Below, piece by piece: positions 1 through 64,000 of a DNA stretch of 64,000 nucleotides. The stretch lies in the NCBI GenBank assembly GCA_022826005.1, contig JAJDVT010000121.1, forward strand, positions 142,450-206,449, written 5' to 3'. The stretch is from Gemmatimonadota bacterium. Its GTDB lineage: Bacteria > Gemmatimonadota > Gemmatimonadetes > Longimicrobiales > Gaopeijiaceae. A model generated the notes under the pieces. It made no database searches, was not told where the DNA came from, and saw only the letters and a list, made by a program, of their open reading frames with translations. Both the position numbers and the translations under genes were made by a program. Every line of letters starts with the position of its first letter. Position 1 is the first letter of the stretch.

Positions 1-465
1 GGCCGGCGGGTCGCTGCGAAGGCCGAACAGGTACTCGGTCTGGTGCAGGAAGGACTCGGGCGAGATGAAGAGTCTCACCACGGCGACGATCCCGACCCCG
101 CGCTCGTCCAGCGAATCCAGCGCGGCCTGCAGCGTATGCGGGTTGGCCATGCCGAAGGCGATGGCGAGCGGGAGCCGTTCGCGAAGATGGGCAACGGTCG
201 CTTCGACCTGGCGGTTCCACTCCGGACCGCCGCCATGCGCCATCACGAGCACTCCGGGGACATCGTCCTCATTGGCGGGTTGGCGTGTGGGCCCACCCGG
301 CGACTCGGCGTCCAATGGAGCGCGACCCGGGGTGACGGCCGTTGGACATCCGTCAGGCTCCACAGGAGAAGAGCCGTGGCAGTGGGCGGGCCGAGCGGGA
401 TCGAGCGAACGTGTCTTGCAGCGGGCGTTGGGACCATTATGAACGTCTTTGATATTGAGAATCAT
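1..465 (-). CDS. CbiX/sirohydrochlorin-chelatase-like domain protein, C-terminus runs off the left edge; start uncertain (ATG at 465 overlaps a Fur-box-like site)
   Basis: Manual reverse translation of 1..300 gives GVLVMAHGGGPEWNRQVEATVAHLRERLPLAIAFGMANPHTLQAALDSLDERGVGIVAVVRLFISPESFLHQTEYLFGL, which resembles CbiX/CobN-type chelatase N-termini (MAHGG near the start). No ORF covering it is in the supplied track because it is edge-truncated. Confidence 0.6.
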   Translation of the reverse strand, partial: MILNIKDVHNGPNARCKTRSLDPARPAHCHGSSPVEPDGCPTAVTPGRAPLDAESPGGPTRQPANEDDVPGVLVMAHGGGPEWNRQVEATVAHLRERLPLAIAFGMANPHTLQAALDSLDERGVGIVAVVRLFISPESFLHQTEYLFGLRSDPPA

Positions 466-469
466 TTTC
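451..469. promoter_or_regulatory. Fur-box-like site
   Basis: gatattgagaatcattttc matches the classical consensus GATAATGATAATCATTATC at 16 of 19 positions; lies between the minus-strand CbiX-like gene and the plus-strand gene at 628. Confidence 0.6.
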
Positions 470-627
470 AACACAGCGACCCGGAAGGTGTCGCCCGCGG
501 ACGGGAATGTCAAGCAGTCCGACCGAATGCCGCGCGGGAATCGTCAACGGGCTGGCAGGGGAGGCGTTCGCCCATAGATTCAACGAGCTACGCAGCCAGA
601 TTCCGACGATCCGGAGGAATTCCCGAA

Positions 628-2964
628 ATGCAGAGATCCGCAATAATCCCGACCCTCGCGGCAGCGGCCCTGTTCGCGGCCCTCCCCGCCCCCGCCTCCC
701 CCCAGGCCTTCGGCGGCTCCGTCCTCATCGCCGACGGCTACATCCTGGTCGGCGAGTCCGCCCACGAACGCGAGCCGGGAAGCGTTTGGGTATTCGCGCA
801 GGTTGACAATGAATGGACCCGCGTCGCCCGGCTGGGCGGTAGCGGGGCTCCCGGCACCGGCTTCGGCAAGGCGCTGGCGGAATCCGGCAACTTCGTCTTC
901 GTGGCGACCGGCGCCCCGCGAGGCGGGCAGGAGTACCCATCCTCCGGAACCGTCGCCACCTACCGTCTCGATGGGGCCGCGAGCCCGGTCTTCGAGCAGC
1001 TCCCCTGGATAAGAGCAGTCACCCACAACCCGGAATACGGGAATGTCATGGCAGCTTTCGGCAACCTGCTCCTGGTGAGCATGGGCGGGCTGCCTGACGG
1101 ACACGCTATGGTGGTGCATCGGGTCGGAATGGACGGAGACTTGTCGGACGGCGAGATGTTCACCGTGCCCGAGTCCTTCGACCGGATGGGCTCGGCCGCG
1201 CTCGCGCTGGGAGAGGGCCTCGTGGTCGTCGGCGATCCCACGCAGAACGCCGTGCATCTCTTCGAGAAGCGGCCCGGCGAAGACGGCGAGTGGGAACCGG
1301 CCGGGACGCTCTCACATCCGGAAGCCCCGTCTCAGTCCACGTTTTTCGGTTTCTCCGTGGCCCTTGCGGGAAGCGAGGTGCTCGTGGGGCAGCTGCAGGA
1401 ACCGGTCGTCTACCGCTACGCGAAGGTGGACGGAGTCTGGAGATCGGTGGGCGCGCTGGAGCCCGGGGACGACGAGATGCGACCGGGCTATGGACACTCA
1501 CTTGCGACGGATGGCGAGACCCTGCTGGTGGGCGGCGCGCAGCGATTCTCCGAGTACCACCGCACCGAGAACTCCTGGGTGTTTGCGGGCGCCTCGCCGC
1601 CGTACAGCGCGGACGGCGCGCTGGCCTCCACCGGAGCCGGGCTGCACCTCGGGGACCAGACCGCCGTGCTGGCCGACCCGTCCGCCGACCACGGACTCGG
1701 TGCCGTGACCGTATTCTCCCGCGAATCCGGCGAATGGCAGCACGCGGCCCGTCTGGTGGCCGACCACGAGCCGCTCCCGGCGATCACCGGTGGCGAAGTC
1801 ACCTGCGAGGACGGCGAGGCCGCCGGCTACGACTGCGATGAGGTGGACCTGCTGGCCTTCGTCCCGTGGGAGGAGCTGGGCGGGGCCCGGGGGGCGCGCC
1901 TCAACGACGTCTGGGGCTGGACCGACCCCGTGACCGGGCGCGAGTACGCGATCGTGTGCCTGATGGATGGGACCTCGTTCGTGGACGTCACCGACCCCTC
2001 CAACCCCCGCTTCCTCGGCTACCTGCCCATGACTCCGGGCAGCCGGGCCGCCGTCTGGCGGGACGCCAAGGTCTTCAACAACCACGCCTTCATAGTGGCC
2101 GACGGCGCCGGCGAGCACGGCATGCAGGTGTTCGACCTGACGCGGCTTCGGGACGTCACCGAGCCCGAGACCTTCGACGCCGACGCCCTTTACACGGGCA
2201 TCACCTCGTCGCACAACGTGGCGATCAACGAGGAGACGGGCTTCGCGTACCTGGTGGGTTCGTCCGGCACGGAATCCTGCGGCGGCGGTTCGCACATGGT
2301 CGACATCAACGACCCCCTCAACCCGGTCTTCGCGGGCTGCTTCGCGCACCCCAACACGGGTCGCGGGGGCACCGGAAACTCCCACGACACCCAGTGCGTG
2401 ATCTACCACGGCCCGGACGAGGAGTACCAGGGCCGCGAGATCTGCGTGAATTCGAACGAGACCGCGCTCTCGGTCGCGGACGTGACCGACAAGGACAACC
2501 CGGTCGCGGTCTCGTCCGCCAACTACCCCGCGATCGCGTACGCACACCAGGGATGGCTGACCGAAGACCACCGCTACTTCTACTCCAACGACGAGCTCGA
2601 CGAGGTGAACGGGCTGGTCGAGGCCACCCGCACCCTGGTCTGGGACCTCGAGGACCTCGACGACCCGCTTCTGCTCACGGAGTACTACAGCGACACGCAG
2701 GCAACCGACCACAACCTCTACGTCCGTGGCAACCGGCTCTACATGACCAACAACCGCGCGGGTCTGCGGGTGCTCGACATCACTGACCCGGAGAATCCGG
2801 TCGAGGTGGGCCACTTCGACACCACCCCGTGGAGCGACGACGCTGCGGGTTTCGACGGCACCTGGAGCGTCTACCCCTACTTCGAGAGCGGGACGGTCGT
2901 GATTTCGAGCCGCCGCGAGGGGCTGTTCATCGTGAAGCCGAGGGTGCGGCCGCTGATCGGGTAG
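628..2964 (+). CDS. choice-of-anchor B family secreted protein (LVIVD-type repeats)
   Basis: ATG at 628 with GGAGG upstream, signal peptide (MQRSAIIPTLAAAALFAALPAPASPQA), LNDVWGWTDPVTGREYAIVCLMDGTSFVDVTDPSNPRFLGYLP and further VxDITDPxNP repeats. The ORF track extends upstream to 43, but that part is not protein-like. Confidence 0.8.
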   Translation: MQRSAIIPTLAAAALFAALPAPASPQAFGGSVLIADGYILVGESAHEREPGSVWVFAQVDNEWTRVARLGGSGAPGTGFGKALAESGNFVFVATGAPRGGQEYPSSGTVATYRLDGAASPVFEQLPWIRAVTHNPEYGNVMAAFGNLLLVSMGGLPDGHAMVVHRVGMDGDLSDGEMFTVPESFDRMGSAALALGEGLVVVGDPTQNAVHLFEKRPGEDGEWEPAGTLSHPEAPSQSTFFGFSVALAGSEVLVGQLQEPVVYRYAKVDGVWRSVGALEPGDDEMRPGYGHSLATDGETLLVGGAQRFSEYHRTENSWVFAGASPPYSADGALASTGAGLHLGDQTAVLADPSADHGLGAVTVFSRESGEWQHAARLVADHEPLPAITGGEVTCEDGEAAGYDCDEVDLLAFVPWEELGGARGARLNDVWGWTDPVTGREYAIVCLMDGTSFVDVTDPSNPRFLGYLPMTPGSRAAVWRDAKVFNNHAFIVADGAGEHGMQVFDLTRLRDVTEPETFDADALYTGITSSHNVAINEETGFAYLVGSSGTESCGGGSHMVDINDPLNPVFAGCFAHPNTGRGGTGNSHDTQCVIYHGPDEEYQGREICVNSNETALSVADVTDKDNPVAVSSANYPAIAYAHQGWLTEDHRYFYSNDELDEVNGLVEATRTLVWDLEDLDDPLLLTEYYSDTQATDHNLYVRGNRLYMTNNRAGLRVLDITDPENPVEVGHFDTTPWSDDAAGFDGTWSVYPYFESGTVVISSRREGLFIVKPRVRPLIG

Positions 2965-2968
2965 CCCC

Positions 2969-3628
2969 CTAATCCGGCTGCGGCACGATCCTCATGTAGG
3001 GAAGCGGCTCCTCCCACCCGTCCGGATACTTCTCGCGCGCGGACTCGTTCGACACGGCTGGCAGGATGATCACGTCGTCGCCGTCCTGCCAGTCGGCGGG
3101 CGTGGCGACCTGCTCCTTCGCCGTGAGCTGCACCGAGTCCAGGAGCCGCAGGATCTCGGAGAAATTGCGCCCCGTGCTCATCGGGTAGGTGAGGGTGGCC
3201 TTGATCCGCTTGTCCGGGCCGATCACGAAGACCGACCGCGCCGTCGCGTTGTCCGTCGGGGTGCGTCCGACGCTCGTGTCGCCCGCGCCGGCCGGCAGCA
3301 TGTCGTAGAGCTTCACCACCTTCAGCTCCGGATCCCCCACCAGCGGGTAGTTGAGCGCGTGGCCCTGGGAGGCCTCGATGTCCTTCGACCAGGCGTGGTG
3401 GTCGCTGACCCCGTCCACGCTGATCCCCAGCACCTTGCAGTTGCGCTTGGCGAATTCGCCCTTCAGTCCGGCGACGGCGCCGAGCTCGGTCGTGCAGACG
3501 GGGGTGAAGTCCTTCGGGTGCGAGAATAGGATCGCCCACCCGTCACCGATCCAGTCGTGGAAGCGGATCGGTCCGTCGGTGGTCTCGGCGTCGAAGTCCG
3601 GCGCGATGTCGTTGATTCGGAGTGTCAT
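2969..3628 (-). CDS. 1-Cys peroxiredoxin (Prx6-like)
   Basis: MTLRINDIAPDFDAETTDGPIRFHDWIGDGWAILFSHPKDFTPVCTTELG: canonical PxxxTPVCTTE peroxidatic Cys context and Prx6-like C-terminus. Confidence 0.93.
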   Translation of the reverse strand: MTLRINDIAPDFDAETTDGPIRFHDWIGDGWAILFSHPKDFTPVCTTELGAVAGLKGEFAKRNCKVLGISVDGVSDHHAWSKDIEASQGHALNYPLVGDPELKVVKLYDMLPAGAGDTSVGRTPTDNATARSVFVIGPDKRIKATLTYPMSTGRNFSEILRLLDSVQLTAKEQVATPADWQDGDDVIILPAVSNESAREKYPDGWEEPLPYMRIVPQPD

Positions 3629-3835
3629 GGCGTGCCTCTTGGGAGTGGTTCCATGCTGGATGTTGGAAGGCGTCAGGACGCAGGTCATGATAGCGAAAAG
3701 CTCCGGGTGCGCCAACGCCGGGCGAGAGGCGGGCCGGACGGTCGGCCGCCGTCGCCAATGTGGTGCGGGGTTGGCCATCGGGCGGGCGGTTCGGCCGGGC
3801 TGGCGGCTGGTCGTCGCGCGGACCGTCCAGCCCGG

Positions 3836-4243
3836 TCAGCAGGTCCGCGGCACCACCAGCTCCAGCCCCGTGTACCGGGCGATCACCTCGAAGTCGCGGT
3901 TGCGCGCCAGGAGGGGTCGCTGCGTCCGGAGGGCGGCCGCGGCAACCAGGCAATCGACGATCGACCGGATTGTGTAGCCGGCCCCGCGGCAGGTGCGGTA
4001 AAGGAGGGCGGCGTGCTGGAAGTCCGCCACCGAATCCGGGACGAGCACCTCGAAGCGGGACAACAGCTGCGTCAGCTTGAGAACGTCGGGTTCCGTGCGG
4101 CACCCCGCGAGCAGTTCCATCACGGCGGCCGCGGGCGTGGCGACGGGACGGCCGGCCTGGATTTCGGCATCCAGGCACAGGTCGAATGCACTTTCCGTTC
4201 TGCGCAGATACTCAACCCAGACGGAGGTGTCGACAATCACCAC
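3836..4243 (-). CDS. vapC: PIN-domain toxin, VapC family
   Basis: [15 protein letters not shown]...VMELLAGCR...[30 protein letters not shown] has PIN acidic motifs. GTG start overlaps the stop of the upstream antitoxin. Confidence 0.88.
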
Positions 4244-4650
4244 ACATCGCCCGGGCTGCCCGCGCGCATCTCGTCGAGGTCCCCATCCCAACCATGGCCA
4301 CGCATGGCGAGCGCCTCCTCCTTTGTCATCGGCACGACCGCCTGGCGGCAGACCGCTTCCCTCGCGGCCGCGTTCCAGTCACGGAGACCGTAGCGCCTTC
4401 GCACCGCCTCCACGTCGCTCTCCAGGACTCTCACTTCCAGGTCGACGAACTGCAGGCCGGCGGATTCGGGCGCCTGGTACTTCGGACGAGCTTCGCGCAC
4501 CGCTACGCCCCCCCCGCGCAGTTCACGCTCCCGGGCGGCGCGCAGCGTTCGCCGGACCCACGCCGATACGGTGACGCGGTTGCGCCGCGCCGCGTCCCGG
4601 ATCTCGTCGAGTTCGGCTTCCGACAGCACCACTTGCAGTCTCTTACTCAT
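4237..4650 (-). CDS. ribbon-helix-helix antitoxin, VapB-like
   Basis: [40 protein letters not shown] is an RHH N-terminus; overlaps the PIN toxin gene. Confidence 0.82.
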
Positions 4651-4656
4651 GGAATG

Positions 4657-4669
4657 AGTATACTATACT
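4657..4669. promoter_or_regulatory. 13-bp palindrome AGTATACTATACT overlapping a TATACT -10-like box of the VapB gene
   Basis: Perfect 6-1-6 palindrome; on the minus strand TATACT ends 6 nt before the ATG. Confidence 0.55.
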
Positions 4670-4782
4670 TATGCTGGCGGAGCTACCCCTCAGCCCGATG
4701 GTCCGTGACCCGCGCCGCCCTGACCGGATAACGCGGCAGGGTACCGCGCCCCACGACGCTTACATTCCTCCGCGGTCTACCT

Positions 4783-6246
4783 CTATCGTTCGTCGGCGCC
4801 CGCAAGATGATCCTTCAGGAAGGCATTGCGGAATACTCCCCCAGGGTCGAAGTCGTCGCGCACCTGTCTGAACGACGGCAGTCCCGGGTACATCCTCTCG
4901 ACATCGCTCCCGCCCAGCGGGAACCACTTCCCCCAATGGAGGCGGGCGCCGTGCGCGCGCGCCAGGACCGTGGCGATCAGGCGCGCGACCCGCTCGAAGG
5001 GCTCCCGCGGTTCGGTGTAGGTGATGAGGCTGATGGCGTACCAGTCCTCCACTTCCGTACCGTGACAGGATGACATCGAGATCAGCGTGCCGTCCGGAAG
5101 GACGCGGCGAACGCAGATCGGATAGTGGTGGACGCAGGTGCCCCGCAGCTCGTCGAAGGCAGGTTGCATAGCCGTTTGCTCGATGTGTATCCAAACCTCG
5201 GGCGACACCTCGTACGCGGCGTCATCCGCCGCCCGCAGGATTTCGGTCACGAACTCCAGGGCTTCCGCAAGGTGAGCTCGCCGCACGAACATCTCCATCT
5301 CCAAATGGCGAAAGAGGTCGTGCCGCATCAGCAGCTGGCGGTCGCTGCGGTCGGTCACGCGCCACCCCGGCACGATGAACAGGCGGAGGAGGCGCCGGTA
5401 GAGCAGATGGACGAGCCGCCGACTCCGCAGCAGCGATGCGGTCAGCTTGATCCCGAGGTGCAGCAGCACGTCGATCACCACAAGCCAGTAAACGCGGTAG
5501 AGGGCGGCGGCTCCGGTACGCCGGCCGCTCGCGGCGACCCTGCGGTCATGTACCAGGTACTCCCAGGAGTGCGGAATGAGGTAGAACTGCTGCAGCGGCG
5601 CCCCGGGTTCCCTTTCCAGAGCTTCATCCAGGTCACCGACCCACACGCACCGCTCCCTGACGTAGTACTGCGGGACGCACCTGAGAGTGAGCTCCAGGAC
5701 GACTCCGAGGGCCCCGACCGCGCACCGGGCAGCGCGCAACACAAGGTCCGGGTCGTGGCGCCCAGCGATCCCGGGCCCGGCCGAATCGACGGTTCGGACC
5801 ACCGCGGCGCCCCCCGGCCCGTAGCAGGCGATCCGCAGCGCATCCACGTAGTGCGACATGGAGTGCCCCCCCGACCCGTGGGTTGCGGTGGCCACCGCTC
5901 CAGCCAGCGTCTGCCGGTCGATCAGGCCGATGGAAGGGAGCGTCAGCCCATTCCGCTCCAGGTGTGCCAGCAGATCGCCGATGCGGCATCCGGCCCCGAC
6001 CGTCACTCGCGCACGGTCCTCGTGCAGGCGAACTCGCCGCATGTGCCGCAGATCCAGCAGCGCGTCCGGCGACTCGATCCCCCCGTTCCAGGAGTGCCCC
6101 GCTCCCACAACTCGCACAGTCCCGTCCCGGTGCGCTTCCAGAATCCGCAGAACCTCCGCTTCGGAGCGGGGCCGGCAGAGAGCCGCGGCCGCAAAGCGGA
6201 TGTTTCGTCCGAAGTTGGTTACGGTCTTGGGAGACTCACCGGTCAT
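4783..6246 (-). CDS. FAD-binding oxidoreductase, sugar-1,4-lactone oxidase-like
   Basis: VTNFGRNIRFAAAALCRPRSEAEVLRILEAHRDGTVRVVGAGHSWNGG...LAGAVATATHGSGG...HWGKWFPL: VAO-type FAD domain plus ALO-type C-terminus. Confidence 0.85.
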   Translation of the reverse strand: MTGESPKTVTNFGRNIRFAAAALCRPRSEAEVLRILEAHRDGTVRVVGAGHSWNGGIESPDALLDLRHMRRVRLHEDRARVTVGAGCRIGDLLAHLERNGLTLPSIGLIDRQTLAGAVATATHGSGGHSMSHYVDALRIACYGPGGAAVVRTVDSAGPGIAGRHDPDLVLRAARCAVGALGVVLELTLRCVPQYYVRERCVWVGDLDEALEREPGAPLQQFYLIPHSWEYLVHDRRVAASGRRTGAAALYRVYWLVVIDVLLHLGIKLTASLLRSRRLVHLLYRRLLRLFIVPGWRVTDRSDRQLLMRHDLFRHLEMEMFVRRAHLAEALEFVTEILRAADDAAYEVSPEVWIHIEQTAMQPAFDELRGTCVHHYPICVRRVLPDGTLISMSSCHGTEVEDWYAISLITYTEPREPFERVARLIATVLARAHGARLHWGKWFPLGGSDVERMYPGLPSFRQVRDDFDPGGVFRNAFLKDHLAGADER

Positions 6247-6271
6247 GTTGCATGAGAGCATCCGATACGCG

Positions 6272-9200
6272 TCAGCGTCGCCTCTCCACTGCCGCCGGAA
6301 CGCCCCGGCTGAAGAGTACCTCCACACTCCCGGTCGCACCTGCCACCTCCGCGGCTCTCGTCGCGTCCGCGGCGAGCAGACCGCCCGCAATCGCGCGGGC
6401 CTGCAGGGCATCGGCGCCACGCAGGACCCCACGCACCTGGCCGCTCTCGGGATCGCGCACGATGGCCATCGGCCGATCCGTCTCCAGATCCAGACTGGCC
6501 GCCCCGCCCGGCCCGGCAAGGATGACGCTCGCCAGGGCGCCTGCCCACTCGGCCCGCACGGGCAGCGCAATGGCAAAGGAGGATCTCCCGTCGGTGTCGG
6601 CCATCTCCATCATGCCGAAGCTCACCGAGAACAGTACCTCCCCGCCGGCGGAACGGCCGATGAGCTCGTATTCGCCGGGGACCCCCGGCACGCTGGGCGG
6701 CGCATCCACCAGGAAGGCGGGTTCCAGGAACGGCTTGCCGTCCGCGGCGGCCCCTCCCCAGAGGAGAATCGTCCGCGTTGGCCCGTCGTTTCGAGCACTT
6801 GCATCCGCGGCGACATTCGCCGCGCCGGCACGCCGATGGCCCAGGGCTCTGACAAAGCTGTAGTCACTCACCCAGGCGGGAGGGCCGCAATAGCTCATCA
6901 AGTCAGGCATATCCGGCGGTACAAGCGCACCACCATTGCGCGGGTCGTATCCCCAGACGCCGATCGACCCGTTGAGATGGGGAAACGCCTGGTCGGGGCC
7001 CGCGGCACCCCCGCACGGCGCGTGGGCAAGATTGAGGTTGTGCCCCAGTTCATGTGCCACCACAAGAGGATCGGCTGCCGAGAAACCGACGCGGCCGGGA
7101 ACGTAGGCGACCCCCGACTGTCCCCCGACAACCCGCTCCTCCATGATGCCCATGTAGTAGCCGCGTCCGCCCTCCAATCGATAAGCCATAAGGGTCTCGA
7201 GCAGCAGGTCGACCGGGTCGTTGGTCGAGGTCAGAATGGGTTGGTGTGCGTTCACGTTGAAGCCGGAAATCGGGAGCTGCGTATACGCGTCCCAGAGCAT
7301 CTCGTTCGCCTGCTCCTCCGCCGCCATGGCCAAGGCGATCTCCACGATCGTGGAATCCGGCCCCCGCACGAACAGGAACGGGACGACCGTGAGGTCCAGG
7401 GGCGGCACGGTCTTCACGAGTACCGGTGCGCGGCCCTCCTCGGGAATCCGCTTCGCCACACCCAGCCCGGAAGGCAGGATGCTGTCGGGATCGATCTCGA
7501 TCACCATCTCGAGTCCCGGCTGCACCACCGACCCCGGAATCCACCGGTTCGCCGACTTTGCGAGGTCACCCTCGGCGTCCCCGAAATCGGTTGGGATCGG
7601 GGTCTCCGAGCCCGGGATGTCGGCGACGTACGTCTTTGCGCCGTCCAGAAAGAAGGTCGCCCGTGCACGGGGGATGTGTTCGGTCGTAGCGCCCGGGGCC
7701 GTCACGAACACCCGGAGGAGGGCCGCCCTGTTCGCCACCAGGGGAACCGGGACCGCGAGCGACTGCACCGCCTGGGTCAGGTACGCCCGCGAACCGGCCT
7801 CCGACCCGCAGGGTCCGACCTGCGCATGCTTTACCCACGCCAGCCAGCCTTGAAAGCGGGCATCGGTGGAGGCGCAAAGGCCGGTCCCGGTCACGACCAG
7901 TTCCTCCAGCGGAGGAAGATCCGCCAGGTTCGAGGGGAGCGGGCCGCGCAGGTCGGAGTTGTTGCTCAGGTTCATGCGCCTCAGGCTGATCATGTCCCTT
8001 CCGATCTCGGGCGGCAGTGTGCCCGAGAGCTGGTTGCCCATGAGCCAGAGGAACCGCAGTCGCGACAGGTTGACAAGTGCGGAAGGGATGGCTCCCGAGA
8101 GTTCATTCCCATCGAGCCGCAGCCGCACCAGGGTGGACAGGTTGCCCAGTCGCGGGGGAATCGGCCCCGTCAGCCCATTCCCGAAGAGCTCCAGCCGGGT
8201 CAGCCTGGACAGGTTGCCCAGTTCAGGGGGAATCCGTCCCGTCAGGCGGTTACCTCCGAGGTTCATTATCGAAAGGTTGAACAACCAGCCCATCTCGGCC
8301 GGGATTGATCCTGTCAGTCTGTTCTCGTCGAGTCTCAGTTGAGTCAGGTTGGACAGGCCGCGCAGCCTGCCGGGGATCGGTCCCGTCAATTCATTGTTGT
8401 CGAGGTATAACAGTCTGAGCCTCGCCAGCCGCCCCAGTTCAGGGGGAATGGGTCCCGTGAGCTCGTTTCTGCCGAGGTACAGTTCGTCGAGTCCGGACAG
8501 GTCGCCCAGCTCCGCGGGAATCGACCCCGTAAGCCGGTTGACGGCGAGGTTGAGCCGCTGCAAAACGGACAGCTGGCCCAGCTGTTCCGGGATCGGTCCC
8601 GTCAGCGCGTTCCCCCAGAGATCCAGATACCTCAAGTCGGAAAGGTTGCCCAGCTCAGGAGGGATCGGTCCAGTAAGCGCGTTCTGGGGCAGGGCCAGCA
8701 GCAAAAGGCGCGACAGGTTTCCCAGTTCGGGGGGAATCGGTCCCGTCAGGTCGTTTCCGTCGAGGTACAGGATCGCCAGGCGCGACAAACGGCCCAGCGC
8801 GGGCGGGATACTTCCCGCCAGGTCGTTCTGGCCGAGGATCAGCCGTACGAGTCCGGACAGGCTGGCCAACTCGGGCGGGATAGGCCCCGCGAGGCTGTTC
8901 CAGCTCAGGTTCAGATGCGCCAGGGCGGAAAGGTGTGCCAGTTCGCCCGGGATCCGACCGGTCAGGTTGTTGCCAAACAGACTCAGCTCGACAACGCGGC
9001 CTTCTCCGCTCGTGGCCACGCCAAACCATTCGGCGAGGGGGCGGTCGGACAGCCAGTTGGCGTTGTTGGTCCAGCGCGCGCCGCCGGTGACCTCGTACAG
9101 GATCTCCAGGACCTCCCGGTCGGAGAGCGGAGGACAATCCAGCCCCGAGCCTTCCCAGGACGGGATGGAGGCGAGCCAGTCGCGAAAGTCCCCGTCGCGG

Positions 9201-10732
9201 GGAACGCACAACCCGGTCCCGTCGTAGCGGAACTCCCGCAGCGACAGCAGGGACAGCAACTGGGGGAGTGCGCCGGTCAGGCCGGGGTTGTCGCCGATGC
9301 GCAGTGACGTCATGCCGACCAGTTGAGCAAGCGACATCGGGACGCTGCCCACCAGCCCGTTGCCTGACAGATCGAGCGTCGTGACGCGCCCGAGGGAGTC
9401 GACCTCCACCCCATGCCAACCGGCCAGGGCACCGTCTTCCAGCCAGCCTTCGGAGCTATTCCAGTCCGGCCCTCCGGTGGCCTCGTACAGCGACTCCAGC
9501 ACCTCCCGGTCCTCTTCGTCGCAAAGCGGGCCCACGTAGACCTCGAGCTGTGCGAGCCAGGGGGCAAAATCCGCCGAGCCGGGGGCACACAGCGTCTCAT
9601 TGCCGATGAAATGCAGAATGCGAAGGCGAGCAAGGTCCGGGAAACTGGACGGCAACGGCCCCTCGAACGCGTTCCGATCGATGCCGAGCCGGATCAGGTT
9701 GTGCAGGCTGCCGAGTTCCGCCGGGATCGGTCCGGAAAGATCGTTACGGCGGACGCGAAAGTCCTCCAGGTTGGCCAAAGCGCCCAGCTCGGGCGGAATC
9801 CGGCCCGTATCACCGTTGACGCCCAGGTTCAATTCCCTGAGGGCATGCAACTGCCCCAGCTCGGGAGGAATCGGCCCTGCCAGCTGGTTCCGCTCGAGGT
9901 CCAGGATCGCCAGGTGCGACAGGCCGGTCACCTCCGGGGGAATCGCGCCGACCAGGTTGTTCGCGTTGAGGTCCAGACCGGTGACGCGACCGTTCGGACC
10001 CGTGGTCACTCCGTGCCACCCGGCGACCGGCCGATCCGAGAGCCAGCCGTCGCTCGCCGTCCAACCCGGACCTCCCGTGGCTTCGTAGAACGCCACGAGG
10101 ACGGGCCGGTCCGGGTGAAGCACCGTGAGTTCCGACGCCCCCTGCTCGGCTCCCGAAGTAGCGGTGATCGTCACCGCGCCTCCGGCGACGCCACGCACCA
10201 GGCCCGACTCGTCCACCGTCGCAACCGATACGTCGCTGGACGACCAGCTGAACCGGCTCCCCGCCACCGCATGGCCGTTCGCGTCCTCGGCCGTCGCCGA
10301 GAGGCGTAGGGAATCGCCGACCAGCACGGTATCGATGGAGGGCGACAGGTCTACGGCGATTGCCAACTGGGACACCGTCACCGCCGCGCTCGCCGACACC
10401 GTTCCCGCGGTTGCGGTGACCGTGGCCGTCCCGTTGCCCGCCGCGTTGACGAGCCCGGTCCCGTCCACCGCAGCCACTCCCGTGTTGCTGCTCGTCCAGG
10501 TCACCGTGGCTCCCGTGATCGGCTGGCCGTTCTGGTCGCGCACCGCGGCGCGCAGCTGCACGGTCGCATCCAGCGCGGCCAACTCGACCGTGGGCGGGGT
10601 CACCGTGATCGCGGCCGGACGGGCGGGGGGCTCGGGAGGGGATGGCTCGGTGGTGTCGCCGCCGCAGCCCGCGGCCCAGGCACACACCACCAGAGCGATC
10701 GACCCCGGAACAACCGCCCCGAAGCGCCTCAA
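6272..10732 (-). CDS. secreted lipoprotein: two BIG2-like Ig domains, plant-type leucine-rich repeats, C-terminal metzincin-like zinc protease
   Basis: TTG start after AGGAGG; lipobox CAWAAGC; BIG2 motifs (TVTWTSSNTGVAAVDGTGLV); about 20 LRRs of form GPIPPELGNLSxLxxLxLxxNxLT; HELGHNLNLAHAPCGG (HExxHxxxxxH). Confidence 0.83.
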   Translation of the reverse strand: MRRFGAVVPGSIALVVCAWAAGCGGDTTEPSPPEPPARPAAITVTPPTVELAALDATVQLRAAVRDQNGQPITGATVTWTSSNTGVAAVDGTGLVNAAGNGTATVTATAGTVSASAAVTVSQLAIAVDLSPSIDTVLVGDSLRLSATAEDANGHAVAGSRFSWSSSDVSVATVDESGLVRGVAGGAVTITATSGAEQGASELTVLHPDRPVLVAFYEATGGPGWTASDGWLSDRPVAGWHGVTTGPNGRVTGLDLNANNLVGAIPPEVTGLSHLAILDLERNQLAGPIPPELGQLHALRELNLGVNGDTGRIPPELGALANLEDFRVRRNDLSGPIPAELGSLHNLIRLGIDRNAFEGPLPSSFPDLARLRILHFIGNETLCAPGSADFAPWLAQLEVYVGPLCDEEDREVLESLYEATGGPDWNSSEGWLEDGALAGWHGVEVDSLGRVTTLDLSGNGLVGSVPMSLAQLVGMTSLRIGDNPGLTGALPQLLSLLSLREFRYDGTGLCVPRDGDFRDWLASIPSWEGSGLDCPPLSDREVLEILYEVTGGARWTNNANWLSDRPLAEWFGVATSGEGRVVELSLFGNNLTGRIPGELAHLSALAHLNLSWNSLAGPIPPELASLSGLVRLILGQNDLAGSIPPALGRLSRLAILYLDGNDLTGPIPPELGNLSRLLLLALPQNALTGPIPPELGNLSDLRYLDLWGNALTGPIPEQLGQLSVLQRLNLAVNRLTGSIPAELGDLSGLDELYLGRNELTGPIPPELGRLARLRLLYLDNNELTGPIPGRLRGLSNLTQLRLDENRLTGSIPAEMGWLFNLSIMNLGGNRLTGRIPPELGNLSRLTRLELFGNGLTGPIPPRLGNLSTLVRLRLDGNELSGAIPSALVNLSRLRFLWLMGNQLSGTLPPEIGRDMISLRRMNLSNNSDLRGPLPSNLADLPPLEELVVTGTGLCASTDARFQGWLAWVKHAQVGPCGSEAGSRAYLTQAVQSLAVPVPLVANRAALLRVFVTAPGATTEHIPRARATFFLDGAKTYVADIPGSETPIPTDFGDAEGDLAKSANRWIPGSVVQPGLEMVIEIDPDSILPSGLGVAKRIPEEGRAPVLVKTVPPLDLTVVPFLFVRGPDSTIVEIALAMAAEEQANEMLWDAYTQLPISGFNVNAHQPILTSTNDPVDLLLETLMAYRLEGGRGYYMGIMEERVVGGQSGVAYVPGRVGFSAADPLVVAHELGHNLNLAHAPCGGAAGPDQAFPHLNGSIGVWGYDPRNGGALVPPDMPDLMSYCGPPAWVSDYSFVRALGHRRAGAANVAADASARNDGPTRTILLWGGAAADGKPFLEPAFLVDAPPSVPGVPGEYELIGRSAGGEVLFSVSFGMMEMADTDGRSSFAIALPVRAEWAGALASVILAGPGGAASLDLETDRPMAIVRDPESGQVRGVLRGADALQARAIAGGLLAADATRAAEVAGATGSVEVLFSRGVPAAVERRR
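7900..8960 (-). repeat. 72-bp-period coding repeat array (24-residue LRRs)
   Basis: Periodic 'caggttgcccagttcggggggaatcggtcccgtcag' units in antisense view, matching the LRR unit of the 6272-10732 CDS. Confidence 0.85.
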
Positions 10733-11011
10733 CGCTACCTCCTGACCCGGAATACCAGCTCTCGAGCACCTGGCTTGTCTGCCACCGCGACTCCACATGC
10801 ACGACGCAGAGCAGTACGCCGCCCCAGGTGTGATGCGGAAACTATCCACGGACACCTCAGCGGCGCCATTCCGCAGCGTCGGGGATCCCCCGAGTCAACA
10901 GCACCACAAAGCGGGGGTTGCCCGCTACAGTACAGCTGCATCAATGGTGTCGAGCGCGAATCCGCCGGGGTGTCCGAGTTATGATACACTGGGCGGGGCC
11001 ATCCACCCCTG

Positions 11012-12592
11012 TCAAGCAGTTCCACCCGCCCAGTCGAGCCGCCTCCCGGATCGCACCGCCTTCGTGCCCTTTCTCAGCGCGTACGCCTCGTACCCCACCG
11101 CCTGCAGCAGATTCGCGAACTGTCCCGACTGCACGCCGTTGTCGCAGAAGAGCACGTATCGGGCGTCCCTGTCGAGTGTGGCGGCGAGGTCGGGGAAGTC
11201 GCGGGGAAGGACGCGCCGGGCGCGGGGGTGCCGCCAGCCGTCGTCCTGTTGCGGGGGCCGGCAGTCGATCAGGCGGGCGCCGTCGGGAGGCGCATCGACC
11301 CAGAGGTAGTCCCGGCGCAGGTCGTCGTCGGCCAGGCCGCGCAGATGCAGCACCCTGCGGGCGTCCACCGCGCGGCCGACCAGGGCGGGGTCGAGCGGCG
11401 CTTCCTCGCGGTCCACTGCCAGGACCTTCGCGGCCGTGACCGGTTTGCCCTCCAGTATCGCGCAGTACTCCTTCACCCGCGCGGATAGGGCCGCAGTCCC
11501 GATCCGCTGCGCGATGCGGATGATCTCCTCCTTGTCGAAGCCGACGAGGGGGCGCAGCACCGGGCGTTCCGCGACCGATTCGATCGCGCGCAGGTTGCGC
11601 AGCGTCTGGGAGGACACCTGGCCGAGCGACTCGCCGGTGACGACGGCGTCGGCCCCGATCTGGGCGGCCACGCGCTGCGCGGCGCGGTACATCAGGCGCT
11701 TGAGCACGACCTGCCAGTAGCGCGGGGTCACGCGGTCCTGCAACTCCTTCACCGCCTGGCCGAAGTCCACGACGTGCATGCGCGGCCGGTCCCCGTAGCT
11801 CCAGCGATCGGCCAGCACGCGGGTCACCTCGATCACGGAACGCTCGAACGCCGGTCCGGCCAGGTTGCAGAAGACGTAGTCGAGGGCGACGCCACGCTTG
11901 AGCAGCAGCCACGCCGCGACCGCCGAGTCGAAACCGCCCGAGATCAGGCAGACCGCCCTCCCCTGCACGCCGAGGGGAAGGCCGCCGGGCCCCTCGGACC
12001 TGCCGCTGAAGAGCACGGCGCGCTGGTCGCGCACCTCGACGGAAACGGTGATCTCCGGCGTGGTGAGATCGACGGTGCCGTAGGGGTTGAGGGCGGCGCC
12101 CAGGTCGACGCAGATGTCCCTCGAAGAGAAGGGGTGGCGCCCGATCCGGCGGGCGGAAACCGCGTAACGGCGGCCGCGAACCGCGCCCCTGTAGAGGTCG
12201 TGACCCACACGGACGATCTCGTCGAGGTCGGCGTCGATCTCGGCGTCGACGCGGGAGAAGGAACTGAGGCCGAAGACGCGGGCTGCGGCCCGCATGGCAT
12301 GGTCGGCATTGCTCGTCGCCCGGTCGCCCGTGGCCCGGTCGCCCGTGGCCCGGTCCGCGGTGTCTTGTGTCTGCGCCAGGCTGTCCAGGGCGTTCTTGAC
12401 AGATAGTGTGACAAATAACCGGCTCCATCTGTCACGAACCTCCCCACGAACACCTGCCGAGCGAAGTGCGTCCTCCAGGTTCGCTCCCAAACGCTTCTGG
12501 AAGCGACGGCGAGTCCGATTCGACTTGCTGGCCACTTCGGCGGCAAGGCGCACGATGTAGCGGTCGGCGGCGGGTCCGGCGGATCCGTTCAT
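11012..12592 (-). CDS. thiI: tRNA 4-thiouridine sulfurtransferase ThiI with C-terminal rhodanese domain
   Basis: SRVDAEIDADLDEIV (THUMP region), AVCLISGGFDSAVAAWLLLKRGV (PP-loop), GESLGQVSSQTLRNL, and a rhodanese-like tail with VLFCDNGVQSGQFANLLQAVGYEAYAL. Confidence 0.92.
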   Translation of the reverse strand: MNGSAGPAADRYIVRLAAEVASKSNRTRRRFQKRLGANLEDALRSAGVRGEVRDRWSRLFVTLSVKNALDSLAQTQDTADRATGDRATGDRATSNADHAMRAAARVFGLSSFSRVDAEIDADLDEIVRVGHDLYRGAVRGRRYAVSARRIGRHPFSSRDICVDLGAALNPYGTVDLTTPEITVSVEVRDQRAVLFSGRSEGPGGLPLGVQGRAVCLISGGFDSAVAAWLLLKRGVALDYVFCNLAGPAFERSVIEVTRVLADRWSYGDRPRMHVVDFGQAVKELQDRVTPRYWQVVLKRLMYRAAQRVAAQIGADAVVTGESLGQVSSQTLRNLRAIESVAERPVLRPLVGFDKEEIIRIAQRIGTAALSARVKEYCAILEGKPVTAAKVLAVDREEAPLDPALVGRAVDARRVLHLRGLADDDLRRDYLWVDAPPDGARLIDCRPPQQDDGWRHPRARRVLPRDFPDLAATLDRDARYVLFCDNGVQSGQFANLLQAVGYEAYALRKGTKAVRSGRRLDWAGGTA

Positions 12593-12608
12593 GCCCTCGC
12601 TCCCGGGA

Positions 12609-13610
12609 CTAGTTCCAGGACAGCCCGCGCAGCTGCTCCACGTCGAGATTGCCGCCACTCAGCACGCACACGGTCTTCGTGCCGCGCGGCGCAACGACCA
12701 GCCCCTGAAGCAGCGCCCCCACCGGAGACGCGGCGGCACCCTCGGTGACCATCTTGGTCCTGGTCATCAGCCACAGCACGGCGTCGAAGATCTGTTCGTC
12801 GGGAAGCGTGACGATCTCGTCGACGAAGCGCGAGACGACCGAGCAGGTGTTGTCCCCCACCCGCAGAACCCGCAGCCCGTCGATGATGCAGCCCATCTCA
12901 TCGAGGACGATGCACTCGCCCGCCTCGACGCTGCGCTTCATGGCAGGCGCGCCGGAGGACTCGACGCCGATCACGCGGACCCCCGGATTGATCGACTTCA
13001 CGGCCATCGAGATACCGGAGATGAGCCCGCCGCCCCCGATCGGCACGACTACCGTCTCCACCTCGGGGAACTGCTCCATGATCTCGAGCCCGACGCTCCC
13101 CTGTCCCGCGATCAGATCCGGATCGTCGAACGGGTGGATGTAGGTGAAGCCCTCCGACTCGACGAGTTCGAGCGCCTTCTCGTTGGCCTCGTCCCAGATG
13201 CTGCCGTGCAGGACCACGCGCGCGCCATACCCCTCGGTGGCGGCGACCTTGGCGCGGGTCGCATTCACCGCCATCACGACCACGGCGCGCACCCCGTAGT
13301 GCCGCGCCGCGATCGCCACGCCCTGCGCGTGATTGCCCGCCGACGAGCAGATCACCCCGCGGGCGCGTTCCATCTCGGTCAGCCTGGCGATCTTGTTGAG
13401 CGGGCCGCGCACCTTGTACGAGCCGCCACGCTGGAAGAGCTCGGCCTTGAGGCGCACGTCCAGGCCGCACGCGCTGCTCAGGGAGCGGCTGGTCAGCATC
13501 GGCGTGCGGTAGACGTGCGGGGCGATGTTGCGGTACGCCGCCTCGAAGTCGGCCCGCGTGAGGGTGAGGCCCGGGATCCCGGGACGCGCAGATGTGGAGG
13601 ATTGCGACAT
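12609..13610 (-). CDS. threonine dehydratase / serine racemase-like PLP enzyme
   Basis: ELFQRGGSYKVRGPLNKI (PLP Lys), SSAGNHAQGVA, PIGGGGLISG: fold-type II PLP enzyme. Confidence 0.9.
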   Translation of the reverse strand: MSQSSTSARPGIPGLTLTRADFEAAYRNIAPHVYRTPMLTSRSLSSACGLDVRLKAELFQRGGSYKVRGPLNKIARLTEMERARGVICSSAGNHAQGVAIAARHYGVRAVVVMAVNATRAKVAATEGYGARVVLHGSIWDEANEKALELVESEGFTYIHPFDDPDLIAGQGSVGLEIMEQFPEVETVVVPIGGGGLISGISMAVKSINPGVRVIGVESSGAPAMKRSVEAGECIVLDEMGCIIDGLRVLRVGDNTCSVVSRFVDEIVTLPDEQIFDAVLWLMTRTKMVTEGAAASPVGALLQGLVVAPRGTKTVCVLSGGNLDVEQLRGLSWN

Positions 13611-13654
13611 GGCGGCGCCCCCCTCCGCGCCATCCACACGCGCTCCGCGCCCAC

Positions 13655-14707
13655 TCACGAGCTGATCCCCGGCAGCCGCACCGCACCCCCCAGCCACCCC
13701 CGCACATCGTGGGGGCGGTACGGGGCTTCCAGTTCCGCGCACTCCTCGTCGCTCAGGACCAGGTCCACCGAGGCGGCGGCCGCGTCCATCTGCCCGACCT
13801 TCGTGAAGCCCACGACCGGGGCGACCACCGCCGGCCGCGAGAGCAGCCATGCCAGCGCCACCTGCACGGGTTCGACCCCCCGCCGCCGCGCCACCCGCAA
13901 GGTCGCGTCGACCACGTCCCAGTCGGAGTCGTGGTCGTAGAGCTCGTCGGTGAGCGTGTCGGTTTCGTCCCGAGCCGCAGGGGCGTCCTCACCCACACCC
14001 GCGCTCCCGCCGCCCGCGCCCCCCTGCCCCCCCCGCGACCGCTTCCCCGTCAGCATCCCGCGCGCCAGCGGCGACCACGGAATTGCGCCGATCCCCTGGT
14101 CCACGCACAGCGGCATCATCTCCCGCTCCTCCTCGCGGTACACGAGGTTGTAGTGGTTCTGCATCGAGATGAAGCGCGCCCAGCCGCCCTGCTCCGACAC
14201 CGAGAGCATCTTCATCAGTTCCCACGCGAACATGGAGCTGGCCCCGACGTACAGGACCTTGCCGTCCCGCACCAGGCGGTCCAGCGCGGCCAGCGTCTCC
14301 TCGACCGGCGTGGTGGCGTCGGCACGGTGGATCTGGTAGAGGTCGATCCGCTCAAGCCCGAGCCGCTTGAGCGACGCCTCGCAGGACTGCACGATGTGCT
14401 TCGCCGACAGCCCGCCCCGGTTCGGTCCCGTCCCCATCCGCATCCGGACCTTGGTGGCAACCACCGCCTCGTCGCGGTTCGCGTACTCCCTCACCGCCTT
14501 GCCCGTGATCTCCTCGCTCACTCCCAGCGAGTACACGTCGGCGGTGTCGAAGAAGTTGATGCCGAGTTCGACGGCGCGCCGGAAGAACGGCATCGCCTCG
14601 TCCTCTTCGAGGATCCAGGGGCGCCACTGGCGGCTGCCGAAGCTCATGCAGCCGAGGGCGATTCTTGAAACGACGAGTCCGCTGTTTCCCAGAAGGGAGT
14701 ATTGCAC
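13655..14707 (-). CDS. aldo/keto reductase
   Basis: LGLGCMSFG-like N-terminus, GINFFDTADVY, YQIHRADATTPVEETLAALDRLVRDGKVLYVGAS. Confidence 0.9.
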   Translation of the reverse strand: MQYSLLGNSGLVVSRIALGCMSFGSRQWRPWILEEDEAMPFFRRAVELGINFFDTADVYSLGVSEEITGKAVREYANRDEAVVATKVRMRMGTGPNRGGLSAKHIVQSCEASLKRLGLERIDLYQIHRADATTPVEETLAALDRLVRDGKVLYVGASSMFAWELMKMLSVSEQGGWARFISMQNHYNLVYREEEREMMPLCVDQGIGAIPWSPLARGMLTGKRSRGGQGGAGGGSAGVGEDAPAARDETDTLTDELYDHDSDWDVVDATLRVARRRGVEPVQVALAWLLSRPAVVAPVVGFTKVGQMDAAAASVDLVLSDEECAELEAPYRPHDVRGWLGGAVRLPGISS

Positions 14708-14999
14708 TGGGGTGACTCCGGGGGCGCAGGATGGATGTGAGGTGGGGCTGGCGGCCGGGCGAGCCGCCGCAAGTCCACTATATCGCGAAAGCCGGGTGGC
14801 GGCACACCTCTCAGAACAGCCGCGCGTCCCAGGTCACGGGCCCTTCCCCCGCTACGCGCACCGCGCGAAAGTCCGGGTGGCTGGGATTCAGGACCACGTT
14901 GCGCCCCCAGGGACGCCTGCCATCCCCCTGCCGGTCCCCGCCCACAGCGATATCATATCCGTGACGAATCTCCCGACCCGAAAGGCAGGCGACAGCCCC

Positions 15000-17846
15000 A
15001 TGACCCCCCTCCCCCCCTCCCCACCCCTGCGCGGCCCGCTCCTCGCGCTCGCCGCCGCCACCCTCCTCCTCCCCACCCTCCTCCTCCCCACCCCCGCCTC
15101 CACCCAGGACCGCCCCCTCGTCACCCCCGACGACTACGGCCGCTGGGAGAGCCTCGGATTCGGCACGCTGTCCCCCGACGGGACGTGGTTCGCCTACACG
15201 GTCAGCCGCGTGGACGAATCGTCGGAGCTGCGCCTGCGGAAGCTGGACGAGGACTCGACGCGGGTCTTCGAGTGGGGTTCGGGTGCGCAGTTCTCCCCCG
15301 ACGGCCGCTGGTTCATGTGGACGGCCGGTGTGTCGCCCGAGGAGCGGGAGCGGCTCGCACGCGCGGAGGAACCGGTGCGCAGCAAGACCGTGCTGATGGA
15401 TCTGCGTACCGGTGAGACGCAGGAGTTCGAGGGCGTCTCCTCGCGCAGCCTCGACCCGACGGGGCGATTCCTGGCGCTGCGCGGGACCGCGCCCCGCGAG
15501 CCGCGCGGCAAGGGCGCCGACCTGCGCGTCGTCACCCTCGCGGACGGCGCGACGACCGCATTCGCCAACGTCTCCGCGATGACCTGGAGTCCGAACGGCT
15601 CCCTGCTGGCGATGGTGATCGCCACCGGCGGCGACCTGGGCAACGGCGTGCAGCTCTACGACGCCGTGGCCGGCACGGTCCGCTCGGCGGACGCCTCGGG
15701 ATCGCGCTACCAGAGCCTCCGCTGGCGCGCCGACTCCAACGACCTGGCCGTGCTCCGCTCCCGGGAAGACGCGTCGGCCGAGGAGACCGCCTGGGATGTG
15801 CTGGCCTGGCGGGGTGTGGACCGCGGTGGCGCCACGATGGTCCTGGACGGATCGACCTCCGGAGTCCCGGACACACTGGATGTGGGGGGGCGCGGCCCGG
15901 CCTGGTCCGAGGACGGCACGATGATCTCGTTCGGGCTGCAGGCGGATGAGGACGAGGACGCGGAGGAGGAGGGGGCTGAGGAGGGCGAGGAAGAGGGTGA
16001 AGGCGAAGAAGAGGGCGAGGGCGAGGAAGAGGACGAGGCCCCCACGGCCCCGGAAGAGGAGCCCGACCTGCCCGGCGTGCAGATCTGGCACACGAAGGAT
16101 GTCGATCTCTTCCCGGCCCAGGGCCGCTTCGGGGGCGGCAACCGCACGCTCCTCGCAATCTGGCGCCTTGACGAAGGCCGGGTGAGCGTCGTCGGCTCCG
16201 ACTTCGAGAGGAATTCCCAGCTTCTCCGAGGATGGGAGACCGCGCTGGAGGAGACCGACGAACCCTATCCCTGGGGCGCGATGTTCGGCCGGCCCTACCG
16301 GGACGTATGGGCCGTGGACACGCGGTCCGGCGAGCGGCGCCGGATCTTCACCCGGGTTCGCTACGAGTGGGCCAGCACGGGGGGCGGCTGGATGGTCCGC
16401 TGGGACGGTTCAGCCTACCACACCCTGAATCTCCGCACCGGCGAGGAGTACGACCTGACCTCCTCGGTGGACGCCGAGTTCGGCAACGTCGAGTACGACA
16501 CGCCGACCGACGTGACTCCGCCGGTGGGGTTCGGCCCGGCCGGCTGGCTGGAGGACGACGCGGCGCTGCTCCTCTACGACAAGTACGACATCTGGCGCAT
16601 CGAGCCCGACGGCTCGAACCCCACCCGGCTCACCCGCGGGGCCGAGACCGGCATCGCCTACCGCATGACCGGCCTCATCCCGGACGACGACGACGACGAA
16701 CCCGGCATCGATCCGCGTTCCCGCCCCTACCTGTCCCTCTACAACGAGAAGACCGAAGAGCGCGGCTACGCCCGCTTCACCCGCGGCTGGAACACTGCCG
16801 AGACGCTCATCCTGGAGCACGCTTCCGTCGGCGGCCTGACCCGCGCGGACAGCGCCGACGTGATGGTCTACCGGGTCATGGCCTTCGACGACCCGCCCGA
16901 CTACTTCCTCGCCGGACCCGATCTCTCCGATCCGGTGCAGGTCACCGAGATCAACCCCTTCATCGACGAGGTGGCGTGGGGGCGGGCCGAGCTGGTCGAC
17001 TTCGTCAGCGAGGCGGGGCGCGACCTGCAGTTCGTGCTGCTCTATCCGGCCGCCTACGAGCCCGGAACAGCGGTCCCGACCATCGTCTATACCTATGAGA
17101 TGCTGTCGCCCCAGATGCACTCGTTCCGGGTCCCCAGGGAGACCGACTACTACAGCTACACGGCCTGGAACCAGCATGGGTACGCGGTCCTGCTGCCGGA
17201 TATCGTCTACCGGGCGCGCGATCCGGGGGTGAGCGCGATCGAGTCCGTGCGCGCGGCAGTCGCCAAGGCCGTCGAGATGGGGGTCACCGACCCGGACGCG
17301 GTCGGGCTGATCGGGCACTCGTGGGGCGGCTACCAGGCCACCTACCTGCCGACCCGCACCGACATCTTCGCGGCCTCGGTGGCGGGCGCGCCCCTTACCA
17401 ATTTCGTGAGCTTCATGGGCCAGATCCACTGGAGCGGCGGCATCGCCGAAGTGAGCCACTGGGAGACCGGCCAGGGCCGCATGGAGGTTCCCTTCTGGGA
17501 GGACCCCGAGGCGCACCGGCGCAACTCCCCGATCCACGAGGTCCACAACATGGAGACTCCGCTGCTCATGGCCTTCGGCGACGACGACGGCACGGTGGAC
17601 TTCGACCAGGGCACCGAGTTCTACAACTTCGCGCGGCGGGCGGGTAAGCAGATGGTGCTGCTCGTCTACGAGGGCGAGGGCCACGGCTTCGGCCAGGAGG
17701 CGAACCAGAAGGACTACCATCGCCGCATCCTGGAGTGGTTCGGGCACTACCTGAAGGGCGAAGCGGCGCCGAAGTGGATCACCGATGGCATTGCACGCGA
17801 GGACCTGGAGGAGGAGAAGAAGCGGGTGGCGGCCGGCAAGCGGTAG
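15000..17846 (+). CDS. S9 family prolyl oligopeptidase-like peptidase, secreted
   Basis: Signal peptide at 15000; WD40-like propeller region; catalytic GHSWGGYQATYLPTRTDIFAASVAGAP, DDDGTVDFDQG, EGEGHGFGQ. Confidence 0.9.
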   Translation: MTPLPPSPPLRGPLLALAAATLLLPTLLLPTPASTQDRPLVTPDDYGRWESLGFGTLSPDGTWFAYTVSRVDESSELRLRKLDEDSTRVFEWGSGAQFSPDGRWFMWTAGVSPEERERLARAEEPVRSKTVLMDLRTGETQEFEGVSSRSLDPTGRFLALRGTAPREPRGKGADLRVVTLADGATTAFANVSAMTWSPNGSLLAMVIATGGDLGNGVQLYDAVAGTVRSADASGSRYQSLRWRADSNDLAVLRSREDASAEETAWDVLAWRGVDRGGATMVLDGSTSGVPDTLDVGGRGPAWSEDGTMISFGLQADEDEDAEEEGAEEGEEEGEGEEEGEGEEEDEAPTAPEEEPDLPGVQIWHTKDVDLFPAQGRFGGGNRTLLAIWRLDEGRVSVVGSDFERNSQLLRGWETALEETDEPYPWGAMFGRPYRDVWAVDTRSGERRRIFTRVRYEWASTGGGWMVRWDGSAYHTLNLRTGEEYDLTSSVDAEFGNVEYDTPTDVTPPVGFGPAGWLEDDAALLLYDKYDIWRIEPDGSNPTRLTRGAETGIAYRMTGLIPDDDDDEPGIDPRSRPYLSLYNEKTEERGYARFTRGWNTAETLILEHASVGGLTRADSADVMVYRVMAFDDPPDYFLAGPDLSDPVQVTEINPFIDEVAWGRAELVDFVSEAGRDLQFVLLYPAAYEPGTAVPTIVYTYEMLSPQMHSFRVPRETDYYSYTAWNQHGYAVLLPDIVYRARDPGVSAIESVRAAVAKAVEMGVTDPDAVGLIGHSWGGYQATYLPTRTDIFAASVAGAPLTNFVSFMGQIHWSGGIAEVSHWETGQGRMEVPFWEDPEAHRRNSPIHEVHNMETPLLMAFGDDDGTVDFDQGTEFYNFARRAGKQMVLLVYEGEGHGFGQEANQKDYHRRILEWFGHYLKGEAAPKWITDGIAREDLEEEKKRVAAGKR

Positions 17847-17861
17847 GGGAACCGCCCGGGC

Positions 17862-19649
17862 TCACGTCAGCGCGTTCCTCCGGTGGGCCGGCAGCGAGGC
17901 CACGACAACCTGCTCCGTGTGGTCGTCCCAGAAGTAGTAGATGCGCAGGCAGCGCCGCGGATCACGGGTGTTCGCGCCCCGCTTGATGTGCCAGTCCACC
18001 TTGTGGCGGCGGCCGTCCCAGGTGCACTCGAAGGCGTCTCCCCCGCACGGGAGATTGAACACGCCGTCGTCAATGTCGTCGATCCGCCCGTGCAGATCCG
18101 GGTCTCCGCCCTGGATGCGTCCGTCGCGGTACTCGTTGCCGAGCCAGTTCAGGCACTGGGCCGCGAGTCCGACGTCAAGGAACTCGGCGCCGCTCAGCTC
18201 CCGCCGCGCCGACCCGGTCAGCGAAACCCGGTCCGCAAGACTATCGTCGCACCAGGCAGCCACTTCGCTCCAGGCGGTCGGGAACGGCACTGCGGCGTCC
18301 GGGTCGCCCCCGAGCGACCGCACCAGACCGGCGAGCTGCTCCGCTCGCCGGCGCAGCTCGTCGCGCTCCTTCTCGGCGACATCCGCCCTCTGCCGGGCCT
18401 GCTGGTAGCGGTTGCCCCTGGTTCGCGCCTTGTCCCGCGCCTGCCTCAGCTTGCGCTGCAGCAGCGGCATCTCCTCGACTGCGCCCGCACCCGTTGCCGC
18501 CGCGGCCTGGTCCCGCACCAGGGCCGCACCCGCCCTGCCGGCGGCGCCTCCATCCGCCGTGCCCCCCGGGCGACCGGCACCGCGCCCCCAGTCGCCCGTA
18601 GCCGATACCGCGGGAGCGCCCCAGATAGACTTGCGGAAGAACGAAACGAGCCTCGCCGGGCCGCGGGCAGCCCCCGCCGCCTCCCTCGAGATTGCGTCAA
18701 AGCCGAGCGTCCTGCGATCGCCATCTCCGAGCCGCACCCGTTCCTCGCCGGCCAGCCGCTGAAACATCCTCGTCGTCGTGCCGATCCCACGATCGTCCGT
18801 GAGGCGGTTCCAGAGGACCAGAGGATGAAGAGTCCGGTCCGTTCGATCGTTGAAGCCGGGCCGGTAGAACCGCCACGCGCCCAGAAACACGGAGAGCGGC
18901 TTGCCCACCGTATCGCTCAGGCGGAAGGTCATCGCCGGCGGCAACACCCACACGACGGCCAGGCCCGCCAGCGACCGTGCCAGGTCGCTCCACTGCCTTT
19001 CCAGCATCTCCACGTCCGGTTCCTCCGGCGGGACCGAGACCACCGCGAAAGGCATGGCGCGACGCGGATCGACCAGCATCTGCACGAAGCTGCTCATGGC
19101 CTCATCGGTGTCGAGGACGATGGGGTCGCGGGCCAATCTCCTTTCGCCCTGTAGAAGGGGCACCCGCCCCGCGATCTCCGCCAGCAGTTCCGCCGGGTAC
19201 TCCGCGACCGCATCGCCGGGCACCACGGAACGGTCGTGCACCTCGATTCCGATCACGGACGAGCGGCCCGGGACGGTAGCCACGGATATCGCGCTGACCA
19301 CCTGCCTGCCCGGTCCGGAACTCCGTTCGATCTGCAGCCCCCACAGATCCCTCCCGGAGCCTCGAACCCTTACCCCCCTGCAAGACGCGTCCACTTCGCG
19401 ATGCGAGAACGAGCGGCCACCAAGGGCCTTGCGCGGCAGCCGATCTTCGAAACCCTCCTGCGCCCACTCGAGCACTATCGCGCGACACTGCTGCTCCGCG
19501 GATGATTCCGCGTGGGGCGCCACGTGCGCCTCGACCCAAAGTCTCTCGGTGCCGGGGACCGGTGTCGGCGCGCGTGACCCGGCAGTCCGGCGCCGTCCGT
19601 GGTCGATCTGCGCCAAGTCCTCAAATGACTTGTACCTTTGTGTAGGCAT
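17862..19649 (-). CDS. conserved-looking protein of unknown function; coiled coil and RelE-like or phage-defense-like C-terminal segment
   Basis: 595-aa ORF with coiled coil (EEMPLLQRKLRQARDKARTRGNRYQQARQRADVAEKERDELRRR) and C-terminus HIKRGANTRDPRRCLRIYYFWDDHTEQVVVASLPAHRRNALT. Confidence 0.7.
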   Translation of the reverse strand: MPTQRYKSFEDLAQIDHGRRRTAGSRAPTPVPGTERLWVEAHVAPHAESSAEQQCRAIVLEWAQEGFEDRLPRKALGGRSFSHREVDASCRGVRVRGSGRDLWGLQIERSSGPGRQVVSAISVATVPGRSSVIGIEVHDRSVVPGDAVAEYPAELLAEIAGRVPLLQGERRLARDPIVLDTDEAMSSFVQMLVDPRRAMPFAVVSVPPEEPDVEMLERQWSDLARSLAGLAVVWVLPPAMTFRLSDTVGKPLSVFLGAWRFYRPGFNDRTDRTLHPLVLWNRLTDDRGIGTTTRMFQRLAGEERVRLGDGDRRTLGFDAISREAAGAARGPARLVSFFRKSIWGAPAVSATGDWGRGAGRPGGTADGGAAGRAGAALVRDQAAAATGAGAVEEMPLLQRKLRQARDKARTRGNRYQQARQRADVAEKERDELRRRAEQLAGLVRSLGGDPDAAVPFPTAWSEVAAWCDDSLADRVSLTGSARRELSGAEFLDVGLAAQCLNWLGNEYRDGRIQGGDPDLHGRIDDIDDGVFNLPCGGDAFECTWDGRRHKVDWHIKRGANTRDPRRCLRIYYFWDDHTEQVVVASLPAHRRNALT

Positions 19650-19733
19650 TATTCTCCTCCGACAAAACCTGCTGCCAACCTATCGGAGTCAATTTCGGAA
19701 GTCACGCCCGGCGCGCAAGAGCGGACGGGAGGA

Positions 19734-20534
19734 TCACTTCCCGTCGGTCTGCGCCAGGACCCAGCCGCTGATGATTCGATGAAGCTCCCCGACTCCGTCG
19801 GTGAGCGCCGCCGGACCCGGCTGCAGGATCAGCGCCGACTTGATCTCGTGGAGATGGCCGCCGGCGACGGCCGGGATGCGCGACCAGCCATCGCGCTCCA
19901 CCACCCGTTCGGGGCGGAACTTGCGCCCGCACCACGATCCGATGATCACGTCCGGGGCGCGGCGCACCACCTCGTCCGGGTCGGCGACGATCCTCTCCTT
20001 CGCCAGCGACCCGGCGCGCAACTCGGGGAAGCAGTCGTCGCCCCCGGCGAGTTCGATCAGCTCCGACACCCAGCGGATCCCCGAGATGAGGGGGTCGTAC
20101 CACTCCTCGAAGTAGACCCGCGGCCGGCGCGGGAGTTCGGCGGCGCGGCTGCGGATCCGGTCCAGTCCCTCCTGCAGCTCGCGGGCGAGCCGCTCCCCCT
20201 TTTCCGGGCATCCGACCATCCCCGCGATCACCTTCACGGTGCGCAGGATCTCGGCCACCGAGCGGTGATTGAAGATGTGGACCTCCACGCCGTGCCGGAT
20301 CAGTTCGGCGGCGATGTCGGCCTGTATGTCGGAGAAGCCGAAGACCAGATCCGGGCGCAACTCCAGGATGCGGTCGATCTTCGCGCTGGTGAAGGCCGAG
20401 ACCTTCGGCTTCTCCCTGCGGGCGCGGGGCGGGCGCACGGTGAACCCAGAGATGCCGACGATGCGCCGGTCCTCCTCCAGGCGGTAGAGGATTTCGGTCG
20501 GCTCCTCGGTGAGGCAGACGATGCGGTGGTACAC
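19734..20534 (-). CDS. cobalamin-binding / BtuF-like periplasmic-binding-fold protein without a signal peptide
   Basis: RIVCLTEEPTEILYRLEEDRRIVGISGFTVRPP...KIDRILELRPDLVFGFSDIQADIAAELIRHGVEVHIFNHRSVAEIL...DVIIGSWCGRKF. Confidence 0.8.
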   Translation of the reverse strand: MYHRIVCLTEEPTEILYRLEEDRRIVGISGFTVRPPRARREKPKVSAFTSAKIDRILELRPDLVFGFSDIQADIAAELIRHGVEVHIFNHRSVAEILRTVKVIAGMVGCPEKGERLARELQEGLDRIRSRAAELPRRPRVYFEEWYDPLISGIRWVSELIELAGGDDCFPELRAGSLAKERIVADPDEVVRRAPDVIIGSWCGRKFRPERVVERDGWSRIPAVAGGHLHEIKSALILQPGPAALTDGVGELHRIISGWVLAQTDGK

Positions 20535-20541
20535 CCGCCGC

Positions 20542-22149
20542 CTACTGCGACACCGGCGTGAGCCCGCCCGAAGTCCGCAGGATGAACCCGTCGAGGACCT
20601 CCTTCCACTGCGGCAGCAGCGCCTGCTCCACGTACATCATGTGCCCCGCGGCGAAGTCCGCCCGCTCGATGTTGTCGCGCAGCTCCGGCGGCAGCCCCAT
20701 CCGGTCCATCGTCCAGACGGCGGCGAAGTAGGGGGTCGCGAGGTCGTAGATGCCGTTGATGAGCAGGACCTCCAGCGCCGGGTTGCGCTTCATGGCTGTG
20801 GCGAGGTCGACGGCGACGTTGGGGGTGCCGCCGCCGCGCACGAAGGCGCCCCCACCGCCCAGCCGGCCCCAGTTCCAGTCGCGGGTGCCGCCGCTGGGGA
20901 CGTACTCACGGTCGCCGTCGTAGCCGAGTTCGCCGCGGAGGTAGCTGTTGAAGGCGGAGGTGTAGGCGGAGCTGATCGCGGTGGACTGGGGGTCGTGGGA
21001 GGGGCGGGCGCCGAGGACATCGCCCGCGGGGCCGGTGAAGCGCGCGTCCAGGCGGCCGACGACGCGGCCCTCGTCGCGCAACAACTCCGCCTCGAAGGCC
21101 GGGGCGGTGACGCGCAGGTCGCTCTTGTCGATGAAGTCGCGGCTGAGCCCCGTGTAGCGGTGCATCCGGTCGATAACGCGGGCACGGGTGTCCGCGTCGA
21201 GGGTGCTGCCCGCGAGAAGCGCGGTGGCGTACTCGGTGAGCGACCACTCCTCCACCTCGGCCATGAAGGCCTCCAGGTCGGGCGGATTCGGGCCCGGCAG
21301 CGCGTCCAGGTAGCGGGCGGTGATCGCGTACGACGGCAGGTTGACGATGTAGGGCAGGTCGTCGCCGGGCGCGAACTGGATCGTATTGAACTGGAGCACC
21401 GCCGAGACGAGCACGATCCCGTTCAGGTCGATGTTGGCGCCCTGCAGGTGGCGCGCCAGCACCGCCGAGCGGGTGGTCCCGTAGCTCTCGCCAAGGAGGT
21501 AGCGAGGCGAGTTCCAGCGGTCGTATTCGCTCAGGAAGCGACGGATGAACTGCGTCAGCGAGCGCGCGTCCTCGTCGATGCCCCAATAGTCGGATCCGGG
21601 CGTCTCACCGAGGGTGTGGCTGAACCCGGTGCCGATCGGGTCGACCATCACGATGTCCGCGATGTCCAGGATCGTGTACGCATTGTCCTCCAGCGGGTAG
21701 GGAGGCGCACCCTGCGGGCCGACTTCGGGCGTGACCACCCGCCGCGGCCCCATGATCCCCATGTGCAGCCAGAAGGACGCCGAACCCGGGCCGCCGTTGT
21801 AGGAGAAGACGATGGGGCGCTCGGGGGACGGCGCCCCGTTGGTGCGGAAGTAGGCCGTGTACCAGAGTTCGGCGGCGGGCTCGCCGTCGTCGCTGGTGAG
21901 GGTGGCGCCGGTGACGATGGCGTCGTACTCCACGGTTTCGCCGCCGACCACGATCGAGTGGCTGGTCTGCCAGCGGGCGGGGGTGGGGTCGCCAGCGGAC
22001 TCCTGGGCGTGGAGCGGTGCCGCGGCGCTGATCGCCAACACCGGCGCGGCGGTTGCGCCAGCGACGGTGACGCCAGCAGCGATGGCGCCAGCAGCAGAAG
22101 CGACTGCCGCAGCTCTGGTGAAGAATTGCCTGGGCTGAAACGTATTCAT
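20542..22149 (-). CDS. peptidase S10 family (serine carboxypeptidase-like), secreted
   Basis: Signal peptide; VFSYNGGPGSASFWLHMGIMGPRRV; YLLGESYGTTRSAVLARHLQ; LINGIYDLATPYFAA. Confidence 0.92.
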   Translation of the reverse strand: MNTFQPRQFFTRAAAVASAAGAIAAGVTVAGATAAPVLAISAAAPLHAQESAGDPTPARWQTSHSIVVGGETVEYDAIVTGATLTSDDGEPAAELWYTAYFRTNGAPSPERPIVFSYNGGPGSASFWLHMGIMGPRRVVTPEVGPQGAPPYPLEDNAYTILDIADIVMVDPIGTGFSHTLGETPGSDYWGIDEDARSLTQFIRRFLSEYDRWNSPRYLLGESYGTTRSAVLARHLQGANIDLNGIVLVSAVLQFNTIQFAPGDDLPYIVNLPSYAITARYLDALPGPNPPDLEAFMAEVEEWSLTEYATALLAGSTLDADTRARVIDRMHRYTGLSRDFIDKSDLRVTAPAFEAELLRDEGRVVGRLDARFTGPAGDVLGARPSHDPQSTAISSAYTSAFNSYLRGELGYDGDREYVPSGGTRDWNWGRLGGGGAFVRGGGTPNVAVDLATAMKRNPALEVLLINGIYDLATPYFAAVWTMDRMGLPPELRDNIERADFAAGHMMYVEQALLPQWKEVLDGFILRTSGGLTPVSQ

Positions 22150-22275
22150 TAGGATACCCTTGAGTCCGGTGTTTGCGGTGCATTGCGAGCGGCTAATGTG
22201 GCGGGGTTGCCCGCCATGTCGCCAGAACGGGAGGTGACCAGGTGCTTGAATGGATGAAACCCGCCGTCTGGCTGA

Positions 22276-22827
22276 TCAGTGTCGTGTACGCGGTGATCGG
22301 CTCGCCCCTTGCGCCAACTCTCCTTGCCTCGATGTCACGCGACCGCCGGGCCGCCCTTTCGAACTTCCTGAGGCGGGTCCATCTGCTGATGGCCGACCGG
22401 CGCTTCCATATCCCGTACCGGTCGAGCGGGAACGATCCGTGGCCCGCCGGCGGAGCGAGTCCCTCAGATTGAGCGCCAGCGACACGGCAAACGCGCCGAT
22501 CCCCGACCCGATCACCAGCACGTCCACCACACCCGAGTCCCAGTCGGCACCCGTCAGGCTGTCCAGGTAGTACTTCACCCAGGAAGCCGGCAGCCCCGTT
22601 TCGCCCAGCGCCCGCTTCACGTCCCAGTGCCAGTCGGTCAGGGGGCAGTACCCCCATCCGTAGACCACCCCGAGCCCGAACCAGGAGAGGAGCGTCGCGG
22701 TGATGGCAACGAAGTGGAGGCGACGGGTCCTCCGCCACGCCCAGCCGGAAAGGTTGAATCCGATCAGCAGGACGTGGAAGGCGACGAAGGACACGTCGAT
22801 GATGCGATACACCGCCTGATCGGTCAT
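22276..22827 (-). CDS. DUF2784-like small membrane protein (C-terminal tail uncertain)
   Basis: MTDQAVYRIIDVSFVAFHVLLIGFNLSGWAWRRTRRLHFVAITATLLSWFGLGVVYGWGYCPLTDWHW. The last ~55 residues look low-complexity. Confidence 0.68.
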   Translation of the reverse strand: MTDQAVYRIIDVSFVAFHVLLIGFNLSGWAWRRTRRLHFVAITATLLSWFGLGVVYGWGYCPLTDWHWDVKRALGETGLPASWVKYYLDSLTGADWDSGVVDVLVIGSGIGAFAVSLALNLRDSLRRRATDRSRSTGTGYGSAGRPSADGPASGSSKGRPGGRVTSRQGELAQGASRSPRTRH

Positions 22828-22862
22828 ATTGTGACCTGGGGCCGGATCGTTGGAAGGGTAGA

Positions 22863-23234
22863 GTGGCGGTAAACTCGCAGTTTCGGGCTGGAATCGCGAT
22901 GGACATGCTGACGGCTTTGGTCGTGGACGGGCTGGGGGGCTCGGTTGTGACCGTGTTGGCGAAGGCCGTCGGTCTTGTCGCCGGCCGCCGCCGGGCCAGG
23001 GTCCAGGCTCTTCTCGAACGGTTCGGCAGGCTGAGTTCCGACCTTCGCACACTGGCGTTGCTCGCGCTGGTCTTCGCGGCTGCGGCCGGCGCGGGCGTCG
23101 CGCGTGGCTTCGGCCCGGCGTTCGTTGCGCTCGGACTGCTGGTCATCCTGCTGATCGCGATCCTTCTGCTCAGCGGACTATGCCGCCTCGTCGCGGAGCG
23201 GATGCAGGAGGACGGCCGGGAGCCGGACGAGTAA
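22863..23234 (+). CDS. small predicted membrane protein, unknown function (start could be the ATG at 22899)
   Basis: Two hydrophobic segments (LALLALVFAAAAGAGVA; FVALGLLVILLIAILLLSGLC). No family recognised. Confidence 0.45.
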   Translation: MAVNSQFRAGIAMDMLTALVVDGLGGSVVTVLAKAVGLVAGRRRARVQALLERFGRLSSDLRTLALLALVFAAAAGAGVARGFGPAFVALGLLVILLIAILLLSGLCRLVAERMQEDGREPDE

Positions 23235-23404
23235 GGTTGACTCGCCGGCGGGCCCGGTGACCAGGTCCGGATGGCACTTCACCCAGGACGCCGGCAGCCC
23301 CGTGCCGTCTCGCTCCCTGAACCGGTTCCGGCTATGCTAGTGGACCCTCGCCGCGCGCGCCAACGCGGGCCCGGCCGATCACCGGTCGCACACCGAAGGC
23401 ACAA

Positions 23405-24652
23405 ATGGGAACAATCGAGCGAAAGGGCAACTCGATTCTGGTCGCGGACGGGGTCTTCCCGGACGACCTGCCCAGGCTCTGCGCGGCGCTCCATCGGGCG
23501 ATAGGTCGTGAAGAAGACTTGCAGATCGGTTTGGACTTTTCCGAATGTACAGCCCTCTTTCAGTCCACAATGCTTCCGGTGATCCCACTCGTCGTGCGGT
23601 ACCGCGAGATGCAGCGGATCACATTCGTTCTGAGGCCACCGGTGGACAGGGACCTGGGAAGGCTGTTCCTGAACACCAATTGGGCCCACCACATCGATCC
23701 GGGGAACCACCCACCGAATCGACACTCCCAGGGCCACATGCCCGCCCTCCGATTCCACGGAGACGGCGAAGACGGCCAGGAGGCAATCCTGGAGAGAGTC
23801 CTGGAGTTGATTCTCGGCACGCTGGACACGAGCCGCGACATGCTGAAAGCGGTTGAGTGGTCGCTCGGCGAGATCATGGACAATGTCCCCATGCACGCCG
23901 AGTCTCCGGTTGGAGGATTCGTTCAGGCCACCGCCTACACGGGATCGAATTCGGTGGAGTTCGTTGTCGCCGACGCGGGGATCGGAATAGCCGCAAGCAT
24001 GGGGCAGGATGACGATCAGGCGGCGCTGCGGGACGCGATCACCGAAGGCGTGACACGGGACAGGGAACGGAACGCCGGCAATGGTCTCTTCGGCAGCTAT
24101 CAGGTCGCGGCTCTGTCCGGCGGAGAATTCGAGATCAGGTCGAACCGGGGTGTCCTGCGGCGCGTCGGCGCCGGCGGCCTCAGGACCTGGAGTCCCCCGG
24201 CTCCCTACCTGGGGACTTCCGTCCGCTGCAAGATCGGACTCGACGAATCCGGCTTGCTCGAGCGGGCCCTGCGTTTCAGGGGAAAGCCCCACGACCCCCC
24301 GCACGATTTCGTGGAACGGGCGTTCGAGAACGACTCGGGCCTGCTGGTCATGAAGATGGCAGACAGGGCGTCCTCGCATTTCGGCTCCCGCAAGGGGGGG
24401 CGGCACATTCGCCGGGTAGTCGAAAACCTGCTGCGGGACCACCCTGCCATCGTCTTCGACTTCAAGGGAGTGGGCGTGTTCACAAGCAGCTTTGCCGACG
24501 AGGTCTTCGGTCGGTTGTTCGTCTCCATGGGACCACGGGCATTCATGACCCGTATCCGGATGCGAAACGTCGATCCGACCGTTGAGGGCCTGATCGACCG
24601 GGCCATTGTGCAGCGCACCCGGCTGGGTAGTCAGGAGACCGATCAGGAGTGA
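23405..24652 (+). CDS. STAS-like / HATPase / DUF4325-like (STAS-like) signalling protein
   Basis: N-terminal STAS-like segment; MLKAVEWSLGEIMDNVPMHAES...VEFVVADAGIGIAASM (GHKL N and G1 boxes); C-terminal HIRRVVENLLRDHPAIVFDFKGVGVFTSSFADEVFGRLF (STAS-like). Confidence 0.75.
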   Translation: MGTIERKGNSILVADGVFPDDLPRLCAALHRAIGREEDLQIGLDFSECTALFQSTMLPVIPLVVRYREMQRITFVLRPPVDRDLGRLFLNTNWAHHIDPGNHPPNRHSQGHMPALRFHGDGEDGQEAILERVLELILGTLDTSRDMLKAVEWSLGEIMDNVPMHAESPVGGFVQATAYTGSNSVEFVVADAGIGIAASMGQDDDQAALRDAITEGVTRDRERNAGNGLFGSYQVAALSGGEFEIRSNRGVLRRVGAGGLRTWSPPAPYLGTSVRCKIGLDESGLLERALRFRGKPHDPPHDFVERAFENDSGLLVMKMADRASSHFGSRKGGRHIRRVVENLLRDHPAIVFDFKGVGVFTSSFADEVFGRLFVSMGPRAFMTRIRMRNVDPTVEGLIDRAIVQRTRLGSQETDQE

Positions 24653-24827
24653 CGTTGCCCGGGGCAATGGGAAACTTCGTGCGACGAGGAATACCTGGAC
24701 GCCGTGGAGCAGCGGGGCGAAGGGCCGCGGGTGGTGTTCCCGGACGATCCGTGGTAAGGTGGCACCCGCGACAACCACCCAGGCCTCCTCCAGTCCCGAC
24801 CCCGCCATTCCCACTCCCCGCTCGCAG

Positions 24828-26384
24828 ATGACCCTACGCTCCCGGATTCTCGAACTCGAGCGGGCGTCACGGTCCCTCGACCCCGACGCGGCCGAGCGCG
24901 ACCGGCTCCTGAGCGCGGCGCACGCCTACGCCCGGCAGTACCTCGACAGGCTCCCGGAGACTCCCGCCTACAACCACGACAAGTCGGCCGTCCGTACGCT
25001 CCGGGACCACGAGGTCGGCCCCGGCCCCCGGCCGATGGATCAGCTCATCGAGCGGATCGACGAGTCGGTCGTGCGGCCGGGGCTCCTGCCGTCGCACGCG
25101 GGTCATCTGGCCTACATCCCCGGCGGCGGGCTCTACGCCTCGTCGCTCGCCGACTACCTGGCCGCGGTGACGAACGAGTACGCCGGCGTGCGCTTCGCCG
25201 GGCCCGGGGCGGTCGAAATGGAGGACCTGATCCTCGACTGGATGGCGAGGCTGGTCGGGTTCCCCGGGAGCGCGGATGGCAACCTCGCCTCGGGCGGGTC
25301 GATCGCGAGCCTGATCGCGGTTGTTGCGGCGCGTGAGGCGGCGGGCCTTCGCGCCCGCGACTTCGAGCGCGCGGTCGTGTACGCCTCGCCGCACATTCAC
25401 CAGTGTCTGCACAAGGCGCTGCGCGTGGCGGGAATGGGCGAAACCGTGCGCCGGGACGTCGCGGTGGACCGGGGCCGGCGACTGTGCCCCCGTTCGCTCG
25501 CGGAAGCCGTCGCCGCGGACCGCGCGGGGGGGCTCAAACCCTGGCTCGTGCTCGCCTCTGCGGGCACCGCGGATACCGGCGCGATCGATCCGCTCGCGCG
25601 AATCGCCGATATCGCCCGCCGCGAGGGCCTCTGGTACCACGTCGACGCCGCCTACGGTGGCTTCTTTGCGATGCTGCCGGAGTGCGGCCCGGCGCTCGCC
25701 GGTATGGAGCGTGCGGACTCGGTGGTTCTCGACCCGCACAAGGGGATGTTCCTTCCCTACGGCACGGGCGCGGTGCTGGTCCGGAACCGCGGCGCCCTCC
25801 AGGACGCGCACGCCTACTACGCCAGCTACATGCAGGACACGGTCGAGGCCGAGGCCGGAGGACGGTCGCCCGCCGCCGTGTCGCCGGAGCTCACCAAGCA
25901 CTTCCGCGCGCTGCGCGTATGGCTGCCGCTGCTGCTGCACGGCGAGGAGCCGTTCCGTGCATGTCTGCGCGAGAAGCTCGAGCTCGCGAGGTACTTCCAC
26001 CGTGAGGTGGGCGCGCTGGGGTTCGAGGTGGGACCGGAGCCGGAGCTCACCGTGGTGACCTACCGGTGGGTGCCGGAGTCGGGCGACGCGAACGCGTTCA
26101 ACCAGGCGCTGGTGGAGGAAACGCACCGGGACGGGCGGGTCTTCCTGTCGTCCACCACGATCGATGGCCGGTTCGTGCTCAGGATGGCCGCGCTGGCCTT
26201 CCGCACGCATCTCGACACGATCGACCTGGCGCTGGAGGTGTTGCGGGGGGCGGTGGAGAGGCTGGAGGCTGAGCCCGAGCGATGGAGACCTGCGGCAACA
26301 GCGGTCGACCCCGCCGCGGAGACTGCGGCCCGCACGCCACAGTCCGCCGGTTCCGTGGCCAAAGCCACCGGAGCGCACCGCTGA
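24828..26384 (+). CDS. pyridoxal-dependent decarboxylase family (aromatic amino acid/glutamate type)
   Basis: NLASGGSIASLIAVVAAR, YHVDAAYGGFFAML, SVVLDPHKGMFLPYGTGAVLVR (PLP Lys). Confidence 0.92.
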   Translation: MTLRSRILELERASRSLDPDAAERDRLLSAAHAYARQYLDRLPETPAYNHDKSAVRTLRDHEVGPGPRPMDQLIERIDESVVRPGLLPSHAGHLAYIPGGGLYASSLADYLAAVTNEYAGVRFAGPGAVEMEDLILDWMARLVGFPGSADGNLASGGSIASLIAVVAAREAAGLRARDFERAVVYASPHIHQCLHKALRVAGMGETVRRDVAVDRGRRLCPRSLAEAVAADRAGGLKPWLVLASAGTADTGAIDPLARIADIARREGLWYHVDAAYGGFFAMLPECGPALAGMERADSVVLDPHKGMFLPYGTGAVLVRNRGALQDAHAYYASYMQDTVEAEAGGRSPAAVSPELTKHFRALRVWLPLLLHGEEPFRACLREKLELARYFHREVGALGFEVGPEPELTVVTYRWVPESGDANAFNQALVEETHRDGRVFLSSTTIDGRFVLRMAALAFRTHLDTIDLALEVLRGAVERLEAEPERWRPAATAVDPAAETAARTPQSAGSVAKATGAHR

Positions 26385-28205
26385 TGGCCGGCCCGAACCC
26401 CGCGCTCGCCCGCCAGGACGTCCGCTACGAGCCCGACGAGCGTCCCCCGCTCCCGATGACCGCGGGACTCGGCGTCCAGTACGCGATCATCTGCATCGCA
26501 AGCATCATCCTGACGCCGACGGTCATGATCACCGTCGCGGGACGGGGGCGACGCGTACCTGTCGTGGGCGGTGTTTGCGGCACTGATCGTGAGCGGCCTG
26601 ACCACCGCGATCCAGGCGCGGCGGGTGGGCCGGATCGGGGCCGGCTACATCCTCGTGATGGGGAGCACGAGTGCGTTTCTCGCGGTGAGCGTGTCGGCGA
26701 TCGAGCAGGGAGGGCCCGGGATGCTGGCGACGCTCATCATCGCCTCCTCCCTCGTGCAGTTCGCGCTCGCCGCCAGGATGGCGCTGCTGCGGCGAATCTT
26801 CACCCCCACCGTCGCCGGCACCGTGCTGATGCTGATCCCGGTGACGCTCTCCCCGATGATCCTGCGCAAGCTGGCCGAGGTACCGGAGGGAGCGTCGCCC
26901 GCCGCAGCCCCGGTCACCGCGCTGGTCACGCTCCTCGTCACCGTCCTCATCCCGCTGCGCTTCTCCGGCGCCCCGCGCCTCTGGGCTCCGGCCATCGGCA
27001 TCCTCGCGGGCTGTCTGACCGCCGGCCTGGGCTTCGGCATCTACGACATGAGCACGGTCGCCGAGGCCGCCTGGATCGGCCTGCCGGACATCGCCTATCC
27101 CGGAGTCGACCTCGGCTTCCGGCCCGAGTTCTGGGCGCTGTTGCCGTCGTTCATCATGGTGACGCTGGTCGGCGCGATGGACACGCTCGGGGACAGCATC
27201 GCGATCCAGCGGGTGTCGTGGCGCAGACCGCGCGCGATCGACTTCAAGTCCATCCAGGGCGCGATCTCCGCCGACGGCGTCGGCAACCTGCTCTCCGGCC
27301 TCGCGGGAACGGTCCCCAACACCACCTACGGCATGAGCATCAGCGTCGCCGAGCTTACCGGCGTGGCCTCCCGCGCGGTGGGCGTCTGCGTTGGCATCGT
27401 CTTCGTCGCTCTCGCCTTCCTGCCCAAGTTCGTGACGCTGATCATCGCGATCCCGGGCCCCGTGGTCGCCGCCTACTTCGTCATCATCGTGGCGCTGATC
27501 TTCGTCTTCGGGATGAAGATCCTGCTGCAGGACGGCCTGGACTACCGCAAGGGACTCGTCGTCGGCGTCGCCTTCTGGATCGGCATCGCCTTCCAGCTCG
27601 ACTGGATCTACCCGGAATACTGGACGGGCCCCTGGGGCGAACTCCTCGGCAACGGCATGACAGTCGGCGGCTTCGCGGTGATCGGGCTGACCCTGTTCAC
27701 CGAGCTGACCGGCGGGCGCCGATCACGCCTGAAGACGCGCCTGACGGCGGAGACCTGGCCGGAGGTGGACGCCTTCCTGACGAAGTTCGCCGCCCGCAAG
27801 GGATGGGACGAGGCGATGGAGATGCGGCTGCGCGCCGTCGGCGAAGAGACGATGCAGATCCTGACGCGCGCGGAGGCGGATGGCGCGGGCGACACCGGAG
27901 CAACCGGCGGGCAAGGTGCGGGCCACCCGGAGGAGGCGAACGGCGGGGAGGGCGCAGGCAACTCCGAGCGGCGCCTCCTGTTGCTGGCGAGCGCTGACGG
28001 CAACGCCGCCGACCTGGAGTTCATCGCCACCACCGACCAGGCCAACCTCGAGGACCAGCTGACGATGCTGACCGAGGTGGCCGGGAACGTGCCGGTCGAC
28101 GCCGAGACCCCGCTGCGGCTGTTGCGGCACTATGCGTCGTCGATCCGGCACCAGCAGTATCACGACATCGATATCCTGACGATTCGGGTGGAGGGCCGGG
28201 GGTGA
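26384..28205 (+). CDS. SLC23/NCS2-type xanthine/uracil permease with C-terminal cytosolic (possibly HATPase-like) domain; apparent +1-nt frameshift at 26544-26548
   Basis: MTAGLGVQYAIICIASIILTPTVMITVAG in frame A, then GDAYLSWAVFAALIVSGLTTAIQA...VTLVGAMDTLGDSIAIQRVSW...GNLLSGLAGTVPNTTYGMSISVAELTGVASRAVG in frame B (tracked ORF 26571-28205). TGATG overlap with the upstream decarboxylase. Confidence 0.85.
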
Positions 28206-28287
28206 GGAAAGTTCCCTAAGTCGTGCACTGGAAGTCGGCTGAGATCGTGGTCTGTCGGTTGAGGAAGACCCCTACTCGCGTCACAAG

Positions 28288-30186
28288 TCATCGGTCCTCC
28301 GCACTGTGCTTGCGCGAACGCATGAAGACCGGTTTGATGTCTTCACCAGCAAACAGACGGCGGATCTCATTGCAGTGCTTCCCAAAGGTCGCAGTCGAAA
28401 CGCGGGTGTATGACCAGCCGCTGATTTCGCTGCGCTGGTGACTAACTCGAAGCACCTCCTCCGCCTCCGCCAGGTGCCGGGTGGCGTCGTCTGGACGGTT
28501 GCCGAACCACTCTGCCACTGCAAGCGCTTGGAGCTTGTTCGCATCGTCTTCGAGCCAGTCCTTATCGTCTTCTGCATCGTAGTGGGCCAATACGCCTGCA
28601 AACGCCTCGGGGTCGACTACCCCGGACTCACCCCACAGTGCCATGGCCAAGTTGAATGCCGTGGGTACAAGTGTGCCAGTCGCCGGTTCCGCTAGCGCCC
28701 GTTGCAGGAACTTGGCAGCCTCCGCGCAGTCACCTACCGCAATGCGTGCGAAAGAAAGCTCCCATTGCCAATCCTTCCTTCGGCGGTTTGAACCCTCTTC
28801 CGAGGTGAGAGTGTCCTCTAGGATCCTTATCGCAATTCGTCGCTCGCACGCCGAGAGATCCAGTCGTTTGGCCACGAGGGCCCGCGCAGGTGGCGGAAGG
28901 TCTGCTATTTTGGGACTGTGTTCGACGTATGCAACACGATCCGCCTCAAGCGTTTCCAGCAGGCCGAGTCCCCGCGACACCAAACTGTACCTGCGACGAT
29001 CACTTTCGGGTAAGTCCGTCCAAGGATCTTGGAAGAACGACTTGAGCGCCCGCAGCGCGCCATCGGGATCACGCGTGAAATGCCGGGCCTCAGCCAGCCG
29101 AAACAGTTGTACGGGGGTCAGAGTGGCAAACTCCGCAATCCGTTCCAGGAGTTCGGCGGCTTCGACAATGGCACCCCGTGAATCGTGCTCGTCAGCCAGT
29201 GCGGTCAGCACGTCCGGATCTGCGTCATAGCGGCGCCGGATCCGGTCTAGCCGGTCGAAATGCCCAGGGGCTGCAACTCCATCCCGAGCCTCCCGGAGGT
29301 ATTCCAGAACACCTTCTCGATCAGCAATATTCAGAGCTCGAATCTGCCGGGTGAGTTCCCGAAATGAACGTGCCAGCTTCGTACGCGGCCGCACAGCCGT
29401 GTAGATTGGCTGAGTCAGGAGATCCATGCTCTGGTAGTGTCTGATTTCCTGCAGCCGTCCCGGTGGAATCGCGAGTCTTTTTCGGAAAGTTGCCCGACGC
29501 TCTTCCAGTACTCCGTCTTCGTCATCGGCGTCCGGGATCGCCGCCATTGCAAAATGAAGGTCCACCCCTCTCTTCCGACGGGGCGTCGGCTTTTCGCTCC
29601 GGATTGCCTCCACAATGGACTCCATCCCCCGCAGACTCTGGTCGTCAGGCCGGAACATCAGAACCACCGCATCAGGGAGATGGCGAGTACATATTCCACC
29701 CACATCGGTGAAGCCGGTGCGCGAATCAAGCAGTACGTAGTCGTAACCAACCCCATCCCACTGAGCCCTCAAGTCTTCGAACATCACATATCCGTCGCGC
29801 GCCAGATAGAGGTCATTCCAATCGATCTTGTTCAGCCGGGTGCTGTAGCTCTCGTCCAGCACACCGGATGACATCAGTTGAATGGTCCCGTCACATCCTT
29901 GCGGCGTTGCGTCTGCGATGTAGTCGTCAGCTCTCGGAACCCGCATGGTCTCGAGGTAGTCTCCAACGTACTCCACTATCCCCGGGCGGTCGCTGCTCTC
30001 CCAAGCTGTCGAGGATTCTCCACTCGTCGCCCTCCTCCAACGGTTGGAATGGATGGCGGGAGCTTCCAGGTCGAAGTCCACCACGAGTACGCTGTGGCCC
30101 GAATCCGCCAATTCGTACGCCACGTTTAGCAGCGCCAGAGTCCGGCCGACACCGCCCTTGTACGAATAGAACGTGACGACGTACAT
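28288..30186 (-). CDS. KGGVGR-motif ParA/MinD-like ATPase with long TPR-like C-terminal region
   Basis: MYVVTFYSYKGGVGRTLALLNVAYELADSGHSVLVVDFDLEAPAI (deviant Walker A) and YDYVLLDSRTGFTDVGGIC; helical repeats afterwards. ATG overlaps the upstream TGA (TGATG). Confidence 0.85.
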   Translation of the reverse strand: MYVVTFYSYKGGVGRTLALLNVAYELADSGHSVLVVDFDLEAPAIHSNRWRRATSGESSTAWESSDRPGIVEYVGDYLETMRVPRADDYIADATPQGCDGTIQLMSSGVLDESYSTRLNKIDWNDLYLARDGYVMFEDLRAQWDGVGYDYVLLDSRTGFTDVGGICTRHLPDAVVLMFRPDDQSLRGMESIVEAIRSEKPTPRRKRGVDLHFAMAAIPDADDEDGVLEERRATFRKRLAIPPGRLQEIRHYQSMDLLTQPIYTAVRPRTKLARSFRELTRQIRALNIADREGVLEYLREARDGVAAPGHFDRLDRIRRRYDADPDVLTALADEHDSRGAIVEAAELLERIAEFATLTPVQLFRLAEARHFTRDPDGALRALKSFFQDPWTDLPESDRRRYSLVSRGLGLLETLEADRVAYVEHSPKIADLPPPARALVAKRLDLSACERRIAIRILEDTLTSEEGSNRRRKDWQWELSFARIAVGDCAEAAKFLQRALAEPATGTLVPTAFNLAMALWGESGVVDPEAFAGVLAHYDAEDDKDWLEDDANKLQALAVAEWFGNRPDDATRHLAEAEEVLRVSHQRSEISGWSYTRVSTATFGKHCNEIRRLFAGEDIKPVFMRSRKHSAEDR

Positions 30187-30758
30187 CAGGCGACGATTCC
30201 CAAACCGGGAGTCCAACCCGCGCTACTCTCACGATAGCGCTGCACTTCATGAGAATCCAACGCACCCGAACTCCCCCAAATGGACGAAACCGGACCGGTC
30301 GAGATTGTGGACATCGCGAGCCCGCGCAGGCGGTTCATCGTGGCCCCATCCTTCAGCAATCTCAAATATCGGTCGCTGGATGTGTTTTGGATCACCTCAC
30401 CGCGTTCCCAACGTGCAACGCTCGCTTCTCCGAACCCTGTCAGGCGCGCGAAGGCGGCCCGCGAAAGGCCGTGACGCTTCCGGAGCCCGCGAACCTCGGC
30501 CGGAGTGAGTACTCCGAGATGGTGACAGACAACCTCATGCTGCGCGATTTCAGCCACTTCGCCCGTGTACGAAACCTCGCAGCGCGAGCACGTATGAACA
30601 GGGAACTCGGCAGTGAGTTCCACCGCGTCCGCCCCAGCGCCATAGATGAACGGATCTCTAACCAACTCCGTCTGGAGCCCGGGGGCTCCACACAATTCGC
30701 AGGACTCTGGTCCGGGGTGAAAGCCAAGAACGGTCGGGGAAGAAGCGATTCTAGTCAT
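30186..30758 (-). CDS. MqsA-like antitoxin: zinc-binding N-terminus and HTH
   Basis: CELCG...HTCSRCEVSYTG (two CxxC pairs), then LTPAEVRGLRKRHGLSRAAFARLTGFGEASVARWERGEVIQN (MqsA/XRE-type HTH). Confidence 0.82.
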   Translation of the reverse strand: MTRIASSPTVLGFHPGPESCELCGAPGLQTELVRDPFIYGAGADAVELTAEFPVHTCSRCEVSYTGEVAEIAQHEVVCHHLGVLTPAEVRGLRKRHGLSRAAFARLTGFGEASVARWERGEVIQNTSSDRYLRLLKDGATMNRLRGLAMSTISTGPVSSIWGSSGALDSHEVQRYRESSAGWTPGLGIVA

Positions 30759-31137
30759 CGTCGTACTCTGCCTCATGGAAGCTTCGAAGGAGAACCCGGG
30801 ACCCAAACAGTTGGAGCTTCACGTAGACGGCCACCGATTCGGGGGAAAGACTGGCGCGAAAGACCCAAGCCTTCTCGCCGGGAGGTTGTCGCAACTCGAG
30901 TTCCTCGAGCGGGACACCCAAATCCAGAAGTGTCTCGATCACACCCCACATCGTGGCTTTGGTAAGCGGTAGCCCGGTGTCCGGGTGGACTACTTCCCAA
31001 GGACGAACCACGGTCGGTCGATGCTTCGAAAACGCTGACTGCCGACGACCAGTTCGGATCAGATCGACCAGCCGCCCTCGTACGTGAGGCTGATTCCCAT
31101 CTTGGACTGTGTCGGGGCGAGTCCAAATGGGCTTCAT
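30751..31137 (-). CDS. putative MqsR/RelE-like toxin preceding the MqsA-like gene
   Basis: 129 aa, C-terminus SVAVYVKLQLFGSRVLLRSFHEAEYDDD reminiscent of MqsR/RelE-type strands; toxin-first gene order as in mqsRA; overlaps the antitoxin gene. Confidence 0.5.
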   Translation of the reverse strand: MKPIWTRPDTVQDGNQPHVRGRLVDLIRTGRRQSAFSKHRPTVVRPWEVVHPDTGLPLTKATMWGVIETLLDLGVPLEELELRQPPGEKAWVFRASLSPESVAVYVKLQLFGSRVLLRSFHEAEYDDD

Positions 31138-31280
31138 TCGGAAAACCGCTCATATGATCGCCGTTTGCTCATCGTAGCTCAGTTCAGGAACCAATTAGTA
31201 CCCATGAATGTACCGTATGATCCATCTGAAAGGAAGAGCCCCCTCTGGGCCCGGAATGGAGTGGAGTACGATGCACCCCC

Positions 31281-31898
31281 TCACAGAAACCTCGGCACCC
31301 TCCCCCGATACTCCCGGTACGCATCCCCGTACTGCTCCTCCAGCCAAGGCTCCTCCGTCAGCGGGGCGACCGCGAACCAGAGCGACAGCAGAACGTGGGC
31401 GATCCACAGGTACGCCGAGTTCGCGATGACGCCCACGCCGATGAAGAACACGATGTCACCCACGTACTGCGGATTCCGCGTGAACCGGTAGGGACCCGAG
31501 GACACGAAACCGTCCTTCATCCCTGACGTATTCCTCCAGCCCACCGTCACGATTCCCCACAGCGCGAGCAGGCCACCCAGCAGGGCCAGCGGGACTCCCA
31601 CGATGAACCGGAGGGGGCTCTCGAAGAGCCAGGAATTCCAGTCGAGGTAGATCAGGGCGGCGCTGAGGGCGATCGACGCGTAGAAGCAGGCCCACGTCAG
31701 CAGCCATTGCCAGGAGCGGCGGCCCGGCGGTGGCCAGATCCGCTTCGCGGGGAACGCCACTGACCACACGGCTCCGCCTAGCATGAAGAGGAGGAGGACC
31801 GAATCCGCGGCGAAGACGGTGGCCGCCATGTGTCTCATCATGAAGTCCCTTCGCTCCGACCGATCCGCAGGTATCGCGGACGATGGCCGGTTCGACAC
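31281..31898 (-). CDS. isoprenylcysteine carboxyl methyltransferase-family membrane protein
   Basis: GPYRFTRNPQYVGDIVFFIGVGVIANS...EEPWLEEQYGDAYREYRGRVPRFL: ICMT/PEMT-like C-terminal motif. Confidence 0.88.
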   Translation of the reverse strand: MSNRPSSAIPADRSERRDFMMRHMAATVFAADSVLLLFMLGGAVWSVAFPAKRIWPPPGRRSWQWLLTWACFYASIALSAALIYLDWNSWLFESPLRFIVGVPLALLGGLLALWGIVTVGWRNTSGMKDGFVSSGPYRFTRNPQYVGDIVFFIGVGVIANSAYLWIAHVLLSLWFAVAPLTEEPWLEEQYGDAYREYRGRVPRFL

Positions 31899-31971
31899 CC
31901 CCTGTCAATTCATGCACACACGTCGGGACTCAACACCAGGAAGGAGCATAGCCGGGCCGGGCCGGGGCACC

Positions 31972-32295
31972 CTACCGGTTGGGGTTCGGTGCCATCGCCA
32001 CCAGCAGCACCAGGTCGCCGTCCGAATCGTTGGCGACGCCGTGCGGCTCGTCCGGCTCCGACCACGCCACGGCACCGGCGCCCAGGCGGACACGCCGATC
32101 CCCCACCGTGAAACGTCCCTCGCCTTCGATCACATAGTAGAACTTGGTCGCGCCCGCGTGGGTGTGGACGTGCTGGGCCTGGCCGGGCCGAAGGCAGTAG
32201 ATGTCGCAAAACATCTGGTCGGTCTCGAAGAGGTTCAGCTTCTGCATCTTCTCGGGCGAGAAGTGTCGGTGGCGGTTGGAGTCGGTGAACGCCAT
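31972..32295 (-). CDS. cupin-domain protein
   Basis: LRPGQAQHVHTHAGATKFYYVIEGEGRFTVGDRRVRLGAGAVAWSEPDEPHGV: cupin motifs 1 and 2. Confidence 0.9.
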   Translation of the reverse strand: MAFTDSNRHRHFSPEKMQKLNLFETDQMFCDIYCLRPGQAQHVHTHAGATKFYYVIEGEGRFTVGDRRVRLGAGAVAWSEPDEPHGVANDSDGDLVLLVAMAPNPNR

Positions 32296-32653
32296 GGGTG
32301 GCCTGTGGGAATGGGAGTGGTCGCCGTGGGCGGGCCGTGGGCGGATGATAACACTATCTCGTGGCGTGATAACACTTGCCGCCGAGCGGGGTGTCCAGAG
32401 TACCGGAGGAAGGTAGCCGCCGTCGACGGGCGGAAAAATGGCGGACGGTGACGGGAGGGAGATGGGAGCCGCGGACAGAAGACGGGGACGGTCCTGCCCA
32501 GGCCGGCGGTCTGCTCTCGACAAGTCCCGTGTGGACCCACTTCGATCCCAGGTGCGGCCAGCCCCGCGGGCGCCTATCTTGAATCGAAGTGGCCGGGCCG
32601 TGGCAGCGCGGCCGGTCCACCCCCGTTCCACCGGAGTAATCGGAGCAGCCGAC

Positions 32654-33991
32654 ATGACGATTCGCCGCACCATCCGTCCCATCCCCCTCGCTCTGGCCGC
32701 CCTGGCCCTCCCCTTCTCGGCCGCCGCCTGCGCTCCCGGCGACGACGCCGCCTCGGCCGAGGAAACCGAGGAGGAGCTGATCGCGCGCGCCCAGGGGATC
32801 CACGACCGGGTCATCACCCTCGACACGCACGACGACATCAGCACCGCCAACTTCACCGACGAACGCAACTACACGATGGACCTGCCCACCCAGGTCACGC
32901 TCCCGAAGATGGCGGCGGGCGGGCTCGACGTGGCCTGGTTCGTCGTCTACACCTCCCAGGGTCTGCTCAACGAGGAGGGATTCGCGACGGCCTACGAGAA
33001 CGCGGTCGACAAGTTCGACGCGATCCACCGGCTCGTGAACGAGTACGCGCCCGAGCAGATCGAGCTGGCGCTGACCTCCGACGACGTGCGGCGGATCGTG
33101 GATTCGGGGAAGATGGTCGCGATGATCGGCGTGGAGAACGCCTATCCGCTCGGCACCGACATCGGGCGCGTCGAGGAGTTCTACAACCGCGGCGCCCGCT
33201 ACATCTCGCTCGCACACACCGGCCCCAGCCAGCTCTCCGACGCCCACTCGGGCGAACAGGACGGCAACTGGCTGCACAACGGTCTCAGCGAGATGGGGCG
33301 CGAGGCGGTCGCCGAGATGAACCGGCTCGGCATCATGATCGACATCTCCCACCCGTCGAAGGAGTCGATCATGCAGACGCTGGAACTGACCCGGGCGCCG
33401 ATCATGGCGTCGCATTCATCGGCGCGAGCGCTGAGCGACGTGAGCCGCAACCTGGACGACGAGACGCTGCGTGCGATCGCCGGGAACGGCGGGGTCGTGC
33501 AGGCGGTGGCGCTCGGCAGCTTCGTCAGCACCGACAAGGCCTCGGCGCGGCGCGAGGTGCTGGCCGAGTCCGAGGCGGAGGTCGCGGCCGAGATGGACTT
33601 CGAGATTCTCGGGCGCGGGCAGGTCTTCCGGCTCGGCATGGAGGAGCGCGACGCCTACCGGGAGACGATGGCCGAGGTGCAGCGCGTGGCTCTCGATCGG
33701 GCGGAGGCGGCGGGCGTGCCCGGTCGCGTCAACGTCGCGGACTTCGTCGACCACATCGACTACATGGTCAACCTGATCGGCCTCGAGCATGTCGGAATCA
33801 GCTCCGACTTCGACGGGGGCGGCGGCGTGGAAGGATGGGACGATGCATCCGAGACCTTCAACGTGACCCTTGAACTGGTGCGGCGCGGATACAGCGAGGA
33901 AGAGATCTCCATGCTCTGGAGCGGGAACTTGCTGAGGGTGCTCGACGAGGTGCAGGAGGTGGCAGCGATGATTCAGCGAGAAGAAGGGTAG
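32654..33991 (+). CDS. membrane dipeptidase, M19 family, lipoprotein signal
   Basis: VITLDTHDDIS, AMIGVENAYPLG, YISLAHTGPSQLSDAHSG, MIDISHPSKESIMQTLELTRAPIMASHSSARAL, HVGISSDFDGGGGVEGWDD. Confidence 0.92.
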   Translation: MTIRRTIRPIPLALAALALPFSAAACAPGDDAASAEETEEELIARAQGIHDRVITLDTHDDISTANFTDERNYTMDLPTQVTLPKMAAGGLDVAWFVVYTSQGLLNEEGFATAYENAVDKFDAIHRLVNEYAPEQIELALTSDDVRRIVDSGKMVAMIGVENAYPLGTDIGRVEEFYNRGARYISLAHTGPSQLSDAHSGEQDGNWLHNGLSEMGREAVAEMNRLGIMIDISHPSKESIMQTLELTRAPIMASHSSARALSDVSRNLDDETLRAIAGNGGVVQAVALGSFVSTDKASARREVLAESEAEVAAEMDFEILGRGQVFRLGMEERDAYRETMAEVQRVALDRAEAAGVPGRVNVADFVDHIDYMVNLIGLEHVGISSDFDGGGGVEGWDDASETFNVTLELVRRGYSEEEISMLWSGNLLRVLDEVQEVAAMIQREEG

Positions 33992-33998
33992 GAGAACG

Positions 33999-35114
<1,116 letters not shown>

Positions 35115-35208
35115 GGGGGCGACCGACGCCCCATCGGCCGCCCCACCCGGAGCGCGGGCCCGAAAAGCCGGTGGGCCGGACTTCCCGGAAGTTGACACCG
35201 ATCCGTGA

Positions 35209-35227
35209 TGTAATTACGGTAATTACA
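35209..35227. promoter_or_regulatory. 19-bp palindrome TGTAATTAC-G-GTAATTACA upstream of mazEF; TTGACA at 35192-35197
   Basis: Perfect 9-1-9 inverted repeat (also a direct repeat of TAATTAC) in an AT-rich block. Confidence 0.6.
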
Positions 35228-35318
35228 CACCATTCTCCTCGTGAATGTCATGTTCACATTACATTATGTAAGCTCCACCTGTCAATTCGTCCACATCTGA
35301 TCGAGGCTTGGCAACCCA

Positions 35319-35573
35319 ATGGGCAAGACAGCGCGAATCACGGGCACCAAGCTGGTCGCAATCGGCAACTCCAAGGGTATCCGAATCCCGAAGGTTGTGC
35401 GCGAAAAGTACGGATGGAGCGAGTCGATCGTCCTTGAAGAGACGGAGGACGGTATCCTGCTCCGGCGCGATACGACCCACAAGCTTTCCTGGAAGGAGAC
35501 CTACCAGGCCATGGCCGACACCGACGAAGACTGGAGCGATCTGGACGTCGCGGTGGCTGACGGCCTTGATTGA
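35319..35573 (+). CDS. mazE: AbrB/MazE-type antitoxin
   Basis: TKLVAIGNSKGIRIPKVVREKYGWSESIVLEETEDGILLR: SpoVT/AbrB swapped-hairpin motif. Confidence 0.88.
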   Translation: MGKTARITGTKLVAIGNSKGIRIPKVVREKYGWSESIVLEETEDGILLRRDTTHKLSWKETYQAMADTDEDWSDLDVAVADGLD

Positions 35574-35905
35574 TGGCCGATTTTCCGCACCGCTACGCCA
35601 TTCATTTCGCCGACCTCAACCCCACCATCGGTGCCGAGATCCACAAGGTGCGTCCGGTGGTCGTGGTCAGTCAGAACGAGATGAACCGGTTTGCGGGCAC
35701 GGTCGTCGTTTGCCCGCTCACAACAAGCCTTCACCCCGGGTGGCGAAGCCGCATCCAGATCGAGTGCGCGGGCAGGGACGCGGAAATCGCTGTGGACCAG
35801 ATCCGCACCATCAGCAAGAAGAGGCTCCGGAACCGAATCGACCGGCTCTCGCCCGCCGTCGCCGCGCAACTCCGCCGACTGATTACGGAGATGTACGGGG
35901 GTTAG
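35573..35905 (+). CDS. mazF: MazF/PemK-family endoribonuclease toxin
   Basis: IHFADLNPTIGAEIHKVRPVVVVSQNEMNRFAGTVVVCPLTT...VDQIRTISKKRL; overlaps the antitoxin stop. Confidence 0.9.
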   Translation: MADFPHRYAIHFADLNPTIGAEIHKVRPVVVVSQNEMNRFAGTVVVCPLTTSLHPGWRSRIQIECAGRDAEIAVDQIRTISKKRLRNRIDRLSPAVAAQLRRLITEMYGG

Positions 35906-35974
35906 TGTTAGTCCCGAAGTACCCCAAGGTAATGCCCGTCTCGGCACCGCTTGCCCGCCCGGGTTGACCCTCCC

Positions 35975-36724
35975 CTACTCCGGCAGCCTCAGCGAAACGT
36001 GCAAGTGATCCGCCGTCCCCTTGTGCCGGAGCGAGTGGAAACCCAGCGCCCAGAACGCAAGCTCGATGGCGCGGTTCCGCCACTCGGGACGGCCGGTGGT
36101 GCGCAGGTCCAGGGCGTGTACGAAGCCGTCCTCCTGTTCGAAGTGGAGCGACGACTCGTTGGGTGAGAGGCCCATGCGCCGGTAGAAGTCGGGGGTGCGG
36201 CCGGCGTCGGTGATCACGGACTCGGGGTCGGCGAGGATCAGGGTGCTCGCGGCCACGCGCAGCAGCGGGTGCAGCGACGCGTATTCGGCCCGCACTTCCT
36301 CCGACTTGACGTTGGCACCTCCCACGTAGAGAAGCGAGTAGGCGACGTAGGCGAGGCCAATGGCTGCCGCGCCGCGGGTCAGCAGCCGTTTCAGCCCCTT
36401 CCCCGCGCGGAGGCGGCGGCCCATGGCCCATGCATAGAGAGCCAGAAGGAGGACGGTGGCCGCAGCCGAAACCGCCAGCGAGGGCCAGGGTCCGAGTCCC
36501 CACTGGTGGTACGCGAAGACTCCGCCCCGGATGAGGAGGATGAAGGGGACGACCGCCAGGAGGAAGGCGAAGGCAACCCGGCGTAAGAGGAGCAGGGGGA
36601 GGCGAAACGGTCGAAACCGCCTGGCGCGTCGCCCACTGCCGGAACGTTCGGCCGATGCCGTCGCTGACGAAGCGTCGCCCGAATCGCTGCGGACTCCCCG
36701 ATAGTCGACCCTCAGGTTGCTCAC
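35975..36724 (-). CDS. membrane protein with possible LAS-type (M15/M74-like) peptidase C-terminus
   Basis: TM segments, then FVHALDLRTTGRPEWRNRAIELAFWALGFHSLRHKGTADHLHVSLRLPE (H..D...HxH pattern). GTG start inferred from the upstream gene boundary. Confidence 0.6.
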   Translation of the reverse strand: MSNLRVDYRGVRSDSGDASSATASAERSGSGRRARRFRPFRLPLLLLRRVAFAFLLAVVPFILLIRGGVFAYHQWGLGPWPSLAVSAAATVLLLALYAWAMGRRLRAGKGLKRLLTRGAAAIGLAYVAYSLLYVGGANVKSEEVRAEYASLHPLLRVAASTLILADPESVITDAGRTPDFYRRMGLSPNESSLHFEQEDGFVHALDLRTTGRPEWRNRAIELAFWALGFHSLRHKGTADHLHVSLRLPE

Positions 36725-36737
36725 TCGCTTCTCCCGC

Positions 36738-37781
36738 TCAATCTGGCGCACCCCCCGTTTCCCCCCGGCCTCCCGTACGCGCCGGTGTTCGCCGGTGTTC
36801 CCGAACGAAGTCGTGCGCACCCTCCGGGAGAAGCAGGTTGTCGGCGATCCCCGCGATCTCCTCGGCTTCCTCCCACGCGCGCTCCAGCAGCCACAGCTCG
36901 CCCTCCAGCGCACGCCTTTCCTGCTCCTCGTGGAGCGCCATCTCCAGGGCGAGCCGGGTCGGAACGGGCATCTTCCAGATGTAGCCCGGCGATCCGTCGT
37001 TCATGTTGAAGTCGTCCGACGACGCAAGATCGGTCACCAGCCGTTCGGGACCGCCCGCGGCCTCGATCAGTTCCACCGCGTCCGCAACGGTCCGCTTCTT
37101 CCCACCGGCCTTGTTGACGGCGGGCAGAATGACTCCCGCCACCTGGCGCGCATCCTCACCCTCGAGCCAGATCTGCTCCCCAAGCAACGACGAGTAGTCG
37201 CTGACCTGGAGTCGCAGGCTCGCGCCGTCCTCCGCCAGGCGAAGGCGAGCGGTGCTGACGTCCATGCTCCTGACAACGATCGTACGCCGGCCATCCCGCG
37301 GGATCTCGACCACCTTGCGCCTTTGCTGCCAGGGAGTCCCGATGAGAAGCATCATCAGGATGCTGCCCGCTACCACCGTGCCCACTACCCAACCTCCGGC
37401 CGCGGCTGCTCCCAACCCGGCCGCGGTGTAGAGGCCCACCCGCCTACGCCTCCGCCCGAACTGGTCCCCGTATCGCCACGCGGCGAACTCGGGACGCAAC
37501 GGCTCGCCGATCCGCACCAGCGTCAGGCCCTCCGGGTGCCGCGCCAACCCGATGTTCTCGGTCGAGACGCGGACCCGCGTGCCCCGGAAGATCCGCTCGC
37601 AGTCCTCCACCGCCTCCCAACGCTCCTCCAGCGGCGTGAGATTCCAGCGCTCGCACTTGCGGCACACGACCCAGAGGCGACCGCGTTCGGCGTCGAAGGC
37701 GAGGCGCCGCCCGACCGGAAAAGTCTCGATGACCTCGTTGGTGCCGAGGGGTCTCTTGCAGAACATGCAGGTCGTGAACAT
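36738..37781 (-). CDS. membrane-anchored zinc-ribbon protein of unknown function, copy 1
   Basis: CMFCKRPLG...CRKCERWNLTPLEERWEAVEDCERIFRGTRVRVSTENIGLARHPEGLTLVRIG, TM segment, C-terminal helical motif EEQERRALEGELWLLERAWEEAEEIAGIADNLLLPEG. Confidence 0.78.
   Translation of the reverse strand: MFTTCMFCKRPLGTNEVIETFPVGRRLAFDAERGRLWVVCRKCERWNLTPLEERWEAVEDCERIFRGTRVRVSTENIGLARHPEGLTLVRIGEPLRPEFAAWRYGDQFGRRRRRVGLYTAAGLGAAAAGGWVVGTVVAGSILMMLLIGTPWQQRRKVVEIPRDGRRTIVVRSMDVSTARLRLAEDGASLRLQVSDYSSLLGEQIWLEGEDARQVAGVILPAVNKAGGKKRTVADAVELIEAAGGPERLVTDLASSDDFNMNDGSPGYIWKMPVPTRLALEMALHEEQERRALEGELWLLERAWEEAEEIAGIADNLLLPEGAHDFVREHRRTPARTGGRGETGGAPD
36865..36916 (-). repeat. 52-bp inverted repeat arm A (identical to 39966-40017)
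   Basis: Reverse complement of gcttcctcccacgcgcgctccagcagccacagctcgccctccagcgcacgcc equals 39966-40017 base for base. Confidence 0.95.
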
Positions 37782-37802
37782 GGCGAGACTCTGCTACCCC
37801 CC

Positions 37803-38996
37803 TCACCCCCCCACCAGCCCCAACAGCCACGCGCACAACGGCGCCGCATAGAACCCCAGGATGTACCCCGCGACCGCCATCAGCAGCCCGATCGGCGCCA
37901 TCGCGCGGTGGTACACCCCCGCCACGACCGGCGCCGACGCCGCCCCGCCGATGTTGGCCATGCTCCCGGTTGCGACGAAGAAGAGCGGTGCGCGCACGAG
38001 CCGGGCCGCAACGAGCAGGATCGCAACGTGGATCGCGATCCAGACGACCCCCGCGAGCAGGTAGACCGGCGCGTCGAGCACCGCCCTGAGGTCGGCCCTG
38101 GCCCCGATCCCGGCGAGGAGCAGGTAGAGGGCCGTGTAGCCGAGGTGGGACGCGCCCTTCTTCTCCAGCTTCCGGAGCGGCGTGAAGGAGAGGATCAGGC
38201 CGCCGGTGACCACGATCAGGACCGCCCAGGTCGTGCCGCTGATGATCGCGGGGTCGCCGAGCGCGGGCAGCCCGTTGCTTGCGAACCTGGCGGCCACCGC
38301 ACCCGCCATCCCCACACCGATCATCATGACGGCGTCGCGCAGGGTGATCGGCTGGCGGTCGCGGCTGATGGCCTCCAGGCGCTCGTTGGTCTCCTCGACC
38401 GCGTCGGTCCGCGCCCTGGTGCGCCGGTCCCAGCGGGCCTGCAGCCCCACCATCGCGATCAGCACACCCATCCACCCGTACCCGACCACCGTGTCCACCA
38501 CGATCACGGGTCCCAGCGCATCGGCGGAAGTCCCCACGCCCTCGGCGACCGCCATCATGTTCGCCGTACCCCCGATCCAGCTCCCCGAGAGCGCCGCGAA
38601 GCCCTGCCACGCATCCGCCGGCAGCATGTCGCGGAAGATCAGGAGCGAAATCGGCCCCCCGACGACGATTCCGACGGTCCCCGCCGCGACCATGAAAAGC
38701 GCGACCGGGCCGAGCCGCATGACGCTCCGGAGGTCCACCGACACCATGAGCATGAAGATCGCGAAGAGGAGAAGGTAGGACGAGTTCCAGCCGTAGAGTG
38801 CTGATTCGCCCGGCGTGATCCCGGCGGTCGTCGTCAGCATCGGGACGAAGTAGACGAAGATGACCGGAGGGACGAACTCGAAGAACCTCTTGAAGCGCGG
38901 CAGCTCCGAGACCCAGAAGATCAGGGCAACCAGCGCGGCCAGGAATCCGAAAAGGGCCATCGGGTCGGTGATGAGCGCGGTGTTCGCGGACTCCAT
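37803..38996 (-). CDS. DUF819 family membrane protein
   Basis: Polytopic; ALSGSWIGGTANMMAVAEGVGTS...GPVIVVDTVVGYGWMGVLIA...ASAPVVAGVYHRAMAPIGLLMAVAGYILGFYAAPLCAWLL. Confidence 0.87.
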   Translation of the reverse strand: MESANTALITDPMALFGFLAALVALIFWVSELPRFKRFFEFVPPVIFVYFVPMLTTTAGITPGESALYGWNSSYLLLFAIFMLMVSVDLRSVMRLGPVALFMVAAGTVGIVVGGPISLLIFRDMLPADAWQGFAALSGSWIGGTANMMAVAEGVGTSADALGPVIVVDTVVGYGWMGVLIAMVGLQARWDRRTRARTDAVEETNERLEAISRDRQPITLRDAVMMIGVGMAGAVAARFASNGLPALGDPAIISGTTWAVLIVVTGGLILSFTPLRKLEKKGASHLGYTALYLLLAGIGARADLRAVLDAPVYLLAGVVWIAIHVAILLVAARLVRAPLFFVATGSMANIGGAASAPVVAGVYHRAMAPIGLLMAVAGYILGFYAAPLCAWLLGLVGG

Positions 38997-39103
38997 GCAG
39001 TTCCTCCTGGCGGCTCCGGGCGGGAGCGGCAAGTGAGCGGTTCAGCGGCGTCGGTCGTACGTTGTCATAGTGCGGTTGAACCCTTCGACGGACAAGAATC
39101 GGC

Positions 39104-40165
39104 GTGTACAAGTCGTGTATGTTCTGCCACAAGCCACTCGGCGCAAACGAGGTCATCGAGTCGTTTCCCGTCGGCCGACGCCTGGCGTTCGACAGCGTCC
39201 GCGGCCGCCTCTGGGTCGTGTGCCGCAGGTGCGAGCGCTGGAACCTGACGCCGCTGGAGGAGCGCTGGGAGGCGGTCGAGGATTGCGAACGGATCTTTCG
39301 GGACACGCGGATCCGGGTGTCGACGGAGAACATCGGGCTGGCACGGCACCCTGAGGGGCTGACGCTGGTGCGTGTGGGCGCGCCGCTGCGGCCCGAGTTC
39401 GCGGCGTGGCGCTACGGGGACCAGTTCGGAAAGCGGATGCGGCGGGCAGTTCTCTACGGGGCGGCCGGAATCGCGGCCTTCGGCGGCATCGTGGTCGGTG
39501 GGGCCGCCGCCGGTATCCTCAGCGGCGCTGTGCTCAGCCAGAGCGGCAACTTCATCAACCTGTGGATGAACGCGCGGACAATGGTCAAGCTCCGTCCCGA
39601 CGGCGGAGGAGTCATCAAGCTCAAGCGTCAGGACCTCCTGGGCACTCGCTTGCGCCCGTCGGACGACGAGCAGGGCTTCAAGGTGCAGGTACGCAAGCGG
39701 AGCAAGAAGGTCTGGTACGAGGGCACCGAGGCGCGCCGATTCGCCGGCGCGATATTGCCGAAGATGAACTCGATGGGCGGGGGCAAGCAGATGGTGCAGG
39801 ACGCGGTGGGTCTGATCGAGACCGCGGGCCACCCCGAGCAGTACCTGGCGAGAATCGCGGAGGGGGACCGCTTCAGCGACCGGAAGGGCGTCCCGGGCTA
39901 CGTGAACAAGATGGAGAAGCCACAGAAGCTCGCGCTCGAGATGGCGCTCCACGAGGAGCAGGAGCGGCGTGCGCTGGAGGGCGAGCTGTGGCTGCTGGAG
40001 CGCGCGTGGGAGGAAGCGGAGGAGGTCGCGGAGATCGCCGACAACCTGTTGCTGCCGGAGGGAACGGCGGAGTTTCTTCGCGAGCACGGCCGGAGCCCGG
40101 AGCCCGGGGGTGCCGCCAACGCCGAGGGAGAGCGCGGGACCGGTGGAGCGCACCCGGCCGGCTGA
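39104..40165 (+). CDS. membrane-anchored zinc-ribbon protein of unknown function, copy 2 (paralog of 36738-37781, opposite strand)
   Basis: CMFCHKPLGANEVIESFPVGRRLAFDSVRGRLWVVCRRCERWNLTPLEERWEAVEDCERIFRDTRIRVSTENIGLARHPEGLTLVRVG; same C-terminal motif. Confidence 0.78.
   Translation: MYKSCMFCHKPLGANEVIESFPVGRRLAFDSVRGRLWVVCRRCERWNLTPLEERWEAVEDCERIFRDTRIRVSTENIGLARHPEGLTLVRVGAPLRPEFAAWRYGDQFGKRMRRAVLYGAAGIAAFGGIVVGGAAAGILSGAVLSQSGNFINLWMNARTMVKLRPDGGGVIKLKRQDLLGTRLRPSDDEQGFKVQVRKRSKKVWYEGTEARRFAGAILPKMNSMGGGKQMVQDAVGLIETAGHPEQYLARIAEGDRFSDRKGVPGYVNKMEKPQKLALEMALHEEQERRALEGELWLLERAWEEAEEVAEIADNLLLPEGTAEFLREHGRSPEPGGAANAEGERGTGGAHPAG
39966..40017 (+). repeat. 52-bp inverted repeat arm B (identical to reverse complement of 36865-36916)
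   Basis: ggcgtgcgctggagggcgagctgtggctgctggagcgcgcgtgggaggaagc. Confidence 0.95.
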
Positions 40166-40195
40166 GCGGGCCCCTGCCGGCTGAGCGAGCCGCTG

Positions 40196-43012
40196 CTACC
40201 AGCTGTACCCCATCTTCACGTAGTAGAACCCGCCGCTGGACCCGAACGGCGAGTTTGAGCTATACCGGTTCCCCGCCACCATGGCCGCCCTGGGATTCTC
40301 CTCCGGGTACTGGTTCAGCGCGTTCTGCGCGCCAACGGTGAGCGTGGTCGAAGCACCGATCGCATAGGACGCCTCCAGGTCGACCAGGAACTCGCCGGGG
40401 TAGTCGCGGTCGTCGCGGGAGTCGAACCAGCCGGCGTAGTAGCTGAGCCGGGCGAGGGTGGAGAGAGAGCCGCTCCACGTCCGCCTGCCCGACCCCACCC
40501 AGCGGATGCCGGGAAGGGCGTCGCGGAGCTGGCGGATGCGGACCTCGTCCAGCACGTCCGGGTTGTGGCGCGTGACCGCTGTGTGCGTGTAGTTGAACGC
40601 CACGTTGAATTCGGTGTCGCCGTCCATCCCCGGCGGGGCGAAGGCCGCCACCACGTCAACGCCTTGGGTGCGGGTGTCGAAGTCGTTCGTGAAGAACCGG
40701 AAGTTGGCGAGGTTGCGGGCGCTGGTGATGCCTTCGGCGATCAGGCGGTCGGCCTCGGCGGGGTCCAGTTCGAAGGTCTGGCTCAGCGCGAGGCGGTCCG
40801 AGAGGTCGATGCGGAAGTAGTCGGCGGAGAGGGTGAAGGGGTTGGCGTCGACCACCAGACCGAGGCTGGCATTGACCGAAGTCTCGGCGTCGAGCGGCCT
40901 ACCGCCCTTGATCTCGGCCACTGCGGAAGTCGACGGGATCGTTCCGTTGTTGACGAGTTCGCGGCGGTCGGGAGCGAACTGCGTGGAGACGTTGAAGGCG
41001 TTCTGCTGGCCGGGGGTGGGTGCGCGGAAGCCGGTGCTGACGCTCCCCCGCACCGCCAGCGCGCCGGTGAGCCCGTAGCGGGCGGCCAGCTTGCCGTTCG
41101 CGGTGGTGCCGAAGTCCTCGAAATCCTCCAGCCGGACCGCTGCGCCGACGGTCCAGCGGTCGTCGCGCGCGCGCATCTCGAGGTCGCCGTAGGCCGCGTA
41201 GTTGGCCCGGTGCCAGCCCCCGGCGGCGATGTCGCTGAAGCCCGGGAAACCGTTCGAGCCGGAGCTGAAGCCCTGGGGCGCGAAGGGGCCGATCCGCCAG
41301 GCTGCAGTCTCTCCGATGCCGATCTCGAAGTGCTCGTCGCGAAACTCGGCCCCGCCCGCCAGGCTGACCATGTCGCTCAGCGCGTAGCTCAGGTCGGCGT
41401 TCACGCCGAGTTCGCGCTGCTGGTAGACGCCGGGCTTGAAGGAGCTGGGGGACTCGGGCCCAAGCGACGCATTGACCGTCTGGTCGATGAAGAAGTCGAC
41501 CGCGTTCTGGCCGAAGACCGCGCTGACGTCCCAGAGGAGTCCGCCGCGCGTCTCACCCTTCAGCCCCGCGACCACCGACATGTCCGTGGCGTCGCCGCCG
41601 AACTGGGGTGTGAAGCCGCCGGGAAACATCTCCTGGAAGGTGAAGCAGTTGGGATCGTCGAGGACGCGCTGCAGTGCAGCCGGGTCGGGAACGTGGTTTG
41701 TGATCGTGACGACCGGGCAGTCCGCGGAGCCGTCCAGCACACCGTCGTGCGCATCCAGCACGTCGCCGACGAGCAGCGTCTGGCCGCCGTCGATGCTGAA
41801 GACGCCCTGGCGCGTGTTCGGATTGCGGAAGAAGAAGCCGCCCGCGACCGTCTCGCTCGCGAAGTTGGCGTGGCCGTAGAGCTGGAGCCCGTCGCCGAAG
41901 AACCGGCCGAAGTTGCCCCACAGCTTCAGGTCGTTGTCGACGTCGTGCGCGCCCCAGATCTGGGCCGGATCGCGCACGTGCGTGTTGCCCGCCGCGATCA
42001 GCGCCGCCGCGTCGTCCCGCTGCACGCTGCGGCTGGTCGGATTCGCGGCGCCGTACTCCGCGCTCAGGTTTGCGAAGCCGCTCTGCCCCAGCGGCAGCCC
42101 GATGTTGCCCGCCACGGTGTACGACTCGCCGTCGCCCTCGTAGAAGCTGCCGGTGCGGACCTCGATGCTGCCGCCCGAGCGGGCGTCCCTGAGCATGAGG
42201 TTCATGACGCCCGCGATGGCGTCGGAGCCGTATTGCGCGGACGCCCCGTCGCGCAGGATCTCCACCTGGCGGAGCGCGATCGCGGGGATCGTGGAGATGT
42301 CGGGCCCCTGGGCGCCATCTGCGAACCCGCCGCCGATCCACATGATGATCGACGCCCGGTGCCGCCGCTTCCCGTTGACGAGCACGAGGGTGTGGTCGGG
42401 CGCCAGGCCGCGCAGACTCGCGGGCCGCACGATCCGGGCCGCGTCGCCCACGGCCTGCGGGTTCACGTTGAACGAGGGCACGACGGTGCGCAGCAGGTCG
42501 CTCACGTCGGTGTCGCCCTGCTCGATGAAGTCCCGCCCCGTGATCGCGTCAATCGGGACCGCGGACTGGGTGGCGGTGCGGGGGCGGGACCGGCTGCCGA
42601 CCGTGACGAGGCCCTCCAGCGCGATCGCGGTCTGGTTGAGCGCGATGTCCAGTTGCGCCGTTTGCTCGTCGGCGATCGAGACCTCGCGGGTCTCGGTCGT
42701 GTAGCCGATCAGCGTGATCCTCACGGTGTGGGTGCCGGCGGGAATCCCGTTCAACTCGTAGCCGCCGGCCGGCCCGGTGATCCCCCCCAGCGAGAGGTCG
42801 GGGATGTCGACCTGGACGCCCGCCAGCGGCTGCCCGGTGGCAGCGGCCCGAATGGTACCTTCCAGGCGGCCCTGGGCCGAGGCCTGTGCGGGCAGAACGG
42901 ACAGAACCAGACAGGCGATCGGGGGTACAAGATGGTGGGCGAGACCGGCAGCCCGTCCCCATACCCTGCGGTCAGTTGGCCACACTGTAAAGAGTAGTTT
43001 ACTATTTGTCAT
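40196..43012 (-). CDS. TonB-dependent receptor with N-terminal carboxypeptidase-like regulatory domain
   Basis: Signal peptide; GRLEGTIRAAATGQPLAGVQVDIPD; plug region ITGRDFIEQGDTDVSDLLRTVVPSFNVN...QVEILRDGASAQYGSDAIAGVMNL; C-terminal FYYVKMGYSW. Confidence 0.93.
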   Translation of the reverse strand: MTNSKLLFTVWPTDRRVWGRAAGLAHHLVPPIACLVLSVLPAQASAQGRLEGTIRAAATGQPLAGVQVDIPDLSLGGITGPAGGYELNGIPAGTHTVRITLIGYTTETREVSIADEQTAQLDIALNQTAIALEGLVTVGSRSRPRTATQSAVPIDAITGRDFIEQGDTDVSDLLRTVVPSFNVNPQAVGDAARIVRPASLRGLAPDHTLVLVNGKRRHRASIIMWIGGGFADGAQGPDISTIPAIALRQVEILRDGASAQYGSDAIAGVMNLMLRDARSGGSIEVRTGSFYEGDGESYTVAGNIGLPLGQSGFANLSAEYGAANPTSRSVQRDDAAALIAAGNTHVRDPAQIWGAHDVDNDLKLWGNFGRFFGDGLQLYGHANFASETVAGGFFFRNPNTRQGVFSIDGGQTLLVGDVLDAHDGVLDGSADCPVVTITNHVPDPAALQRVLDDPNCFTFQEMFPGGFTPQFGGDATDMSVVAGLKGETRGGLLWDVSAVFGQNAVDFFIDQTVNASLGPESPSSFKPGVYQQRELGVNADLSYALSDMVSLAGGAEFRDEHFEIGIGETAAWRIGPFAPQGFSSGSNGFPGFSDIAAGGWHRANYAAYGDLEMRARDDRWTVGAAVRLEDFEDFGTTANGKLAARYGLTGALAVRGSVSTGFRAPTPGQQNAFNVSTQFAPDRRELVNNGTIPSTSAVAEIKGGRPLDAETSVNASLGLVVDANPFTLSADYFRIDLSDRLALSQTFELDPAEADRLIAEGITSARNLANFRFFTNDFDTRTQGVDVVAAFAPPGMDGDTEFNVAFNYTHTAVTRHNPDVLDEVRIRQLRDALPGIRWVGSGRRTWSGSLSTLARLSYYAGWFDSRDDRDYPGEFLVDLEASYAIGASTTLTVGAQNALNQYPEENPRAAMVAGNRYSSNSPFGSSGGFYYVKMGYSW

Positions 43013-43102
43013 GTTCTGTTTACTCGTTGTGCCCGCCTGGGTTGAGCGGCGAACAGGCACGAAAGTGAGGGACTTGGACACGATGTCCCGGGAGCCAGCG
43101 AG

Positions 43103-44353
43103 ATGTTCATCATGATCACCATTGCGCGTTTCGGTCGCAACCGCCAACCCCTGGTGCCGTTGCCCGGGCTGTGTCTGGCGGCCCTGCTGGCGGCATCCTG
43201 CGAAGAGGACGCGGCCTCGCCTGGCAGCGTCGCCTTCACGGCCACATGGACCACCGAGGGACCGGAAGTCAGGATCGGTTCGGTCGACGACCCGGACTAC
43301 GCCTTTGCGGGGGTCAGCCAGCTGGCGACAGGCCCCGGAGGCCGGCTCTACTCGCTCCATTCGCGCGAAGCGCTGATCCGCTGGTGGACCCCGGACGGCA
43401 AGCCGGCCGGTTCGTTCGGGAGCCGTGGCGAGGGGCCGGCCGAATTCGGCTTTCCGTCGAGCATGGGATTCTTCGGGGACACGCTGTGGGTCTCCGACAT
43501 CAGCACACTTCGCATCAGTTACTTCGATGCCGGCGGCACGTTTCTCGGGTCGGGAGCGTCCGGGGCCAACCTGAACCCCCGGGACGTCAACTTCACTTCG
43601 CCCCTTGTCCCGTTGCGCGACGGATCCATCCTGAAGCGCACCCCCGCGGCGTTGTGGAGGATCGCGGACGGACTGGTGACCGAGACGCCGGTCGTTCGCA
43701 TGGACGCCGAGGGCAACACGCTTTCCGTCATCTGGGTGAACCCGCACGAAGCCCGCGACGTCCGGCAGGTTCGCACCCCGATGGGCGCCGGTCTCGGCTA
43801 CCAGCCCTTCGGAGACCACGTCCTGTCCACGGTCTCGGAACATGGCCTGACGGTGCTTCACCGCCGCGCCTGGACCGGAGAAGGGGAAGCCCGCATGACG
43901 GTAGCGCGGATCGACTTCTACGGAGATACGATCTTTGCGGCAGGGGTGCCGTACGAACCCGTACCGCTCCCCTCCGAGCGCATCGACGCACACGTACATG
44001 ACCTGGCCCAGCGCATCGAACCGGGGTTCTTCGAGGGAACCACCAGGGCGGCATACGAGAGAGCCATGCGCGAAGCGACCTACGCCCCGGCATACGTCCC
44101 GCCGGTGCGCGAAATGATCGTCGGACGGGATGGCAGCGTCTGGTTGCGACGGTTCGAGCCGGTCGAATTGCAGACGGACGATCGGCTGAACGAGTGGTGG
44201 GTCCTCGATGCGGGCGGCATCCCCCTGGCGCGGGCACTGACCCCCACCGAACTGCGGGTGATGCTGGTCGATTCCGACGCGGTGTGGGGCGTGGAACTCG
44301 ACGAGCTGGATGTGCCCTACATCGTGCGGTACCGGTGGGTGAAGCAGGGATAG
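43103..44353 (+). CDS. 6-bladed beta-propeller lipoprotein-like protein
   Basis: Lipobox-like LLAASC; WWTPDGKPAGSFGSRGEGPAEFGFPSSMGFFGDTLWVSDISTLRISYFDAGGTFLG. Confidence 0.78.
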   Translation: MFIMITIARFGRNRQPLVPLPGLCLAALLAASCEEDAASPGSVAFTATWTTEGPEVRIGSVDDPDYAFAGVSQLATGPGGRLYSLHSREALIRWWTPDGKPAGSFGSRGEGPAEFGFPSSMGFFGDTLWVSDISTLRISYFDAGGTFLGSGASGANLNPRDVNFTSPLVPLRDGSILKRTPAALWRIADGLVTETPVVRMDAEGNTLSVIWVNPHEARDVRQVRTPMGAGLGYQPFGDHVLSTVSEHGLTVLHRRAWTGEGEARMTVARIDFYGDTIFAAGVPYEPVPLPSERIDAHVHDLAQRIEPGFFEGTTRAAYERAMREATYAPAYVPPVREMIVGRDGSVWLRRFEPVELQTDDRLNEWWVLDAGGIPLARALTPTELRVMLVDSDAVWGVELDELDVPYIVRYRWVKQG

Positions 44354-44362
44354 GCCGCTACG

Positions 44363-44387
44363 GGGCGGGGGCAGGTCGCCCCCGCCC
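44363..44387. terminator. GC-rich hairpin (10-bp perfect stem, 5-nt loop) just after the 43103-44353 stop
   Basis: gggcgggggc-aggtc-gcccccgccc; no clear T tract. Confidence 0.5.
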
Positions 44388-44538
44388 AGCAGATCGGGGA
44401 ATCCCAGCCCCTCCAGGACCTCGCCGTCTTCGGTCTCGACCGTGACGTAGGTCGTGCGCCTCGCGTCCCCGGCGCCCGATGCGGGCCGGGTGCTACTTGT
44501 TGTTGTTCGAATGCCGGCGCTACAACCGCCGGATCCGG

Positions 44539-45636
44539 TCAGCCGCCGAGTTCCGCCAGCTTGCTTCGGGCCTCCTGCGCGGGCTCGTACGATTCGTCGG
44601 CGTTCTCCCAGGCCGCCAGTGCGCTCTGCAGATGTTCGATGGCGCCGACCGTGTCTCCACGCTCCTCCATCAGCAGGGCCAGCTCCAGGTGGGCGTGAGG
44701 ATGGGCCGGAATGTGAAGGAGGACCTGGCGCAGTTCGGCCTCGGACTCGCCCAGCCGGCCCGCCTTGCGGAGCGCGCGTGCGGCACCGAGGCCGAAGTCG
44801 ACCCGGTCCGTGCTCCAGGCAAGGGTGCCACCGTCAGCCAGAATGTCGAGGGCCGCCCGGTAACTTTCGGCGGCGGCGGCGTAGTCGCCAGCGCGCTCCT
44901 GGATCATGCCGAGATCCGCGGTCAAGGTCGCACGGAAGTTCAGGTATCCACTTGTGTCCGCCACCTCGGCCGCTGGCTCGTGCACCTCCAGCGCGGCCTC
45001 GACGCCCTGGGACTCGAGCGCGACGAGGATCCTGCCGTGCGGCACGCGGAAGTCCCTCAGCCACAGATCGGATGCGGCCACCTCCTCCAGCACAGCGGCC
45101 GCCTCACCGACCAGGCCCGCGTCGAGGTAAAGCACGACATCTTCCAGGCGGACATAGGCCGGCACAGGAAATCCGGCACGCGCAAGCTCGTCGATCCAGG
45201 CGTTCGCGGTCCCGATCGCGGCTTCCAGCTCCCCGCGAAAGCGGTGATAGCGCTTGAGCCGCAGCAACGCGTCCGCCCTGGCCGCCGGGGTGCGGGCCTG
45301 GTCGCGTGCCCGTTCATACCCCCTGCGGGCGTCTTCGAACCGTCCGGTCTCCAGGTCGAGATCGGCGAGGTCGCGGGCGGGTCTCTCCGACAGCGGATTG
45401 AGCAGCACGGCCCTGGCCAGAATGTCACGCGCCATGTCGTGTTCACCGCGCCGCCGCCGGAAACCGGCCATCAGCAGCGCGCCTCCCTCATCGTCCGGAA
45501 ACCTTTCCCGGTATTCCGTGAGGGTTGCCGCGGCTTCTTCGTACAGCCCCAGCTCTTCCTGGAACTCGGCCAACGTCTGAAGCAGGAAGCCGTTCCCGGG
45601 ATTGAGGCGGCGCATTTCGGTGACCGTTGCCAGCAC
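44539..45636 (-). CDS. TPR-repeat protein, in frame with the upstream ORF across a single TGA
   Basis: Tandem TPR-like helices (LLQTLAEFQEELGLYEEAAATLTEYRERFPDDEGG...). GTG start 6 nt after the upstream stop, same frame. Confidence 0.7.
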   Translation of the reverse strand: MLATVTEMRRLNPGNGFLLQTLAEFQEELGLYEEAAATLTEYRERFPDDEGGALLMAGFRRRRGEHDMARDILARAVLLNPLSERPARDLADLDLETGRFEDARRGYERARDQARTPAARADALLRLKRYHRFRGELEAAIGTANAWIDELARAGFPVPAYVRLEDVVLYLDAGLVGEAAAVLEEVAASDLWLRDFRVPHGRILVALESQGVEAALEVHEPAAEVADTSGYLNFRATLTADLGMIQERAGDYAAAAESYRAALDILADGGTLAWSTDRVDFGLGAARALRKAGRLGESEAELRQVLLHIPAHPHAHLELALLMEERGDTVGAIEHLQSALAAWENADESYEPAQEARSKLAELGG

Positions 45637-45642
45637 GCCAGC

Positions 45643-46860
45643 TCAGTCGCCATGCAGATTCTGGTTTCGCCACTTGGCGTCCAAAGCGTTCAGGTCTTCG
45701 GGGTATAGCTCGAGCCACATCTCGAGGATGGCTGCAGCTCTGTCCGCCTCCCCGGTCTGCAGGTAATACTCGGTCCGCACCTGGAAGCGGGCGCGTTCCG
45801 GGAGCCGGTGAAGGTTCACCATCGCCGCCTCTATCGCCGCCAGCGCCTCTTCCGGCCGATCCCGGCGCCTCAACCACCGGGCCAACTCCCGGTACGCGGT
45901 CGTGAAGGTGGGGTCGAGGGTCGTCGCGGTCGTGAAGTGCTCGATTGCGCCGGCCACATCCTGCTCCAGTTCCACCGCGAACATCCCCTTGACGAAACCC
46001 TCCAGAGCGGCGGCATCCTCGGTCAGGATCTGGCGAACCGGAAGGTCCTCGACACCCTCGCGGCCGTGGATACCGAGGGCGACCCTGATCGCCTCGGACA
46101 TCTCGTCGACGAGTGCGAGGAGTTCGCTTCCCTCGTGAACGGTCTGGCCGGCGATCGATCCGTCCTTCGCCTCGTGCACCGCCAGTGTTACCCGGTAACG
46201 GCCCTCCACCCTGTCGATCTCGCCCACGGCCACGTATTCGGCGAAGACCTCGCGCGCGATCTCGCGCTTGAGCGACAGCGGGGCGCCGAGCAGGTCGGAG
46301 TATCCGCGCCGCTGGAGACCCCAGGAAAGCGTGCGGGTCGGTATCGGAAGGAAGAAATCGTCCGTGATCAGGTCGTAGTCGATCGCCAGCGGGACGGCGT
46401 AGGCAGTCCACGTCTCTTCCTCGCCCAGCCCCGCGCCCGGTTCCAGCGGAAACAGGGCGGTCCGCTTGCGGAACTCCGACTTCACGGCCGTAATCCGGAT
46501 CTCTTCGCCGTCCTCCGTCTGCACCGTGACGGTCCTGGTCGCTGCCCCCAGATCCTTGCCCCCGAAGAGCACCCACAACACGATCGCGCAGAGGAGCAGG
46601 TTGGCCGGCAGCCCGATCTTCTCGGTGCGCGGCATCTCTTCGCGGTCCTTGCCCGGCTTGCCGTGGAACCAGGCAAGCATGAAGGCGGTGGGCAGAAGGA
46701 GGAGCAGTCCGACCAGCACCACCCTCGTCAGGTGCGGCGAAAGCAGGAACTCGTCCACGGCGAAAGCGACGAACTCGATCACCGCCCATGATGCCCCGGC
46801 GTAGATCGCCAGCGTGTGGGGAACGCGTCGTTCGAAGAGGGTGCGGACCAGAGCGGACAT
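45643..46860 (-). CDS. membrane-anchored TPR-containing regulator-like protein
   Basis: MSALVRTLFERRVPHTLAIYAGASWAVIEFVAFAVDEFLL TM segment, then TPR-like region AGAIEHFTTATTLDPTFTTAYRELARWLRRRDRPEEALAAIEAA. Confidence 0.75.
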   Translation of the reverse strand: MSALVRTLFERRVPHTLAIYAGASWAVIEFVAFAVDEFLLSPHLTRVVLVGLLLLLPTAFMLAWFHGKPGKDREEMPRTEKIGLPANLLLCAIVLWVLFGGKDLGAATRTVTVQTEDGEEIRITAVKSEFRKRTALFPLEPGAGLGEEETWTAYAVPLAIDYDLITDDFFLPIPTRTLSWGLQRRGYSDLLGAPLSLKREIAREVFAEYVAVGEIDRVEGRYRVTLAVHEAKDGSIAGQTVHEGSELLALVDEMSEAIRVALGIHGREGVEDLPVRQILTEDAAALEGFVKGMFAVELEQDVAGAIEHFTTATTLDPTFTTAYRELARWLRRRDRPEEALAAIEAAMVNLHRLPERARFQVRTEYYLQTGEADRAAAILEMWLELYPEDLNALDAKWRNQNLHGD

Positions 46861-47032
46861 CGGGTTTCGCGGTTGTAGGTGCCTGTCTTGCCTGGTGACA
46901 CCGTAATCTAGCGGTCCCTGCGGGTGCAACCGCGGCCACATGCGCCCTCACGCGTTGCAATCGGGGTGCCGCGTCGTCATCCTGAACGCCGATGAACCGC
47001 AATCCCGCCCCACCCCGCGTCCCGTCACGCCC

Positions 47033-48532
47033 ATGACCATACCCACCTCGATCGCGCTGGCCACCCTGGCCGCACTCAGCACCACCCTCCCCGCCTGCGC
47101 CCCCACCTCGCCCGGCTCAGGTGGCCCCACGGACCCCCGCGTCGACGCCATCTTCGCGGACCTGCGCGGCGACCGCCCCGGCGCAGCCGTCGGAGTCCTC
47201 TTCGAGGGCGAGATCGTCCACCGCGCCGGGTACGGCCTCGCGAACCTCGATCACGGCGTCCCGATCACCCCGGCGACCGTCTTCGATATCGCGTCGATCT
47301 CGAAGCAGTTTGGCGCCATGGCCGCGCTGCTCCTCGAGGCCGAAAGCGGCCTCGACCTCGACGCGGACGTGCGCGAATACGTCCCCGAGCTGCCCGATTT
47401 CGGCGCAACGATCACCCCGCGCCACCTCATCCATCACACGAGCGGCCTCCGCGACTGGCCCCACACCATGGCGCTTGCCGGCGTGGAGTTCACCGACGTC
47501 ATCTCCTTCGAGAAGATCCTGCGGATGCTCCACAACCAGCAGGCGATCAACTTCCCGCCCGGCTCCGAGTACGCGTATTCGAACACCGGTTACAACCTGC
47601 TCGCGCGCGTGATCGAGGTGCGGTCCGGGATGACCTTCCGCGAATACACCCATTCGCGCATCTTCGCGCCGCTCGGCATGACCCGCACGCACTTCTCCGA
47701 CGACTACACGGAAGTGGTGCGGGGGCGGGCGGAATCGTATGCCCCGGCTCCGCCGACACCCGCGGACACCACCACGATGTCCGACTCCGCCCCGCCCGCC
47801 TTCCGCCGCCAGCCCGACCAGCTCACCGCGCTCGCCTCCTCCTCCCTCCACACCAGCATCGACGATTTCATCCTCTGGATGCGCAACTACGAGACGGCCG
47901 AGGTCGGTGGCGAAGCACTCGTCGAAACAATGCGCCGCCGCGGCATCCTCACCGGCGGCGACACCATCAGCTACGCCCACGGCCTCTCGGTCGGCACCTA
48001 CCGCGGGCTGCCCACCTTCGGGCACGGTGGCTCCTGGGTCGGCTTTCGCACCAACTTCACGCGCTTCCCCGAGCAGAACCTCTCGATCGCGGTCTTCTGC
48101 AACGTCAGCGACTGCGATCCGGCGGGCCGGGCTCGCCAGGTGGCCGAAGTCTACCTCGGCGAGCTGATGGAACCGGTCCCCGAACCGAACGAGACAGCCG
48201 AACAGCGGCCAGCCGCGGAACTGGACGTTCCCGAATCCCGGCCCGGGCGCCCCAGGCCCACCACCGCCCAACTCCAGGAATACACCGGCACCTACCGCAG
48301 CCCCGAGCTGGACAGCAGCTACAAACTCGCTCTCGACGCTGACGGCCGCCTCGTCGCCACGCACTGGCGCAACGCCCCCACCATCCTCACGCCCGCCGGC
48401 CCCGACACCTTCACCGGCGACCAGTGGTTCTTCCCCCGGGTGCGTTTCGTGCGCGGCGATGCCGGCCGCATCACCGCCTTCACCGTCACGGGCGGGCGCG
48501 TGCGCGACCTGATCTTCGAGCGGCTGCCATGA
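47033..48532 (+). CDS. serine hydrolase, beta-lactamase/class C family, lipoprotein signal
   Basis: FDIASISKQFGAMAALLL (SxxK), YSNTGYNLLARVIE (YxN), GHGGSWVGFRTNFTRFPEQNLSIAVFCN (HxG). Confidence 0.92.
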   Translation: MTIPTSIALATLAALSTTLPACAPTSPGSGGPTDPRVDAIFADLRGDRPGAAVGVLFEGEIVHRAGYGLANLDHGVPITPATVFDIASISKQFGAMAALLLEAESGLDLDADVREYVPELPDFGATITPRHLIHHTSGLRDWPHTMALAGVEFTDVISFEKILRMLHNQQAINFPPGSEYAYSNTGYNLLARVIEVRSGMTFREYTHSRIFAPLGMTRTHFSDDYTEVVRGRAESYAPAPPTPADTTTMSDSAPPAFRRQPDQLTALASSSLHTSIDDFILWMRNYETAEVGGEALVETMRRRGILTGGDTISYAHGLSVGTYRGLPTFGHGGSWVGFRTNFTRFPEQNLSIAVFCNVSDCDPAGRARQVAEVYLGELMEPVPEPNETAEQRPAAELDVPESRPGRPRPTTAQLQEYTGTYRSPELDSSYKLALDADGRLVATHWRNAPTILTPAGPDTFTGDQWFFPRVRFVRGDAGRITAFTVTGGRVRDLIFERLP

Positions 48533-48614
48533 ACCATCCCGGTTTCGGGGCCCGTCCCCGGACGCGCAACTCGGCGCGCGACCCGGCAGCGCATCCGTCA
48601 CCGGCGAGGCCCCC

Positions 48615-49628
48615 ATGATCTTCCGCGGCTCGCAGGTCCGGATGATCGTCGCCTTCTTCATCGCCCTCACGCTGGTCGGGGCGGTGGGATACCGCTGGAT
48701 CGAGGGCTGGAACTGGGCCGACTCGTTCTACATGACGGTGATCACCATCACGGCCGTCGGGTACCACGAAGTCCACCCGCTCAGCCAGGCGGGCCGCTAC
48801 TGGACGACGTTCGTGCTGGCCGGGGGCCTGACCGGGCTAGCGGCCTGGTTCGCGCTGATCACCGCGGCGATGGTCAGGATGGACCTCGGCAACCAGTACC
48901 GGAGACGCAAGACACGCAAGGAGGTTTCACGCATGAGGGACCACGTGATCGTGTGCGGCGGGGGCAGGATGGGCGTCCAGGTCGTGCACGAGCTCCAGGA
49001 CGCCAGCCAGCCGTTCGTGCTGATCGAGCGTGACGAAAACGCGATCCGGGCGCTGCGCAGGGTGTCCCCCGACATTCGCGTCATCGAGGACGACGCGACC
49101 AAGGACCGCGTGCTGGAGGAAGCCGGCATCAAGCGCGCCAAGGGTCTTGTCACCTGCCTTTCCGGGGACACCGACAATCTCTACGTCTGTCTGTCCGCCC
49201 GGCACCTCAACCCCGAACTGGTCATCGTCGCCAGGGCGGAGGGGGAGCGCGCGATCGACAAGATGCGCCGGGCCGGGGCGGACCACGTCGTGAGCCCGAA
49301 CGTTGCCGGCGCGGTCTGGGTTGCGTCCGTGCTGGTGCGTCCCGCCGTTGCGTCGTTCCTGGACGTCACCGCCCCCGGCAGCCATCTGTCGCGGCACCTG
49401 GACCACGCGACGGTGGGCACCTGCTCGCAGGTGGCCGGGACCACGCTGGCCAGAGCGCGGATTCTGGACGCCACCGGGCTGCTGGTTGTCGCGATCCGCA
49501 AGCAGGGCACGCCGCCCGAAGAGGTGCTGCTCAATCCGCCTGGCGACACGGTCCTCGAGCCGGGCGACGACGTGATCGTGCTGGGGGACGAGGAGCAGGT
49601 CGGGAAGCTGCGGGAGTACGTGGGATGA
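48615..49628 (+). CDS. two-TM potassium channel with RCK (TrkA-N/TrkA-C) domains
   Basis: Pore TVITITAVGYHEVHPLSQAGR; VIVCGGGRMGVQVVHEL Rossmann; TrkA-C tail. Confidence 0.9.
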   Translation: MIFRGSQVRMIVAFFIALTLVGAVGYRWIEGWNWADSFYMTVITITAVGYHEVHPLSQAGRYWTTFVLAGGLTGLAAWFALITAAMVRMDLGNQYRRRKTRKEVSRMRDHVIVCGGGRMGVQVVHELQDASQPFVLIERDENAIRALRRVSPDIRVIEDDATKDRVLEEAGIKRAKGLVTCLSGDTDNLYVCLSARHLNPELVIVARAEGERAIDKMRRAGADHVVSPNVAGAVWVASVLVRPAVASFLDVTAPGSHLSRHLDHATVGTCSQVAGTTLARARILDATGLLVVAIRKQGTPPEEVLLNPPGDTVLEPGDDVIVLGDEEQVGKLREYVG

Positions 49629-49792
49629 TGGCGCGCGCGTCGCGTCTGCGGCGCGCCGCTCCCTTCATTCCAACCCGACCGGCGTAACCGATTCGGTCGC
49701 CCCTTGCAGGGTGTTTCTTCGCGCGCGACCCAACTGCGGCGGAGGCAACGGGACGGCGAGCCGGGCCGGGGATTGCAGTTGCTGGAACCCGC

Positions 49793-49846
49793 TTATCGTG
49801 AGATTATTGCTAATACAGACGAATTATCGCGTTATAGTCACGATAA
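49793..49846. promoter_or_regulatory. AT-rich block with 9-bp inverted repeat TTATCGTGA...TCACGATAA
   Basis: Arms 49793-49801 and 49838-49846 in an otherwise very GC-rich region. Confidence 0.4.
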
Positions 49847-49941
49847 TCAGCGCAATCGTAATGGAATATCGCTGTTCATGCGACTCGACATGGCGTGCCT
49901 GACACCAGCGGCCTTCCCTCGCACCGGAGAGGACTGGTGAA

Positions 49942-50223
49942 GTGAACCCTTATAGCAGGGAGCATGGCGAGGCGAAGCTGCAGACGATCAGGGAGATCGT
50001 GTTGTCCGGCGGAACGGTCCGTGTGCCGATCTGGAGGTTGCTCGGCTGGTTCCACCGCCGGCACCGCGGAGCGAAGGTGGTCGGTACCATCCGCCGAGCC
50101 CTCAGGGAATGCGAACTCGAAACGCTCCCGGATTTCGCGGATCGCAATCTGCGCCTCAACAGGATCGTAGGCTTCCGCCGGATCCCGCCTTCCACAGGCC
50201 GCCCCGACCCCACGAGCCGGTGA
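49942..50223 (+). CDS. short ORF, possibly truncated N-terminal domain fragment
   Basis: AKLQTIREIVLSGGTVRVPIWRLLGWFHRRHRGAKVVGTIRRALRECELETLPDFADRN has a recurrent 'LLxWFxxxRRGxxVVxxIRxAL..PDF' look. Confidence 0.4.
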   Translation: MNPYSREHGEAKLQTIREIVLSGGTVRVPIWRLLGWFHRRHRGAKVVGTIRRALRECELETLPDFADRNLRLNRIVGFRRIPPSTGRPDPTSR

Positions 50224-50269
50224 TGCTCGCCGGCACGACACAGGCGCAGGGCGAGGTGACGCATCGGCA

Positions 50270-50313
50270 TGGGCGCTGACGGATTCGAACCGCCGACCTC
50301 CTGCTTGTAAGGC
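50270..50313 (-). pseudogene. 3' fragment of tRNA-Val(UAC), probable integration-site (att) remnant
   Basis: Reverse complement GCCTTACAAGCAGGAGGTCGGCGGTTCGAATCCGTCAGCGCCCA: anticodon loop, T-arm and acceptor 3' strand present; D-arm and 5' acceptor absent. Confidence 0.75.
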
Positions 50314-50705
50314 CGCCCCTAGGCAGTCCCCAGTCCAAGCAAGAAGCTACGCAAATCCAACCAGGACCGCACGATCCCTCCTTCTTGCCCCTATGGACCT
50401 GTCACGGTCGACCGGATCGAAAGAGCCGGAGATTTGCCGGAATCGCGGACGAAATGCGAGCGCGCGTCTGGGTGGAGCATGAACAGGCGGCCGGGCCAGA
50501 GGGCAGCGGACGGAGTTTCGGGCCGGGGAGGAAGTCAAGGTCGAGTCGCCAACCGGACAGTTTCCCGCCGTCAAGAGTGGTTCCACCGGTCCGACCTCTC
50601 GCTCGTCTGCTCCATCAACGGCACCTCGGACCTGTTCGAGCCGAGGCGTCGGCTGATCGCCGACTGCGCGGTTCTCCACAGGGTTTCCCGTCGGTAGATT
50701 TCGAC

Positions 50706-53700
50706 ATGACCGAAGACAACCCGCAGGATACGACCGCGTCCGAAACGCCCCGGGGCGGTCGTGGTGCGCCGGAATCGCCCCAAGGAATGAGCCCTTATGC
50801 GACAGGGGGCGGTGGCGTCACCTTCGAGCGACAGGTGGCGGTCAAGTACCTGGCGCACATGCTCGCTGGCGATGGCGCGAGCGAGCTTGGAGACGGCCGC
50901 CGCGTAGTGAACGTCGCGTTCCAACAGGCCCCGGCCCATCCCGCCGACGATCTGGTGGTTAGTGCAGCGTACTCGGACGAGTCGCAGCCATCCTTGGTGC
51001 TTGCCATCGCCGTGCGTCGGTCGCCCAAACTCGTTCAGAGTGACAAATCAACGCGGAGGCTATTCCTGGGATTCGTCCGAGCTTTGGTCGATACACCCAA
51101 GGCCGGACCGGAACACCGTTGGGGCTTGGTTGTCGCGGGACCTCAGCGACATGCTCGGCAACTCGCACAACTGGTGAGCCTCGCTGGGGGTCAATCGGAC
51201 GCACCAAGCTTCTTCGAATGTGTCGATTCCCCCGGCAGACACGATATCGGCGTTCGACGGAGACTGGGGCAGATCGAGGCGCTGGTTGAACGTGCGCTTA
51301 CGGACCTCGATGTCGGTGAAGTCGACACTACGCAGATACGGAGGCGCGTTTGGGAACTCCTAACGCGCCTCGAGGTCCGTATGCCGCGCCTCGAGTCCCC
51401 GGACGATACTGATTGGTCAAACGTGGCGAACAGTCTTATCCCACTGGGCCGAGGGTCCGGTCTGGAAGCCGCGATCCGCCTCCGCGACCGCCTCGTGGCT
51501 CTTGCGAATGAATACGCACCCAAGGCCGCACGAGTTGATCTCGTGATGCTACGACGTGACACCCACTTGCTAATCAACCCGGCGAAGCGGCACCGAGAGA
51601 GCGCCTGGCTAATACTCGACCGCCTTCATCAAGCGGCGCTCGCTTCGGTGCGTGCAGAAATCACCTCTGGTGACGGCATTCGCAAAGTGCGCCTTGATCG
51701 AAGCGAACTGGCTGCGAAACTGGTGAGCCTCACAAAGGAGGCTGCCGCTGTGGTAGTGACCGGCGAGTCAGGCGTCGGAAAGAGTGCACTTGCCCTGTTG
51801 GGGCTCGCAGCCGCGAGCAAGGCTGACCCCGACAGCCTACAGATCTTCTGTGTCAACCTGCGCCATATCCCCCAAAAGCCGGTCGAGTTCGAGGCAACGT
51901 TAGGTGGACCGCTTCCGACTCTTCTCCAAGAACTGAGTGCACCCAGGCGACTGCTCGTCATTGATGGTGCTGATGCTGTCATCGAAGGTATGGAACACGC
52001 CTTTCGTCACCTGGTCGACGCCGCCAAAGAAACCGAGATGGCCGTAGTTGCCGTGACTTCCAAGGAGAGTGCCGCGGCAGTGCGCAGCCCGCTGATCGAG
52101 CGCTTCGCGGGCGGTGTTACTGAGTGTGGGATCCCAACGCTGACCGATGCCGAGATAGCCGAAATCGGCGAGACCTTTGCGGAATTGAGGAGACTCTACG
52201 CGAATCCGCAGTCACGCGAGGTCCTGCGCCGACTTGTTGTTGTTGACCTGCTCGTACGAGGCCGTGTCCACGACGTTCCGCTAAGCGATGCAGATGCGAT
52301 GCGGGAGGTTTGGTCGGGCCTGGTGCGACGCCGAGAGATGAGTGACAAGGGATCTCCAGATGCACGCGAGTTCGCCCTGCTTCGCCTTGCCGAACTAGAT
52401 CTCATCGGAGGCGACCGCCTAGAAGTCATGAGCAGGATTGACTCCACTGCCCTCGACGGACTACGGCAAGACGGGTTGTTACGAACGTCCCCCAGCGATC
52501 CGTTCAGGATCGGCCCGGAGTTCGCACATGACGAAGTGAGGCGCTACGCACTCGCCCGCCTGCTGCTGGCCGAGAGGAGTCCGGTTTCGCGAATCAAGGC
52601 AGCCGGAGCTCCGCGTTGGTCGCTCTCGGCCGCCCGGCTCGCTTGTCAAGAGCATTTGGCACTGCCCAATACGGCGGGGACTCCTCTACGCGGCAGATTC
52701 GCTGCGCTGCAGGGTTCTTTCGCCGAACTCGTCAAGGCTGGTCATGGTGCGCGTTGGGAAGACGTGCCTACCGAAGCGTTGCTCACAATCGCGAATCCCA
52801 GCGCTGTGCTCAGGGACGCATGGCCCGGACTGCTTGCCGACCAGCGTGCCGGGATACGCCGGATCGCCCGCCTTGTCGATCAGCGGCTGCGTGACGACAA
52901 CGGCATCGTTGACATCGTCGCCGTGGAGCCGGTCGTCACACTGTTGCTCGACGACAGCACTCCTTGGCGATCCGGGGACGACGCCAAGGGCTTGCTGAGG
53001 TCCTGGCTGCGCGCTCACGTTGCCACGAATACGCCCGCTGGCAATCCATTGCGCGTCCTGCTGCGTGATCGCCTCGTTGAGGCATGTGCCGCGGCCGATC
53101 GTCGCTTCGCCAAGAAGCAGGCAGCACTGGCCGCCAAGCGTGCCGCTCGAACACCTGAAGAGATCGAAAGAGAACGCCGTTTCGAAGAGAAGCATGGGTG
53201 GGCGGTACCAGAGATCCGACGGCGCCGAAAGCGACCTGGGATTCCCCATGAGATTACGAGCGAGATAGTCCTCGAGCTGCTTGGACTGCTCGGTCCAGAT
53301 CTCGGCCACGAGGGTGAGGCGATCCTGCGTCGCGTTGCACGGGATGCACCATCGTGGCTCGCTCCGGCTGTGGACGATTTCTTTGCCAGCCGTGCGCTCG
53401 CCTTATTTGGGCAAAGCCTCTTGGCTCATCTGACCGAAGCCTACTACGTCGACGACGAGGCGGACGGCTCTGATTCCCTCTGCGACGGCGTCCGCGGACA
53501 CCGACGGCGCAGCTTGTCGGACCCGTTCGCTGCATGGCATCTCGGGCCGTTCATGTCCCTCCTTCAGGTCGACTTCCGCCGCGGTGCCAAAGTTCTCAAC
53601 CGCCTTCTAAACCATGCAGCCGTCATTCGTGCTGTCGGCCTGGCTCGTGCTATTCAAGGTGACCAACCGGCCGAAGATGAGAGCGTCCGCGCCTACGAAA

Positions 53701-54431
53701 CCGAACTTGAGGTTGCCGAACTAGAGGTTACTGGCGAGCGGAAGCTCTATGTTGGCGACCAACACGTTTGGCGCTGGTACCGTGGAACGGGAGTCGGACC
53801 CTATCCATGCCTCAGCGCGTTGCTAGCACTGGAGCGAGCATGCGACCAGCTGGTCGATTCCGGCGTTTCACTGAGCAGATTGACTCAGGTGCTGTTCGAT
53901 GGCTGCGAGAACCTCGCGATGGTCGGTCTCATCGTCGGACTGCTCGTGCGGCATCTTGAAGATGCGGATCAGCTACTAGATCCCTACCTTGCCGAACCGC
54001 TCATCTGGCACCACGAATTCGCGCGCGTCGCAAATGAGAACTCAGGGTTCGCAGCAGACTCCGAGGGGCTCGTGGCACCCGAGCGCCGCGGCTGGTCGCT
54101 GAACCATGTCGCCATGTTCCTAGTCCTTGGAGCCACCGAAGAACGCGTTGCGGCGCTCCGTGCGGTTGGGGCGACGCTTGTTGCCAATGCCCGGCGGCAG
54201 ATCAGCCAGCTACTTGAGCAGGAGTCCAAGCAGGCAGAGGACGATCACGCCTCCTTTATCGAACAACAGCTAATGCCAGTGCGTGCCTGGGCCAGCCGGC
54301 TCGATCGCGACATGTACGAAGCCCGTCAGACTTCGGACGGTGTATACATCCAAGCCGCGCCGCCAGATGATGTAGTGCAAGGGTTGGCAGAGGCCAATGC
54401 GGATATGGAACGCACGCGGCAGGCCATTTGA
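50706..54431 (+). CDS. giant STAND-type NTPase, N-terminal part (nuclease-like N-terminus), frameshifted relative to 54430-55923
   Basis: VVVTGESGVGKSALALLG (Walker A), RRLLVIDGADAV (Walker B); N-terminal FERQVAVKYLAHML...DDLVVSA...SLVLAIAVRRSPK. ATG at 50706 preferred over the track start at 50385. Confidence 0.75.
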   Translation: MTEDNPQDTTASETPRGGRGAPESPQGMSPYATGGGGVTFERQVAVKYLAHMLAGDGASELGDGRRVVNVAFQQAPAHPADDLVVSAAYSDESQPSLVLAIAVRRSPKLVQSDKSTRRLFLGFVRALVDTPKAGPEHRWGLVVAGPQRHARQLAQLVSLAGGQSDAPSFFECVDSPGRHDIGVRRRLGQIEALVERALTDLDVGEVDTTQIRRRVWELLTRLEVRMPRLESPDDTDWSNVANSLIPLGRGSGLEAAIRLRDRLVALANEYAPKAARVDLVMLRRDTHLLINPAKRHRESAWLILDRLHQAALASVRAEITSGDGIRKVRLDRSELAAKLVSLTKEAAAVVVTGESGVGKSALALLGLAAASKADPDSLQIFCVNLRHIPQKPVEFEATLGGPLPTLLQELSAPRRLLVIDGADAVIEGMEHAFRHLVDAAKETEMAVVAVTSKESAAAVRSPLIERFAGGVTECGIPTLTDAEIAEIGETFAELRRLYANPQSREVLRRLVVVDLLVRGRVHDVPLSDADAMREVWSGLVRRREMSDKGSPDAREFALLRLAELDLIGGDRLEVMSRIDSTALDGLRQDGLLRTSPSDPFRIGPEFAHDEVRRYALARLLLAERSPVSRIKAAGAPRWSLSAARLACQEHLALPNTAGTPLRGRFAALQGSFAELVKAGHGARWEDVPTEALLTIANPSAVLRDAWPGLLADQRAGIRRIARLVDQRLRDDNGIVDIVAVEPVVTLLLDDSTPWRSGDDAKGLLRSWLRAHVATNTPAGNPLRVLLRDRLVEACAAADRRFAKKQAALAAKRAARTPEEIERERRFEEKHGWAVPEIRRRRKRPGIPHEITSEIVLELLGLLGPDLGHEGEAILRRVARDAPSWLAPAVDDFFASRALALFGQSLLAHLTEAYYVDDEADGSDSLCDGVRGHRRRSLSDPFAAWHLGPFMSLLQVDFRRGAKVLNRLLNHAAVIRAVGLARAIQGDQPAEDESVRAYETELEVAELEVTGERKLYVGDQHVWRWYRGTGVGPYPCLSALLALERACDQLVDSGVSLSRLTQVLFDGCENLAMVGLIVGLLVRHLEDADQLLDPYLAEPLIWHHEFARVANENSGFAADSEGLVAPERRGWSLNHVAMFLVLGATEERVAALRAVGATLVANARRQISQLLEQESKQAEDDHASFIEQQLMPVRAWASRLDRDMYEARQTSDGVYIQAAPPDDVVQGLAEANADMERTRQAI

Positions 54432-55923
54432 ACTGGGGGTGCGGTATCACGTCGAGCCAGCGAAGGGGAACACCGATCTCCAGCCACCTGATCAGTTGAC
54501 GGCTGACCTTGCTACCGCCCGAGAACTCCTTGAGAATCCGCCATCGTTCTCCGTGTATGATCCTTCGGACGCGGCCGCCTTGGTAGCTGCGGCCGCACTG
54601 GAAGCGCATTTCTTGAATGCTTGTGATCTGCCACATCATGCACTCTCGTTCGCTGCAAAGACCGTGCTTCAGGTCGGAGAGGGCGCGGTGGAGCCTCGGC
54701 CGTTTGAGTACGAAGACACCTTGTTTGATCAGGGTGCCGATCGCAGCGCCGCTCGAGTGCTTCCGTTGCTGCTCCTACCGGATTCTGAACCGATACGAGC
54801 CGTTATCGGCAACGGGAGCCAACAAACATCCATCGAACGCGTGCTGGCTGCCGGCCTCAACCTTGCCCAGGCAGTCGCGAACGAAGTGCGACTCTACCTT
54901 GTCCGGCGTTTGGATCACGTGTGGGAGGCGCCCTGCGCAAACGACGACCGTTGCCATCACGAGCTGGGGTTGTCGCTCGTCACCAGCACGCTGCGAGACT
55001 GCATAGTGGGTCCTTGGGTCCCCGACACCGGACGACGTACCGTGGTCGCGCTCAAGGAGCCCTTGGCCGAGTCGCTTGCCGCTACCGACGACGATTCAAT
55101 CATAACGTTTCGTCTCGACGCGGCGATACGAGCTCTCGGTCCCGCAGTGCTGGCCAACGTCTGCATATCAGCGCGGGCACGTGTTCTGCTTTCGGCGCTC
55201 CTTGCCGCTCAGCGTAGGTCCCTCCTACGACAGGAACGGCATCACGCGGACCATAGAGGCTCGCATTCTCTCGTCAGCGCCCGCGCTCTCTTGACGCTCG
55301 CACAGAATGGCGACGACGCAGGCATCTACCAGCACATCGACGCCTATGCCAACAACCCGGCACTGCTCGGCACGATGCTACGCGCGTTGTCGGCAGCAGC
55401 AGAGGAAACCTCAAGCCGGGCAGCGACGGCACGGCGAATCTGGCCTGGCTTAGTTCGTCACGTACTGGAATTGAACGCGTCTGGCCACACGCCGTTTCAG
55501 GGTGGTCACTACGGCGATATGGCCCTGGCTTCCCTCATTCCCAGCACCGCGCCTAAAGATTGGCACTACTTGTACCGTGAGGTTGAGGACCAACCGATCA
55601 AGTGGTGGAATCCCCGCACCATGCGATCCGCGGTCGAGGAATGGCTAGTGGTCGCTGCGGGGACAGCAGATTGCGTTGATCACCTCATCGGTTTCCTCAG
55701 CGTACTCTCACCTGAGGATCAGGTCCGCGTTGGACTACCGTGGCTAAAGGCCCTTGTCCTCCCGGATCCCGACCGCATCGCTGCCGGTAGCTTCATGGTT
55801 GCCACTTGGCTAATCGAAAACCGGTCTGCGGCTGTCGCCGCCGACCTTCTGCCCAGATGGCAGGAAATCGTCGATGCGCTGGTCGTCGCGGGGGTCACCC
55901 GCCTTGCGACCTATTCAGAATAA
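54430..55923 (+). CDS. C-terminal part of the same STAND protein in the next reading frame
   Basis: Deleting one T from TTT at 54427-54429 joins RTRQAI|ELGVRYHVEPAKGNTDLQPP seamlessly. The track lists this frame as 54397-55923. Confidence 0.75.
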   Translation, partial: ELGVRYHVEPAKGNTDLQPPDQLTADLATARELLENPPSFSVYDPSDAAALVAAAALEAHFLNACDLPHHALSFAAKTVLQVGEGAVEPRPFEYEDTLFDQGADRSAARVLPLLLLPDSEPIRAVIGNGSQQTSIERVLAAGLNLAQAVANEVRLYLVRRLDHVWEAPCANDDRCHHELGLSLVTSTLRDCIVGPWVPDTGRRTVVALKEPLAESLAATDDDSIITFRLDAAIRALGPAVLANVCISARARVLLSALLAAQRRSLLRQERHHADHRGSHSLVSARALLTLAQNGDDAGIYQHIDAYANNPALLGTMLRALSAAAEETSSRAATARRIWPGLVRHVLELNASGHTPFQGGHYGDMALASLIPSTAPKDWHYLYREVEDQPIKWWNPRTMRSAVEEWLVVAAGTADCVDHLIGFLSVLSPEDQVRVGLPWLKALVLPDPDRIAAGSFMVATWLIENRSAAVAADLLPRWQEIVDALVVAGVTRLATYSE

Positions 55924-56155
55924 CCCGCGTTTTGTGCATCAGGCGCTGAGCCCGTGACGCAGGTGGAATCGCGTGAGTGAGCACTGAACAAGTCGGATCG
56001 GCTGGGAGAGTGCCGGATGGTCGGGCAGTGGTTCCTTCAGCCCTGCGCCGTATGTGATGTCGGTGAGTCGCGGTCGTGGTCCATCCGCAGTCGTTCGTCA
56101 TGGGCTGGCAGTCCGATCTAAGGCTCCTGGAACCTTCCGGTTCACCCACTGGCAG

Positions 56156-59100
56156 CTATTTTTCCTGATGAAGCCCATTGGCAAAGATGAACTCCCGCCA
56201 GACTAGGCGATTGGCGTAGGCGTTCCTGAGTCGCTGGAATGCGGACGGGCTCAGTAGCATCCAGGAACCCCACAACAATGGCCTCTCAAGCTGGTAGTCG
56301 TCGACGTCATACGAGCTACGCCACGTCTGGACAACGAGACCTTGCCCGTCGGCGTCGTTCATAACTAGTTCCTCTTCCGGCTCCAGCTCTGCAGCCGCCA
56401 CCAGCTGTCTTGTGGGAGCAAGCAGGGGATCAGCTGGCCCTAGCTGTTCGCCTCCGATGCGCAAAACCGAGCTTTCCTGGTCGATCCCAACCAGAGGACC
56501 GTCTGGGTACCGCACATCAGCGGGAACATTCCGGACGACTGTAGACCATCGGCGAGCGTCTCCCTTAGCAAGAGGCGGGTAGTTAACGCCCGTGAAGTCG
56601 TCCCGTCCCCTAGCCTCGAGTGCACAGGCCCGCCGCGTAAAGCTCTGTGGCAGATTCCAATCGTCGTGAACCGTTTCTCGGGTTTCGTAGGACGCTATTA
56701 CGCGCCAACCCCTGTATGGTCCCTCAATCACTGTTGGTGCCCGCTTGCACGACGCGAGACGAACCGTCGCACTGAGCCGACCATGACCGGCCTCTTCTGC
56801 CCCGCTCAAGCCATCATCGCCTACTTCAGTTCCGCTATTGGTCACCGAGGCCCTAATCCTACCCCACACTGCCGAGATGGCGCTCGGTGGGGGCGAAAGA
56901 CTTGGACGGGGTATTCTGACGAACTCGAGTGCTAGGCTGGTCGTGGGACTTAGGATCAGTTGCCGTGCGAGTTGGGCTTCCCATTCCAGCGGAGACACCA
57001 ATATCTCACCGCTTCGGGCGAGCGACGCGCGAGCAGCAGCCCCTGTGCGCTGGACGATCCTTTCGAACCTCTCCTCTACTCCGATCACCGCGTTCGGTTG
57101 TATCTTGCGAACATGACTGGCAAGCGCCCTAAGCTGCCGACCCCGTCGTTGTTCGAAGGACTCGCTTCGAAGTGCTTGAGCGAGTTCCCTTTCCACCGTT
57201 GCGCGGAATCCGGGCACGAGCGTGTCGGCTTGAGCCACTCGATCACCGCCGAAATGGGTCACGATGAGCTCGGGATCGTATGGCCCTTCTGTATCCGCAT
57301 TGGCATCGGCGTTATCCCGAGCTGAAGAAGTCGATGAGCGGCCGAAATCCGTACCTTCCGCCGGGATCCACAGCCCTGAGTACTCCGTTGAACCGAGCGT
57401 AACGCCATCATCCGCAACCGGAGGAGGCGGCGGGTCGAACCCGTGGAGCGCGAGCAACTCGGCCGCTAGCGAACGGACTATGAGAAATGATCGCGATAAC
57501 GCCAGTTTCCGAAGAGCTGGTTCGCAGGCGGTAACCACGGTTTGAGTCGACGACTCGGAGTAAAGCAACACATAGAGCAACCACGTCAAGGTCGTCGGAT
57601 CAGAAATCTGGTGGAGCAGTTTCCGCAACGCCAAGCCGATCAGGTCCGGTTCTTCGGCTAGCAGCAGCTTGATCGCTAGAAGGGTCCTTCGCTTGTCCTC
57701 TCGCGCCGGACTCGACAGGCCAGCCACTAGGCCCATCGTCAATGCACAGGCAGCAGCCTCCGAGTCGCCCTCGCCGCCTGGGGATGATGCTACCCTTCCT
57801 TCGAAGGCTGGTCTCTCAATGGTGTCTGGCTGGTATGCCGGCACGGGGTCATCGTCACTCCCTTGGCGTGGGAGGCGATTCCGGATGACCTCATAGGCCT
57901 GATCCCAAACGACGAACGGTAGCATCTTGTCAAGACTGGACCACCGGATTCGACTTATGGCCACCACCAAGGCCCTGCTTATCCCATACGTACCGTATCC
58001 ACTTGAACGAACAAAGAACGCCACTTCTTCAGCTAGGGTACCAAGCGTGGCTCTCTCATCGATCTTTACGGCACTTCCGAGGCTCTCCAGGGCGTCCTTC
58101 CCGCCGAAGGTGTTCCAACCGCCTCCTCCGCGGGTTCGGGTCCACGCAAGTGTATGGCACAGCGTCGCAAGTTGCGCGTTGCCATGTAGCTCAAACCCAC
58201 GAGCCAAGTCACCGAGCAATCGCCCTGTCTGGTCAACGCCAGCGTTGTTCGCCAGATACCGAATAGCCGTCACGCAGTCCGCGTCTCGATCTTGAAGCGA
58301 GAGTTCTAGGAGCCGATATCCAATGGCATTGGTAAACCGCTCTCTTGACCATTCTGGCGCACTCGCTCGATAAGGGCGACGCTTCCACGTTCTTATCGCC
58401 CTTCGAATGCCAGCTGGTCCAGTCCCGAAGTCGTCAAACACTTCAAGATGGGGATTCTTGGACCGCGTTGCTGTTTCAAGGTCTGACGATGCGCTACTTG
58501 ATTCAACGGTCCGACTGGTTGCACAAGGTAGAACGTGGCATTGACCGACCAAGGAGGCGATTCGGTTTAGTTCATCCACCTTTTCGCTATCTCGATCAAC
58601 AAGCTCTTGACTGTCGGTGACAGCATAGGATGTTGGACGCTCATCGACACGCGATAGTACCAAGCGGAACCAATCGATCGACACCGCAGTGGAGGGTCCG
58701 ACTGGTTCGATTAGTCGGTTGAGGCAGGTTGCGTCAAGTGCAGTCAGACCGGGCCGAATGGCCAGCCGTAGTGCCGCGGCTATGTGCGGTGGTGCATTCG
58801 ATTGTTGCTCTTTCCAAAGGTCCTTTATCGCTGTCGTCAGCCTGTAGGAGGGGAGGTTGCAGCTCGCTAGCAATTCTGGCGCAGCCATTTCCGCGACCGC
58901 AATCGGGTCGGCCTTGGCCAGCAACTTCCACCAGCGCTGCGGTGCTCCGCGCGTGCCCTTGCGGTCGGTATGGAGCACGACTCGCTCACACAGCTCTTGC
59001 AGTCCCGGAAGGCGTTCTCGCGCTTGGGCGCGGTCCAGTTCGATCAGATCGGGGAAGGGGTCCAGTAGTTCGTAGATCGTGGCATCCTTTCGTACTCCGT

Positions 59101-62100
59101 AGCCGACCAACGCTTCACATGCACTCTCCCAAAGGATCTGCGCCTCGTCGCGATCATCGGCGGCAAGAGCAAGCCGCGCTGCTGCAAGCTGAAATCGGGC
59201 TACATCCGTGTAAAATCGGCGTTCCGTTTCCTTTGTCAGTATCGACCTAACGACCTTACGGGATTCATTGAATCGGCTTGAGGTCGTCCCAGCTATCACC
59301 AGACCTAGGACTTCGTCCGGAGGGATCGGGCCACCAAGTTCACCTTGGAGAGTGACAGTGGTCTGGTTGCTGGTGGTACGCAAGAGGTCAATTGCCTCAC
59401 GCCAAGAAGCGTCGTCCACTAGCTGAAGGGCGCGTTGCAAAGTGGAGTGGATTATACCTCCCAAGGCGAATAGGTCGCAGGCGCGGGGGTCGCCCGAGAA
59501 CGGATCCGTGACCGCTGTCAGGAGCGTTAGTGCCTCAAGTGCTGCCTCGGGCCGCTCATCCGCGCCAACCACCTCCGCACGACACAACGCTACAGCAAAC
59601 TGAAGCCAACTCCCATACCAGCCATCGGCGTCGAGGATCGATTCGACTGCGCCTAGGGCAAGGGGATCCCGTCGTGCTGCTACTGCGCACGCATCAAGCC
59701 AATCCAAGATCGGCGCCGGACGGAATTGGATCCCTGAATCTTGGATTGTCCTGGTTAGCTCGAAAAGTCGACTACGACGTTGATCTGGATCTGACTGGTC
59801 GATCTCGTCTACCGAGAGTCCCAGGGAAAGTAGACGATGGACTCGACCCGGTGGCAGACCGCTTGCTATGGCGGCTTTGGCCCATCTAATGCTGGCCGAC
59901 ACCGACTCGTCCCCGGATCGCTCTGCCATCGCGAGTTCGTATTCCGCACGATCAGGCAGGTGGCGAATGACCGTCTCCATGGCGTCAGGACCAAGGGTGT
60001 TTGACACGGCATCAACGACGCCACTGCTTGGGAGTTCCGCAGATTGTAGCTTTCTTGCCAGTCCAGCCAGGTCAACATTCTCCGCGAGGCGCAGTTGCCC
60101 TCGTAGGGTAGCCAGCTCTATCAGTTGATTGGACCCCGACCCGTATACCGTGTTATCACTCTTCTTCTCAACTTCAAAGGCGGTGAGGTATTCCCGCCAC
60201 GGGGCTGACTCGCCGGCGGCATCCACTTGATCGCAAAGGAGCAGGCCTGTTCGCGCTGGCACGGTTGTCCGACCATCGTATAGCAACCTGCTCACGAACA
60301 CACTCGGTCCGAGGAGAGCCAAAGGGATATCGAGGAATTCCACCATTGTAGAATCGAGACGCTCGAATTCGTATGTCTCCGCAGCTCTCGCGAGTTCCAC
60401 AAACCTGATGATGTCGGGCCAGGCTCCTATCTGCGCAGCTGCGTTAACTGCCGTGGCCAGATTCGCGACGATGCTACGGGCGGTGAAACCTGCTGCGACG
60501 GCGCGGGAGACATAGTTCACCTGTACCCGAGACACTACGTCGGCGTACCGACCGGCTTCAACGAGGGTTGGTAGGAGGTAGCGAAAAGACCGAGCGTCCA
60601 TGAGGAACCCCCGGCCATCGAGCCAGTCGACGATCTCGGCAAGGATCGCGAGTCGCGCCCGCGGGTCATCTAGGATGGACTCCCGTAGGAAACGCACGAA
60701 AGACTCATGATAGACCCTGACACCGCCCTGACTTGCCACCTCGTGAAGAACGGGGACAAGCTGGTCGAGCACGACATCTACTCTGTGGGCAAGCGTAGGT
60801 CGGATTTCGCCGATCTCAGCACGCGTCACGGAGAACGGCAGAAACGCCAGAAGGTCGCCGAGTTGCCGGCCACCGCTGTCCACGGCAGACAGCAGATGAG
60901 TGTAGTAGGCCCGCAGTGATCCGTCGAAGGGAGGTAGGGTATCAACCATCTCCGCGGGATCCACCAGCGCTCCGGGCCCCTTGAGGAGTTCTCGGCAAAT
61001 GTAGGTTGCGTAGAGACCGTTGCCATCACTCTTTTCGCAGAGTGAGTTGACGAAGTCCCCAACCTGTGGTCCGAGGCCTTCCGATTCGATGGCTGCGATG
61101 GCTCCAGCTCGTTCGGCGAGTTCCCTGACCTCAGGAAGGGAAAGGCCAGGCAACTCGACGGTGTGGCCGCCGACCTGTTCAAGCGGATTCAGATGCTGGC
61201 CCGGTTGACTTAGGACGACCACGGTCGCGCCCTCAGGGAGCTGCAAGTGGGCTAGCTCTTCCGCCCGCAGGTGAGCTGGGTCGCTTCGACCTACGGTTGC
61301 CCCGACTACTCTGGTAACGTGATCCAGTCCGTCGACAACGAGCGCTACCCGTCCGTGTTTTTCCACACCGCGCTTAACGGCCGCCACTAGAGTGTCCTCG
61401 TTGACGGCATACAGCGGGCGCAGCTCTGCCACGAGGTTTGGGTCGGCCTCGGCGAGACCGCGAAGCAGGCTGCCAAGCATTGGATCAGATTGCACCCTCT
61501 GCTCAAGCTCGTGGTCTTGCTGGTCAAGAAAACAGTAGTGTTCGGCGACGACCCATTCGGACTCCATCAACGACTGGCAAAGCTGCTTGCTGATCCAGGA
61601 TTTTCCATGACCAGGCGGCGCCACGACCACAAGCGGCGAAGCTGTCGCAGCGGCCCTCTCGGCTGCGGCAATGAGTTGGCGGACTACGCCTTCCCTAGTG
61701 ACCTCAAGCGTAGTGTTGACGGGGTTTGCCCGCGCGACGGCACCGTAGTCTGATCGAAGATTGGCCTGACGCCTCAACTCATCCGGTGTGGCAAGCTGGT
61801 CGCGCAGCCGCATCGCGCGGGCGAAAGCCACGAAATGGGCCGCCACGTCGATGGCGGACCGCTCGGCGTTGGGGTAGCATTCGGCACCGATTTCGAGTCG
61901 AACGCGATCAAGCAGGAGCCTCTCTGCCGCCTTGGGTTGAGCCAGATCGAAGCTGGCCTCGGGTGCCGCCAATTCGATTACCAACAGGTCACTCAGCGTC
62001 TCAAGGTCGGCCTTCGCTGACTCGCCGCTCCGTATGAACGCAAGAGCACTAGGGGCGTCGGGTCTCTGGCCCCATTCCCAGACTGCGTTCGAATCGAATC

Positions 62101-62569
62101 TGAATCGGACCGTTCGCATTCCTATCGCAAATGGGCCTGGGTCCGGATCAGTCGGTCGGAGAATCCGAGTGAGGCGAGAGTCAGTTGGGGGATGGTCGCG
62201 AAGAAGCACTCTCAACGTCGACGGCCGATTCGGTGTGGCCATCATGCGTTCCTGCCTACTGGCCGCTACGAGCTTGTCGAGGCGCAGTCGTCGTTGATTG
62301 TTCGTGAAGGTAGACAGTGGCAGGTCTACGTCTAAGTCCCCTTCCCGGTGTTTTATCTGAATCCGATCACGCCGTCCGTCAGGTGCTTCGGCTATCAAGT
62401 CATCGAACGGATCTCCCGGATATAGCTTCTTTTCCGCAGTCAGGGAGGCGAGGGATCCAAGCAGCAGGTCTGGCAGCTTGATAGCCGCCATTATGTCTTG
62501 GTATTCATACCCGCGATGCGCGGCGCGGAGCGGGGCTGCACGGGAGCCGCCCCATTCACCCCGTTTCAC
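56156..62569 (-). CDS. giant Avs-like STAND NTPase with N-terminal Cap4/DUF4297-like nuclease motif
   Basis: 2137 aa; GYEYQDIMAAIKLPDLLLG...FDDLIAEAPDGRRDRIQIKH (D..QxKH nuclease-like), VVVAPPGHGKSWISKQL, RVALVVDGLDHV; long helical-repeat C-terminus. GTG start. Confidence 0.82.
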   Translation of the reverse strand: MKRGEWGGSRAAPLRAAHRGYEYQDIMAAIKLPDLLLGSLASLTAEKKLYPGDPFDDLIAEAPDGRRDRIQIKHREGDLDVDLPLSTFTNNQRRLRLDKLVAASRQERMMATPNRPSTLRVLLRDHPPTDSRLTRILRPTDPDPGPFAIGMRTVRFRFDSNAVWEWGQRPDAPSALAFIRSGESAKADLETLSDLLVIELAAPEASFDLAQPKAAERLLLDRVRLEIGAECYPNAERSAIDVAAHFVAFARAMRLRDQLATPDELRRQANLRSDYGAVARANPVNTTLEVTREGVVRQLIAAAERAAATASPLVVVAPPGHGKSWISKQLCQSLMESEWVVAEHYCFLDQQDHELEQRVQSDPMLGSLLRGLAEADPNLVAELRPLYAVNEDTLVAAVKRGVEKHGRVALVVDGLDHVTRVVGATVGRSDPAHLRAEELAHLQLPEGATVVVLSQPGQHLNPLEQVGGHTVELPGLSLPEVRELAERAGAIAAIESEGLGPQVGDFVNSLCEKSDGNGLYATYICRELLKGPGALVDPAEMVDTLPPFDGSLRAYYTHLLSAVDSGGRQLGDLLAFLPFSVTRAEIGEIRPTLAHRVDVVLDQLVPVLHEVASQGGVRVYHESFVRFLRESILDDPRARLAILAEIVDWLDGRGFLMDARSFRYLLPTLVEAGRYADVVSRVQVNYVSRAVAAGFTARSIVANLATAVNAAAQIGAWPDIIRFVELARAAETYEFERLDSTMVEFLDIPLALLGPSVFVSRLLYDGRTTVPARTGLLLCDQVDAAGESAPWREYLTAFEVEKKSDNTVYGSGSNQLIELATLRGQLRLAENVDLAGLARKLQSAELPSSGVVDAVSNTLGPDAMETVIRHLPDRAEYELAMAERSGDESVSASIRWAKAAIASGLPPGRVHRLLSLGLSVDEIDQSDPDQRRSRLFELTRTIQDSGIQFRPAPILDWLDACAVAARRDPLALGAVESILDADGWYGSWLQFAVALCRAEVVGADERPEAALEALTLLTAVTDPFSGDPRACDLFALGGIIHSTLQRALQLVDDASWREAIDLLRTTSNQTTVTLQGELGGPIPPDEVLGLVIAGTTSSRFNESRKVVRSILTKETERRFYTDVARFQLAAARLALAADDRDEAQILWESACEALVGYGVRKDATIYELLDPFPDLIELDRAQARERLPGLQELCERVVLHTDRKGTRGAPQRWWKLLAKADPIAVAEMAAPELLASCNLPSYRLTTAIKDLWKEQQSNAPPHIAAALRLAIRPGLTALDATCLNRLIEPVGPSTAVSIDWFRLVLSRVDERPTSYAVTDSQELVDRDSEKVDELNRIASLVGQCHVLPCATSRTVESSSASSDLETATRSKNPHLEVFDDFGTGPAGIRRAIRTWKRRPYRASAPEWSRERFTNAIGYRLLELSLQDRDADCVTAIRYLANNAGVDQTGRLLGDLARGFELHGNAQLATLCHTLAWTRTRGGGGWNTFGGKDALESLGSAVKIDERATLGTLAEEVAFFVRSSGYGTYGISRALVVAISRIRWSSLDKMLPFVVWDQAYEVIRNRLPRQGSDDDPVPAYQPDTIERPAFEGRVASSPGGEGDSEAAACALTMGLVAGLSSPAREDKRRTLLAIKLLLAEEPDLIGLALRKLLHQISDPTTLTWLLYVLLYSESSTQTVVTACEPALRKLALSRSFLIVRSLAAELLALHGFDPPPPPVADDGVTLGSTEYSGLWIPAEGTDFGRSSTSSARDNADANADTEGPYDPELIVTHFGGDRVAQADTLVPGFRATVERELAQALRSESFEQRRGRQLRALASHVRKIQPNAVIGVEERFERIVQRTGAAARASLARSGEILVSPLEWEAQLARQLILSPTTSLALEFVRIPRPSLSPPPSAISAVWGRIRASVTNSGTEVGDDGLSGAEEAGHGRLSATVRLASCKRAPTVIEGPYRGWRVIASYETRETVHDDWNLPQSFTRRACALEARGRDDFTGVNYPPLAKGDARRWSTVVRNVPADVRYPDGPLVGIDQESSVLRIGGEQLGPADPLLAPTRQLVAAAELEPEEELVMNDADGQGLVVQTWRSSYDVDDYQLERPLLWGSWMLLSPSAFQRLRNAYANRLVWREFIFANGLHQEK

Positions 62570-64000
62570 TCAGAATCCCCCTCAGGGTTGTGTCCTTGCT
62601 CCACTGCTGATGCTCTGATACAGGCGGCCAACCTACGGGAAAGGCTTCCCCGCCCGGTGACCAGAGCACCACGCTGTCAGCATGCCTTTCGAAGTAGTCG
62701 GCATCGGTGGTGATACGAATCGCAGATTCGCGCCCCTGAACGGTCAACGAATACTCACGCGGCCCGAGCGGCTGCGCGGTGAACCCATCAGGTAGGAGCT
62801 CGGGCCGTCGGATCACGCGGTCGAGATCGTCCATTGTCACCGAAGACGCTGGGCGGTCGGTCAAGGCGAACGTGGTATCCGCAGCTTCGTCGATGTCGAT
62901 TCCGGGTGCACCTTCGGTGGCTTCGCGATCCACCTCTTGCGCCACCGCCGCCCGTCCTTCGTCGGTTGAGGCCCGACCCTCCAACACCGCCTGGGCGATC
63001 GTTCCCGACACTTTCGCGAGAATGGGTTGAAGTTGGCCTACGACGCCGTGGAAGAGTCCGATGCGCTTCGCCAGCGCCCGGTAGATGTCCGCCTCCACCG
63101 TGTCGCGGTAGTGGAGGTTGAATATCTGAATGATCGAGTGTCTCTGACCCAGCCGGTCGATTCGACCGATTCTCTGTTCCACTCGCATAGGGTTCCAGGG
63201 CATGTCGTAGTTCACGAGCGCGCCACAGAACTGGAAGTTCAAGCCCTCGGCGGCCGCCTCGGTGCAGAGCAGCACATCGGCTTCTCCCTCTCGGAATCGG
63301 CGCTTCGCTTCGTCACGGCTGATCGCCCGCCAGAGTCCGCCAGCGTGCGGCACCTCGCCGCCCCGCCCGGTAAAGCACATCAGCCGCAGGGAAGAGTCCT
63401 TGCCGAGTTCCTCACGCAGGAAGTCGATGGTGTCGGTGTACTGAGTGAACACCATGACCTGACTGGCCTTGCCGCTCTTCCCCCGCAAGTTGCCCAGAAT
63501 CCGTTGCAGTTCCCCGATCTTGCTGTCGGGCGGAAGTCGCTCCGCCATCTTCATCAACCGGCGAATGTCGCCCATTTCCTCAAGCCTCAGGGCCTCGTCC
63601 GCAGCCTCGGCGACATCCTCGGGAGCGCCAATGACGTCATCGGCGAGCTCGTCGTCCGACAAGTCTTCGTTCCACTGGCCCTCCGTTTCCCCCACCCCGC
63701 CCTCCGCTGACTCCAGCCGCCGCCGAAGCGTACTCGCCAACGCTTCGCAACTGCTCGCGAGGCGGCGGCGATACACGGTCATGATGAACCCGACTGCCGT
63801 TCGCTGGGTACCGGTCGCCTGACCGTATGTGCGGGAAATGTAGCTTTCGACGGCTTCGTAAAGCTCCCGTTCGCCCTCCGTCATCTCGACGAAACGGTCC
63901 TTCACCCTTCGCTCGGCGATCGGCGCCGTCAGCAGGCCCTCTTTGTGGTACCGGCGCAGGAGGGTGCGCGTGTGTCGTGACAGAAGCCGTCTGACCGGCG
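62556..64000 (-). CDS. SNF2-family helicase, C-terminal part (N-terminus beyond the right edge)
   Basis: VMVFTQYTDTIDFLREEL, VLLCTEAAAEGLNFQFCGALVNYDMPWNPMRVEQRIGRIDRLGQRHSIIQIFNLHYRDTVEADIY: SF2 motifs V and VI. The frame stays open through 64000 (..LLSRHTRTLLRRYHKEGLLTAPIAERRVKDRF). Confidence 0.9.
   Translation of the reverse strand, partial: PVRRLLSRHTRTLLRRYHKEGLLTAPIAERRVKDRFVEMTEGERELYEAVESYISRTYGQATGTQRTAVGFIMTVYRRRLASSCEALASTLRRRLESAEGGVGETEGQWNEDLSDDELADDVIGAPEDVAEAADEALRLEEMGDIRRLMKMAERLPPDSKIGELQRILGNLRGKSGKASQVMVFTQYTDTIDFLREELGKDSSLRLMCFTGRGGEVPHAGGLWRAISRDEAKRRFREGEADVLLCTEAAAEGLNFQFCGALVNYDMPWNPMRVEQRIGRIDRLGQRHSIIQIFNLHYRDTVEADIYRALAKRIGLFHGVVGQLQPILAKVSGTIAQAVLEGRASTDEGRAAVAQEVDREATEGAPGIDIDEAADTTFALTDRPASSVTMDDLDRVIRRPELLPDGFTAQPLGPREYSLTVQGRESAIRITTDADYFERHADSVVLWSPGGEAFPVGWPPVSEHQQWSKDTTLRGILSETG

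Follow-up and report, generated by a model that had tools for sequence, protein, structure and literature searches.

Type II toxin-antitoxin (TA) pairs are abundant, and their triggers are mostly unknown. In HigBAC and CmdTAC, SecB-like chaperones play the role of a stabiliser. The MqsA antitoxin of toxin-antitoxin-chaperone (TAC) modules carries a chaperone-addiction C-terminal extension (residues 136–176), which is read by a third protein (PMC5105189). As this precedent shows, the trigger can come from a third protein that reads the tail of an antitoxin. Dyads of a HEPN protein (MAE_18760) and a ParA/Soj-like ATPase have also been predicted to be TA systems (PMC3710099).

The current study concerns a three-gene locus (the triad) in a 64,000-nucleotide stretch of DNA from a Gemmatimonadota bacterium, referred to below as the window. 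The triad resembles the MqsRA-SecB type of TAC (PMC5105189), in that the putative toxin gene comes first, the MqsA-family antitoxin is extended after its HTH, and the third gene lies downstream. A further likeness is that the TA families vary from module to module in TAC (PMC5105189), and an antitoxin C-terminal extension specific to three-gene loci, a feature of TAC, was present in the triad. Unlike TAC, where the third gene encodes SecB, the third gene of the triad encodes a MinD/ParA-like NTPase with a TPR solenoid. The predicted toxin is also a distant relative of MqsR, and dependence on the third gene is hypothetical. With the HEPN dyads the triad shares a (predicted) RNase toxin beside a ParA-like ATPase, but in the dyads the ATPase was proposed to be the antitoxin, whereas the triad has a dedicated MqsA antitoxin and an MqsR-like toxin. 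The preliminary description of this DNA knew of no system with such a composition. No system of the same three genes was found in the open-access literature, and the novelty is provisional. TAC (PMC5105189), a described analogue, was not mentioned in the preliminary description.

Organisation of the locus

As first described, three minus-strand genes overlap end to start. The features are:

30751–31137, minus strand: gene 1, predicted MqsR-fold (BECR) RNase toxin, 128 aa
30186–30758, minus strand: gene 2, MqsA-like antitoxin, 190 aa, with zinc-binding N-terminal domain and HTH
30189–30281, minus strand: C-terminal extension (tail) of gene 2, approximately residues 160–190, proposed ATPase docking site
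28288–30186, minus strand: gene 3, KGGVGR MinD/ParA-like NTPase fused to a TPR-like solenoid, 632 aa
29317–30186, minus strand: NTPase domain of gene 3, residues 1 to about 290, with the deviant Walker A YKGGVGRT
28351–29316, minus strand: TPR-like solenoid of gene 3, approximately residues 290–612, all-helical in the model and with TPR matches
28207–31274, no strand assigned: whole cassette, the unit of presence or absence, with an empty site in same-genus genomes
26571–28205, plus strand: permease gene, one border of the cassette
31281–31898, minus strand: methyltransferase-like gene, the other border

Genes 1 and 2 overlap by 8 bases, and the TGA of the antitoxin and the ATG of the ATPase have one base in common (TGATG). 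All three genes lie at the coordinates given in the preliminary description, but the ATPase, counted from the ATG, has 632 aa and not 633. In related loci, the median gap was 2.5 bp between genes 1 and 2 and 4 bp between genes 2 and 3 (range −10 to 37, n = 40). A search for an operator palindrome and a promoter 5' of gene 1 gave nothing convincing.

An empty site was found in two genomes of the same genus (G250 and G322, loci L185 and L186). The cassette flanks, which are about 3.08 kb apart in the window, are separated by only about 126 bp in L185 and about 43 bp in L186. Since the flanks nearly adjoin in these genomes, the three genes were gained or lost as one unit. The source genome contains a single gene 3 relative.

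Distribution and linkage

The gene 3 alignment was scanned against one genome per species, which yielded 80 loci. All 33 loci with a full-length ATPase relative had a gene 2 homologue directly upstream, and in 30 of these gene 1 was detected with a profile. The remaining three, all from Planctomycetes, have a different small ORF in its place, which also ends in a Y-V-E strand. The 33 loci, many of them from metagenome bins, span at least seven phyla; according to the record titles they belong to Gemmatimonadota, Acidobacteriota, Myxococcota, Planctomycetota, Latescibacterota, Binatota, Bacteroidota and Alpha-, Beta- and Gammaproteobacteria. The same gene order occurs in plasmid records of Rhizobium gallicum, R. 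phaseoli and Massilia forsythiae, where gene 1 is present but unannotated. The preliminary description would have taken conservation of the triad in over 10 unrelated genomes as support for its proposal, and the numbers above exceed this. An MqsR/RelE-type toxin, an MqsA-type antitoxin and a KGGVGR ATPase as one module are well supported.

Gene 1 was present in one copy per genome in 20 triad genomes, save for one marginal second match. The three genes have correlated distances (Mantel r 0.66–0.70, 0/2000 permutations); when the comparison is restricted to distant pairs, r falls to 0.11–0.44. Phyla are intermixed in the gene 3 tree, where some nodes are strongly supported, a pattern consistent with horizontal transfer. 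The module is rare: within the phylum, 7 of 399 genomes have it, and in the class of a Rhizobiales genome 2 of 386, with that genome counted. Free-standing MqsRA pairs are common in the relatives, and an ordinary mqsRA-like pair might by chance have come to lie beside an unrelated ATPase. Such an origin is extremely improbable, and is regarded here as ruled out by the 33/33 linkage over at least seven phyla, the correlated distances and the empty site. The three genes are a real, mobile unit, and their joint travel over this range of phyla suggests that the triad is a TA switch with a built-in third controller.

In more distant relatives (L057–L063 and L071), too, the gene before the ATPase is MqsA-like, and most of these loci have other divergent small proteins in front of it. 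In two of these second-tier loci, L060 and L062, large methylase and SNF2-helicase genes, BREX/DISARM-type in look, lie just upstream.

The putative toxin

Gene 1 had no convincing sequence match in Pfam, NCBIfam, PADLOC or PDB, and the MqsR model PF15723 gave no match at E ≤ 1 to gene 1 or eight relatives. An AlphaFold (AF2) model built from 33 relatives had a pLDDT of 89.4, and the best meaningful Foldseek match of this model was E. coli MqsR (3hi2_B; prob 0.99, TMt 0.64, E 0.035), followed by a second MqsR chain (3hi2_D; prob 0.94, E 0.17), the probabilities being high and the E-values weak. Alignment of gene 1 to the genuine MqsRs of the window's relatives by hhalign (P 1.1e-4) placed YVKLQ...SFH of gene 1 on YVKLQ...SFK of MqsR. 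According to the model, gene 1 has the MqsR (BECR) fold.

The catalytic residues of MqsR are Tyr81 and Lys56, and many other RNases use a Glu/His pair (PMC9636575). In the hhalign alignment, Tyr81 corresponds to Tyr105 of gene 1, which is invariant in 33/33 sequences. Lys56 corresponds to Glu78 (Glu in 23 of the 33), i.e. the catalytic Lys is not kept, and Lys96 to His121, which is also invariant in the 33 sequences. Conserved C-terminal strands hold Y105, K107 and S119-F120-H121. Because of the Glu/His pair of other RNases, Glu78 and His121 are candidate catalytic residues. Overall, the triad is like MqsRA (PF15723/PF15731; TIGR03830) in the MqsR-like fold, the invariant Tyr81 position, the zinc cysteines and HTH of the antitoxin and the gene order. 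It is unlike MqsRA in that gene 1 fits no MqsR model, does not keep Lys56 and has a His at the Lys96 position.

The antitoxin and its tail

Against TIGR03830 (MqsA family) gene 2 scored 58.1 bits, where the cut-off is 61.8, and a triad relative (G194) scored 66.2 bits; the match to PF15731 was weak. Three of the four zinc cysteines (C20, C57 and C60) were conserved in 43/43 triad antitoxins and the fourth (C23) in 42/43, and R116-W117 of the HTH was kept in all 43. Beyond these zinc and HTH parts, gene 2 has an extension of roughly 50 residues, by which the triad antitoxin, with its conserved tail and its link to an ATPase, differs from that of MqsRA. Nearly every triad antitoxin has about 40–60 residues after the HTH and ends in an aromatic tail, typically F-x-L-R. 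In 40 of 43, the motif [FWY]x[LIV] lay within the final 20 residues, compared with 8.1 (maximum 17) in shuffled tails, although no strict probability can be attached to this difference, as the sequences are related. The aromatic column of the tail, F in 39/43 and W182 in the window, ranks within the top fifteen for conservation over the whole antitoxin; the window itself has a diverged form of the tail, W-T-P.

Genuine MqsA proteins encoded beside genuine MqsR in the same gene order are mostly shorter and have no such tail. In the window's genus and near relatives, the tail was present in the ATPase-linked antitoxins (window, G194, G061, G323:C5, G078 and G042), whereas the close ATPase-less antitoxins (G000:C19, which sits at a contig end, G323:C98, G153 and G175) diverge exactly at the tail, which is replaced by a large extra domain in three of the four. 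What is new here is that ATPase-linked antitoxins end in a conserved tail, and that near-identical ATPase-less ones of the same genus are without it. The association points to a contact between gene 3 and the antitoxin, and supports a model in which the third component would act on the antitoxin via the tail; the role of sensor or gatekeeper suggested for the NTPase in the preliminary description stays conjectural. Because the MqsA of TAC has a chaperone-addiction region (PMC5105189), we infer that the tail may be the docking site for gene 3.

Further arrangements were observed. The source genome of the window has another gene-1/antitoxin pair (L017, G000:C19:20797-22011), to which the G000:C19 antitoxin belongs and where no ATPase was seen. 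In L017, L132 and L136, likewise with no ATPase seen, the antitoxin tail is replaced by a fused domain of about 350 aa, which is helical and, by eye, perhaps HEPN-like. On a Polymorphobacter plasmid (L008:3067-5845), a triad-type ATPase is preceded by a small protein and a non-MqsA HTH protein, the latter carrying the F-x-L-R motif of the tail (GFDLRR) in its C-terminal region, which likewise links the tail to the ATPase. The small protein appeared HicA-like by eye, but this identity found no support in Pfam or NCBIfam.

The KGGVGR NTPase

Gene 3 matched NF047398 (KGGVGR-motif AAA ATPase) with 144.2 bits, above the curated cut-off of 90, and its NTPase part matched the PADLOC candidate PDC-M28B (E 3e-23). 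In the AF2 model (pLDDT 90.1), a TPR-like solenoid comes after a MinD/ParA/BcsQ-like domain; in Foldseek searches the N-terminus matched BcsQ, Soj and MinD, and TPR superhelices were among the other matches. This solenoid is the candidate tail-binding region. The NTPase motif family and the helical-repeat C-terminus are shared with the MinD/ParA domains of conflict systems, including FxSxx loci (PMC7159879), NF047398 and PDC-M28B, but those NTPases pair with TIR, AP-ATPase or vWA components and not with a TA pair.

K10, G11, G12, G14, R15, D37, D39 and, in the DSRTG motif (residues 154–158), D154, S155, T157 and G158 were invariant in 35/35 gene 3 sequences. The signature lysine K10 is thus kept, while the P-loop lysine is replaced by Arg in all 35. 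Nucleotide binding is likely, but hydrolysis is uncertain because of this Arg and because comparable MinD/ParA domains in conflict systems have been predicted to be inactive (PMC7159879).

A ParA/Soj fold would also be expected if the ATPase served a mobile element in ParA-type partition and formed a stability cassette with an addiction TA pair; several triad loci are on plasmids, and larger gene associations often contain linked TA and ParA genes (PMC2701414). The substituted P-loop and the lack of a ParB-like gene within the three-gene cassette speak against such a role, which is considered very unlikely. Moreover, the majority of loci lie on chromosomes or large contigs, gene 3 carries a large TPR domain, and partition would leave the tail-ATPase association without explanation.

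Proposed mechanism

The triad is probably a tripartite TA module, in which the ATPase reads the antitoxin tail and thereby gates an MqsR-like RNase, with a phage or mobile element as the probable trigger. Gene 1, as an MqsR-fold RNase, would cut mRNA and stop growth. Gene 2, an MqsA-type zinc/HTH antitoxin, would bind gene 1 and probably repress the operon, and the TPR solenoid of gene 3 would dock on its C-terminal aromatic tail. The function or stability of the antitoxin would then hinge on which nucleotide or ligand state gene 3 is in, so that a trigger, most likely infection by a phage or mobile element and otherwise stress, would free the toxin.

Control by gene 3 could run in either of two directions. 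In a TAC-like arrangement, gene 3 would serve as an ATP-dependent chaperone or holder without which the antitoxin does not work, and its diversion by phage or stress would cause the antitoxin to collapse and the toxin to act. The tail of gene 2 matches the ChAD of the TAC MqsA in position and length and occurs only where the third gene is present. Loss of the toxin beside an intact ATPase is also common (L019/G061, L022 and L049). Gene 3 is unrelated to SecB, however, and L043 and L052 retain an intact toxin with an ATPase that has lost its TPR region. A stabilising role is proposed tentatively, the chances being rather against it. Alternatively, a triggered gene 3 might remove the antitoxin by pulling on its tail, which would turn the toxin on, the TA pair being silent without gene 3. 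Activation of this kind would tolerate the broken ATPase of L043 and L052, and TIR-domain effectors are direct partners of the same ATPase family, a setting in which a role as sensor or activator is natural; but apart from the TPR solenoid no ligand-binding domain was visible in the AF2 model or the Foldseek matches, and this direction is judged slightly less likely than the first.

The intact toxins of L043 and L052 imply that a full-length ATPase is not strictly needed everywhere to tame the toxin. Taken together, the order of decay points both ways, to a stabiliser and to an activator. Decay of both components was also seen: in L054, L055 and a remnant locus of G017 (L210, G017:C1), the toxin is broken or missing together with a truncated ATPase.

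A role of the tripartite module in defence is suggested by the other associations of the KGGVGR family and by the prediction of ParA-HEPN dyads as TA systems (PMC3710099). The flanks of 20 triads were compared with 20 control regions taken elsewhere in some of these genomes. Defence genes occurred in both sets (HerA, SIR2, pAgo, ZorD-like and DpdE-like beside the triads; type III methyltransferase and HamB-like in the control regions), and no clear enrichment near triads was found. No gene 3 relatives were found in phage records. If the proposed mechanism is true, a second, unrelated third component uses the same trick as that of TAC, which would point to a general design, and the short conserved tail would offer a directly testable handle on the coupling between effectors and the MinD/ParA-like NTPases of conflict systems.

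Other partners of KGGVGR ATPases

According to the preliminary description, KGGVGR homologues that are never linked to TA genes would speak against its proposal. For the ATPase subfamily of the triad the opposite was found, as it was always TA-linked here; the wider family adjoins TIR-domain proteins instead, which the ATPases follow within about 50 bp. Pfam detected TIR in 8 of 10 upstream partners tested, and FxsC models were matched by L085 and, weakly, L069. A C-terminal tail of the form P-[RK]-[FLWI] was present on 12 of 20 TIR-domain partners, compared with 0.8 in shuffles. The occurrence of TIR and FxsC partners with a tail of their own supports a tail-reading controller that is coupled to different effectors.

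KGGVGR-TPR NTPases might, as a general class, act as controllers that read tails, with every clade wired to a different effector unit via a short C-terminal tail on the immediate upstream partner. The effector units may be an MqsR-like RNase with MqsA (F-x-[LIV]-R tail), TIR-domain proteins and FxsC/FxSxx systems. Under this reading, the effector gated in the TA triad would be an RNase toxin, and the triad would represent a tripartite TA type distinct from TAC. This generalisation is offered with reserve, the chances being rather against it.

The KGGVGR ATPases located directly 3' of TIR-domain or FxsC proteins that share the P-[RK]-[FLWI] tail were those of L064–L098. A further possible type of partner was seen on a Rhizobium plasmid (L012:3297-6199), where a 737-aa KGGVGR ATPase overlaps an ArsR-like HTH protein.
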